From Ignavibacteria bacterium (lineage in GTDB: Bacteria; Bacteroidota; Ignavibacteria; UBA10030), in assembly GCA_016873755.1 (NCBI GenBank), contig VGWB01000004.1:1-43015 (forward strand): DNA of 43,015 nt, written 5' to 3'. The translations under genes were made by a program, and so were the position numbers. Below the pieces are notes generated by a model. It did not search any database. It had not been told where the DNA came from and saw only the letters and a list, made by a program, of their open reading frames with translations. This document shows, piece by piece, positions 1-43,015 of the stretch; positions within the stretch are counted from its first letter, which is position 1, and every line of letters starts with the position of its first letter.

Positions 1-231
1 CGAGACGATCTTGACGAGCTCGTGGAGTGGAATGTGCGTGCGGGCGCCTGCACTCCGGATGGCCTGTTCAAGCGTTCCCTTCCGGTCCACAAGCCATGCC
101 CAAACGTTGTACCCCAGCCGGTTGACATCGTTAGGCTCTTGGGCCGGAATATCTGATACTGCGTTGTAGGCAATCTTTTCGATGCTCTCGGGTGGGAATT
201 CACTTACAGCGGAGGGTGGTTTGGTTGTCAT
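1..231 (-). CDS. Unrecognised protein, N-terminal part only (runs off left edge)
   Basis: An open frame starts with ATG at 231 and runs to the window edge without a stop, giving 77 visible codons. The peptide begins MTTKPPSAVSEF and continues with a mixed-charge, probably helical stretch (NVWAWLVDRKG, then HIPLHELVKI). I do not recognise the family. There is no signal peptide or membrane segment in the visible part. The spacer between this start and the end of the SpoIIE phosphatase gene is about 107 bases and contains an AT-rich patch that could hold its promoter. The amino-acid composition looks like real coding sequence, and no better frame exists on either strand here. Confidence 0.6.
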   Translation of the reverse strand, partial: MTTKPPSAVSEFPPESIEKIAYNAVSDIPAQEPNDVNRLGYNVWAWLVDRKGTLEQAIRSAGARTHIPLHELVKIVS

Positions 232-287
232 GCTTCAGGTTCTCGTATGGGCGAAGAGTTGCTCTCCGGCTGAGAATTTCTGCGGAG

Positions 288-312
288 AAATATACAAACA
301 TATACCAAAAAG
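288..312 (-). promoter_or_regulatory. AT-rich candidate promoter for the left-edge gene
   Basis: This is an AT-rich island in otherwise GC-rich DNA. Read on the minus strand it contains TATGTTTG (positions 302 to 295), an exact match to the Bacteroidota -7 consensus TAnnTTTG. It lies about 64 bases before the ATG at 231. I see no convincing -33 TTG at the proper distance, so this is only a candidate. Confidence 0.25.
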
Positions 313-338
313 GGAAACCCGATAGTACTCTGCAGACG

Positions 339-2858
339 TCAAAGCTTGACTTCCGTCGATTTCACGACGACGAGCGTCAGGTCGTCATTCTGTTCCGTGG
401 CACCCCGGAAATCCTCCACAGAAGTCAGGATGCTCTGTTGAAGCTCTTGTGCCCTCAAGTGACGCTTGGATTTCACGATCTCGTAGACGGTCTCTTCACC
501 GAACTGGGCATTGTGCTCGTTCATCGCTTCTGTCAGCCCGTCGGAATAGAAGACGAAGATGTTGTCCCTGTTGAGAGATCTTCTGATCTCCTCCAACTGG
601 TCTTCGAAAACGGGTCCGCGCTCGAGTCCAAGACCGATTCCGCCGCCCCGGACGTACTCAAGTTTTCCATCCACCCCAATCAGGGCCTCGTTATGTCCGG
701 CACGGCAAATGAGGACCTCTTTCTTCTCCATGTCGAACAGAGCAAGGATCATGGTGATGAACGATTTCCGTTCGATACCATCATAGATGCGGCGATTGAC
801 CTGGATGAGCATATCCTTCGGATGCTCGTACATCGGAGCGACGATCTGAATCATGCCCTGGATCTTCGACATATACAGCGCCGCCGACATGCCTTTGCCG
901 GAAACGTCGCCGACAGCGATCAGCAGCCTCTTAGGTCCAAGCTCGATGTAGTCGAAGTAGTCTCCGCCCACCGTCAAGGCAGGGATTGAGACCCCCGCGA
1001 TATCAAGTCCTTCGATCAGCGGATTGGATATCGGTAAGAGACCCTGCTGGATATTGCGGGCAAGCGTGAGTTCCTCCTCGATCTTCTGCTTTTCAATCTC
1101 CTCCTTGTGCAGGCGGGAGTTTTCGATGGCGATCGCAGCCTGGCCTGCGACGGTCGAGAGAAGGTCGATGTCTTCCTGTGAATAGACTTTGCCCGAACGC
1201 TTCGGACCCACATTGATGAACCCGATGAGTCTTGCCTGGAGGAACATGGGGACTGCCAGGACGACGCCTGACCTGAGAAGCTTCTCTCTGTCAAGTTCAT
1301 GCAGGTTGAAGGACTCCGGCTCCGTTGCCAGCAAGGCGAAGGATTGTGGGGCTCTTGTTTCGCGCAGCAATGCGATAAGCCCGTTGGCCTCTCGTCCGTA
1401 GGCGCACGCTCCCTCTTCCATATTGACTGCTACGCACGAGCATCCCTCACGCTCATCACACAACACGACGGCAACCTTCTCAATATGCATCGTCGACGAG
1501 ATCGTATTCACCATGGAGGAGAGAACTTCATCGAGGCTCAATAATCGCGGCAGCTCCTGACTGAACTCCAGGAGCGCCTTCTGATAGTTGTATCGTTCCT
1601 GGTAGAAAACCCGATCGATCCACTCCTGTGCTTTTCGCTTCAACGGATCAAACGCGAATGCAATAATGATGAAAGCAAACAAGCTGACGACCTGGCTCTC
1701 CTCCATATCGAGCAGGTAGGCAAGCGTGTTGCCGATACTGAAGACCAGCAGGAGGTAGATGCCCGCCAGGACCGCGGTAACAAGAGCATAAAGAAGGCTC
1801 CGTTTGATGACAAGTTCGATATCCATCAATCGGTACTTAAAGATGGAATACCCGAAGGCGCACGGAAGGCCCACGACGAAGAACATCGGGATCAGCAGGA
1901 CCGGCTGCGTGAAAATCGTAAACGGATTTCTCATCTGGATGACGAACACATACGCAAGGGTCAGCAGCCACACCGCCGCACCGATAAGGATCGGCCGGAG
2001 AGGTGCTCTTCTTACTCGATCAACACTCCGAAAATAGGTCACGCCGAAAATGACCAACCCTGCCACGAAGAATACAGTTGGCGTGTAGGCGAGAACAAGA
2101 TTGACTGGAAAAGGAAGTTGTCCTGGAATATTTAGGGGGAAGAAGGCCGCAGTCGCAATGCTGTAGCCATAGAGCAGGGGCTTCACCCACATCCTGTTGA
2201 GGATCTTCTTGCGTACTGGGAAGTGCAAGAAGAAGGTGATGAAGTTCGGGAGCGCGAGACTCCACCCCAGCACAAAGGCTATCCCCAGCGTGTAGAGCTT
2301 CCAAGGCGGTGCGCCGGTGAGATTGAGCTGGGAGAAGCCAAAGAACAACATCGTGTAAAGGCCGTAGCGTGCGAACAGTCTCTGAATCACTCCCTGGGGA
2401 CGGCTGAGGACGACAACGTAGCCGACGAGAAGAAAGCCCAGACCCAGCAGATACACGGCGAGGTACCTGATGTCGAACACCTTCAGGATCTGGACGTTCG
2501 TAACGAACGTCGCCCCGTCTCGTTCGATCAGGTACTCTGCGTACTCATTTCGCTTGATGCTGTTGATGATAACCATCGCCTGGTTGCCATCTTTGAATCC
2601 TTTGCCATCAATCCTGAGAAGGATATCACCGTCTCGTATCCCTGCCTGGTCGGCCACACCGCCCGGCACAACGTCGGTAATGAGGAACCCTGATTTCCCA
2701 TCCTTGCGCGGGAGCCATCCACATTGGTCGTTGCTTGTGGCTCGGAATACCATCACATCGAGCGCGTGGATGAGAGTCACACTCAGCACAATAAGCGTGG
2801 CGATGGTGTATAGAATGCGGATCGACCGCGGTGTCATCTTCTCGATGGGATTTCTCAT
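339..2858 (-). CDS. PDZ / multi-pass membrane / GAF / SpoIIE-type serine phosphatase
   Basis: This 839-residue protein is a likely membrane-bound PP2C-type phosphatase of the RsbU/SpoIIE family, which dephosphorylates anti-sigma-factor antagonists. An N-terminal transmembrane helix (about 12-32) is followed by a PDZ domain (about 50-120, with GGVADQAGIRDGDILL). About eight further hydrophobic segments lie between 130 and 405. A GAF-like domain (about 440-590) is followed by a short coiled coil, EEIEKQKIEEEL. The catalytic domain (about 620-835) has GGDYFDY, GDVSGKGMSAAL, SDGLTEA and the final NDDLTLVVVK, so the metal-binding aspartates are present. It lies 69 bases downstream of the patatin gene on the same strand and may be cotranscribed. 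No anti-sigma factor or STAS antagonist is encoded nearby. The Shine-Dalgarno sequence before 2858 is weak; an ATG seven codons downstream is possible. Confidence 0.9.
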   Translation of the reverse strand: MRNPIEKMTPRSIRILYTIATLIVLSVTLIHALDVMVFRATSNDQCGWLPRKDGKSGFLITDVVPGGVADQAGIRDGDILLRIDGKGFKDGNQAMVIINSIKRNEYAEYLIERDGATFVTNVQILKVFDIRYLAVYLLGLGFLLVGYVVVLSRPQGVIQRLFARYGLYTMLFFGFSQLNLTGAPPWKLYTLGIAFVLGWSLALPNFITFFLHFPVRKKILNRMWVKPLLYGYSIATAAFFPLNIPGQLPFPVNLVLAYTPTVFFVAGLVIFGVTYFRSVDRVRRAPLRPILIGAAVWLLTLAYVFVIQMRNPFTIFTQPVLLIPMFFVVGLPCAFGYSIFKYRLMDIELVIKRSLLYALVTAVLAGIYLLLVFSIGNTLAYLLDMEESQVVSLFAFIIIAFAFDPLKRKAQEWIDRVFYQERYNYQKALLEFSQELPRLLSLDEVLSSMVNTISSTMHIEKVAVVLCDEREGCSCVAVNMEEGACAYGREANGLIALLRETRAPQSFALLATEPESFNLHELDREKLLRSGVVLAVPMFLQARLIGFINVGPKRSGKVYSQEDIDLLSTVAGQAAIAIENSRLHKEEIEKQKIEEELTLARNIQQGLLPISNPLIEGLDIAGVSIPALTVGGDYFDYIELGPKRLLIAVGDVSGKGMSAALYMSKIQGMIQIVAPMYEHPKDMLIQVNRRIYDGIERKSFITMILALFDMEKKEVLICRAGHNEALIGVDGKLEYVRGGGIGLGLERGPVFEDQLEEIRRSLNRDNIFVFYSDGLTEAMNEHNAQFGEETVYEIVKSKRHLRAQELQQSILTSVEDFRGATEQNDDLTLVVVKSTEVKL

Positions 2859-2927
2859 GGCTGGATTCCGCAGTGAGTGCAGGCTCTTCTTCTAGAATAC
2901 GAGGGAGAAGGATTTTCGTTTCGCCGG

Positions 2928-5687
2928 CTAGAACGCATATCCGATGGAAAAATAGGCCAGAGTCGGGCCAAGACTGATGGGATTGTTCAGGAGTTCCTTT
3001 CGAAAATAGAAACTCTGGCCAACGGAGAACTCGGCCAGGCCAACCGGGGTGTCGAGTGCAAGCCCCACGCCGATTCCGTGCCGCAGGTCCTTTCCTCGGA
3101 TTTCCGCAGGGGCAGCCCAAATTGAGCCCAGATCGTACCGCGCGGTCAAGTAGGTATCAAAGAAGATTCTGAATGGGCTGTGGTACCGATATTCGAGGCT
3201 CGCAACGAGCAGTTGGCGACCCCGGCTATTGTCTTCTCGCAGTCCGAAGAAACTCTGCTGGCCGCCGAGGCTGAACTGTTCCGTGATGGGCAGCGTTTCA
3301 TCGGCAAACCCAAAACGGATCCGCGGATGCAACGTGTGGCGCTGGAAATATGTATCGTACCAATCAGAGCTGAATGACATCTTGGTGAATCCTGCGCCAC
3401 CCTTTGCCGGGAGAAAGGCCGATTCGTACGAGAAGTCCATCACCACGCCTTTTCGCGGGAATGGGTAACGATCCTGATTGTCGATTTTCAGACCGAACTT
3501 GATTGAGCCGATCCTGAAATCCTCCGTTTGCAGCGAGAGTCCAGAGATGTTCCAGACACGATGGCTCTCAAGCCTGCCTTCCGCCGTCACTGTTCCCAGG
3601 CGCTCCAGCTGCGTTCCGAACTTGATCGAGCCGCCCCGCCGAAGCTCCCGGTATTCTCCCAACCAGATCCGATTCCATCTCCTGGAATCAGACAGCGGCT
3701 CGTCTGCATAGACGTTGACATCGCGGAATGTGTAGTACGCGCTGAGGCCAACGGTGAGATAGGAATTGAAGATCCGTGTAACCTTGAACTCCCCTACATA
3801 ACTCATGTTTCTCGGCCCGCCGAACACATGCACGCCGAGCTCTGCACCGATGCCAAACAGGTTCTCGTCCCGAACGTCGATCGAGGGTTGAATGTCGCGT
3901 TCATTATCGATGCGCAATCCCAACCGAATCAACTCCGTCTTCCTCTCCCGAATGTTGATCACCACAATCTGATGTTCGTGATGTTCACCCTCTTGATGAA
4001 CACTCACGGACACCTGCTCAAAGAGATTCGTACCGTAGAGTCTCGCAATTCCCTCCGCGACCCTCGCCACCTGAAAGACATCACCCTGATCCCACGGCAG
4101 CTCCCTCCAGAGAACATAATCCTTTGTCTTTGTCGTGCCCCGTATGTCCCGCCGGAATACCACACCTTCGTCAATGACCAGGCTCGCGATACCACTCGAT
4201 CGGTCCAGCTCTGCATTCCGTATTCGAGCGAGCGAATAGCCGCGGTCTCTGTAGATCGCCAGGACTGATTCCATTGCTTTGCGGCTCTCAAGGAAATTGA
4301 GCCGGCGACCAATCAGCGGCTCAAACACGGCTTTCAACGTGTCAAGTCCAATGTACCTACTCCCGCTGATCTCCACAGTCTTCACCGTCGGATTAGGTTG
4401 GGCCCGCAGGCTCAGAGCATGGTTCCCATCGTTTCCGCGAACCTCGATTTCAACAGACTCAAAATCGCCGCTCTCATACATCTCATTCACGAGCGATTGC
4501 AGTGTGAACTCGGGGACATCGGCTTGACGTCCGATCTCGAGCATCTTCGTGAGCCATCGTTGTTCGAGCGTCAGCGGATCGAACTGCAACCTCGCGTTAG
4601 CGAAAACGTGATCCCTTGTGTGGCTCCGTTCAGTCTCGAATGACCTCAGCCGGATCAGCGACCGCAGCTCATCCACAACGCCACGCGCGGCCTCATGTCC
4701 CTGCAAGACAAGGGAATCGAGATTGGTGAAGTCGTCTGACAGATGAGCCCCGATCTTCGGGGTGATAACTACGTCTGCCTTCGCCAGTTGGTCGCGCTTC
4801 GCCGACTGCATCGTGATGCCCAAGACCTGATCGGCGATCTCCCAAAGGGCGTTCAGCTTCGAAGCGGGCCGCAGCGGGCTTGTGACATCAACGACAACAA
4901 CAATGTCGGCACCCCAGGATCGTGCGATATCCACGGGTATGTTGGAGACCAGCCCGCCATCCAGCAGCCGGGTTGTATCACGCGGCACAGGGCTGAACAA
5001 GAGAGGAACCGAGACACTGGCCCGCAGGGCTTCCGTCAGATCACCGCGGTCAAGCACGAACGATTCGCCCGATACGAGGTCTGTCGTGACGGCACGAAAC
5101 GGGATCCGCAGGTCGTCAAAGCTGGGGTTGGGATGATAGATGCCTTGAAGCACCAGCAGGTTCAGGTAGTTCGTGAGCCTCTGACCAGTCGAGAGTGCCT
5201 GCGGGAGAATTGGCTCAAATCCGTCAAAGCGTACCGTCACGATGCTGCGGTCCGCCGCAAGCTTCTGGTCAAGAAACTGGTCGCTTCGGCGCGCCTCGTC
5301 GCTGAAGCTCAATATCTCGGTCCAGTCTGTCGTGTCAACCACGTCGCGCAGCTGCTCGGTCGAATAACCGGCGGCATACAAACCACCGATTATACTCCCC
5401 ATGCTCGTGCCGACAATGAGGTCAATGGGGATTTCCGCTTGCTCCAGCACTTCTAAGACCCCGACACTAGCTATCCCCCGTGCCCCGCCGCCGCTGAGGA
5501 CGAGCGCCACCTTTGGTCGCACAACGGAGCTATACGGAAGGAAATTCGGGATTCGGTCAGTCGATCCCGCAATCCTCGGGCGGATCACCTCCACTGATCG
5601 GTGCTCGCCAGCGCCCGCCTGCCTCGCGGGAGCGGTAAGTGACGCAATGCACATCGTCAGCACAAGAAGAGTATATCGCGCAAGCAT
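2928..5687 (-). CDS. Patatin-like phospholipase fused to POTRA and Omp85 barrel
   Basis: This 919-residue protein is a predicted outer-membrane or secreted lipid acyl hydrolase resembling type Vd (PlpD-like) proteins. A signal peptide (MLARYTLLVLTMCIASL) is followed by a patatin domain (about 60-260) with the oxyanion loop GGGARG, nucleophile Ser95 in GTSMG and catalytic Asp243 in DGG. POTRA-like sequence lies at about 395-560, and a beta-barrel of the bacterial surface antigen family ends in GYAF, with the C-terminal Phe usual for barrel substrates of BAM. I chose ATG 5687 because the signal peptide starts there, GGAG lies just upstream, and a candidate promoter lies at 5722-5750. An in-frame ATG at 5774 would precede that promoter. 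Confidence 0.92.
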   Translation of the reverse strand: MLARYTLLVLTMCIASLTAPARQAGAGEHRSVEVIRPRIAGSTDRIPNFLPYSSVVRPKVALVLSGGGARGIASVGVLEVLEQAEIPIDLIVGTSMGSIIGGLYAAGYSTEQLRDVVDTTDWTEILSFSDEARRSDQFLDQKLAADRSIVTVRFDGFEPILPQALSTGQRLTNYLNLLVLQGIYHPNPSFDDLRIPFRAVTTDLVSGESFVLDRGDLTEALRASVSVPLLFSPVPRDTTRLLDGGLVSNIPVDIARSWGADIVVVVDVTSPLRPASKLNALWEIADQVLGITMQSAKRDQLAKADVVITPKIGAHLSDDFTNLDSLVLQGHEAARGVVDELRSLIRLRSFETERSHTRDHVFANARLQFDPLTLEQRWLTKMLEIGRQADVPEFTLQSLVNEMYESGDFESVEIEVRGNDGNHALSLRAQPNPTVKTVEISGSRYIGLDTLKAVFEPLIGRRLNFLESRKAMESVLAIYRDRGYSLARIRNAELDRSSGIASLVIDEGVVFRRDIRGTTKTKDYVLWRELPWDQGDVFQVARVAEGIARLYGTNLFEQVSVSVHQEGEHHEHQIVVINIRERKTELIRLGLRIDNERDIQPSIDVRDENLFGIGAELGVHVFGGPRNMSYVGEFKVTRIFNSYLTVGLSAYYTFRDVNVYADEPLSDSRRWNRIWLGEYRELRRGGSIKFGTQLERLGTVTAEGRLESHRVWNISGLSLQTEDFRIGSIKFGLKIDNQDRYPFPRKGVVMDFSYESAFLPAKGGAGFTKMSFSSDWYDTYFQRHTLHPRIRFGFADETLPITEQFSLGGQQSFFGLREDNSRGRQLLVASLEYRYHSPFRIFFDTYLTARYDLGSIWAAPAEIRGKDLRHGIGVGLALDTPVGLAEFSVGQSFYFRKELLNNPISLGPTLAYFSIGYAF

Positions 5688-5721
5688 CGCTCCATCCTGA
5701 TTTATCACGGCATTCGCAGCG

Positions 5722-5750
5722 AAGGTACCGAATAAAGAATGGAATAGCAA
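5722..5750 (-). promoter_or_regulatory. Candidate promoter of the patatin-barrel gene
   Basis: Minus strand: TTGCTA (5750-5745), a 17-base spacer, then TACCTT (5727-5722). Extended, the -10 reads TACCTTCG, seven of eight matches to TAnnTTTG. Transcription would begin near 5715, about 28 bases before ATG 5687. This is a sequence match only. Confidence 0.35.
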
Positions 5751-5916
5751 CGATGCGAGCGCGTCAACTCGCACTGCGGCATCGTCGAGCCGCCATCATC
5801 CTCCTCTTCTGCACAACGTCCGTTCGCTTGATTTTCGGCCATCTTCGGGTTAAGTTATGATCGTGAAAATGCTCCAGACGCTTCATTCGCTTGCACGCAG
5901 GGATGATGATGCGCTG

Positions 5917-5945
5917 TTGACCGGCTGAATCCACCTTGGTATTCT
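5917..5945 (+). promoter_or_regulatory. Candidate promoter giving a leaderless vWA-protein mRNA
   Basis: TTGACC (5917-5922), exactly 17 bases, then TATTCT (5940-5945). The start of transcription would fall at about 5951-5953, on the ATG at 5952, so the mRNA would have no 5' leader. This fits the absence of any Shine-Dalgarno sequence before that ATG. A weaker alternative, TTGATT at 5828 with TAAGTT at 5851, would give a leader of about 90 bases. Confidence 0.4.
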
Positions 5946-5951
5946 AGCAGT

Positions 5952-8141
5952 ATGACATTTCTCAATCCCATTGCCCTCTTCGGTCTAGCCGCGGCTGCCA
6001 TCCCGGTACTGCTGCATCTTCTCAATCTGCGGAAGCTCCGGAGGATTGAGTTCAGTACACTTACCTTCCTCAAGGAACTGCAGCGGACGCGGATTCGCCG
6101 CCTCAAGCTCCGACAATTGCTGTTGCTGGTCCTCCGAACACTCGTTGTCATCATGCTCGTGCTTGCATTTTCGCGACCCACGCTCAAAGGGACCCTGGCA
6201 GGAAATATCGGCTCCCACGCCAAGATAACGGCGGCTCTGATCATCGACGACTCGTACAGCATGACACTGGACGATGAGCAGGGCGAGCTCTTGAAGCAAG
6301 CGAAACAGATGGCCTCAGCGGTGGTTGATCTCTTTCAGGAGGGGGACGAAGTCACGCTTGTCAGATTCTCGGACGTCGCCCGCGGGGCACCCGACATCCA
6401 GCCAACGACAATTCGGGACTTGTCCCTCCTCAGGCAAGAAATCGGAGACATTCGGTCTACAGCGGTCCACAGAACTGCTGAATCAGCCCTGCGCTACGCA
6501 GCAAAGCTTCTATCCAGCTCACCCGACTTCAACAAAGAGGTCTATCTTTTCTCGGATTTCCAGCGCGGCGTTTTTGCGGATCCCTCCCCACCAACTCCGA
6601 AAGAGGATCTCTTTCCCTCTGATGCCCGCTTTTTTCTCGCTCCCGTCGGAGAGCGTGAGGCCCGGAATGTGAGCGTGGAATCCATCGCCATACCTATGAC
6701 CATCTTCGAGAAGAATAAGCCTTTCACTGTCAACGCGCGATTCCGCAACAACTCCAGAACAGGTGTGCGGGATCTGGTTGTAAGCCTCTTCTTGGACGGG
6801 AGCCGCGTCGCGCAGCGAGGAGTTGATCTTCAAAGCGAGGGAACCGTTGACGTTGAGTTTTCCGCTGTTCCGAATTCCGTCGGTTTCATCGAAGGATTCG
6901 TAGAACTCGAAGACGACGATTTCGAACATGACAATCGGCGCTACTTTGTCGTTCAGATTCCTGAACGCATTCAAGTCCTGCTGATCGGACGTCCATCCGA
7001 CACCCGCTATCTCGGTCTTGCGCTGGCAACGGAGCTTTCGACAGGAGCGACAGCTTTCGATGTCAAGGAGATCACAACGCCACAACTGAGCTCCTCGAAT
7101 ATCGAGCAGTCGGACGTTGTCGTTCTGGTGGGAAGCCAGGGACTATCTCCGACACAGACGGGCCAGCTTGCTTCATTTGTGAGGAACGGCCACGGAATGG
7201 TCTTCTTTCCGGAGCCTTCCCTTTCCCCGTCCTGGTTTGACTCTGCATTTGCACGTCCGATCGGAACTCCCCCGATGAGCGGCATCGACAGGGGGCCTGC
7301 CCCATCGGTGAACGGACAGGGTGAGTCGTTCATGGAATTCGATCAGGTCGACCTTCGGCATCCGATTTTCCGGGGGATGTTCGAGGATCAGCAGTTAAGA
7401 ACGCCCGAGCAGTCTTCGCGCGCGGCGCCCAGACCAGTGCGTTCCATCGAATCCCCGCGGGTGAGATCAGCCGCCCGCTACGCATTGACGCCTCAATCTA
7501 CCCCCATCATTACGCTCTCAAACGGATCAGCGTTCCTCGTCGAGCACAGAGTCGGAAGCGGAAAGGTACTTCTCTATGCAGTTGCACCGGTCCTCGAGTG
7601 GTCGGACCTTCCCCGCAAAGGTCTTTTCGTACCGCTGGTGCATCGATCCGTGTCGTACGTGAGCCAGCATCAGGCCCCGGCGCTCGAGACTCTCGCAGGC
7701 GACGACGTACTCCTGAACAGCACAACTCGTTCTGTGGTGCCCTGGACTATCCGAGATCCTGCGCGGATTGAGAGAACATATGCCCCTTCTTCCTCCGGCT
7801 GGTTGCAGACACTGCGGTTCTCGGACACCGATCAGGTAGGGGTCTACTCCGTCTACGCTCACGACGCGCTGCTTCAGCGGTTCGCGGTGAACCTGAATCC
7901 TCAGGAGTCGAAACTTCTCAGAGCATCAACAAAGGAGATCGACGCGTCCTTGCGGCAGATCGGGATAGAGCGCTCGGCAGTACGATATGTGCAGCAAGTG
8001 CAGGATCTGGTGCAGACCGTTCGCACATCACGATTCGGCTCAGAATTGTGGAGACACTTTCTGGTGGCCGCTTTGATACTCGCGTTGATGGAGATGATGG
8101 TAGCACGAACGGGAAAAAAGGAGACGTTGGAGTCCCGCTAG
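5952..8141 (+). CDS. BatA-like membrane protein with vWA domain
   Basis: This 729-residue membrane-anchored protein opens with the two-anchor N-terminal domain found in BatA-type proteins: a hydrophobic start MTFLNPIALFGLAAAA, a basic LRKLRRIEFSTLTFLKELQ-type stretch, and a second helix at about 58-75. A von Willebrand A domain follows with the metal site DDSYS (D-x-S-x-S) near residue 100. A long beta-rich periplasmic part then precedes a final transmembrane helix (HFLVAALILALMEMM) close to the C-terminus. Family members act in aerotolerance or MoxR-linked envelope assembly, but no MoxR ATPase or other Bat gene is present here, so the role is open. The stop is one base before the hflX ATG, implying coupled translation. 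Confidence 0.85.
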   Translation: MTFLNPIALFGLAAAAIPVLLHLLNLRKLRRIEFSTLTFLKELQRTRIRRLKLRQLLLLVLRTLVVIMLVLAFSRPTLKGTLAGNIGSHAKITAALIIDDSYSMTLDDEQGELLKQAKQMASAVVDLFQEGDEVTLVRFSDVARGAPDIQPTTIRDLSLLRQEIGDIRSTAVHRTAESALRYAAKLLSSSPDFNKEVYLFSDFQRGVFADPSPPTPKEDLFPSDARFFLAPVGEREARNVSVESIAIPMTIFEKNKPFTVNARFRNNSRTGVRDLVVSLFLDGSRVAQRGVDLQSEGTVDVEFSAVPNSVGFIEGFVELEDDDFEHDNRRYFVVQIPERIQVLLIGRPSDTRYLGLALATELSTGATAFDVKEITTPQLSSSNIEQSDVVVLVGSQGLSPTQTGQLASFVRNGHGMVFFPEPSLSPSWFDSAFARPIGTPPMSGIDRGPAPSVNGQGESFMEFDQVDLRHPIFRGMFEDQQLRTPEQSSRAAPRPVRSIESPRVRSAARYALTPQSTPIITLSNGSAFLVEHRVGSGKVLLYAVAPVLEWSDLPRKGLFVPLVHRSVSYVSQHQAPALETLAGDDVLLNSTTRSVVPWTIRDPARIERTYAPSSSGWLQTLRFSDTDQVGVYSVYAHDALLQRFAVNLNPQESKLLRASTKEIDASLRQIGIERSAVRYVQQVQDLVQTVRTSRFGSELWRHFLVAALILALMEMMVARTGKKETLESR

Positions 8142-8142
8142 G

Positions 8143-9408
8143 ATGATAGAACTTGCTCAGGCAGGAAAAGAACGCTGCATTATCGTTGGCGTTTCCACTC
8201 GTTCGGTTGGGCGGACTGAAACAGAGGAATACCTGGACGAGCTCGCTCTCCTCGCCGATACGGCAGGAGCAGAAATTGTGGCGCGGTTAACGCAAGACCG
8301 CGATCGCATTGATCCTGCAACCTTCATCGGCAAGGGGAAGGTCGAGGAGATCCGCGCGCTCGTCGAAGCGCAGAAGATTCCACTGGTGATCTTCGACGAT
8401 GATCTCTCCGCCGTACAGGTGAGAAATCTCGAACGCTCGCTCGAATGCAAGGTGCTCGATCGAAGCGCCCTCATTCTCGACATCTTCGCCTCACGCGCCA
8501 AGACCAACGAGGCCAAGACGCAGGTTGAACTCGCTCAGCTGCAGTACCTCCTGCCCCGTCTCACTCGCCAGTGGACTCACCTCTCGAAGCAGTACGGCGG
8601 CATCGGCACGAAGGGGCCGGGCGAGACCCAGATTGAAACCGACCGTCGAATGATCCGTGCCCGGATCGGTCATTTGAAGGAAAAGCTGGACCGGATCTCC
8701 CGGCAGCGCGTCACACAGCGCAAGTCACGGTCGCTCCATACCAGGGCAGCGCTGGTCGGCTACACCAACGCGGGGAAGTCAACGCTGTTGAATCTGCTCT
8801 CCGGCTCCGACGTCTTCGTCGAGAACCGCCTCTTTGCGACGCTCGATCCAACAACGCGGGTCGTTCACCTGAGCGCTGCCGTTCAGATTCTCATGACGGA
8901 CACGGTCGGATTCATCAGAAAGCTTCCTCACCACCTCGTCGCTTCGTTCAAGAGCACTCTTGAAGAAATCACCGAGGCCGACCTCCTGCTTCACATTGTC
9001 GATGTCTCGAGCCCATATCTCGAAGAACAGATCTCCATCGCGAACGACACGCTCGCCGAACTCTATGCCGATAACAAACCGACGCTCATGGTTTTCAACA
9101 AGATCGATCGTCTCACCGACCGTACGCCCCTCCACTCGCTGGCGAAACAGTACCAACATCGTGTGTTCATCTCAGCGACCCGGGGGATCAACTTGCTGGG
9201 ATTGAAAGAGGAGGTCTTGGTTCTGCTCGAGAAGGAGTTCGTCGAGGAGACCTTCCGCTTACGACAGGAAAACCAGAAGCTCATTTCGCGCCTTCACGCT
9301 GCCGGCGAAGTCCTCGAACGAGTATACGAGGATAACCAGGTCATTCTGCGCATGAGAGTCAAGCGAAAGGACCGGGAGCGCCTTGCCGCGATGATTGAGC
9401 GACCGTGA
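8143..9408 (+). CDS. hflX: GTPase HflX
   Basis: This 421-residue ribosome-associated GTPase splits or rescues stalled ribosomes. The N-terminal HflX domain (about 10-190) contains the glycine-rich stretch GGIGTKGPGETQIETDRR, followed by a helical linker. The G domain has G1 GYTNAGKST, G2 TLDPTTR, G3 DTVGF and G4 NKID. A short C-terminal part follows (about 365-421). Length and motif order are normal for the family. The gene begins one base after the stop of the vWA protein gene, so the two are probably one transcript. The gene ends 45 bases before the oppositely oriented lipoprotein gene; I see no clear terminator in that gap. Confidence 0.97.
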   Translation: MIELAQAGKERCIIVGVSTRSVGRTETEEYLDELALLADTAGAEIVARLTQDRDRIDPATFIGKGKVEEIRALVEAQKIPLVIFDDDLSAVQVRNLERSLECKVLDRSALILDIFASRAKTNEAKTQVELAQLQYLLPRLTRQWTHLSKQYGGIGTKGPGETQIETDRRMIRARIGHLKEKLDRISRQRVTQRKSRSLHTRAALVGYTNAGKSTLLNLLSGSDVFVENRLFATLDPTTRVVHLSAAVQILMTDTVGFIRKLPHHLVASFKSTLEEITEADLLLHIVDVSSPYLEEQISIANDTLAELYADNKPTLMVFNKIDRLTDRTPLHSLAKQYQHRVFISATRGINLLGLKEEVLVLLEKEFVEETFRLRQENQKLISRLHAAGEVLERVYEDNQVILRMRVKRKDRERLAAMIERP

Positions 9409-9453
9409 GTTCCCTGATGCAAATCCACCGTCGCGAGGATCCTCTGAGCGCTT

Positions 9454-9948
9454 TCAGGACAAGAGCTTCGGGTTGAAGGGCACGAAGGTCACAACGATGG
9501 GGGGAACAACGGACAGACCGTAGAGCATGCCCCTGATCTCCACCGTCACGCGCTCGCCCGCGATCTTGTACCACGGCTCATCGACCGTCTCGGTATCGTT
9601 CCCTTGCAGGGCCATCCGATAGCTCGCTCCAGGGGGTATGGCAACGTACGGCATTGGTTGGAACTTGTCATTGAACTGATAGCGAACGTTTGAGGACGCA
9701 CCTCTGATGTACGCTTGCCGAAGGCTGAGCGTGTCCCGACCTTTGTTATGGAAGATGATGTTGATGGTGGATTCGACGTGATCTGTCACCCGATAGAAAG
9801 CGGAAAACTCCACTTCAAATTTCCACCGTTGGTCGGTGACGATGTATTGCTCACAGTTGCATCCATCCGTCGTAACGAGGTACGGATAGGTGCTTGCGCA
9901 AGATGAAAGGACGAGCGGCGCGGCAAGAGCCAACCACCCGAGTCTCAT
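9454..9948 (-). CDS. Small predicted lipoprotein of unknown function
   Basis: This 164-residue protein has a lipoprotein signal peptide: a basic N-terminus, the hydrophobic WLALAAPLVL, then the lipobox LSSC with lipidated Cys17. The mature part is rich in beta-forming residues and has two more cysteines close together (CNC). I do not recognise the family. The sequence resembles an immunoglobulin-like or bulky beta-sandwich domain only in composition. ATG 9948 lies three bases after the stop of the metallo-hydrolase gene, whose last codons supply a GAGAGG/AAGGA Shine-Dalgarno sequence, so it is almost certainly cotranscribed and translationally coupled with it. Confidence 0.75.
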   Translation of the reverse strand: MRLGWLALAAPLVLSSCASTYPYLVTTDGCNCEQYIVTDQRWKFEVEFSAFYRVTDHVESTINIIFHNKGRDTLSLRQAYIRGASSNVRYQFNDKFQPMPYVAIPPGASYRMALQGNDTETVDEPWYKIAGERVTVEIRGMLYGLSVVPPIVVTFVPFNPKLLS

Positions 9949-9951
9949 TCC

Positions 9952-10575
9952 TTACCTCTCAGGAGATTTAATCACCGTCTCGCCCGTGAAGATCTTCTTC
10001 AGTTCTTCGGCATCTTTGACCGATCCAACGATGTCGCCCCAGTGCATCGGGATCACCGTGTGCGGCTTGAACTGGTTGGCGGCATCCGCCGCCTCTTTAC
10101 CGTTCATCGTATAGGTTCCACCGCAGGGCAGGAGAGCGAAATCTGTCACGACGGAGCGCATCTCCGGAGTGAAGTCGGTGTCTCCCGCGTGATAGATCTT
10201 CTGTTCCGTCGAGAGCGCGATGACATAGCCCACCCAATTGTTCGCTTTAGGATGGAACTGTTTGCCGATGTTGTAGGCAGGGATGGTCTTGATCTTGAGC
10301 TCACCGACATTGTAGATCTCACCCGGTGTAACGGCAATGGTTGTCCCCTTGATCTGATACGCGACGTCTTTCGGGGCAAAGAATGCCGTTCCGTCCTTCC
10401 TGATCTTAGCGATATCTTCCGTGGCGAAGTGATCATAGTGGGCGTGCGTAATGAATATGACGTCCGCTTTGGGTGCGTCCGTCGGAAGCTTCCAGGGATC
10501 GATGTAGATCTGCGTCGCACCATCTTCAATCCGGAAGGACGCGTGACCCAGCCAGTGGATGTGTTGATGGTTCAT
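9952..10575 (-). CDS. UPF0173 metal-dependent hydrolase (metallo-beta-lactamase fold)
   Basis: This 207-residue protein is a cytoplasmic metallo-beta-lactamase-fold hydrolase of the UPF0173/YtkL group, whose substrate is generally unknown. Sequence evidence: WLGHASF near the N-terminus, the metal motif THAHYDHF (HxHxDH), AGDTD for the bridging Asp, and a C-terminal PMHWGD that supplies a further His. The start at 10575 is fixed by a strong AAAGGAGG five bases upstream; an in-frame upstream start at 10758 would overlap the adenosine deaminase gene and adds unrelated sequence. A small perfect hairpin lies just ahead of the ribosome-binding site. The lipoprotein gene follows after three bases. 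Confidence 0.93.
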   Translation of the reverse strand: MNHQHIHWLGHASFRIEDGATQIYIDPWKLPTDAPKADVIFITHAHYDHFATEDIAKIRKDGTAFFAPKDVAYQIKGTTIAVTPGEIYNVGELKIKTIPAYNIGKQFHPKANNWVGYVIALSTEQKIYHAGDTDFTPEMRSVVTDFALLPCGGTYTMNGKEAADAANQFKPHTVIPMHWGDIVGSVKDAEELKKIFTGETVIKSPER

Positions 10576-10589
10576 AGAGCCTCCTTTCG

Positions 10590-10608
10590 CTGATCGCTGC
10601 GCGATCAG
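10590..10608 (-). promoter_or_regulatory. Perfect hairpin next to the ribosome-binding site
   Basis: CTGATCGC and its exact reverse complement GCGATCAG flank a three-base loop. In the minus-strand transcript the hairpin ends only a few bases before the AAAGGAGG of the UPF0173 gene. There is no T-run, so it is not a standard terminator. It could stabilise the 5' end or modulate initiation. Confidence 0.4.
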
Positions 10609-10688
10609 GCACGAAGTACGACATACGGCGATGGTACACAAGTCGAGGACCAGTCGCTGAGGAGCGTAAATGTCGGGCAGCGCCTCAC

Positions 10689-11783
10689 CTACGCAGCCTC
10701 CGCTTCCGCCCGCGCCCTCGCCGCAGCGAATCCGGGCTTGATAACGTCGTAGATCCACGCGATCCGCTCTTTGTATGGCATGAATGCGCTCTTCATCGCA
10801 TTGATCGTCAGTTTCTCGAGATCTGACAGACTCAGGTTGAAGACCTCCGCAGCAGTGAGGTACTCATCTGTCAGCGTGATTCTGCTCATTAAACGGTCAT
10901 CGGTGTTGAGCGTAACACGGAAACGGTAACGGAAATAGACACCGAACGGGTGCTCTTTCAGCGATTTGACCGAGCCCGTGTGAACATTGCTTGTGAGACA
11001 GATCTCGAGGGGCAAGCGCTTGTCCAGCACATACTGGGCGAGGGTCCCCATGCTCAACACTTCGCCATCTTTCACCTTCATATCCTCGATGAGCCGGGTT
11101 GCATGACCGATGCGATGTGCACCGCACCATTGGATCGCCTGCCAGATGGATTCCTTGCCGAAGGCTTCCCCCGCATGGATCGTAATGTTGAAGTTCTCCC
11201 GCTGGATGTAGTGAAATGCCTCGACGTGTTTCTTCGGAGGATATCCCCCCTCCTCTCCCGCCAGATCGAACCCGACGACTCCATGATCGCGAAAATCCAC
11301 CGCGAGCTCGGCAATTTCTTCCGACAGCTGTGGCTTCATGTTCCGCATGGCGCACAGGATCACACCGTAAGCCACACCGAAGTCTTTTCTCCCGCGGTCA
11401 AGTCCGCGGAGAACCGATCGCACCACGGTCTCAGAATGCAGCCCTTTATCTGTGTGAAAAATTGGAGCGAATCTTGTTTCGACATACACCACACCATCGG
11501 CCTTCATATCCTCCATCATCTCGTAAGCCACCCGTTCCAAGGCCTCTTCCGATTGCGTCACGCCGCATGTGTGCTCAAATCCTTCCAGGAACAGCGGCAA
11601 ACTCCCGCGCGTCGCACCTCGATGGAACCAATTCTGGAGTTCCACAGGATCCTCTGTCGGCAGCTTCTTGTACCGATGTTCCTTCGCAAGCTCAATCACC
11701 GTTTGTGGTCGGACACCACCGTCTAGGTGGTCGTGTAGAAGTACCTTTGGCAATTTGCGAACAAGCTCTCGGCTGAGTTTCAT
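10689..11783 (-). CDS. add: Adenosine deaminase family enzyme
   Basis: This 364-residue cytoplasmic amidohydrolase is predicted to deaminate adenosine or a related aminopurine nucleoside. The zinc ligands are visible: HDHLDGG at the N-terminus, IHAGE in the middle (with the catalytic Glu), RIGHA, and the C-terminal NTDD. Length is normal. LEICLTSN is the strand that carries the substrate loop. The start at 11783 follows an AAAGGAGA-type Shine-Dalgarno sequence. The C-terminus is alanine-rich (AAARARAEAEAA). It lies 113 bases upstream of the UPF0173 gene on the same strand. Members of this family can instead act on adenine, adenosine analogues or futalosine-like substrates; the motifs do not separate these. 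Confidence 0.9.
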   Translation of the reverse strand: MKLSRELVRKLPKVLLHDHLDGGVRPQTVIELAKEHRYKKLPTEDPVELQNWFHRGATRGSLPLFLEGFEHTCGVTQSEEALERVAYEMMEDMKADGVVYVETRFAPIFHTDKGLHSETVVRSVLRGLDRGRKDFGVAYGVILCAMRNMKPQLSEEIAELAVDFRDHGVVGFDLAGEEGGYPPKKHVEAFHYIQRENFNITIHAGEAFGKESIWQAIQWCGAHRIGHATRLIEDMKVKDGEVLSMGTLAQYVLDKRLPLEICLTSNVHTGSVKSLKEHPFGVYFRYRFRVTLNTDDRLMSRITLTDEYLTAAEVFNLSLSDLEKLTINAMKSAFMPYKERIAWIYDVIKPGFAAARARAEAEAA

Positions 11784-11821
11784 CGATCTCCTTTCTTCCC
11801 TCTGTCAGGTCAGTTCCTTAA

Positions 11822-12208
11822 TGGCCCGCTCGGCATCTGCCCGCATTCGAATATCAAGAACGCTCGGAAGAGTCGTTTGAATATCTGCGTGAATTCCTGT
11901 TCCACGTGCTCGATCTATCATTGAACAAACCGGCGCGTGGTCTCTTCACCTGGTCCAACTTGCCTGGGCTCCATCCACAATTCAACGATAGTGTGCGCGA
12001 AACTGATGCGGCGCTGCGCGGGAGAACCCTAGGTTGAGCGTGATCGACGATGTGGCTCACGACTTCGATAGGGAGCCATCCGTCGTAAAGCGAACAGGAT
12101 CTCATTCGTGTTGCATACGCGAGCGGGAATCCTGCCGAATTTGTGAGCAATTTAGCTCGGCCTTTCCTGAAATTCAACTACGGTTTCGAATGTGATATGG
12201 ATGATTGA
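11822..12208 (+). pseudogene. Decayed protein-coding gene with compensating frameshifts
   Basis: No intact gene fits here, but three pieces read as coherent protein. Piece 1 (11822-12034) includes FEYLREFLFHVLDLSLNKP and GLFTWSNLPGLHPQFN. Piece 2 (12037 to about 12090, shifted by one frame) reads SVIDDVAHDFDREPSVVK. Piece 3 (12089-12208, back in the first frame) reads QDLIRVAYASGNPAEF and ends FNYGFECDMDD then a stop. Joined, they give roughly 125 residues. No start codon is in frame: an ATG at 11821 is one base out. I do not recognise the family. The only long opposite-strand frame here is rich in Ser and Arg, as expected of a shadow. Confidence 0.45.
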
Positions 12209-12233
12209 CTTTTCATGCGAATCTCGCTATTAT
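12205..12233 (+). promoter_or_regulatory. Strong sigma70-like promoter for the two-component pair
   Basis: TTGACT (12205-12210), 17 bases, TATTAT (12228-12233): five of six matches in each box. Transcription would start near 12240, leaving a leader of about 155 bases before ATG 12395. The upstream in-frame ATG at 12215 would lie inside this promoter, which argues against that start. Confidence 0.6.
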
Positions 12234-12239
12234 GCGCAC

Positions 12240-12394
12240 GAATTTCGAGATCCCGCTTCGGAGGCAAGAGATTCCACTTCAGTGCGGCGTTCTTTTTCTC
12301 CCACCGTCTGACGGGGTACTCCGGTCGCCGCTTCGATTGTTTCCTCTGCCGTGTACCGAGCGGGAGACGGGATCAGTCTCAGCAATCCACCTCT
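12240..12394 (+). other. Long 5' leader with nested inverted repeats
   Basis: This is the untranslated leader predicted from the promoter above. GCGGCG (12284-12289) pairs with CGCCGC (12326-12331). Inside lies CCGTC-T-GACGG (12304-12314) and a T-rich stretch, TTCTTTTTCTCCC. The base just before the ATG shows no good Shine-Dalgarno sequence. It matches no riboswitch class that I know. Confidence 0.35.
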
Positions 12395-13498
12395 ATGGAC
12401 CAGCAAAAGATCCGTGTGCTCGTTGCTGACGATGAGGACGCGTTAAGGTCAACGGTCTCTGCATGGCTCAGCGACGAAGGCTTCGACGTGGAACAGGCCG
12501 CGAACGGCCTTGACGCCATCAAGCTGGTCCAATCCAAAGACTTCGATATCGCGTTGTTGGACATCAAGATGCCGGGCGCGAACGGCCTGGAAGTGCTGCG
12601 CTATATCAAGAAGAATTCCGTCGCGACAGAGGTCGTGATGATGACAGGCATGAGCGACGTGAGCATGGCCGTCGAGGCAATGAAGCTCGGGTCAAGAGAG
12701 TATCTAACCAAGCCGGTGGATATGGAGCAGCTCGTGCCGCAGTTGCGCACGCTCATCCGAACGCGCGATGCCGAAGAGCGTATCCGTCAGCTCCAGGCTG
12801 AACACACGGCGCGTCTGCTTTATGATTTGCACAACCCGATCTCAGGTCTCCGGCAGAGCATTGAGTATCTGACAAAAGGGATGGCGGGAACCATCAGCGA
12901 TCACCAGAAGGAGCTGCTGGGTTATATGACCAATTCTATCGACAGGGTCATCGGCCTCTTGAATGATATGATGGATCTGACAAAGCTCGAGGCCGGTCGG
13001 GTCCGCCTCAACAAGGGGATTAGCAATCTTGCCGATCTGATTCAGGAGGTTGTGCAGGAATTCCGCGTGCCGCTGCAGTTGAACAAAGTCACGTTGGACG
13101 TCCATGCCGAGCCCGATCTGCCCGCCATCGAATTCGACCGACAGAAGATCGAGCAAGTGGTGCAGAACTTCCTCAGCAACGCCGTCGCACATACTCCCCA
13201 GCAGGGAACTGCCTCCGTTGAGGCTCGCAAGGTAGCCATGGTGCTGGAGGAAGGACAACAGCCGTCCGATTTCGTGATGGTCTCCGTGTTCAACAGCGGT
13301 CCTGGCATACCAAAGGAAGAGCTCCCTCTGATTTTCGATCGATATCGAAACGTGACCTCAGCGAAGGAGAGTAACAAGACGACAAACCTCGGGCTGATTG
13401 TCTGCCAGCGCATTGTGGAAGCCCATAACGGAAAAATCTGGGTCGAATCCGAACCGGACAAGGGAGCGACATTCTCGTTTGCGCTTCCCGTCCGTTAG
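12395..13498 (+). CDS. Receiver-histidine-kinase protein with altered H-box
   Basis: This 367-residue soluble protein has an N-terminal receiver domain (about 5-120; acidic pair DD, phospho-acceptor Asp56 in LLDIKMPG, Lys in LTKPVD) followed by a HisKA-like dimerisation region and an HATPase domain. The H-box reads LLYDLHNPI: Tyr143 occupies the usual phospho-accepting His position and His146 sits three residues later, where Arg/Lys is usual. The ATPase domain keeps an N-box (NFLSNA), but its G1 box begins NSGPGI rather than DxGxGI, and G2 is NLGL. I chose the start at 12395 because the receiver fold begins there and the promoter lies downstream of the ATG at 12215. The gene is 21 bases from the sigma54 activator and probably works with it. 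Confidence 0.88.
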   Translation: MDQQKIRVLVADDEDALRSTVSAWLSDEGFDVEQAANGLDAIKLVQSKDFDIALLDIKMPGANGLEVLRYIKKNSVATEVVMMTGMSDVSMAVEAMKLGSREYLTKPVDMEQLVPQLRTLIRTRDAEERIRQLQAEHTARLLYDLHNPISGLRQSIEYLTKGMAGTISDHQKELLGYMTNSIDRVIGLLNDMMDLTKLEAGRVRLNKGISNLADLIQEVVQEFRVPLQLNKVTLDVHAEPDLPAIEFDRQKIEQVVQNFLSNAVAHTPQQGTASVEARKVAMVLEEGQQPSDFVMVSVFNSGPGIPKEELPLIFDRYRNVTSAKESNKTTNLGLIVCQRIVEAHNGKIWVESEPDKGATFSFALPVR

Positions 13499-13519
13499 CC
13501 AATCTGCATATCACGACAC

Positions 13520-14896
13520 ATGCCAAAGCAACCCATCTCGATTCTTGCCGTTGACGACGAAGAATCCTTCCTCAACGTGTTGAGAAGCGTACTGGAAGAG
13601 GAAGAGTACTTCGTACAAACAGCAACGGATGGGATCGCCGCCATCAACGTCCTGCAAACGGTCCCCTTCGATCTCATTTTGCTGGATGTCAAGATGCCGC
13701 GCGTCGACGGTATCGAAGTTCTGCGATTCGTCAGGGAGCGCTACCTTGACACGCAGGTTGTCATGCTCACCGGCGTCAGCGATGTGAAGATCGCGGTGGA
13801 ATGCATGCAGCTGGGGGCTTACGACTATCTTGCTAAACCGTACTCGAGAAGCGAGCTCCTGGCAGTCATTGATCGGGCTCTTGAGCGCAAGCGGCTCTTG
13901 ATCCAGAACAAGGCACTGAGATCAGAGCTTGCGCGGCATGCACTCTCTCCCTTCATGATAGGCCAGAGCAGGCAGTTTGTTGAGGTTCTCAGTCTCGCCT
14001 CCCGCGTCGCCCCGACGGACACGACCGTACTTATCCAAGGCGCGAGTGGAACGGGCAAGGAGCTGGTTGCCAACTTCCTGCACAGTAACAGCGCCCGGAA
14101 AGAGCAGCCGCTGATGGCGCTGAACTGCGCCTCCATTCCCGAGACGCTTATCGAAAGCGAGCTTTTCGGCCACGAGAAGGGTGCGTTCACCGACGCAACA
14201 TCGACAAAGCAGGGACTTGTGGAAATCGCCAACGGGGGGACATTGTTCCTCGACGAAGTCGCTGAGATCTCGATGATGATGCAGCCGAAGCTGCTCCGCT
14301 TTCTCCAGACGGGTGAGTACCGCCGCGTGGGCAGCAACAAGAACCTGAAATCGGATGTGCGGATCATTTCCGCGACAAACAAAGATCTTCGCCGGGAAGT
14401 CGCAGCCGGGCGCTTCCGTGAAGATCTGCTCTATCGACTCAACGTCATCACTCTACAGCTTCCAACACTTCGTGAACGAAAAGAGGACATACCACTCCTC
14501 GTTGAACACTTTCTGAAGACCAGGGTGCGCGCAAAAGAACCCAAGCGAATCGACGCACGAGCGCTGGAACTCCTGATGAAATATGATTGGCCCGGCAATG
14601 TTCGCGAGCTCGAGAATGTCATTGAACGGGCGGCTATTCTCTCACGGGACGATTTCATCCGTGTCGATGACCTTGCACTTCCCATCGGAACTCGATCGAT
14701 GGTTGATTCCCTAGCTCAGGAATCCGGGGGCGTCCGCCTCGGCGGCGCCTTCTCGGTGTCGGAGATCGAGAAGGTGCACATCGACGGCGTCTTGAAATCC
14801 GTCAATTGGAGCAAGAACATCGCTGCAAAAATCCTCGGGATCAGCCTGAAGACCCTCTACACAAAGATTCAACAATACAATCTCACCCGAGAGTGA
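13520..14896 (+). CDS. Sigma54-dependent response regulator (NtrC/AtoC type)
   Basis: This 458-residue transcription activator acts with RNA polymerase-sigma54. The receiver domain (about 5-120) has Asp56 in LLDVKMPR. The AAA+ domain (about 145-375) has Walker A GASGTGKE at 174-181, the sigma54-contact loop GAFTDA at 221-226, Walker B GGTLFLDEV and the arginine-finger region FREDLLYRLNV. The Fis-type helix-turn-helix lies at about 420-455 (AAKILGISLKTLYTKI). The contact loop has Asp where GAFTGA has Gly, a variant seen in functional relatives. The gene is in the same transcript as the receiver-kinase protein. Its target promoters are not evident in the window. Confidence 0.95.
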   Translation: MPKQPISILAVDDEESFLNVLRSVLEEEEYFVQTATDGIAAINVLQTVPFDLILLDVKMPRVDGIEVLRFVRERYLDTQVVMLTGVSDVKIAVECMQLGAYDYLAKPYSRSELLAVIDRALERKRLLIQNKALRSELARHALSPFMIGQSRQFVEVLSLASRVAPTDTTVLIQGASGTGKELVANFLHSNSARKEQPLMALNCASIPETLIESELFGHEKGAFTDATSTKQGLVEIANGGTLFLDEVAEISMMMQPKLLRFLQTGEYRRVGSNKNLKSDVRIISATNKDLRREVAAGRFREDLLYRLNVITLQLPTLRERKEDIPLLVEHFLKTRVRAKEPKRIDARALELLMKYDWPGNVRELENVIERAAILSRDDFIRVDDLALPIGTRSMVDSLAQESGGVRLGGAFSVSEIEKVHIDGVLKSVNWSKNIAAKILGISLKTLYTKIQQYNLTRE

Positions 14897-14947
14897 AAAT
14901 CCTCCGGGGCGTCTGAAGCTGTTACCGCCTCACATCGTCCTAGATCA

Positions 14948-15451
14948 ATGACCATCTTTGTCCTGCGCCATGGGGATGCAGTCGAGAATCCCGCTCTCCA
15001 CGACAGCGAACGCCCGCTGAGTGAAGTGGGCCGTCGTCAGGGCATCACCGCAGGACGCTTCCTTCGCTCGCTGAACGTCAGCATCAGCATGATCCTCGTC
15101 AGCCCGCTTGTCAGAGCTCAGCAGATGGCGGCCGCAGTGAAGCAAGAGATCGGCGAGGTCTCTACCTCCGCCACAGAATACCTTACAGCCTCAAGCGAAC
15201 CCCGGCAGATTCTGGAGCACCTTGCTCGACTCAATATATCCAACCTGTTGCTCGTGGGTCACGAGCCCCATCTGAGCAAGGCCATTTCTCTGCTCATCTC
15301 CGGCAGCGGAGCACCATGCGTGGAAATGAAAAAGGCGAGCCTGGCGTGCCTGGACGCGCCCGCACCGGTGGAGCAGGGAAAGGCCATCCTACGATGGCTC
15401 CTCACCACACAGCAGATGCAAGCAGCTATCGGATCGACCGACTCCGCTTGA
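14948..15451 (+). CDS. sixA: Phosphohistidine phosphatase SixA
   Basis: This 167-residue member of the histidine phosphatase branch removes phosphate from phosphohistidine; E. coli SixA acts on Hpt domains and on PTS proteins. The N-terminal RHG (His8 as nucleophile) and the second catalytic His in VGHEPHL are present, together with the conserved ERPLSEVGRRQG and SPLVRAQQ. Size is typical. It sits 51 bases after the sigma54 activator on the same strand, upstream of a hybrid kinase that carries an Hpt domain, which makes a role in phosphorelay reset plausible. After the stop, the same frame stays open for about 70 codons, but that stretch does not look coding. Confidence 0.9.
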   Translation: MTIFVLRHGDAVENPALHDSERPLSEVGRRQGITAGRFLRSLNVSISMILVSPLVRAQQMAAAVKQEIGEVSTSATEYLTASSEPRQILEHLARLNISNLLLVGHEPHLSKAISLLISGSGAPCVEMKKASLACLDAPAPVEQGKAILRWLLTTQQMQAAIGSTDSA

Positions 15452-15631
15452 TCGCTGCCTACCCACCTGGCCAACAACGGCTTTCGCCCCTCAGGCACCG
15501 CGTTGCGCACCCACGTCTTGCCCGAGCTCGAAAGAACTGCCAGAATTGACTCACAGGAAACTGACCGTTCGTCGTATCACGGCTACAATTGTCTTCACCG
15601 AGAGAGTGTCGAGACCTCCTTGGGCGAGCAG

Positions 15632-15660
15632 TTGATTCAATGCCATAATCATCGTAAGAT
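15632..15660 (+). promoter_or_regulatory. Candidate promoter of the adenosine-specific-kinase gene
   Basis: TTGATT (15632-15637), 17-base spacer, TAAGAT (15655-15660). Extended, the -10 reads TAAGATTG, seven of eight to TAnnTTTG. A leader of about 30 bases would contain GAGGAG (15685-15690), seven bases before ATG 15698. Confidence 0.45.
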
Positions 15661-15697
15661 TGGATGAGAGCCCTAACGCACTGCGAGGAGAAGAACC

Positions 15698-16180
15698 ATG
15701 GATTTGAGAACCGTCAAGATCGAGAAGCCCGAAACGACGAACTTCATACTCGGGCAGTCACACTTCATCAAGACCGTCGAAGACATTCACGAGGCGGTCG
15801 TCCAGACCAATTCCAGCATCAAATTCGGCCTCGGTTTCTGCGAGTCCTCGGGTCCTGCGCTCGTTCGCTGGACGGGCAATGACTCGAATCTGATCGAACT
15901 CGCCCAGAAAAGTGCCTTAGCGCTTTCCTGTGGTCACTGCTTCATTCTCTTCATGGAGAGCGGCTTTCCGGTCAACATCCTTAACGCCATCAAGAACATT
16001 CCTGAAGTCTGTGCCATATTTTGCGCAACCGCAAATCCCGTCGAGGTCATCGTCGCCGAGACCGAGCAGGGGCGCGGGATACTCGGAGTCATCGACGGAG
16101 TGAAAACAAAAGGGATCGAAACGGAAGGCGACATCAAGACCCGGAAGGAGTTCTTGAGAAAGATCGGCTACAAACTTTGA
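15698..16180 (+). CDS. Adenosine-specific kinase family protein (DUF355)
   Basis: This 160-residue protein matches the adenosine-specific kinase family (PF04008) along its length. Conserved stretches include KFGLGFCESSGPALVR, the central SCGHCFILF with His80, ATANPVEV and GRGILGVIDG. An archaeal member has been reported to bind adenosine and AMP and to carry a stably modified (phosphorylated) histidine; the enzyme activity and physiological role remain poorly defined. It has a clear Shine-Dalgarno sequence (GAGGAG) and its own candidate promoter. The gene is 246 bases after sixA and 70 bases before the RidA-like lipoprotein. It has no signal peptide, so it is cytoplasmic. Confidence 0.88.
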   Translation: MDLRTVKIEKPETTNFILGQSHFIKTVEDIHEAVVQTNSSIKFGLGFCESSGPALVRWTGNDSNLIELAQKSALALSCGHCFILFMESGFPVNILNAIKNIPEVCAIFCATANPVEVIVAETEQGRGILGVIDGVKTKGIETEGDIKTRKEFLRKIGYKL

Positions 16181-16250
16181 GCAACGGAAGCGAGACGATC
16201 ATTTTTCCCATCAGAAGTCACTCAACGAGACACATCAACAGAGACACGAT

Positions 16251-16685
16251 ATGAAATCATCTTGCGCGATTCTCCTCGCGGCGGGCGTACTCATCGGCTG
16301 TGCGCCCAGCCGTACCTACATCACAGATGCCCGGGTGATTGGACCTTACACACCTGCAGTGAAGGTGGGGGATTTCCTGTATGTTTCAGGCCAGATCGCC
16401 ATGAAACCAGGCACAGCAGAGCTGGCGGCCGACGATATTGAGAGCCAGACCCGACAGGTTTTCGAGAACATCAAGGCCATCCTCAACAAAGCTGGTTACG
16501 ACCTCTCGGACGTCGTTCAGTGCACTGTCTACCTCAAAGACATGAATGACTTCGCCAACATGAATCAGATCTACGGAAGCTATTTCACGCAAGGTCGTTT
16601 TCCTACACGTACGACGGTCGAGGTTTCCAACCTACCGCGGAACGCGAGAATCGAGATCACTACAGTAGCCTGCAAGGCACGTTAG
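16251..16685 (+). CDS. RidA/YjgF-family protein with a lipoprotein signal
   Basis: This 144-residue protein has a typical RidA core behind a lipoprotein signal peptide. The leader is [14 protein letters not shown], with lipobox LIGC and predicted lipidated Cys17. The RidA core follows: [20 protein letters not shown], the central helix [13 protein letters not shown], then [13 protein letters not shown] with the Arg that holds the substrate carboxylate in RidA, and IEIT near the end. Cytosolic RidA hydrolyses reactive enamine/imine intermediates from PLP enzymes. Export and lipid anchoring would place this copy in the periplasm, where its substrate is unknown. It lies 26 bases before hutU on the same strand. 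No frameshift or lost motif is seen. Confidence 0.88.
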
Positions 16686-16711
16686 AAAACTTCTGTGAAC
16701 AGGGGTGTCCT

Positions 16712-18385
16712 ATGAAACGAGAGAATAGACCCTCCCCCCATGTTGCCGTTCGTGCTCACAAGGGCACAACGCTTCACTGCAAAGGCTGGCTACAGGAAGC
16801 CGCCCTGCGGATGCTTATGAACAATCTCGATCCGGAAGTCGCGGAGAAACCACAGGAGCTGATTGTCTATGGCGGTACAGGCAAGGCAGCGCGCAGCTGG
16901 GACTGCTACGAAGCCATCGTTTCATCCCTCAGGAACCTGGAGAACGACGAAACGCTTCTTGTTCAATCGGGGAAACCCGTGGGGATATTCACGACGCACC
17001 CCAGCGCGCCGCGCGTCCTCATCAGCAACGCCATGATTGTACCACGATGGGCAACGTGGGATGAGTTCCGGCGCCTCGAGGGACTCGGCCTCACGATGTA
17101 CGGTCAGATGACGGCGGGCAGCTGGATTTACATTGGCACCCAGGGAATCCTACAAGGGACCTATGAAACCTTTGCTGCTTGCGCAGCGCGGCACTTCCGG
17201 GGAAGTCTGGCGGGACGATTTCTGCTCACAGCGGGCCTCGGTGGCATGGGAGGAGCTCAACCGCTCGCCGCCACGATGAACGGTGCGGCGTGCCTCGTTG
17301 TTGAAGTCGACCCCGAGCGAATCCAGCGTCGCCTCAAAACGAGCTACCTCGATACAGTGGCGGATAACCTTGATGATGCGCTCATTCAAATTCGCGCCGC
17401 GAAAGAGAAGAAGCTCCCCCTCTCCGTGGGTTTGCTCGGCAACGCCGCCGACGTCATCCCAAAGATAGCCAACGGCAAGTTTCTGCCCGATATCGTCACG
17501 GACCAAACCTCAGCACATGATACGCTCAACGGATATGTCCCTGCAGGCATTCCCTACGCCAAAGCACTGGATCTGCGCAAGAGCAATCCGCAGAAGTATG
17601 TCCAAATGGCGAAAGCGTCGATCGTCGCACATGTCAAAGGGCTGCTGAAGCTTCAGAAGAAAGGCGCGATCGTGTTCGACTACGGCAACAACATTCGCGG
17701 CGAGGCGTTGGCCAGCGGTGTGAAGAATGCCTTTGCGATACCGGGATTCGTTCCTGAGTACATTCGACCCCTTTTTTGCGACGGTAAAGGTCCATTCCGA
17801 TGGGCTGCGCTCTCCGGAGATCCTGACGATATCTACCGAACGGACCGAGCGGTCATGGAGACCTTCCCCGAAAACAGACAGCTCTGCAATTGGATCGAAA
17901 AAGCACAGAAACAGGTGGCTTTCCAAGGCCTGCCCGCGCGCATCTGCTGGCTCGGCTACGGGGAACGTGCAAAGATGGGCAAGATGTTCAACGATCTTGT
18001 GGCAAACGGTGAACTAAAAGCTCCCATTGTAATCGGTCGAGACCATCTCGATTGCGGCAGCGTCGCCTCTCCGAACCGCGAGACCGAGAACATGAGGGAC
18101 GGGAGCGACGCCATTGCCGACTGGCCGATTCTGAACGCTCTGCTCAATGCCGTGGGCGGTGCAAGCTGGGTAAGTGTGCATCACGGCGGCGGCGTTGGCA
18201 TCGGACTCTCGATTCATGCGGGCATGGTGGTTGTGTGTGACGGAAGCAAGGATGCTGAAGAACGCCTGCAGCGAGTGCTCACCTACGATCCGGGCCTGGG
18301 GATCATGCGCCACAGCGATGCCGGATACGAGCGTGCGATCAAGAATGCGAAGCTTCGGGGGCTGAAGGTACCAATGATGCCTTAG
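16712..18385 (+). CDS. hutU: Urocanate hydratase
   Basis: This 557-residue NAD-dependent enzyme converts urocanate to 4-imidazolone-5-propanoate, the second step of histidine breakdown. It is full length and well conserved throughout: [14 protein letters not shown] near the N-terminus, the NAD-binding [10 protein letters not shown] at about 175, the active-site region [15 protein letters not shown] with Cys412, [16 protein letters not shown], and the C-terminal [18 protein letters not shown] just ahead of ATG 16712 can serve as the ribosome-binding site. hutI, ftcD and fchA follow downstream after four unrelated genes and a large sensor kinase. Histidine ammonia-lyase (hutH), which makes urocanate, is not in this window. 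Confidence 0.97.
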
Positions 18386-18456
18386 CCAGCTCCCCCACAC
18401 ATCTACACACGCGATTTGGTCTTCCCTTTCCACCACTCATTCGCACAGGCCTGTCG

Positions 18457-21400
18457 ATGAGACGCAAACTGGCACTTGGTTTTGGCGTGACCCTCGTGAT
18501 TCTGATCGCCATGGCCATCGTGTCATACCAGAGCACACGGCAGCTCGTCGAGAGCACCTCGTTGCTGGGGCGTTCACACGCAATTGTCGCGGGCCTTGAT
18601 CATTTGCTCTACATCCTCACGAGAGTCGAGTCTGACTCCCGCGGGTATGTTCTGAATGCCCAATCGCAGCATCCACACTTCCAGAGGCTGGCAGCGGATT
18701 CGCTCGCCCATCAGCTCGAGCACCTGCGGGAGCTGACAGCCGACAATCCTTCGCAACAGCGTTCACTCGATGCCCTCGAGCCACTGGTCCGGCGCAAGCT
18801 TGATGTGCTCCAAGAGGCGATCGATGCTCGATCCGGCAGAGGCATGAGCGAAGCGGCCAAGATCGTCCAGTCCGGCCGGGGGGAGGAACTGATGGACAGT
18901 GTTGAAACGGTTGTCGCGGTTATGAAGGGTGTCGAGCAAGCCCTCCTCCTCACACGCGACAGCGAGGTCTCATCCACGCTTAGCCAGGCAGTGTTGATTC
19001 TCGCGGTTGGGTACCTCTCCGGATTCGGGCTTCTGGTCGTCGTGTTCATCCTGTTGACCCGTGAGGTCAACCGGCGTCGGTGGGCCGAGGAAGCTTTGCG
19101 CAAAAGCGAAGAAAGCTACCGCGAACTCGTCGAGAGCGCAAGCGACGTCATCTATCGCACAGACGATCAAGGCCGATTCACCTATGTGAATCCTGTCGGA
19201 TTGCGCCTCATGGGGTATGCTGAAGATGAGGTGATGGGACGACGATATCTTGAGATTATCGAAGAGGCGTCTCGCGAAGAGCTGGAGCGTTTTTACAGAC
19301 GCCAGGCTTTTATGCAGACTCCCAACACCTATCGCGAATTTCCCGCTGTTACAAAGAGCGGGTCCGTCGTGTGGCTCGGACAGAACGTGCAGCTTCTGAA
19401 GGAAGGCGATCGGATTGTCGGTTTCCAGGCCGTTGCTCGCGACATAACGGCTCGGAGGAAAGCAGAGGAAGAGCGCGACCGGTTCTTCACCCTCTCTCTT
19501 GACCTGCTTTGCATTACCGGTTTCGACGGATTTTTCAGGCTCTTGAATCCCTCCTGGCAGAAGCTGCTCGGCTTCACAAACGGAGAACTGATGGCCGAGC
19601 CTTTTACGAACTTTGTCCATCCGGACGACCGGCTGAGCACGTACGAACAGCTCTTGCGCGTCACACAGGGTACCAATCTGCTCTCCTTCGAAACGCGCTT
19701 CCGCTGCAAAGATGGCTCCTACAAATGGACGGAGTGGACTGCGACGCCCTTTGCTCATCAGCAATTGATCTATGCCGTCGGAAGAGACATCACTGAGCGG
19801 AAGAAGATCCAGGAGGACCTTGCTGAAAGCGAAAGCCGCTATCGCATCCTGGCCGAGAATTCGACCGATTTGATCGCTCGTCACTCCCCTGAGGGTGTGT
19901 TCCTCTACGTATCGCCTGCCTGCAAGACCTTGCTGGGATATGAAGCCGAGGATCTCGTCGGCCGTTCTGTGTTCGAGTTCTTCCACCCCGATGATCTCCT
20001 GAGGGCCACGCTCGATCGACCAAAGATCAAGGATCTCCCGGAATCCTTCACCAATGTCTACCGGGTTCGGAAGAAGGATGGGACGTTCATCTGGTTCGAG
20101 TCGACCAGTAGAACCGTTCGCGACAAAACAACCCAGATGGTTCTGGAGGTAATTACCGTCTCGCGCGACATCTCCGTGCGAAAGGCGGCAGAAGAGATGC
20201 TCGAGCAAAGCGAGCGCCGCCTCCAGCAGGTCATTGAAACTGTTGAGGAGGGAATCACGCTCAGCGACGAGAACGGACATTTTGAGATCTTCAATTCCGC
20301 GATGGAGCGACTCACCGGTTACACGATGGCCGAAGTGAATCAGTCCGGTGATTTCTCACGCATTCTCTATCCCGACCCCGACCTCCGTCAACGCGCCCTT
20401 GACGGACTCAAGGTCCTTCTCGAGGAAGGGAAATCGGTAGAAACGGAGTCAACCATCCGCACGAAGTCCGGCGAGCGCAAGACCATCCTTGCAACAACAG
20501 CTCTGCTGAACGTCTGGAACCGCCGCATGTTCCTCAGCGCGTACCGCGACATCACGGAACGGAAGCGAGCCGAAGAGGAACTCAAGAATGCCAAGGAGCA
20601 AGCGGAAGCCGCGACGCGTGCAAAATCCGAGTTTCTGGCGATGATGAGCCACGAGATCAGGACACCGATGAACAGCGTGATCGGCATGACCGATCTCCTC
20701 CTCGAATCTTCTCTGACGGACGAGCAGCGTGACTATGCCGAAACTATCAGAACCGGCGGCGAATCACTTCTCAGCATTATCAATGACATTCTCGACTTTT
20801 CAAAGATCGAATCCGGGAAGATTGAACTCGAGGAACGCCCATGCGAACTGAAAAGCTGCATCGAGGAGGTCCTCGATCTTCTCGCGCCGAAAACCATGGA
20901 GAAAGGACTTGACCTTCTCTATTGGGTCGATCCGCAGATTCCTCCATACATCATTGGCGATCCTCTTCGTCTCCGTCAGATCCTGATTAACCTCGCGGGG
21001 AACGCCGTCAAGTTCACCGACCGCGGAGAGGTCTACATCAGAGCTAGCCTCTCGTGGAGACTCGGCTCAAACCTCGAGCTCCAGTTCTCTGTCAAGGACA
21101 CCGGCATTGGCATACCGCCCGAGAAGCTCGACCGCCTGTTCAAGCCGTTCTCCCAGGTGGACTCATCAACAACGCGCCGCTACGGGGGCACCGGTTTGGG
21201 CCTGGCAATCTGTACGAGACTTGTTCAACTCATGGGTGGAAAGATATGGGCCGAAAGCGAGGAGAACAGAGGCTCAACCTTCTTCTTCACGATACGTTCC
21301 TCCGTCGCACCCGGTGAAACCGATCTCCCCAAGGTGTACCTGCGAGGAAAAACTCCTGAACTCGCCGGGAAACGCATCCTCATCGTTGACGACAACACGA

Positions 21401-22506
21401 CAAATCTCCTCATCCTCAGGCTGCAGACCGAACAGTGGGGCATGCTCCCGCGCACCACCTCATCCCCCCGTGAGGCGCTTGAGTGGATCGGAAAAGGAGA
21501 CCCGTTCGACGTTGCGATCTTCGACATGCTGATGCCTGAGATGGACGGCATTCAGCTTGCCAGAGAGGCACGGAAGATCCGACCAAACAAGACACTTCCG
21601 TTCATTCTGTTCACATCGACGGGAAAAACTCCGGCAGAGGAGCCGGCCATCAGGGACTTCTTCTCCGCTACGCTTCCGAAACCGGTGAAGCGAACGGAGT
21701 TGTTTGATCTCATCCTCGAAGTGGTGTCCGGCAAGAAACCGATCGCACCCAAACCAAAGACACAGCTTGTCAAACCCACGGTTCGACCGGGCGAACTGAA
21801 GATCCTCGTTGCAGAAGACAACCCAATCAACCAGAAGTTGCTGCTGCGCGTGCTGAAGCAACTCGGGTTCAGCGCAGATATGGCCAACAATGGTGTGGAA
21901 GTCCTGAAGGCAGTGGAAACGTCACGATACGATCTCGTCTTCATGGATGTCCACATGCCCGAGATGGACGGACTTGAGGCAACGCGCCGGATCGTCAATA
22001 GTACGAAATCCGAGGATCGGCCGTTCATCATCGCCGTGACAGCGGACGCGATGCAGGGAGACCGGGATAAGTGCATCGAAGCAGGAATGGATGATTACAT
22101 CAGTAAGCCCATCCGGATCACAGATATCCACGACGTTCTTGATCGTTGGGGGCAGAACGTGGGCAAGGAGGAGGCGGCTGAGCCTGTGTCCACCTCAGCC
22201 GAACATGATCAGGAGCTAGAGCAGCTGGTGCAGGATCGCGTTCACCAGCTCGGCCTCGAAACAGACACCGTCTTTATCAGAGAGCTTATCCAGTCATACA
22301 TCCCTCTGATCAATACGCAGCTCAACACCATTCTCGAGGCACATAGGGAGAGGAACGCCAAGAAGCTCTCTCAGGCAGCCCATTCCCTGAAGGGTGCAAG
22401 CCTCAACGTCGGCGCGAATGCTCTCGCTGACCTGTGCCGCATTATTGAGGAAAGTGCTCGAAACAACCAGTTCGAGGCCCTCGAAACAGTCTTGGAAGAG
22501 ATATAA
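18457..22506 (+). CDS. Hybrid sensor kinase: CHASE3-like, 4 PAS, HisKA, 2 REC, Hpt
   Basis: This 1349-residue membrane kinase is built for an internal phosphorelay. It has a transmembrane helix (about 5-24), a CHASE3-like periplasmic helical domain (to about 170) and a second helix (about 178-202). PAS domains lie at about 215-335, 340-455, 455-580 and 583-705. The HisKA domain has His732 in MSHEIRTP and is followed by HATPase (about 840-955; DTGIGI, GTGLGL). Receiver 1 has Asp1023, receiver 2 has Asp1164, and the C-terminal Hpt domain has His1309 in AHSLKG. The TAA at 22504 cuts the last Hpt helix. The same frame continues with 24 coherent codons (RELTKVIQVLSGIKGK and onward) to a TGA at 22579. 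The start has no clear Shine-Dalgarno sequence. The signal sensed is unknown. Confidence 0.93.
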   Translation: MRRKLALGFGVTLVILIAMAIVSYQSTRQLVESTSLLGRSHAIVAGLDHLLYILTRVESDSRGYVLNAQSQHPHFQRLAADSLAHQLEHLRELTADNPSQQRSLDALEPLVRRKLDVLQEAIDARSGRGMSEAAKIVQSGRGEELMDSVETVVAVMKGVEQALLLTRDSEVSSTLSQAVLILAVGYLSGFGLLVVVFILLTREVNRRRWAEEALRKSEESYRELVESASDVIYRTDDQGRFTYVNPVGLRLMGYAEDEVMGRRYLEIIEEASREELERFYRRQAFMQTPNTYREFPAVTKSGSVVWLGQNVQLLKEGDRIVGFQAVARDITARRKAEEERDRFFTLSLDLLCITGFDGFFRLLNPSWQKLLGFTNGELMAEPFTNFVHPDDRLSTYEQLLRVTQGTNLLSFETRFRCKDGSYKWTEWTATPFAHQQLIYAVGRDITERKKIQEDLAESESRYRILAENSTDLIARHSPEGVFLYVSPACKTLLGYEAEDLVGRSVFEFFHPDDLLRATLDRPKIKDLPESFTNVYRVRKKDGTFIWFESTSRTVRDKTTQMVLEVITVSRDISVRKAAEEMLEQSERRLQQVIETVEEGITLSDENGHFEIFNSAMERLTGYTMAEVNQSGDFSRILYPDPDLRQRALDGLKVLLEEGKSVETESTIRTKSGERKTILATTALLNVWNRRMFLSAYRDITERKRAEEELKNAKEQAEAATRAKSEFLAMMSHEIRTPMNSVIGMTDLLLESSLTDEQRDYAETIRTGGESLLSIINDILDFSKIESGKIELEERPCELKSCIEEVLDLLAPKTMEKGLDLLYWVDPQIPPYIIGDPLRLRQILINLAGNAVKFTDRGEVYIRASLSWRLGSNLELQFSVKDTGIGIPPEKLDRLFKPFSQVDSSTTRRYGGTGLGLAICTRLVQLMGGKIWAESEENRGSTFFFTIRSSVAPGETDLPKVYLRGKTPELAGKRILIVDDNTTNLLILRLQTEQWGMLPRTTSSPREALEWIGKGDPFDVAIFDMLMPEMDGIQLAREARKIRPNKTLPFILFTSTGKTPAEEPAIRDFFSATLPKPVKRTELFDLILEVVSGKKPIAPKPKTQLVKPTVRPGELKILVAEDNPINQKLLLRVLKQLGFSADMANNGVEVLKAVETSRYDLVFMDVHMPEMDGLEATRRIVNSTKSEDRPFIIAVTADAMQGDRDKCIEAGMDDYISKPIRITDIHDVLDRWGQNVGKEEAAEPVSTSAEHDQELEQLVQDRVHQLGLETDTVFIRELIQSYIPLINTQLNTILEAHRERNAKKLSQAAHSLKGASLNVGANALADLCRIIEESARNNQFEALETVLEEI

Positions 22507-22615
22507 CGGGAACTCACCAAGGTGATTCAGGTGCTTTCGGGAATCAAGGGGAAGCTAGAGCCCCCGCCAGAGGCCTCCTGAAACGCTCAGCCGAATCTGG
22601 ACCCGTTCAGAACAT

Positions 22616-23563
22616 ATGAAATACATCATTTTGGGTACCGGCGGCGTGGGAGGATTTTTCGGCTCGAGGCTCGCGCTTGCAGGTAATGATGTCTGGTTCG
22701 TCTCTCGCGGGAAGCACCTGGAGGCAATGAAACGCTCAGGGCTGCGCGTCAGGTCGACTGCGGGTGATTTAGCCATCCCCCCCGGCAAAATGACCGACCG
22801 TGCTGCAGACTCCGGCGCTGCTGATGTCGTTCTCTTCTGCGTCAAGTCGTACGACACAGAAGCCGCAGCGAAGCAGCTCGCTCCCATCCTGAACGACAGC
22901 TCCATTGTGCTCTGTCTTCAGAATGGCATCGACAATGAAGAGAAAATAAGGCGCATCATCACCCGTGGAGTCGTCTACGGCGGCGTAGCATACATTTCAG
23001 CGCGGATCACTGCGCCGGGAGAGATTACCGAGACGGGCGGTTTTCAGAAAATCGCGTTAGGGCCGCTGGACGGTCCCGTCGACAACCGAGCTCGTGATCT
23101 GCGGGATGTGTTCGTGCGCGCAGGAATCAGATGCGACCTGTCTGACGTGATCTTGAAGGACATCTGGAACAAATTTGTCTTCATCGCTTCGATGGGCTCT
23201 TTCACGGCCTTGTCACGACTAACGCAAGGAGAGATCATTGACTCTCCGCAGACCCTCTCTCTCGTCTTCGACGCAATGCGCGAAGTGCAACAGATTGCAT
23301 GGAAACTTGGGGTCCGGCTTGAGCCACTTGATGAGGCAGTGATAACAAAAGGCCTGAAACGTTTTGATAGTGCCACACGCTCATCGATGTACTACGATTT
23401 GGTGAACGAGAAGCCTCTTGAGGTCGAGGCGCTGAACGGTACGGTTGTCCGGCTCGGTCAGCAGGTCGGCGTTCCGACCCCGATCCACCGCGTGATCTAC
23501 ACGTCCCTTCTGCCGTACCACCGGAAATTCCTCAACTCCCGCTCTCCTCAGGTGCCTGCATAA
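22616..23563 (+). CDS. panE: 2-dehydropantoate 2-reductase
   Basis: This 315-residue NADPH-dependent ketopantoate reductase reduces 2-dehydropantoate to pantoate in pantothenate (CoA) synthesis. The Rossmann motif ILGTGGVGGFFGSRLA lies at the N-terminus. The catalytic Lys lies in DIWNKFVFIASMGSFTAL, with the C-terminal helical ApbA domain including SSMYYDL and EVEALNG. Length is normal. It follows the hybrid kinase by about 110 bases, or 34 bases after the possible read-through extension of that kinase. No other pantothenate gene is present. Homologues of this family can also reduce other 2-oxo acids, so assignment to pantoate rests on motif conservation. Confidence 0.93.
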   Translation: MKYIILGTGGVGGFFGSRLALAGNDVWFVSRGKHLEAMKRSGLRVRSTAGDLAIPPGKMTDRAADSGAADVVLFCVKSYDTEAAAKQLAPILNDSSIVLCLQNGIDNEEKIRRIITRGVVYGGVAYISARITAPGEITETGGFQKIALGPLDGPVDNRARDLRDVFVRAGIRCDLSDVILKDIWNKFVFIASMGSFTALSRLTQGEIIDSPQTLSLVFDAMREVQQIAWKLGVRLEPLDEAVITKGLKRFDSATRSSMYYDLVNEKPLEVEALNGTVVRLGQQVGVPTPIHRVIYTSLLPYHRKFLNSRSPQVPA

Positions 23564-23576
23564 CGTCGATGTCGTC

Positions 23577-23786
23577 GTGACCACGAACGATTCCTTCCCG
23601 CATGTCGGTCTCTGCGAACGATGCCGACACTCGACGATCATCACGAGCGCTCACGAGAGCCGGTTCTACCTCTGTGAACTCTCCGCCGCTGACCAAAGCT
23701 ACCCAAAGTATCCCCGCCTGCCGGTCCTTCGTTGTCCGGGTTTCGAGGAACGAGATCCCGCACCCCAAAACGAGCGCTCATCCTAG
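23577..23786 (+). CDS. Small conserved Cys-motif protein (putative zinc binder)
   Basis: This 69-residue protein starts with GTG 13 bases after the panE stop. Four cysteines are arranged as CERC near residue 15, one in FYLC and one in LRCPGFE, a pattern typical of small zinc-binding proteins. The stretch SRFYLCELS...YPKYPRLPVLRCPGFE resembles short conserved hypothetical proteins found in many environmental bacteria. No function is known to me. The longest frame of the downstream methyltransferase overlaps this gene completely at its 5' end, but the overlapping part there is low-complexity and unlike the family. I therefore take this small frame as the real one. No strong Shine-Dalgarno sequence precedes the GTG. 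Confidence 0.65.
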   Translation: MTTNDSFPHVGLCERCRHSTIITSAHESRFYLCELSAADQSYPKYPRLPVLRCPGFEERDPAPQNERSS

Positions 23787-23886
23787 CCAGCTTGCTTCTT
23801 TTGCCACTTCTTCGTTTCTTGGGCCGACATCGAAGGGGACCTCCGCACCGCCGTTCAAGGAAGCTGTTGCGACCGACGCAGAAGTC

Positions 23887-24777
23887 GTGGTCGAGAATTC
23901 GCAATATCAAGAACTCATCGCCAAAGAAGCCAAGCACTGGAGCGCGGTTCGACCGGATCCCCAGAACCCTCAGATCTGGCATGATCCACAGCTCTTTGAG
24001 ATTTTTTTTGGGAAGCACTATCGGCGCCTCATCGAGCGAGCTGTTGCGGCCGGCCCAGCCGTCCTGGAACTCGGCTGCGGTGAAGGCAATCTTTCTATCG
24101 AGCTCGCTCAGCGCGGCCTTCACGTGACGGCCTACGACCTGAGTCCGGAACGGATCGAACGGGCCCAAGCCCGAGCACAGCGACTCCGTCTCGACCATTG
24201 CACGACTTTTCGCGTTGGCGATCTCAACACTCTCACGCTGCCCGCCGAGACGTTCGACAGCGTGGTTGCACATGACGCCCTGCACCATATTCTCAATATC
24301 GGCGGTCTGTGCGACGAGGTGCGGGGTTCCCTCAAGCCGACCGGGGTGTTTCTCGTCATGGATTTCATCGGCATGGGAGCGATCAGAAAGGTACTCGCCG
24401 CTGCACTGTACGCCCTGGTCCCGACGTACCAACCGTATCGCGCAAAGTGGAGCCTGCGCCACCGGCTCCGGGGTTTTCTTGCAGACGAAAACCGGAGGCG
24501 CCAGTCGCTACAGGATGGATCCGGATCCTCGCTCCACGATGAGTCACCGTTCGAAGAAATCTCGCAGCGATCGATAGTGAACGAAATCAGGAAGCGCTTG
24601 CTGCTCACAGCATATGAGACGTTCTGCCCATTCTGGTACTACTTCGCAGCCAGAATTCGTTTACCAAAGGGCATGAGATACTCCGTTGCACGGCTGCTCC
24701 ATGTAATGGACGGCGTGTTGCTTCGCCTTCATCTGGTACGCGGGGCCTATTTCTTTCTTGAAGCAAGGAAGCTATAA
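23887..24777 (+). CDS. Class I SAM-dependent methyltransferase
   Basis: This is a soluble methyltransferase of unknown substrate (296 residues from GTG 23887). Motif I is VLELGCGEGNLS, followed by TAYDLSPERIERAQ (acidic end of strand 2), FRVGDLNTL and the post-II segment VVAHDALHHI. The C-terminal 120 residues, with ALYALVPTYQPYR and many Arg, go beyond the minimal fold. The frame stays open back to ATG 23602, but that extension is Ser/Thr-rich shadow sequence of the Cys-motif gene. Family similarity begins near AKEAKHWS. GTG 23887 is the nearest usable start, but it has no good Shine-Dalgarno sequence, so the N-terminus is uncertain. hutI starts 18 bases downstream. Confidence 0.83.
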   Translation: MVENSQYQELIAKEAKHWSAVRPDPQNPQIWHDPQLFEIFFGKHYRRLIERAVAAGPAVLELGCGEGNLSIELAQRGLHVTAYDLSPERIERAQARAQRLRLDHCTTFRVGDLNTLTLPAETFDSVVAHDALHHILNIGGLCDEVRGSLKPTGVFLVMDFIGMGAIRKVLAAALYALVPTYQPYRAKWSLRHRLRGFLADENRRRQSLQDGSGSSLHDESPFEEISQRSIVNEIRKRLLLTAYETFCPFWYYFAARIRLPKGMRYSVARLLHVMDGVLLRLHLVRGAYFFLEARKL

Positions 24778-24795
24778 ATCCAACAAGACACGCTC

Positions 24796-26043
24796 GTGCA
24801 ACTCCTTATAGAGAACATTAGAGAACTCGTGACTGTAAACGGCGGCGGGCGGCCATTCAAGACCGGCAAGGAGATGCGCGATCTCGGCGTCATTAAGGAC
24901 GTGTGCGTGTTCGTCGAGGACGGCATCATCCGGTGGATCGGCTCCACCGGTGCGTTTGGGCTCTCCTTGAACCGTGATGCCGACGTCATCGACGCGTCAT
25001 CGCTGGTCGCCCTTCCCGGGTTCGTCGATTCACACACCCACGCGCTCTTCGCGGGCAGCCGGGAGCGGGAGTTCGCGATGCGAGCCGAGGGAAAGACTTA
25101 TCAGGAGATCGCCGCGGAAGGGGGAGGAATCGCGAGCACGGTCGCCTCAACACGAGCAACCTCCAAAAAGGAATTGAAGAAACTGACGAGCAAACGGCTC
25201 GACTCCATGATGAAGCATGGAACGACAACCGTGGAAATCAAGTCCGGCTACGGTCTCGATCCCGATACCGAAGTCAAGATGCTGGAGGCGATCAAGGAGC
25301 TTGCAGATGAGCATTTCATGACGATTGCCCCGACCTTCTTAGGAGCTCATGCCGTTCCCTCCGAATACGCACAGAATAAAGATGCGTATGTCGAGCTTGT
25401 CTGCGAACACATGCTCCCGTATGTCGCCAGAAAGAATCTGGCAAGATTCTGCGACGTGTTTTGCGAACAGGGCTATTTCACGCTTGAGGAATCGAGACGC
25501 ATCCTGGAGCGGGCAAAATCGTTGGGACTTCAATTGAAGATTCACGCCGACGAGTTCAACGCCATCGGTGGCACGCGGCTCGCTGCTGAGCTTGGCGCTC
25601 TCTCCGTCGACCACCTCGAGCATATTCAAGCCGAGGGGATCAAAGCACTGAGGGGAAGGGAAACCATAGCGGTGGTTCTTCCCGGTGTCTCGTTCTTCCT
25701 TCGTAACCCGTACGCGCCAGCCCGCGCGCTCATCGACGCGGAGATCCCCGTTGCGATTGCCTCGGATTTCAATCCGGGCTCCTGCATGGCATTCTCCATG
25801 CCGCTGATGATGACCATTGCGTGTACACAGATGTCTTTAACCCCCGAGGAGGCGATCTGTGCTGCGACGCTCAACGGCGCTGCGGCGCTCGGCTTGTCAA
25901 GCATTCTCGGGAGCATCGAGGTTGGCAAGCAAGCGGATATCATCCTCTACGATATCCCAGACTACCGGTACCTGGCTTACCATTTCGGCACCAACCTCGT
26001 GGCGACCGTCATCAAGAAGGGGACAATCCTTGAATTCTCATAA
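24796..26043 (+). CDS. hutI: Imidazolonepropionase
   Basis: This 415-residue metal-dependent amidohydrolase opens 4-imidazolone-5-propanoate to N-formimidoyl-L-glutamate, the third step of histidine degradation. The metal motif HTH lies in GFVDSHTHALFAGSRE. Other family stretches are EGGGIASTV, TTVEIKSGYGLD, LGAHAVP, KIHADEFN (metal His), DHLEH and the terminal SDFNPGS that carries the metal Asp. Translation starts with GTG at 24796, only 18 bases after the methyltransferase stop, with no strong Shine-Dalgarno sequence. Its product is the substrate of the glutamate formimidoyltransferase encoded 21 bases downstream. Confidence 0.97.
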   Translation: MQLLIENIRELVTVNGGGRPFKTGKEMRDLGVIKDVCVFVEDGIIRWIGSTGAFGLSLNRDADVIDASSLVALPGFVDSHTHALFAGSREREFAMRAEGKTYQEIAAEGGGIASTVASTRATSKKELKKLTSKRLDSMMKHGTTTVEIKSGYGLDPDTEVKMLEAIKELADEHFMTIAPTFLGAHAVPSEYAQNKDAYVELVCEHMLPYVARKNLARFCDVFCEQGYFTLEESRRILERAKSLGLQLKIHADEFNAIGGTRLAAELGALSVDHLEHIQAEGIKALRGRETIAVVLPGVSFFLRNPYAPARALIDAEIPVAIASDFNPGSCMAFSMPLMMTIACTQMSLTPEEAICAATLNGAAALGLSSILGSIEVGKQADIILYDIPDYRYLAYHFGTNLVATVIKKGTILEFS

Positions 26044-26064
26044 CGGGCGACTGAGCAGTTCATC

Positions 26065-27099
26065 ATGAGACCTCTCGTCGAGTGCGTTCCAAATTTCAGT
26101 GAAGGAAGAAACGTCGAGATCATCGACACGATCTCATCGAGCATTCGCACAGTCGACAACGTAAAGCTGCTCAGCGTGGAGCCTGACAAAGACTACAATC
26201 GGACTGTTGTGACGTTCGTCGGCGAGCCTCACGCGGTTGAGGAAGCAGCCTTCCAGGCCACGAAAGTCGCTTCGGAGCGAATCGATATGCGAACGCACAA
26301 GGGGGAGCACCCGCGAGTCGGCGCGGTCGATGTCGTCCCATTCGTACCGATCTCCGGCGTGACGATGGAGGATTGTATCAGACTGGCCAACTTGTACGGA
26401 GCGCGGGTTGCCCGCGATCTGCATATTCCAGTCTACCTTTACGAATTTGCCGCGACCCGACCGGAACGGAGAAACCTGGCAACAATCCGCAAAGGTGAGT
26501 ATGAAGGATTGCGGGTCAAGCTTGCCGATCCCGCGTGGAAGCCGGATTACGGATCGACAGATTTCAACGAAAGATCCGGAGCTACGGTAGCTGGTGCACG
26601 GAAGTTCCTGATAGCGTATAACGTGAATCTCAGCACGCCGAAAGCCGAACTGGCCCAGGAAGTCGCCCTCAGAATCCGTGAGAGCGGGCGGCCGATGAAG
26701 AGTTCCAACGGGGAAGTCGTCAAAGACGAGAAGGGCGAAACGATCAAGATCCCCGGCACGCTCAAAGCCGTCAAGGCTATGGGTGTGTATCTCGAACGCT
26801 TCGACATTGCCCAAGTCTCGATTAATCTGGTAGACTTCGAAACAACCCCCCCACACGTTGCCTTTGAAGAAGTGAAGAAGCAGGCAGCTACTCTTGGAAT
26901 TGATGCCACGGGGAGTGAGATTGTCGGGCTCACACCTCTTTCGGCCCTGCTGATGGCTGGACGGTTCTACGCAGAGAGAGAAGGTCAACCAGAATCACTC
27001 TCGGAGGATTCGCTGGTCGCCTTGGCGACACGACATCTGGGATTAAGCCAGCTTGAGCCGTTCGACCCGACGAAGAAAGTAATTGACTACATGCTGTAG
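26065..27099 (+). CDS. ftcD: Glutamate formimidoyltransferase
   Basis: This 344-residue enzyme moves the formimidoyl group of N-formimidoyl-L-glutamate to tetrahydrofolate, releasing glutamate. It corresponds to the N-terminal half of the bifunctional mammalian FTCD. VPNFSEGRN opens the protein. The catalytic His is in MRTHKGEHPRVGAVDVVPF (His78). ARDLHIPVYLYE, GATVAGARKFLIAYN and VSINLVDFETT follow. Length fits the monofunctional bacterial form. It lies between hutI and the cyclodeaminase gene with short gaps, so the three form the last part of a hut operon. Together they route the one-carbon unit of histidine into folate rather than releasing formamide. Confidence 0.96.
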   Translation: MRPLVECVPNFSEGRNVEIIDTISSSIRTVDNVKLLSVEPDKDYNRTVVTFVGEPHAVEEAAFQATKVASERIDMRTHKGEHPRVGAVDVVPFVPISGVTMEDCIRLANLYGARVARDLHIPVYLYEFAATRPERRNLATIRKGEYEGLRVKLADPAWKPDYGSTDFNERSGATVAGARKFLIAYNVNLSTPKAELAQEVALRIRESGRPMKSSNGEVVKDEKGETIKIPGTLKAVKAMGVYLERFDIAQVSINLVDFETTPPHVAFEEVKKQAATLGIDATGSEIVGLTPLSALLMAGRFYAEREGQPESLSEDSLVALATRHLGLSQLEPFDPTKKVIDYML

Positions 27100-27170
27100 G
27101 AGTGTCGACCCGTGCTTCGGATCGCGAATCCGCGGCCCCTGGCACCGGACCACCTGATAGCGGAGACCTC

Positions 27171-27797
27171 ATGCTCACATCCAACTCGCTTTCACAGTTC
27201 CTTGATGAGCTCGCCTCCAGCTCGCCTGCACCCGGAGGAGGAAGCGTTGCCGCTCTCGCAGGTGCGATCGGCTCAGCTCTCACTTCGATGGTCTGCAACC
27301 TGACGATCGGTAAGAAGAAATACGCCGGTGTACAGGATGAAATTCAGTCGGTATTGGCGCAATCGGAAAAGCTCCGGCGGGACCTCACAGAGATGATCGA
27401 TCAGGACACAGAGGCCTTCAACAGTGTTATGGCGGCATTCGGGATGCCGAAGAACACCGAGGAAGAACAGCTCCAACGTACTTCAGCGATTCAAGAGGCA
27501 ACGCAGCGTGCCACGCTTGTGCCGCTCAACGTCATGGAGCTCTGTGAGCGCGCGCTGATACTCGCAAAAGTTGTTGCGGAGAAAGGGAACAAGAACTCTG
27601 TGTCAGACGCGGGGGTTGCGGCTTTGATGCTTCAGGCTGCTTGCGCTGGCGCAGGCCTCAACGTCCGGATCAATCTTGTGGCACTCAAAGACGAGGTGTT
27701 CGTCGGAGGAACGATCGAAAGAATGAAGGTGATTTCCGGGAGGGTTGAAGAGCTTGCGGCTGAGACGCTTGCACTTGTCAATTCAGCGATAGGATAA
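27171..27797 (+). CDS. fchA: Formimidoyltetrahydrofolate cyclodeaminase
   Basis: This 208-residue all-helical enzyme cyclises 5-formimidoyl-tetrahydrofolate to 5,10-methenyl-tetrahydrofolate with release of ammonia. It matches the C-terminal half of FTCD: SSPAPGGGSVAALAGAIGSAL near the N-terminus, DQDTEAFNSVMAAF in the middle, and KGNKNSVSDAGVAALML toward the end. I start it at ATG 27171, which has GGAG seven bases upstream and matches the usual N-terminus. A GTG at 27102, three bases after ftcD, would add 23 low-complexity residues. It is the last gene of the long plus-strand run; the next gene is convergent. Confidence 0.95.
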   Translation: MLTSNSLSQFLDELASSSPAPGGGSVAALAGAIGSALTSMVCNLTIGKKKYAGVQDEIQSVLAQSEKLRRDLTEMIDQDTEAFNSVMAAFGMPKNTEEEQLQRTSAIQEATQRATLVPLNVMELCERALILAKVVAEKGNKNSVSDAGVAALMLQAACAGAGLNVRINLVALKDEVFVGGTIERMKVISGRVEELAAETLALVNSAIG

Positions 27798-27990
27798 TGT
27801 CTAGGCAGCGGAGCCGTTTCCCGTTTGGAGTTCTGGGTTCAGATTTCAAACTGAAGAATTGAAGGACCCCCCCAGAGTCAATCCGGTTCACTCCGAAAAG
27901 TGCTGCCCGCTTTCTGCCTCTTACTTCCTCCTTTCTCCCCGCGCCATTTACATCTCACTTCTTGCATCTGACCCTTCACTCTTCTTGTCT
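27798..27990. other. Convergent intergenic spacer with pyrimidine-rich tract
   Basis: This spacer lies between the stops of fchA (plus) and trkH (minus). It has a run of seven C's near 27868 and a strikingly pyrimidine-rich plus strand from about 27909 into the trkH end. A weak stem, TTCAG with CTGAA, is the only local inverted repeat. No convincing terminator hairpin with a T-run was found for either gene. Confidence 0.4.
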
Positions 27991-29436
27991 TCATCTCTTC
28001 CAGAATGTAGCGCTGAAGAGCACTAAGACTGTGAACACTTCAAGTCGACCGGCAAGCATACAGAACGAGAGGATCCATTTTGCGATGCCCGAGATGTGAG
28101 CGTAGTTATCGACAGCTCCCACAGATCCGAAGCCCGGCCCCACGTTCCCCAATGTCGCGGCAACTGCCCCTGCCGAGCTGAGCACATCGAGCCCGGTCGC
28201 TGCGACGAAGACTGATGCGAGTACAAAAATGGCGACATACAGGCCAAGGAAGGCGAGAATCTCGCTGATGATATCGGTTGACACTCCGCGCCCGTTGAAA
28301 CGAACGGGAAGAACCACTTTCGGGTGTACGAGCTTCTTGATTTCGACGACACCGTTCCTTAAGAGCAAGAGAATGCGAACGTTCTTCATTCCGCCGCCGG
28401 TGGATCCGGCACAACCACCGATGAACATCAACAGCAACAGGAGAACCTGGGCTCCGGGCAGCCAGAGTTCATAGTCTGCCGTCACGAAACCCGTGGTTGT
28501 GACGATCGAGACAACTTGAAACAGCGAGGCGCGGAAACGTGCTTCGACTGACCCGGCGATTTCTGACGGGATGAAAAAGGCAACGAGAGCAGTACAACCA
28601 AGGACGATAGCCAGGAAGAAGAGGAATTCATCGTCCCGCAAATGAGCACTGACGCTCCCCCTTAATGCCCGAAAGTGAAGCGTGAAGCTTGTTGCAGCTA
28701 GGAACATGAAGACGATAATGACGTACTCAAGGAAAGGCGAATTGTAGCTCGCGATACTCGCTGTCTGCGTCGAGAATCCCCCCGTGGCAAGAGTGGAGAA
28801 GGAATGGCACACCGCATCAAATAGAGGCATGCCCCCATACCAGAGCAGGCCAGTTTCTGCAGCCGTGAACAGGACATACACTCCCCAAAGTACCTTCGCC
28901 GTTTCACTGATCCGCGGTGTGAGTTTGTCCACCGTCAGGCCTGGAGCTTCTGCCTTGAACAACTGCATCCCGCCCACTCCGAGGAGGGGTAGAATAGCCA
29001 CTGAGAGGACGATGATTCCCATGCCGCCGATCCATTGAGTGAGACTTCGCCAGAACAGAAGACCGCGCGGGAGATCTTCGGTGTTGGTTAGAACGGTTGC
29101 CCCGGTCGTGGTGAAACCAGAGACCGTTTCAAAATACGCATCGGTAAATGATGGGATAGCACCAGAGAGGAGGAATGGCAGGCTTCCGAACAGCGATGCT
29201 ACAACCCAGCCGAGCGTGACGATCGCAAACCCTTCTCGAGCTCTGAGCTCGTCACCCCCTCTCCGATACTTCAGCCACAGGAGCAAGCCCACCACGATCG
29301 TTATGAGAGAAGAGAAAACGATTGGTTGAGCAGTTGCGTCGCCATAGCACAGGGAAACGGGAAGCGCGGTCAGCATCAGAACGCCGACCGATACCAGAAG
29401 GAATCCCAGAACACTGAGAACGGGCTGTAGCCGCAT
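27991..29436 (-). CDS. trkH: Trk potassium uptake channel, TrkH family
   Basis: This 481-residue inner-membrane protein forms the K+ pore of the Trk/Ktr system. It has many transmembrane helices and the repeated pore-loop signatures of the family: TVSGFTTTGATVL, STLATGGFSTQ, VSIVTTTGFVTADY and the last repeat around ATLGNVGPGFGSVG. GGCAGSTGGGMKNVR lies between the third and fourth repeats. It lacks a large soluble domain and would rely on TrkA for regulation. The ATG is three bases after the trkA stop (TAG-act-ATG), so the pair is translationally coupled. Confidence 0.96.
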   Translation of the reverse strand: MRLQPVLSVLGFLLVSVGVLMLTALPVSLCYGDATAQPIVFSSLITIVVGLLLWLKYRRGGDELRAREGFAIVTLGWVVASLFGSLPFLLSGAIPSFTDAYFETVSGFTTTGATVLTNTEDLPRGLLFWRSLTQWIGGMGIIVLSVAILPLLGVGGMQLFKAEAPGLTVDKLTPRISETAKVLWGVYVLFTAAETGLLWYGGMPLFDAVCHSFSTLATGGFSTQTASIASYNSPFLEYVIIVFMFLAATSFTLHFRALRGSVSAHLRDDEFLFFLAIVLGCTALVAFFIPSEIAGSVEARFRASLFQVVSIVTTTGFVTADYELWLPGAQVLLLLLMFIGGCAGSTGGGMKNVRILLLLRNGVVEIKKLVHPKVVLPVRFNGRGVSTDIISEILAFLGLYVAIFVLASVFVAATGLDVLSSAGAVAATLGNVGPGFGSVGAVDNYAHISGIAKWILSFCMLAGRLEVFTVLVLFSATFWKR

Positions 29437-29439
29437 AGT

Positions 29440-30780
29440 CTAGCTGAAGAACCTCTCTACTTCCTTGATGGCCTTTGGCAAGCAAAACACGACCACCCGA
29501 TCCTGCGGGCTGATGCGTGTCGACCCCACAGGAATCGTTGCGCTTCCATTGTGGATCACACACCCAACAATCGCTCCGTCGGGGAAATTGAGATCCCGGA
29601 GCGGCTTCTTGGTGACCGGTGATCCTTTCTGGGCGACCATCTCGATGATCTCGGCTTCAACGCCGTGCAGGGTGGCGACGGAAACAATCTCCCCTCTTCG
29701 CACAAACTTCAAGATCGCCGTCGCGGCCGAAAGCTTCTTGCTGATGAGGGCATCGATGCCGATCGTGTTTGCCAGGGGGATGTAGTCGAGTTTTTCCACA
29801 TGCGCGATTGCCTTTTTCACACCGAGGTGCTTTGCCATGAGGCATGAGATGATGTTGTCTTCTTCATCGCGTGTGACGGCAACGTATGCATCCATATCCT
29901 GAATGCCCTCCGTCGCCAGTAAGTCGATATCTTTGCCTTCTCCTTGAATCACCATCGTCTTTGGCAGTTCGTCAGCAAGCCGCACTGAGGTCTCCTTGAC
30001 AGATTCAATAAGCTTAACGGAGACTTCGGCTTGGAGCGCTTCGGCAACGTGCCGGCCAATGTTGCCCCCGCCGAGGATCATGATCTTCTCGAACGTCGCC
30101 GTGTCCTTGCCGGCTAACCTCAACATCTCCGGAACGTGTTCTGTCACGCAAATAACAAAGACCTGATCCCCCTTCTTGAACACATCATCTCCCGACGGGA
30201 TAATTGTGCGCATTCCTCGATGGATGGCAACCGCACGAAACTCAAGCTCTTCATGGTCGGCTATCAGATTCTTCAAACGCCGGTTGATAAGGATACTTCC
30301 TTCGTCAATGCGCAGGCCGATGAGCTGGATTCGTCCATCCGCGAAATCGAGCACATCTGTCGCTGCCGAGCGGCGAATCAAGCGAACGATCTCTTGCGCT
30401 GCCAGGCCATCAGGATAAATCACAAGATCGACGCCAAAATCCTTTAGCTGGATTGGGCTGTCGGAGACGAGGAATTCCGGATCATTGACCCGGATAATCT
30501 TCTTCTTCGTGCCCAGCTTATCCGCAATGAAGCACGACGTAAGATTCACTTCATCTTTTGAGGTAACGGAAATGAGCATATCCGCCTCGGCAGCCCCGGC
30601 CCGCTGCAGGGTGCTGATCTGACTCCCGCCCCCTTCGAGGGTCATCACGTCCAGAGACTCGCTCACACGCGCCAGCTGCTCGTCGCTGACGTCGATGACT
30701 GTAATGTCATGCTTTTCCTGAGAGAGGATCTTCGCCAGGTGAGATCCCACCGCCCCCGCACCGACTATGAGTATCTTCAC
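29440..30780 (-). CDS. trkA: Trk system regulatory subunit TrkA
   Basis: This 446-residue cytoplasmic gating subunit binds NAD(H)/nucleotides and controls TrkH. It contains two RCK units in tandem. The first has IVGAGAVGSHLAKIL and the acidic end DVSDEQL, with its TrkA-C domain ending near residue 220. The second has ILGGGNIGRHVAEAL and its own TrkA-C domain to the end. The start codon is GTG at 30780, with an AAGGGAA ribosome-binding site. It is 80 bases downstream of rsmE and three bases upstream of trkH. Its length matches the duplicated TrkA of Proteobacteria rather than the single-RCK KtrA. Confidence 0.96.
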   Translation of the reverse strand: MKILIVGAGAVGSHLAKILSQEKHDITVIDVSDEQLARVSESLDVMTLEGGGSQISTLQRAGAAEADMLISVTSKDEVNLTSCFIADKLGTKKKIIRVNDPEFLVSDSPIQLKDFGVDLVIYPDGLAAQEIVRLIRRSAATDVLDFADGRIQLIGLRIDEGSILINRRLKNLIADHEELEFRAVAIHRGMRTIIPSGDDVFKKGDQVFVICVTEHVPEMLRLAGKDTATFEKIMILGGGNIGRHVAEALQAEVSVKLIESVKETSVRLADELPKTMVIQGEGKDIDLLATEGIQDMDAYVAVTRDEEDNIISCLMAKHLGVKKAIAHVEKLDYIPLANTIGIDALISKKLSAATAILKFVRRGEIVSVATLHGVEAEIIEMVAQKGSPVTKKPLRDLNFPDGAIVGCVIHNGSATIPVGSTRISPQDRVVVFCLPKAIKEVERFFS

Positions 30781-30860
30781 TGCAGAAATTCCCTTTCTTG
30801 TGACTGTCTAGCAAGGTAGAACCGTGCGCGCGGCTGCTACCTATTCCAAGTCATTTCCCC

Positions 30861-31577
30861 CTACCAGCCGCCGACCACCCAACTTAGCGCGGAGAGTGCA
30901 GCTGTCTCGGAGCGCAGCCTCCTTGGCCCCAACGAAATCGGAATGAATCCATGATGTATTGCCGCCGCTAACTCCCCTTCGGTAAATCCGCCCTCCGGAC
31001 CGATGGCAAGCAACACCGACGACGCTTGCGTGTGGTGCTTCAACACCGATCCGATGAACTGAGAGTGCTCTGTCGTCTCATGCGGAATCAAGCGGAGACT
31101 GTAGCTGCGGGCGTGGCCCACAAGACCCGCAAACGCCGTCAACTCGACAATCCGCGGGAGGTATGATCGACCACACTGTTTCATCGCAGAGATAGCAACT
31201 TTCTCGAGACGAGCGTGCTTCTCGCGTTTCGGCACGGTCCGTTCGCAGATCGTCGGGATGAACGTCCGGACGCCCAGCTCTGTCGCTTTCTCCACAAGGA
31301 AATCGAACCGAGCGGGGTTGCGGAGGAGCGAAACAGCGAGGGCGATGTCCAGCTTCGTTTCATTCAAGCGATGCTTCGTTTCAATGATGCTGCATTCAGC
31401 GTGGACGCGATCGATCAGCCGGATCACAACCTCATATGAATTGTCACAACCATCCGTGACAAGAATGTGATCACCTGCTTTCTTCCGGAGGACGCGAGCG
31501 AGATGCCGATACTCCTCGCCGCGAATAACGACTGTCTGATCGCAAACGTCCTTCGGATCCACGTAGAAGTTGTCCAT
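30861..31577 (-). CDS. rsmE: 16S rRNA (uracil-1498-N3)-methyltransferase RsmE
   Basis: This 238-residue SPOUT-class enzyme methylates U1498 of 16S rRNA in the mature 30S subunit. The N-terminal PUA-like domain contains the usual HLARVLRKKAGD, and the catalytic domain has AVSLLRNPARFDFLVEKATELGV, followed by the trefoil-knot motif AIGPEGGFTEGEL and LGPRRLRSETA. Size is normal. ATG 31577 lies three bases after the stop of the Omp85-like gene, so it is probably cotranscribed with it, and trkA follows 80 bases later. Confidence 0.96.
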   Translation of the reverse strand: MDNFYVDPKDVCDQTVVIRGEEYRHLARVLRKKAGDHILVTDGCDNSYEVVIRLIDRVHAECSIIETKHRLNETKLDIALAVSLLRNPARFDFLVEKATELGVRTFIPTICERTVPKREKHARLEKVAISAMKQCGRSYLPRIVELTAFAGLVGHARSYSLRLIPHETTEHSQFIGSVLKHHTQASSVLLAIGPEGGFTEGELAAAIHHGFIPISLGPRRLRSETAALSALSWVVGGW

Positions 31578-31580
31578 AGA

Positions 31581-32873
31581 TCAAAACGAAGCTCCAAAAT
31601 CCAGGACGAAGTCACCCCTGCCCTTGTTGTTCAGCGCATACTCGGTCCGCACGACAATGCTGTAGGGAAGGAGGAAGTGCAGACCCGCCCCGTACCCCGA
31701 CCGCCATGGCATGTGGCTGAACGACTCCGTCCGATACCAGATCTTGCCCACATCAGCAAAGAGCCCGATGTACAGACCGTAACGCCACACGCTGAACTCC
31801 GGCGGCAAATAGGCTGTGCTAAGCTGCAGGTAGCGCGGCGTGAGGACCGGAATTCGGACCTCGACGCTGCTCCCCACCCTGTGTTCGCCTTCGAACACGG
31901 TGTTGAAGTAGCCGCGAAGCCTCTCGTCGTAACCGAAATAGGTGTGAAGATACGGGGGCGCCACACCCCCGCCAAGAAACGATCCAAAAGCCCTTGCACA
32001 GAAAGACGGACCGCCGTCGAACGGCCGGTAGCCTCGGAGGTCTATTTTGTACCGCAGGAGATCCACCTCCGACTTACCCATTCCAAACTTCGTCACCGAG
32101 AGCGAGAGAACCTCGCCCTTCGTTGCATACTCCCAAACGTCGCGCGTGTCGTGCAGGTAACGAAAGCCGATGGAGAAGAACTCGTCGGTGCCTGTTCGCG
32201 AGGCCGTCCGCCCCTCCAGGGGGTCGGTGATATTCCACCGGTCATAACCGAAGGATCCAAGAACAGTTGTGTACAGACCAAAGCGCTTGCCAAGCGTTGT
32301 ACTCAGAGCGGAGACACGCTGGTTGTACAGTCCTTGGTTAACATTGAGGTTTTGCACATGGCTGTAGCTTGCCTTACCGGCGAAAAAAATGTCGTCGGCT
32401 GTGATCTTCGGATTCTGATACGAGAGGCTGACCCATCGATCAAAGCCTAGCGCAAATGACGCGACCACCTTCTCATTGCGCCCCCGGAAATTCTGATGGA
32501 TGATCCCCAAGCCATAGTACAGTTTCTTTATGTCGCGATACTTGAAACCAATCACTGGAACCGGGAAGATGTACCACCGCTCCGACACCCGAACAAACAC
32601 TGTGGCCTCGTTACCTTCAGAGGTATAGTCGATGTCAACGCGGTTGAAAAGTCCCAGGCCATAAATGCGGTTTTTATCATGGTCGATGAGCTCAGCCGTC
32701 AGAGGTCCTCCAACCTTGATCGACATTTCGCGGAGTATCACGTAATCCTTCGTGGTCTCGTTGCCCACGAGGACGATCTCGTTCACGACAAGAGCCGAAT
32801 CCGGCAACGCCTGTGCTGCTACCGCTGCCGAACAGCAGAAGAAGAAAAACCCCGCCAGCCAGAAACGATCCAT
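31581..32873 (-). CDS. Omp85-superfamily outer-membrane protein (POTRA plus barrel)
   Basis: This 430-residue predicted outer-membrane barrel has a signal peptide (MDRFWLAGFFFFCCSAAVAAQA). One POTRA-like domain follows (VVNEIVLVGNETTKDYVILRE to VFVRVSE) and then a surface-antigen-type barrel with alternating aromatic strands. It ends FVLDFGASF, with the C-terminal Phe usual for outer-membrane proteins. It is much shorter than BamA, which has five POTRA domains, so it is more likely a relative of unknown job than the essential insertase. I chose ATG 32873 for its GAGG at nine bases and a clean signal peptide; in-frame ATGs at 32888 and 32930 are alternatives. It leads the rsmE-trkA-trkH group. 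Confidence 0.87.
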   Translation of the reverse strand: MDRFWLAGFFFFCCSAAVAAQALPDSALVVNEIVLVGNETTKDYVILREMSIKVGGPLTAELIDHDKNRIYGLGLFNRVDIDYTSEGNEATVFVRVSERWYIFPVPVIGFKYRDIKKLYYGLGIIHQNFRGRNEKVVASFALGFDRWVSLSYQNPKITADDIFFAGKASYSHVQNLNVNQGLYNQRVSALSTTLGKRFGLYTTVLGSFGYDRWNITDPLEGRTASRTGTDEFFSIGFRYLHDTRDVWEYATKGEVLSLSVTKFGMGKSEVDLLRYKIDLRGYRPFDGGPSFCARAFGSFLGGGVAPPYLHTYFGYDERLRGYFNTVFEGEHRVGSSVEVRIPVLTPRYLQLSTAYLPPEFSVWRYGLYIGLFADVGKIWYRTESFSHMPWRSGYGAGLHFLLPYSIVVRTEYALNNKGRGDFVLDFGASF

Positions 32874-32965
32874 CGCTATGTTCCTCATCTCCGCCAAGAT
32901 CCCCTGGTACACGCAAAACCCCGTCCGCAAGAAGGGAAGGGGTATACAGAGCTTTTGCTATATGC

Positions 32966-33247
32966 TTACTTCATCAGGCGTCGATACTCGATCTTGATGC
33001 AATGATCCATGATAACCTGAAGTCCAGCCTGCTCCGCGCGCGCGGCAGCCTCCTGATTCACGACACCAAGTTGCATCCAGATCGTCTTCGCGCCGATAGC
33101 CACCGCTTCGTCAGCAATGACCGCAACAACGAGGAACCGTGCAATCTGTCCGCTGTCGCGGCCCGGTTTCGGCGACGCGCCCACCACGGCAATCGTCCGC
33201 GTCCGCCGTAGAATCGTTCGAAGCGTATCGTCGTCCTCAATCGGCAT
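32966..33247 (-). CDS. CoA-binding-domain protein with internal deletion
   Basis: This 93-residue protein resembles the YccU/CoA-binding family, which is normally near 135-140 residues. The first strand and loop are present (TIAVVGASPKPGR), and so is the C-terminal part (AIGAKTIWMQLGVVNQEAAARA and VIMD). About 45-50 residues expected between them, covering the middle of the Rossmann fold, are missing in frame; the join is near 33121-33133. The usual MDRCP motif is MDHCI here. The frame is otherwise open. It begins five bases after the gcvP stop, so it could still be transcribed. It may be a non-functional remnant or a reduced domain. Confidence 0.7.
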   Translation of the reverse strand: MPIEDDDTLRTILRRTRTIAVVGASPKPGRDSGQIARFLVVAVIADEAVAIGAKTIWMQLGVVNQEAAARAEQAGLQVIMDHCIKIEYRRLMK

Positions 33248-33252
33248 TGCGT

Positions 33253-36168
33253 TCAATCCGCCTTGCTCTCGGCGTCTGCGTATGACTCAATCGGGGGACA
33301 TGAGCAGACGAGATTGCGGTCGCCATACGTGCTGTTGATGCGGCCGACAGCCGGCCAGAACTTGCGGTCGCGCAGAAACGGAAGCGGAAACGCCGCCTTT
33401 GCCCTCGTATACGGGTGCTTCCATTCATCCTTCATCGTTTCGCGGGCAGTGTGGGGGGCATTTTTTAGAACATTGTCTGCCTTGTCCGCTTTCCCGTCGA
33501 TGATTTCTTCAATCTCATGTCGTATCGCGATGAGCGCATCAGCAAACCGGTCGAGCTCGGCTTTCGGCTCACTTTCAGTCGGCTCAATCATCAGTGTGCC
33601 CGGCACCGGAAACGAAACCGTCGGAGCGTGGAATCCGTAGTCCATCAATCGCTTGGCAATGTCCTCAACCTCGACGTGTGCCGATTCCTTGAATCCCCTC
33701 GTGTTGAGAATGAACTCGTGGCCGATCCTTCCATTCACCCCTTGATAGAGAACCGGATAGTGTTTCTCGAGCCGCGACTTCAGGTAGTTCGCGTTCAGAA
33801 TCGCGTACCTCGTTGCCTCTGTCAACCCCTCTGAACCGAGCATCTTGATGTAGGCATACGAAATGAGAAGAATGCTGGGGCTCCCCCAAGGTGCAGACGC
33901 AACCGCACGAATTGCCTTGCTCCCTCCCACCTTGACCACAGGATGTCCCGGGAGATACGGAGCCAGGTGCGAGGCAACACAGATAGGACCCATTCCAGGG
34001 CCGCCACCACCGTGCGGAATGCCGAATGTCTTATGCAAATTGATGTGGCAGACATCTGCGCCGATCAGACCAGGACTCGTCAGACCGACCTGGGCATTCA
34101 AGTTGGCCCCATCCATGTAAACCTGACCACCGTTTTGGTGAACGATTTCACAGATCTCGCGAATTTCTTCCTCAAAAACCCCATGGGTAGAAGGATATGT
34201 CACCATCAGCGACGCGAGAACGTCTTTGTATGCACTAGCCTTCGAGCGGAGATCCCCTACATCGATATTCCCCCTGTCGTCACAATTCACCACAACTACC
34301 TTCAGCCCTGCCATGACAGCACTGGCAGGATTTGTGCCGTGGGCCGACGACGGTATCAGCACGACATCACGGTGACCCTGGCCTTGATCGCGTAGGTACG
34401 CGCGAACAACCATCAAGCCGGTGAACTCCCCCTGAGCTCCCGAGTTCGGCTGGAGCGATGCAGCCGCAAAGCCCGTGATTTCACACAGCGCATCCCCAAG
34501 TTCCCTGAAGATCTCTTGATACCCCTGGCACTGTTCCAGCGGAATGAACGGATGGAGACTTGAAAACTCCGGCCAGGTCACCGGCATCAACTCGGTTGCC
34601 GCATTCAGCTTCATGGTACACGAGCCCAGAGGAATCATGGAATACATCAGCGAGAGATCCCGGTTCTCAAGGCTCTTGATATACCGCATCATCTCCGTTT
34701 CGGAATGACACGTATTGAAGATCGGGTGTTGAAGAAACGCGCTCTTCCGGGCGAAGGGCGCGGGCAATGCTGGCTGCAGACCGGCATACTTGTTTCCGAG
34801 GTCGACAACCTGGCGGGCGCGTCCTTTCGCTTCTGCAAAAACAGTTATGAGATTGGTAATATCATCGAGGTCGGTTGTCTCATCGAGGGATATGCCGATG
34901 AACTTCTCATCGATAGTTCTCAGATTGTAGCCTGCCTCAAGCGCAAGCAGGTTGATCTTCGCTGCCGCGTTGCCGTCTGGAGCAACGATTTTGAGCGTAT
35001 CGAAATACAAGCCGTTGTGTTGCTTGTAGCCAAGCTCGTTCAATTCCGCTTCAAGTATCTTGGCCAGCACGTGGACACGCGCGGCAATTCTTCTGATCCC
35101 GCCAGGCCCGTGGTAAACGGCGTACATACCTGCCATGATGGCCAACAGTGCCTGTGCCGTGCAGATATTCGACGTGGCTTTTTCCCGGCGGATATGCTGC
35201 TCACGAGTCTGCAAGGTCATCCGATACGCTTTGTCGTTTTGCGCGTCGATCGAGACCCCGATGATACGCCCCGGCATCTGGCGGATGTATTCATTTCTGG
35301 TTGCGAAGAACCCGGCGTGCGGACCTCCGTACCCCATCGGAACGCCAAACCGTTGCGAGTTGCCCACCACGACGTCCGCGCCGAGCTCACCCGGCGGTGT
35401 CAACAGCGCCAAGCTGAGAAGATCAGACGCCACCACGACCAGCGCGCCGACGCCGTGAGCGTGCTCGATGAACTTCCTGCAATCCGTGACAGCACCGTCC
35501 TGGCCGGGGTACTGCAAGATCACCCCAAAGAAGGACTTATTGAGCGTCGCCGTGTTGTGGTCACCCACAACAACCTCGATGCCGACCGCCGAGGCACGGG
35601 TCCTGATCACATCGATCGTTTGAGCCCAGCACGTGTCTGAGACGAAGAACTTGTCCGCCGGCGAGCCATCCGTCTGCTTGTTGACAATGCCGTGTAGCAT
35701 TGTCATCGCTTCCGCAGCCGCGGTCCCTTCGTCGAGCAGAGAGGCATTTGCCACGTCCATGCCGGTCATATCCATGACCATTGTCTGATAGTTCAGCAAC
35801 GCCTCCAGACGACCCTGCGAGATCTCGGGCTGGTAGGGCGTGTACTGCGTGTACCATCCTGGATTCTCGAAGATATTTCGCAGGATGACGCTCGGCGTTA
35901 TGCAGCCATAGTACCCTTGGCCGAGATAGGATTTCATCAATCTGTTCTTCCAGGCAATTTCCCGCAGCGAACGCAGGAATCTGTACTCGCTGATCGGCGG
36001 AGGCAAGCGAAGCCCCTTCCGAAGACGAATGGAAGCGGGAATCGTTTGGCTGATGAGTTCATCCAGCGATTTCACACCGATGGTGCCCAGCATCTCATGG
36101 AGATCGCTTTCACGCGGTCCAATCTGCCGCGCCTGGAAATCATTTTCGTCAAAATGGGGATTAGTCAT
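33253..36168 (-). CDS. gcvP: Glycine dehydrogenase (decarboxylating), glycine cleavage P protein
   Basis: This 971-residue PLP enzyme decarboxylates glycine and passes the aminomethyl group to lipoyl GcvH. Both halves of the P protein are in one chain: the N-terminal half begins [12 protein letters not shown], and the C-terminal half carries the PLP lysine Lys713 in [44 protein letters not shown] and [11 protein letters not shown] are also conserved. ATG 36168 overlaps the last eight bases of rnc. A much longer in-frame start at 36345 would lie inside rnc. gcvT and gcvH are not in the window. Confidence 0.97.
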
Positions 36169-36988
36169 GGGTCTGGGATTGCGTGGTGTCGGATTGATGG
36201 TCGGCAATTTTGTCCAACGCTTGAGCCGCCGCTGCTTGCTCAGCATCCTTCTTGCTACGCCCTGTGCCTGTGCCATAGCTGACATTCTCAAGGAAAACCT
36301 CAACGGTGAAGCGACGGTCGTGGTCCGGACCGTCCTCCCGCACAATCATGTAGCGCGGCACACCCAGGGAACGCCCTTGCGAATACTCCAGCAATGCGCT
36401 TTTGTGGTTGTCATCAGTCAGGGCTGAATGAAGAACATCGTCGTTGGCCAGAAGCGTCCTCTGAACAAAGGCGTGTGCATCCGCCAGCCCGCCATCGACG
36501 TAGATCGCACCGATAATTGCCTCAAAGGCATCAGAGAGAATGGATTCGGATCCACTGCCAATGGACTGAATGGCGCTGGAGCTGAGAAGGAGGAAATCTG
36601 GCAACTGGAGGTCTTTTGCGCGCTGCGCAAGAACCCGCCGATTCACAAGGCGCGACCGGATTTTCGTAAGCTCCCCCTCTTCCATTAAGGGGTACGAGCG
36701 ATAGAGGTGTTCCGCGACGAGAGAGTTGAGAATCGCGTCACCGAGGAACTCGAGGCGTTCGTTCGAATTCCAGCGCTCGTCGGTGTATTGCAGGAACGAT
36801 CGGTGAATGAGGGATTCAAAAAAGAGGGTCCAGTCCTTGGGGTGATACCCAATGATGCGCTCAAATCGGGCGAAGTCGAATCTTTTCCCTTCCAGCCCTG
36901 CAGTCAGGCCCTCGATCTGTAAGCTAAGACGTGACCGACTTCGACGCGGAAGTAACCAGTTGAACAATTTTCCGAGTGCCGTGAACAC
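36161..36988 (-). CDS. rnc: Ribonuclease III
   Basis: This 275-residue endonuclease cuts double-stranded RNA (rRNA precursors, structured mRNAs). The catalytic signature [11 protein letters not shown] and the second acidic site [16 protein letters not shown] are intact. The C-terminal dsRNA-binding domain contains [43 protein letters not shown] prefer the GTG at 36988, which has GGAG six bases upstream, over the GTG at 37009, seven codons further out. Its position directly after fabF is a widespread arrangement (acpP-fabF-rnc). The gene overlaps the start of gcvP by eight bases. Confidence 0.95.
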
Positions 36989-37021
36989 ACAAGACTCCGC
37001 CCCAACCACTCCATGACGCTG

Positions 37022-38281
37022 CTACTCCTGATATCTCCGGAAAAGGAGTGAAGCGTTATGGCCACCAAATCCAAACGTGTTACTGATGGCAACGTTGATA
37101 TTCCAGTCCCGCGCGGTGTTGGGTATGTAATTGAGGTCGCACTCGGGATCTGGCGTTTCCAGATTGATCGTCGGATGAACTTTGTTCTCGCAGATCGACA
37201 TGATGGTCGCTACCGCCTCAGCGGCCCCCGCTGCACCGAGCAAGTGCCCGATCATCGACTTCGTTGAATTCACCGCCATCCTGTATGCCCGCTCGCCAAA
37301 CACTCCCTTGATCGCGGCAGTCTCGCTCACGTCACCTACGGGTGTCGATGTCCCGTGGGTGTTGATGTAGTCCACATCATCAGCTGTCAGCCCGGCATCC
37401 TTGATAGCTTGACGCATGGAACGGACCGCACCTTCACCACCGGGTGCTGGTTCGGTAATGTGGTGTGCGTCCGCAGTGAAGCCGATCCCTCCCAGCTCGG
37501 CGTAGATCTTCGCATTGCGGCGGATGGCGTGACCCACCTCTTCGAGGATGAGGATCGCGGATCCCTCACCCATCACAAAACCATCGCGGTTCTTGTCAAA
37601 CGGGCGACTTGCTTTCTCGGGCGCGTCGTTGCGTGTAGAGAGGGCCCTCATGGCGTTGAATCCCCCGATGCCCATCGGACAGATGGCCGCTTCTGCGCCC
37701 CCAGTTATCATCACGTCGGCATCACCCCGCTGAATCAAAATGAAGGCATCGCCGATGGCATGCGACGATGTTGCGCAGGCTGAGGTGGTCGAGTAGTTTG
37801 GGCCCTTCAGTCCATAGCGCATGGAAATCCGTCCGGGCGCGATGTCTGAAATCATCATTGGAATGAAGAACGGACTGATCTGACGCGGGCCGCCAGTCTT
37901 CAGCACGGTCTCCTGCTGCTTGTGGTACGTCCACATACCGCCAATTCCCGAGCCCACAATTACACCGATGCGCTCACGATCCTCCTGCTCCACATTCAGC
38001 CGCGAGTCTGCCAACGCCGTCTCCGTTGCCACGAGTGCAAACTGAGTGAAAAGGTCGGTCCGCTGAGCGAGCTTCCGATCCATGTGCTTCATTGGATCGA
38101 ACCCCTTGACCTCACACGCGAACTTCGTCTCATACATTGACGCGTCGAAGTACGTGATCGGTCCGGCACCGCTCTTCCCTACCAGCAGGCTTTGCCAATA
38201 ATCCTGGACATTCAAGCCCACCGGTGTGATCACTCCCATGCCGGTGATGACTACTCTCCGCTCTGGTCCATGAAACGCCAT
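37022..38281 (-). CDS. fabF: 3-oxoacyl-[ACP] synthase II
   Basis: This 419-residue condensing enzyme elongates acyl-ACP with malonyl-ACP. The Cys-His-His triad is visible: Cys169 in TSACATSSHAIGDA, His in NTHGTSTPVGD and His in SMIGHLLGAAGA. RRVVITGMGVITPVG opens the protein, and FGFGGHNASLLF ends it. AAGGA lies eight bases ahead of ATG 38281. It follows acpP by 93 bases and precedes rnc by 33. All sequence hallmarks and the length are standard. Confidence 0.97.
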   Translation of the reverse strand: MAFHGPERRVVITGMGVITPVGLNVQDYWQSLLVGKSGAGPITYFDASMYETKFACEVKGFDPMKHMDRKLAQRTDLFTQFALVATETALADSRLNVEQEDRERIGVIVGSGIGGMWTYHKQQETVLKTGGPRQISPFFIPMMISDIAPGRISMRYGLKGPNYSTTSACATSSHAIGDAFILIQRGDADVMITGGAEAAICPMGIGGFNAMRALSTRNDAPEKASRPFDKNRDGFVMGEGSAILILEEVGHAIRRNAKIYAELGGIGFTADAHHITEPAPGGEGAVRSMRQAIKDAGLTADDVDYINTHGTSTPVGDVSETAAIKGVFGERAYRMAVNSTKSMIGHLLGAAGAAEAVATIMSICENKVHPTINLETPDPECDLNYIPNTARDWNINVAISNTFGFGGHNASLLFRRYQE

Positions 38282-38374
38282 GGTGTTCGTCCTTCATTCC
38301 TGGTTACCGTGGCACAGCATTCTCGAGGATAGAAGGCACTGCTCCCTCGCCCCCGAGTTCTCCCACGCAAGTAG

Positions 38375-38611
38375 CTATGAGAGCTTTGTTTTCAGGTAGT
38401 CGATTGCGTCGCCGACGGTGGAGATCTTCTCGGCGTCTTCGTCCGGAATCTGGATGTTGAATGCTTTCTCGAACTCCATCACGAGCTCGACTGTATCCAG
38501 CGAATCCGCACCCAAGTCGTTGGTGAAGGAAGCCGCCGGTGTAATCTGTGCCTCATCCACCCCCAACTTGGAGACGATGATCTCTTTTACCTTTTTCTCG
38601 ACTTCTGCCAT
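38375..38611 (-). CDS. acpP: Acyl carrier protein
   Basis: This 78-residue acidic carrier shuttles acyl chains during fatty-acid synthesis. The phosphopantetheine attachment Ser is in [28 protein letters not shown] begins helix 1, and [13 protein letters not shown] is the usual recognition region. AAAGGGAA precedes the ATG at 38611. An upstream in-frame start at 38746 would run back into fabG and add sequence unlike ACP. It sits between the two fabG copies and fabF. Confidence 0.97.
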
Positions 38612-38657
38612 ACACGGTTCCCTTTCGAGGTATGATTGATTGGTTGATGTGTTGAAT

Positions 38658-39404
38658 CTACATGGCAATTCCCCCGTCAACGCACAGTACCTGTCCTGTA
38701 ATGTAACTGGCGGCGGGTGAAACCAGAAACACGACAACACTGGCAACCTCTTCCGGCTGCGCCGTTCTCTTCATTGGAATAAGATTCATGAGTGCCTCGC
38801 GCTGTTGGGCGCTGAGTTTCTTCGTCATTTCGGTCTCCACATACCCCGGAGCAACCGCATTGACTTGAATATTGCGAGATGCAAGCTCTTTTGCAAGAGT
38901 TTTCGTCAGTCCGATAACGCCTGCCTTCGAAGCGGCATAATTCACCTGGCCTGCATTGCCAATCAGTCCGACGACCGATGCGATGTTGATGATCGTCCCT
39001 CGACGCTGACCCACCATCTGCCGCGATGCCGCCTTGCAAAAATTGAACGTTCCCTTCAGATTCGTATCGATCACGGCATCCCACTCCTCCTCGGACATCC
39101 GCACGAGCAGGTTGTCCCGCGTGATCCCCGCATTGTTCACCAGAATGTCAAGACGTTGATGCTCCTTCACAATAGTGTCAATGACTCCTTGAGCCGCATT
39201 GAAATCGCGAACATCGGCTTGGAGGGCTGTCGCTCTCAATCCTTTGGAGCGAATGATGTTCACCACCTCATCGGCCTCTGTGCCGAGCCGAACGTCAACC
39301 AACACAATGTGGGCACCCTCAGACGCGAGGGCGAGGCTGATGGCTTTTCCGATCCCGCGTGCGCCGCCGGTCACACAAGCCACTTTGTTGTCGAGGATTC
39401 CCAT
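38658..39404 (-). CDS. fabG: 3-oxoacyl-[ACP] reductase (first of two, promoter-distal)
   Basis: This 248-residue NADPH-dependent SDR enzyme reduces 3-oxoacyl-ACP. The cofactor motif [22 protein letters not shown], catalytic Ser in NIASVVG and YAASK (Tyr, Lys) are all present. It ends [14 protein letters not shown], the usual C-terminal shape. Downstream of the other fabG by 12 bases, with AAGGA before ATG 39404. The two neighbours are alike over nearly the whole length, for example NTLKELA-type helices and [10 protein letters not shown], so they arose by tandem duplication. Confidence 0.95.
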
Positions 39405-39416
39405 CTGGAGTATCCT

Positions 39417-40154
39417 TCAATCATACATGCCAGGAAGAACCTGGCCGGTGATGTAGTCCGAAGCAGGAGAAGCAAAAAACAGTACCAGCTCTGCGATTTC
39501 CTCCGGCTGGGCCACCAGCTTCATGGGCAAGAGACCGGAGAATCCTCCCATCTGCGAGAGATCAAGTTGCTTGACCATATCTGTTGCCACGAATCCCGGC
39601 GCAACGGCGTTCACCTGGATGTTTCGCGTGGCCAGCTCCTTTGCTATCGTCTTCGTCAGCCCGATCATTCCCGATTTCGCGGCGGCATAATTTGCCTGCC
39701 CGGGATTGCCGATGACACCGGAGATGGACGCCACGTTAACGATTTTCCCCCGCCGCTTCGCGATCATCGAACGCGAGACGGCTTTGCAGAAATTGAACGC
39801 GCTCTTCAGATTCGTATCGATCACGTCATCCCAATCTCTTTCGGTCATACGCACCAGCAACCGATCACGAGTAATGCCAGCGTTGTTGACCAGAATGTCG
39901 ATAGGTCCGAACTCTTCGCTGACGCGGTCAACGACCGCCTGAGTCGATAGGAGGTCTTTTGCATCCGCCTGCAAAGCAAACGCCCTCACCCCTTTTGAGC
40001 CGATCGCGTTGACCGTTTCCTGGGCAGAAGATGCAGCAGATTTATACGTGAACGCGATGTTCGCTCCCTCCTCTGCCAGCAACAACGCGATCGCCCTTCC
40101 GATCCCCCGGGATGCACCCGTAATCAATGCAGTCTTGTCTGCAACCCACCCCAT
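39417..40154 (-). CDS. fabG: 3-oxoacyl-[ACP] reductase paralogue (promoter-proximal)
   Basis: This 245-residue SDR enzyme has the complete set of catalytic motifs: [29 protein letters not shown] and YAAAK. It is a close relative of the neighbouring fabG. The C-terminus is unusual: ITGQVLPGMYD, where FabG normally has a V-D-G-G (or V-N-G-G) turn before the end. About three residues have been lost from the segment that packs against the partner subunit. It starts 34 bases after fabD. Which copy serves bulk fatty-acid synthesis cannot be told from sequence. Confidence 0.94.
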   Translation of the reverse strand: MGWVADKTALITGASRGIGRAIALLLAEEGANIAFTYKSAASSAQETVNAIGSKGVRAFALQADAKDLLSTQAVVDRVSEEFGPIDILVNNAGITRDRLLVRMTERDWDDVIDTNLKSAFNFCKAVSRSMIAKRRGKIVNVASISGVIGNPGQANYAAAKSGMIGLTKTIAKELATRNIQVNAVAPGFVATDMVKQLDLSQMGGFSGLLPMKLVAQPEEIAELVLFFASPASDYITGQVLPGMYD

Positions 40155-40188
40155 CTGTCAACCACCAATCAAAGTGCGAATGAGGTCT

Positions 40189-41097
40189 CTACGTGCCGAG
40201 ATCGCTCATTCTCTCAATGCCGACCGCCGCAACACTTCCGCTGATCCTCTTGACGAGGCCTTGCAGAACCTTGCCGGGACCGATCTCGACGAATGCCGTC
40301 GCTCCGTCGGCCATCATGTTGACGATCGTCTCCTCCCAACGGACGGGACTCGTGAGCTGCTGATAGAGCAGCTCACGGATCTCTTCGGCTTTCTGCACGG
40401 GCGTGGCCGTCACATTCGCGTAGATGGGGATCGAGGCATCCCGAATCATCGTTGTGTCGAGGGCCGCCTTGAGACCTGTTCGGGCCGACTCCATCAAAGG
40501 TGAGTGGAAAGCTCCGCTCACAGGGAGCTCTTTGACCATCTTCGCACCGCGCGCTTTCGCCAACTCCATTGCCTTTCGCACACCGGCAACTGCGCCGGAA
40601 ATCACGATCTGCCCCGGAGAGTTGAAATTCGCTGCTTGCACGATGCCCACGGGCCACGCTTCACAACACACTTCCCCGACGGTATTCGCATCAAGACCCA
40701 CCACCGCGGCCATCGTCCCCGGTCGTTCGATTCCCGCCTTTTGCATCAGCTCGCCGCGCAGCCGAACGAGTCTCAAGCCATCCTCGAACGTGAGCGCGTC
40801 GGCATATACCAGTGCCGAGTATTCACCAAGCGAATGACCGGCAGCCATCGCGGCGGGTTCGCCACGGTACAACGTTGAAAGAACGATGCTGTGCAAAAAG
40901 ATTGCCGGCTGCGTGTTCCGTGTTTGCCTCAGTTCTTCCTCGGGTCCATCGAAGCAAAGTCTGCTGAGTGGAAATCCGATCAACGCGTCTGCTTGCTCGA
41001 AGATCGCTTTCGCTTCGCCATCCTCCTCGTAGAGGTCCTTCCCCATCCCTACGTACTGCGAACCCTGACCCGGAAAGAGAAAAGCGGTTTTTCGCAT
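40189..41097 (-). CDS. fabD: Malonyl-CoA:ACP transacylase
   Basis: This 302-residue enzyme loads malonate from CoA onto ACP. FPGQGSQYVGMGKDL opens it. The nucleophile is Ser89 in GHSLGEYSAL, and the catalytic His198 is in GAFHSPLM. The oxyanion Gln and EIGPGKVLQGLVKR are typical. Length is normal. The gene begins ten bases after the fabH stop. Its place in a plsX-fabH-fabD-fabG-acpP-fabF cluster is the classic one. Confidence 0.97.
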   Translation of the reverse strand: MRKTAFLFPGQGSQYVGMGKDLYEEDGEAKAIFEQADALIGFPLSRLCFDGPEEELRQTRNTQPAIFLHSIVLSTLYRGEPAAMAAGHSLGEYSALVYADALTFEDGLRLVRLRGELMQKAGIERPGTMAAVVGLDANTVGEVCCEAWPVGIVQAANFNSPGQIVISGAVAGVRKAMELAKARGAKMVKELPVSGAFHSPLMESARTGLKAALDTTMIRDASIPIYANVTATPVQKAEEIRELLYQQLTSPVRWEETIVNMMADGATAFVEIGPGKVLQGLVKRISGSVAAVGIERMSDLGT

Positions 41098-41107
41098 GCC
41101 GCGCCCA

Positions 41108-42115
41108 TCACTTTGCCGGATTCTCCAGCGACCACTTCATAAGCACAGCGCCCCAGGTGTAGCCCGCTCCGAAACTAGCCAGCACGATGTTCTGTCCACG
41201 CTTGAGCTTGCCGGTCTCCCACCACTCCGAAAGGCACAGAGGAATCGTTGCAGCGGTCGTGTTGCCGTACTTGTCGATGTTGATCATGACCTTCGACCGA
41301 TCAAGACCCATTCTTTCGGCCGTCGCATCGATAATGCGCAGATTTGCCTGATGCGGCACCAACCACGCAACGTCGTCACCGGTGAGGTTGTTGCGCTGCA
41401 TGATCTCGGCGGAAACATCAGCCATTCCCTTGACAGCGACCTTGAAGACCGCTTTGCCGTCCTGGTAGATGTAGTGCATTCGCCTGTCAACCGTCTCATG
41501 CGTCGCCGGGTTCAAGCTCCCTCCACCCTTCATGTAAAGAAAAGCGCCCCCCGAACCGTCGCAATACATCCGATAGTCCAACAATCCGTACTGTGGATCG
41601 TCCGACGGCTCCAATAGGACGGCTGCGCCAGCATCACCGAAGAGAATGCACAAATTGCGATCGGAATAGTCGGTAATGCTGCTCATCTTGTCTGCACCGA
41701 CAACGACCACCTTGGAAGCCGCACCGCTTTCAACGAATTGAGCCCCTGCGGCAAGAGCATAGAGAAATCCCGAGCACGCTGCGGAAATATCGAAGCCCCA
41801 TGCGTTGCTCGCGCCAATCTTGTCCTGCACAACACACGCGGTCGGAGGGAAAAGCATGTCGGGAGTGACGGTGGCAACAATAATCATCTCGATTTCCGTC
41901 GCCTCCATCTTTCTGCGCACAAGGAGGTTTTCGATTGCCCCGGCGGCAAGATCCGACGAGGCACCTTGCTGCAGGATACGGCGCTCCCGGATCCCGGTGC
42001 GCGTAACGATCCACTCATCGCTCGTGTCGACCATCTTTTCGAGATCGGCGTTGGTCAGTACCCTCTCAGGAACGTAGTGGCCAACCGCCGTGATTGTTGC
42101 TCTGCGCTTGCTCAT
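41108..42115 (-). CDS. fabH: 3-oxoacyl-[ACP] synthase III
   Basis: This 335-residue enzyme starts fatty-acid synthesis by condensing acetyl- or branched acyl-CoA with malonyl-ACP. The catalytic Cys114 lies in ISAACSGFLYAL, His in VPHQANLRI and Asn in KYGNTTAAT. TSDEWIVTRTGIRERR is the conserved N-terminal stretch. The start-to-stop gap to plsX is nine bases and to fabD ten. The primer preference (straight or branched) is not clear from sequence alone. Confidence 0.97.
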   Translation of the reverse strand: MSKRRATITAVGHYVPERVLTNADLEKMVDTSDEWIVTRTGIRERRILQQGASSDLAAGAIENLLVRRKMEATEIEMIIVATVTPDMLFPPTACVVQDKIGASNAWGFDISAACSGFLYALAAGAQFVESGAASKVVVVGADKMSSITDYSDRNLCILFGDAGAAVLLEPSDDPQYGLLDYRMYCDGSGGAFLYMKGGGSLNPATHETVDRRMHYIYQDGKAVFKVAVKGMADVSAEIMQRNNLTGDDVAWLVPHQANLRIIDATAERMGLDRSKVMINIDKYGNTTAATIPLCLSEWWETGKLKRGQNIVLASFGAGYTWGAVLMKWSLENPAK

Positions 42116-42124
42116 ACGCTGCCT

Positions 42125-43015
42125 CTACGATACTGGTGCCATCAAAGGATCCCCCGAAGCAGGATTGTGGGCTCCCTGCATCGCCTCTTCGATATACTTG
42201 TTGAGCTGTGACCTGGCAACCCGCACGGCTGTGAGGATCATGTTCTTAAAGGCTTTAGGACTCGAACTGCCGTGGCCGATGATGGAAACCCCATTCACGC
42301 CGAGCACCGGAACGCCACCAAACTCTTCATAATCCATGTCCCGAAGGGAAGCTCGCAACGATCCGCGTGCCATCCCGATCAAAAGCTTGCGCCAGAGACT
42401 CGCACCCGCGTACTGCCTGAGTTTCGACTTGAGAAATCCAGGAACACTCTCTCCAAACTTGAGAATGACATTCCCCACAAAGCCGTCGCAGACAACAACC
42501 TGGGCCTTGCCTTTCAGAATGTCACGCCCCTCCACATTTCCAATGAAATTCAGACTACTGGATTCGAGCATCACGTATGCTTCCTGCACGACCTCCGTCC
42601 CTTTGAGCTTTTCCTCACCGATGTTCAGGAGCCCCACCTTGGGATTCTCATAGTTGAAAACCCGCCTGGCATATGTGCTCCCCATAATGGCAAACTCATA
42701 GAGGTGTTGCGCGCGGCAATCGACGTTTGTGCCGGCATCAACCAGCAGGCAAACGCCCGTCTCTGAAGGGAAAAAAGCGCCAATGGTGGGCCTGCTGACT
42801 CCTTTAATCCGACCAAGAATGAGAGTTGAAGCAGAAAGGACTGCGCCCGTATTCCCGGCGCTCGCGAACGCGTCTGCCTTGCCTTCTTTGTGGAGCTGCA
42901 TCCCGACGGCAAGCGATGAGCCCTTCTTTTGCTTCAGCGCGGCCGTCGGAGAGTCATCCATCGTAATGACCTCTTCAGCATTGACGACCGATATTGAGAG
43001 GCCCTGGGCATTCTG
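42125..43015 (-). CDS. plsX: Phosphate acyltransferase PlsX (N-terminus beyond right edge)
   Basis: This is the C-terminal 296 codons of PlsX, which makes acyl-phosphate from acyl-ACP for phospholipid synthesis. The frame is open to the window edge. Visible family stretches are MDDSPTAALKQKKGSS, the AFASAGNTGAVL core, PTIGAFFPSE, LVDAGTNVDC, VVCDGFVGNVILKFGES and the C-terminal GVNGVSIIGHGSSSPKAF. Roughly 40 N-terminal residues are missing off the edge. An ATG at 42961 is internal: the 18 codons upstream of it are conserved in the family. It is the first gene of the fatty-acid cluster visible here. Confidence 0.96.
   Translation of the reverse strand, partial: QNAQGLSISVVNAEEVITMDDSPTAALKQKKGSSLAVGMQLHKEGKADAFASAGNTGAVLSASTLILGRIKGVSRPTIGAFFPSETGVCLLVDAGTNVDCRAQHLYEFAIMGSTYARRVFNYENPKVGLLNIGEEKLKGTEVVQEAYVMLESSSLNFIGNVEGRDILKGKAQVVVCDGFVGNVILKFGESVPGFLKSKLRQYAGASLWRKLLIGMARGSLRASLRDMDYEEFGGVPVLGVNGVSIIGHGSSSPKAFKNMILTAVRVARSQLNKYIEEAMQGAHNPASGDPLMAPVS

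Follow-up and report, generated by a model that had tools for sequence, protein, structure and literature searches.

Predicted lipid-anchored RidA proteins and a candidate Tat-exported PLP enzyme partner in an Ignavibacteria bacterium and its relatives

The window analyzed here, a stretch of 43,015 nucleotides of contig VGWB01000004.1 from an Ignavibacteria bacterium (assembly GCA_016873755.1), carries a short ORF for a RidA-family protein that begins with a lipoprotein signal. The ORF is flanked upstream by genes for a SixA-like phosphatase and an adenosine-specific kinase family protein (AdoK), and downstream by the urocanate hydratase gene hutU (Table 1). The SixA-like phosphatase and the PF04008 protein, encoded side by side at 14948-16180, stay together across the family, and PF04008 is itself a family described as bearing a stable phosphohistidine. 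On the other side, the hut run (16712-27797) comprises genes for HutU, a HutI-like amidohydrolase, FTCD_N, and FTCD_C, and is interrupted by a sensor kinase gene (1349 aa) together with genes for an ApbA-type reductase and a methyltransferase. No hutH gene was found in the window.

Table 1. Coordinates of the RidA gene, its sequence elements, and its neighbors in the window
Feature	Position	Strand	Evidence
Lipoprotein RidA, 144 aa	16251..16685	+	PF01042, TIGR00004, PDB sequence match
Signal peptide, residues 1-16	16251..16298	+	Hydropathy, orthologues
Lipobox LIGC; predicted lipidated Cys17 at 16299-16301, +2 = Ala	16290..16301	+	Orthologues; Lgt and LspA in genome
RidA core, I30 to K142	16338..16676	+	Y33, S46, N105, R120, E135 invariant; AlphaFold2 model and Foldseek
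Ligand-binding Arg120 codon (E. coli R105)	16608..16610	+	Alignment with E. coli RidA
SixA-like phosphohistidine phosphatase	14948..15451	+	Conserved upstream neighbor
AdoK, adenosine-specific kinase family PF04008	15698..16180	+	Conserved upstream neighbor
HutU urocanate hydratase	16712..18385	+	26 bases downstream of RidA

Membership of the protein in the RidA family was supported at several levels. The ORF matched PF01042 in Pfam (E=1.8e-40) and scored 147.2 bits against the NCBIfam model TIGR00004, above its cut-off of 106.25, while a sequence search of the PDB returned RidA/YjgF structures as best matches (2dyy, E=1.6e-38). The AlphaFold2 model (mean pLDDT 79, core mostly 83-96) displays the chorismate-mutase-like alpha/beta fold, and a Foldseek search with this model reached E values down to 7e-15, with a YjgF-family structure as the best match. 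Upon alignment with the E. coli RidA sequence, R120, E135, and Y33 of the window protein correspond to R105, E120, and Tyr17, respectively; S46 is also kept, and position 107 is occupied by Thr in the window protein versus Cys in E. coli. The ligand of RidA is bound by Arg105 and Glu120 (PMC4960622). The initial annotation had proposed a RidA core keeping the substrate-binding Arg, and the family models, the PDB match, the predicted fold, and the R120-R105 correspondence all bear this out. Furthermore, the core of the lipoprotein RidA displays a pN/pS of 0.17, denoting strong constraint. At residue 35 (16353-16355 in the window), next to the active-site Tyr, the GPYSQ of cytosolic RidAs is replaced by GPY(S/T)P in the order's exported proteins, a change that might alter the choice of substrate.

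The N-terminus of the protein follows the n-region/hydrophobic/lipobox pattern of bacterial lipoproteins, with K2, then a hydrophobic stretch, then LIGC. Mean hydropathy over 9 residues reaches 3.1 in this region versus about -1 in the cytosolic RidA of the same genome, whose own N-terminus bears no export signal. The genome also encodes Lgt (C23) and LspA (C8 and C75). Orthologues were obtained from 29 genomes belonging to the family and order of the window's genome; all 29 carry an export signal, and 27 have a lipobox-type Cys; the two others, from family f4, are Cys-less and have a signal-peptidase-I-like signal ending in AFSQ. In the short forms (the window protein, genus g10, and G049), the Cys is separated from GPY by 13-14 residues and thus stands at the place where a normal RidA begins, as if the anchor had been grafted onto the natural N-terminus. 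The long-form orthologues have a spacing of 27-30, nearly always exactly 30, and add a charged, probably helical linker (C-G-x-S-D-D-x-I-R-x-x-V-x-E-E-L). Asp at +2, the inner-membrane signal under the E. coli +2 rule, was found in no orthologue of the 29-genome set. The signal region gave a pN/pS of 0.55 versus 0.17 for the core, indicating that it is relaxed but not free, although it is too short for this value to serve as proof. The lipoprotein signal and LIGC lipobox that had been read from the window alone are thus confirmed by sequence and conserved among the relatives. Given this conservation, the export machinery, and the further exported RidAs found in other families (see below), the window protein is very probably exported and lipid-anchored, in keeping with the extracytoplasmic placement proposed at the outset.

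An ordinary cytosolic RidA is also encoded in the genome of the window (G000:C48), along with a divergent Rid, which makes the lipoprotein RidA an extra paralogue; a fragment at the end of contig C23 is identical to the cytosolic RidA over its length. A phylum-wide profile search recovered further exported RidAs, namely, lipoproteins in families f28 and f29 and proteins of the signal-peptidase-I type in f7 and f12, while a scan of named genomes with the full window protein gave nine RidAs, all apparently cytosolic. When a tree was built from RidA cores, the lipoprotein RidAs of the order, the Cys-less f4 proteins, and the f28 and f29 lipoproteins grouped in a single, moderately supported clade (90/76), separate from cytosolic RidA. 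The exported RidAs of f7 and f12 fell elsewhere in this tree, suggesting that RidA export may have had more than one origin. The window protein is a RidA by every test run, found in a new setting, that of a predicted lipid-anchored, exported subgroup.

A candidate partner was found next to the f28 proteins. In this family, a gene for a class-V PLP enzyme whose N-terminus resembles a Tat signal (METRKQFLKK) directly precedes the lipoprotein RidA gene, which is followed by a gene for an M20 peptidase. A homologue of the f28 enzyme with 55% identity is encoded in the window's genome (G000:C123), and a second one at C13; two different class-V PLP enzymes with Tat signals were located in this genome (L174:6688-7983 and L173:3996-5351), sharing 41% and 53% identity with the f28 enzyme. 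TatC is encoded as well, and the Tat motif RRxFL marks the N-terminus of class-V PLP enzymes in both this genome and its relatives. The G000:C123 enzyme, whose gene is located behind rhodanese-domain and MauE/DoxX genes, has a classical twin-arginine signal (LNRRDFLSAVGKGVGLAALSSATVAAL) and a PLP lysine in SLHKW; the two features expected of a PvdN-type enzyme, a twin-arginine signal and a PLP lysine, are found in the partner as NRRDFLSAVGKG and SLHKW. The best named matches of the Tat PLP enzyme were PvdN, followed by cyst(e)ine C-S lyases and desulfurases. Its scores remained below the cut-off of every NCBIfam equivalog (155.9 versus 650 bits for PvdN, NF051467) and of all cysteine desulfurase models, so that assigning it a C-S lyase or PvdN-like reaction from its sequence is a guess. 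PvdN and PtaA of Pseudomonas are exported by Tat with PLP bound and act in the periplasm (PMC6206403), which provides a precedent for the type of chemistry proposed here.

Homologues of the Tat PLP enzyme directly adjoin a RidA gene in 12 genomes from five families (six from f28, three from f24, and one each from f29, f7, and f5). All 12 adjoining RidAs are exported as judged from their sequences, 10 with a lipobox and 2 with a signal of the signal-peptidase-I type. In G053, a member of the window's order, the ORFs of the Tat PLP enzyme and of a signal-peptidase-I-type RidA overlap by 1 base (L172:1930-3662), an arrangement that suggests translational coupling. Neither in the genome of the window nor elsewhere in its family are the two genes linked.

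The distribution of both genes was compared among 61 relatives, counting Tat enzyme homologues at E<=1e-30. The PLP enzyme was present in 29 of the 30 genomes carrying the lipoprotein RidA clade versus 7 of the 31 without it (Fisher's test, 1.1e-9 by genome and 1.4e-4 by genus). The genus-level p value was 0.026 when close enzyme orthologues alone were counted; the distant homologues inspected in lipoprotein RidA genomes have a Tat-like start too. Since Fisher's test alone is confounded by relatedness, the comparison was repeated with independent pairs on an RpoB tree. The 7-9 pairs obtained never ran against the association; the median p was a marginal 0.06-0.13 for the lipoprotein clade and 0.016-0.03 for any exported RidA, the latter grouping having been chosen after seeing the data. 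In f7, the enzyme occurs in all four genomes with an exported RidA, and most of the f7 genomes listed without a RidA lack it. Moreover, RidA and enzyme are absent together in genus g9 and in other relatives. Some genomes depart from this pattern: G013 has a lipoprotein RidA without the enzyme (this genome is 81% complete), and G043, G045, G048, and G055 have the enzyme with no exported RidA seen, absences that must be read with care as many of the relatives' genomes are draft assemblies. Another exception is G001, a genome that lacks the Tat PLP enzyme but encodes, at C1 (L191), a RidA whose N-terminus contains a lipobox-like FHGC.

These observations can be combined into a model in which the precursor would be exported by Sec, lipidated by Lgt, and cleaved by LspA before Cys17, leaving a mature RidA anchored in the envelope and facing the periplasm. 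With Ala at +2, the protein would be destined for the outer membrane if the E. coli +2 rule holds. Once there, the RidA trimer would act on short-lived enamines and imines, 2-aminoacrylate for example, and their hydrolysis would yield a keto acid and ammonia; we consider that the window protein probably has such deaminase activity. The source of the intermediates would most likely be the Tat-exported, PvdN/C-S-lyase-like fold-type I PLP enzyme encoded at G000:C123, from which the substrate would be handed over. Enamines and imines released by this enzyme would arise in the periplasm, out of reach of the cytosolic RidA, and the anchored RidA would clear them. Release of 2-aminoacrylate and other enamines or imines is within the reach of PLP lyases, desulfurases, and enzymes related to them. 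Such products are hydrolyzed by cytosolic RidA (PMC5636819). On balance, we lean toward this whole reading, that of an envelope enamine/imine deaminase cleaning up after an exported PLP enzyme, and a specific pairing of RidA with the Tat PLP enzyme appears slightly better than an even bet. The broader proposal of a two-part extracytoplasmic metabolite-damage system, in which a Tat PLP enzyme releases an enamine or imine that an exported, usually lipid-anchored RidA hydrolyzes on the spot, stands at even odds. Of the two roles outside the cytoplasm suggested by the initial annotation, detoxification is thus the best reading, whereas sensing found no support.

It is also conceivable, though rather unlikely, that the lipid-anchored RidA acts as an all-purpose enamine/imine deaminase of the envelope, tied to no particular partner and clearing intermediates that arise spontaneously or through a number of periplasmic oxidases and dehydrogenases. 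Such a role would be in line with the broad imine deaminase activity found among RidA family members (PMC5619798), with the G001 exception, and with the unlinked genes in the window's genome, but it does not account for the RidA genes of five families that directly adjoin a gene for one type of enzyme and encode an exported RidA every time, nor for the joint absence of RidA and enzyme from genus g9 and other relatives. Considerably less probable is a role as an envelope holdase chaperone or oxidant scavenger rather than a deaminase, by analogy with N-chlorinated E. coli RidA, which turns into a chaperone after HOCl treatment (PMC4284807). The envelope would be the first site of HOCl-type stress; however, a holdase would have no need for the constraint seen on the active site, with its invariant R and E and the low pN/pS of the core, and no oxidative-stress theme was found in the gene neighborhoods.

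A functional link to histidine or urocanate degradation through hutU, as implied by the position of the gene in a histidine-degradation run, is equally improbable. The adjacency itself is real: hutU starts 26 bases downstream of the RidA gene, the order SixA-AdoK-RidA-HutU is almost universal in the window's family, and the lipobox RidA adjoins hutU in nearly all family members. However, AdoK and hutU are also neighbors without the lipoprotein RidA in L106, L107, and L113, so that RidA appears to be a passenger that either joined an older cluster or was lost from it, which weakens the link to histidine degradation. Conversely, AdoK-RidA is kept in other families of the order while the remaining neighbors change, and persists in L062, L064, L067, and L072, where HutU is distant from RidA or outside the stretch examined. 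The hut enzymes act in the cytoplasm, and none of them is known to release a free enamine. The association between RidA and the histidine pathway thus looks positional. No chemistry shared by RidA with AdoK or SixA was found, despite the conserved AdoK-RidA adjacency. Finally, the possibility that the protein is a cytosolic RidA with a mis-called N-terminus is very remote: the ATG of the ORF is preceded by only a weak Shine-Dalgarno sequence (AGAGA), but several orthologues have AGAGG upstream of the same ATG, the Cys spacing of the signal is fixed in 27 orthologues, and a search for a downstream start that would skip the signal found no ATG between lipobox and core, only GTG at residues 29 and 37, both of which would delete the first strand.

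Work on Rid proteins has treated them as a cytosolic protection against imines, including 2-aminoacrylate. Signal peptides, lipoproteins, and the periplasm all go unmentioned in a family-wide study of Rid proteins published in 2015 (PMC4433059), and the limited collection of literature searched contained no account of a RidA that is lipid-anchored or periplasmic, which is no proof of novelty. Taken together, the occurrence of an exported RidA with an exported vitamin B6 enzyme across the phylum suggests a previously undescribed envelope repair system. If true, the conserved exported clade paired with an exported PLP enzyme would mean that metabolite-damage control reaches the envelope and would point to periplasmic amino acid PLP chemistry in a large group of bacteria; the pairing would also offer a concrete route to the substrate of a widespread, uncharacterized Tat enzyme.

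Compared with known systems, the window protein shares the whole core, the active-site residues, and the predicted fold of the RidA subfamily (Rid = YjgF/YER057c/UK114; TIGR00004/PF01042), but differs in the lipoprotein signal at its natural N-terminus, its predicted extracytoplasmic site, and the GPY(S/T)P of its clade in place of the usual GPYSQ. The likely partner has in common with PvdN and PtaA a Tat signal, a class-V PLP fold with a PLP lysine, and a predicted periplasmic action, yet falls far below the PvdN cut-off (156 versus 650 bits) and has no pyoverdine genes seen nearby; no RidA partner is described for PvdN in PMC6206403. The pairing of a Rid protein with an imine-releasing enzyme is likewise seen for DadY, from the alanine-catabolic dad operon of Pseudomonas aeruginosa (PMC9714295). 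That pairing is not described as exported in the abstract of that report, whereas both partners considered here carry export signals.
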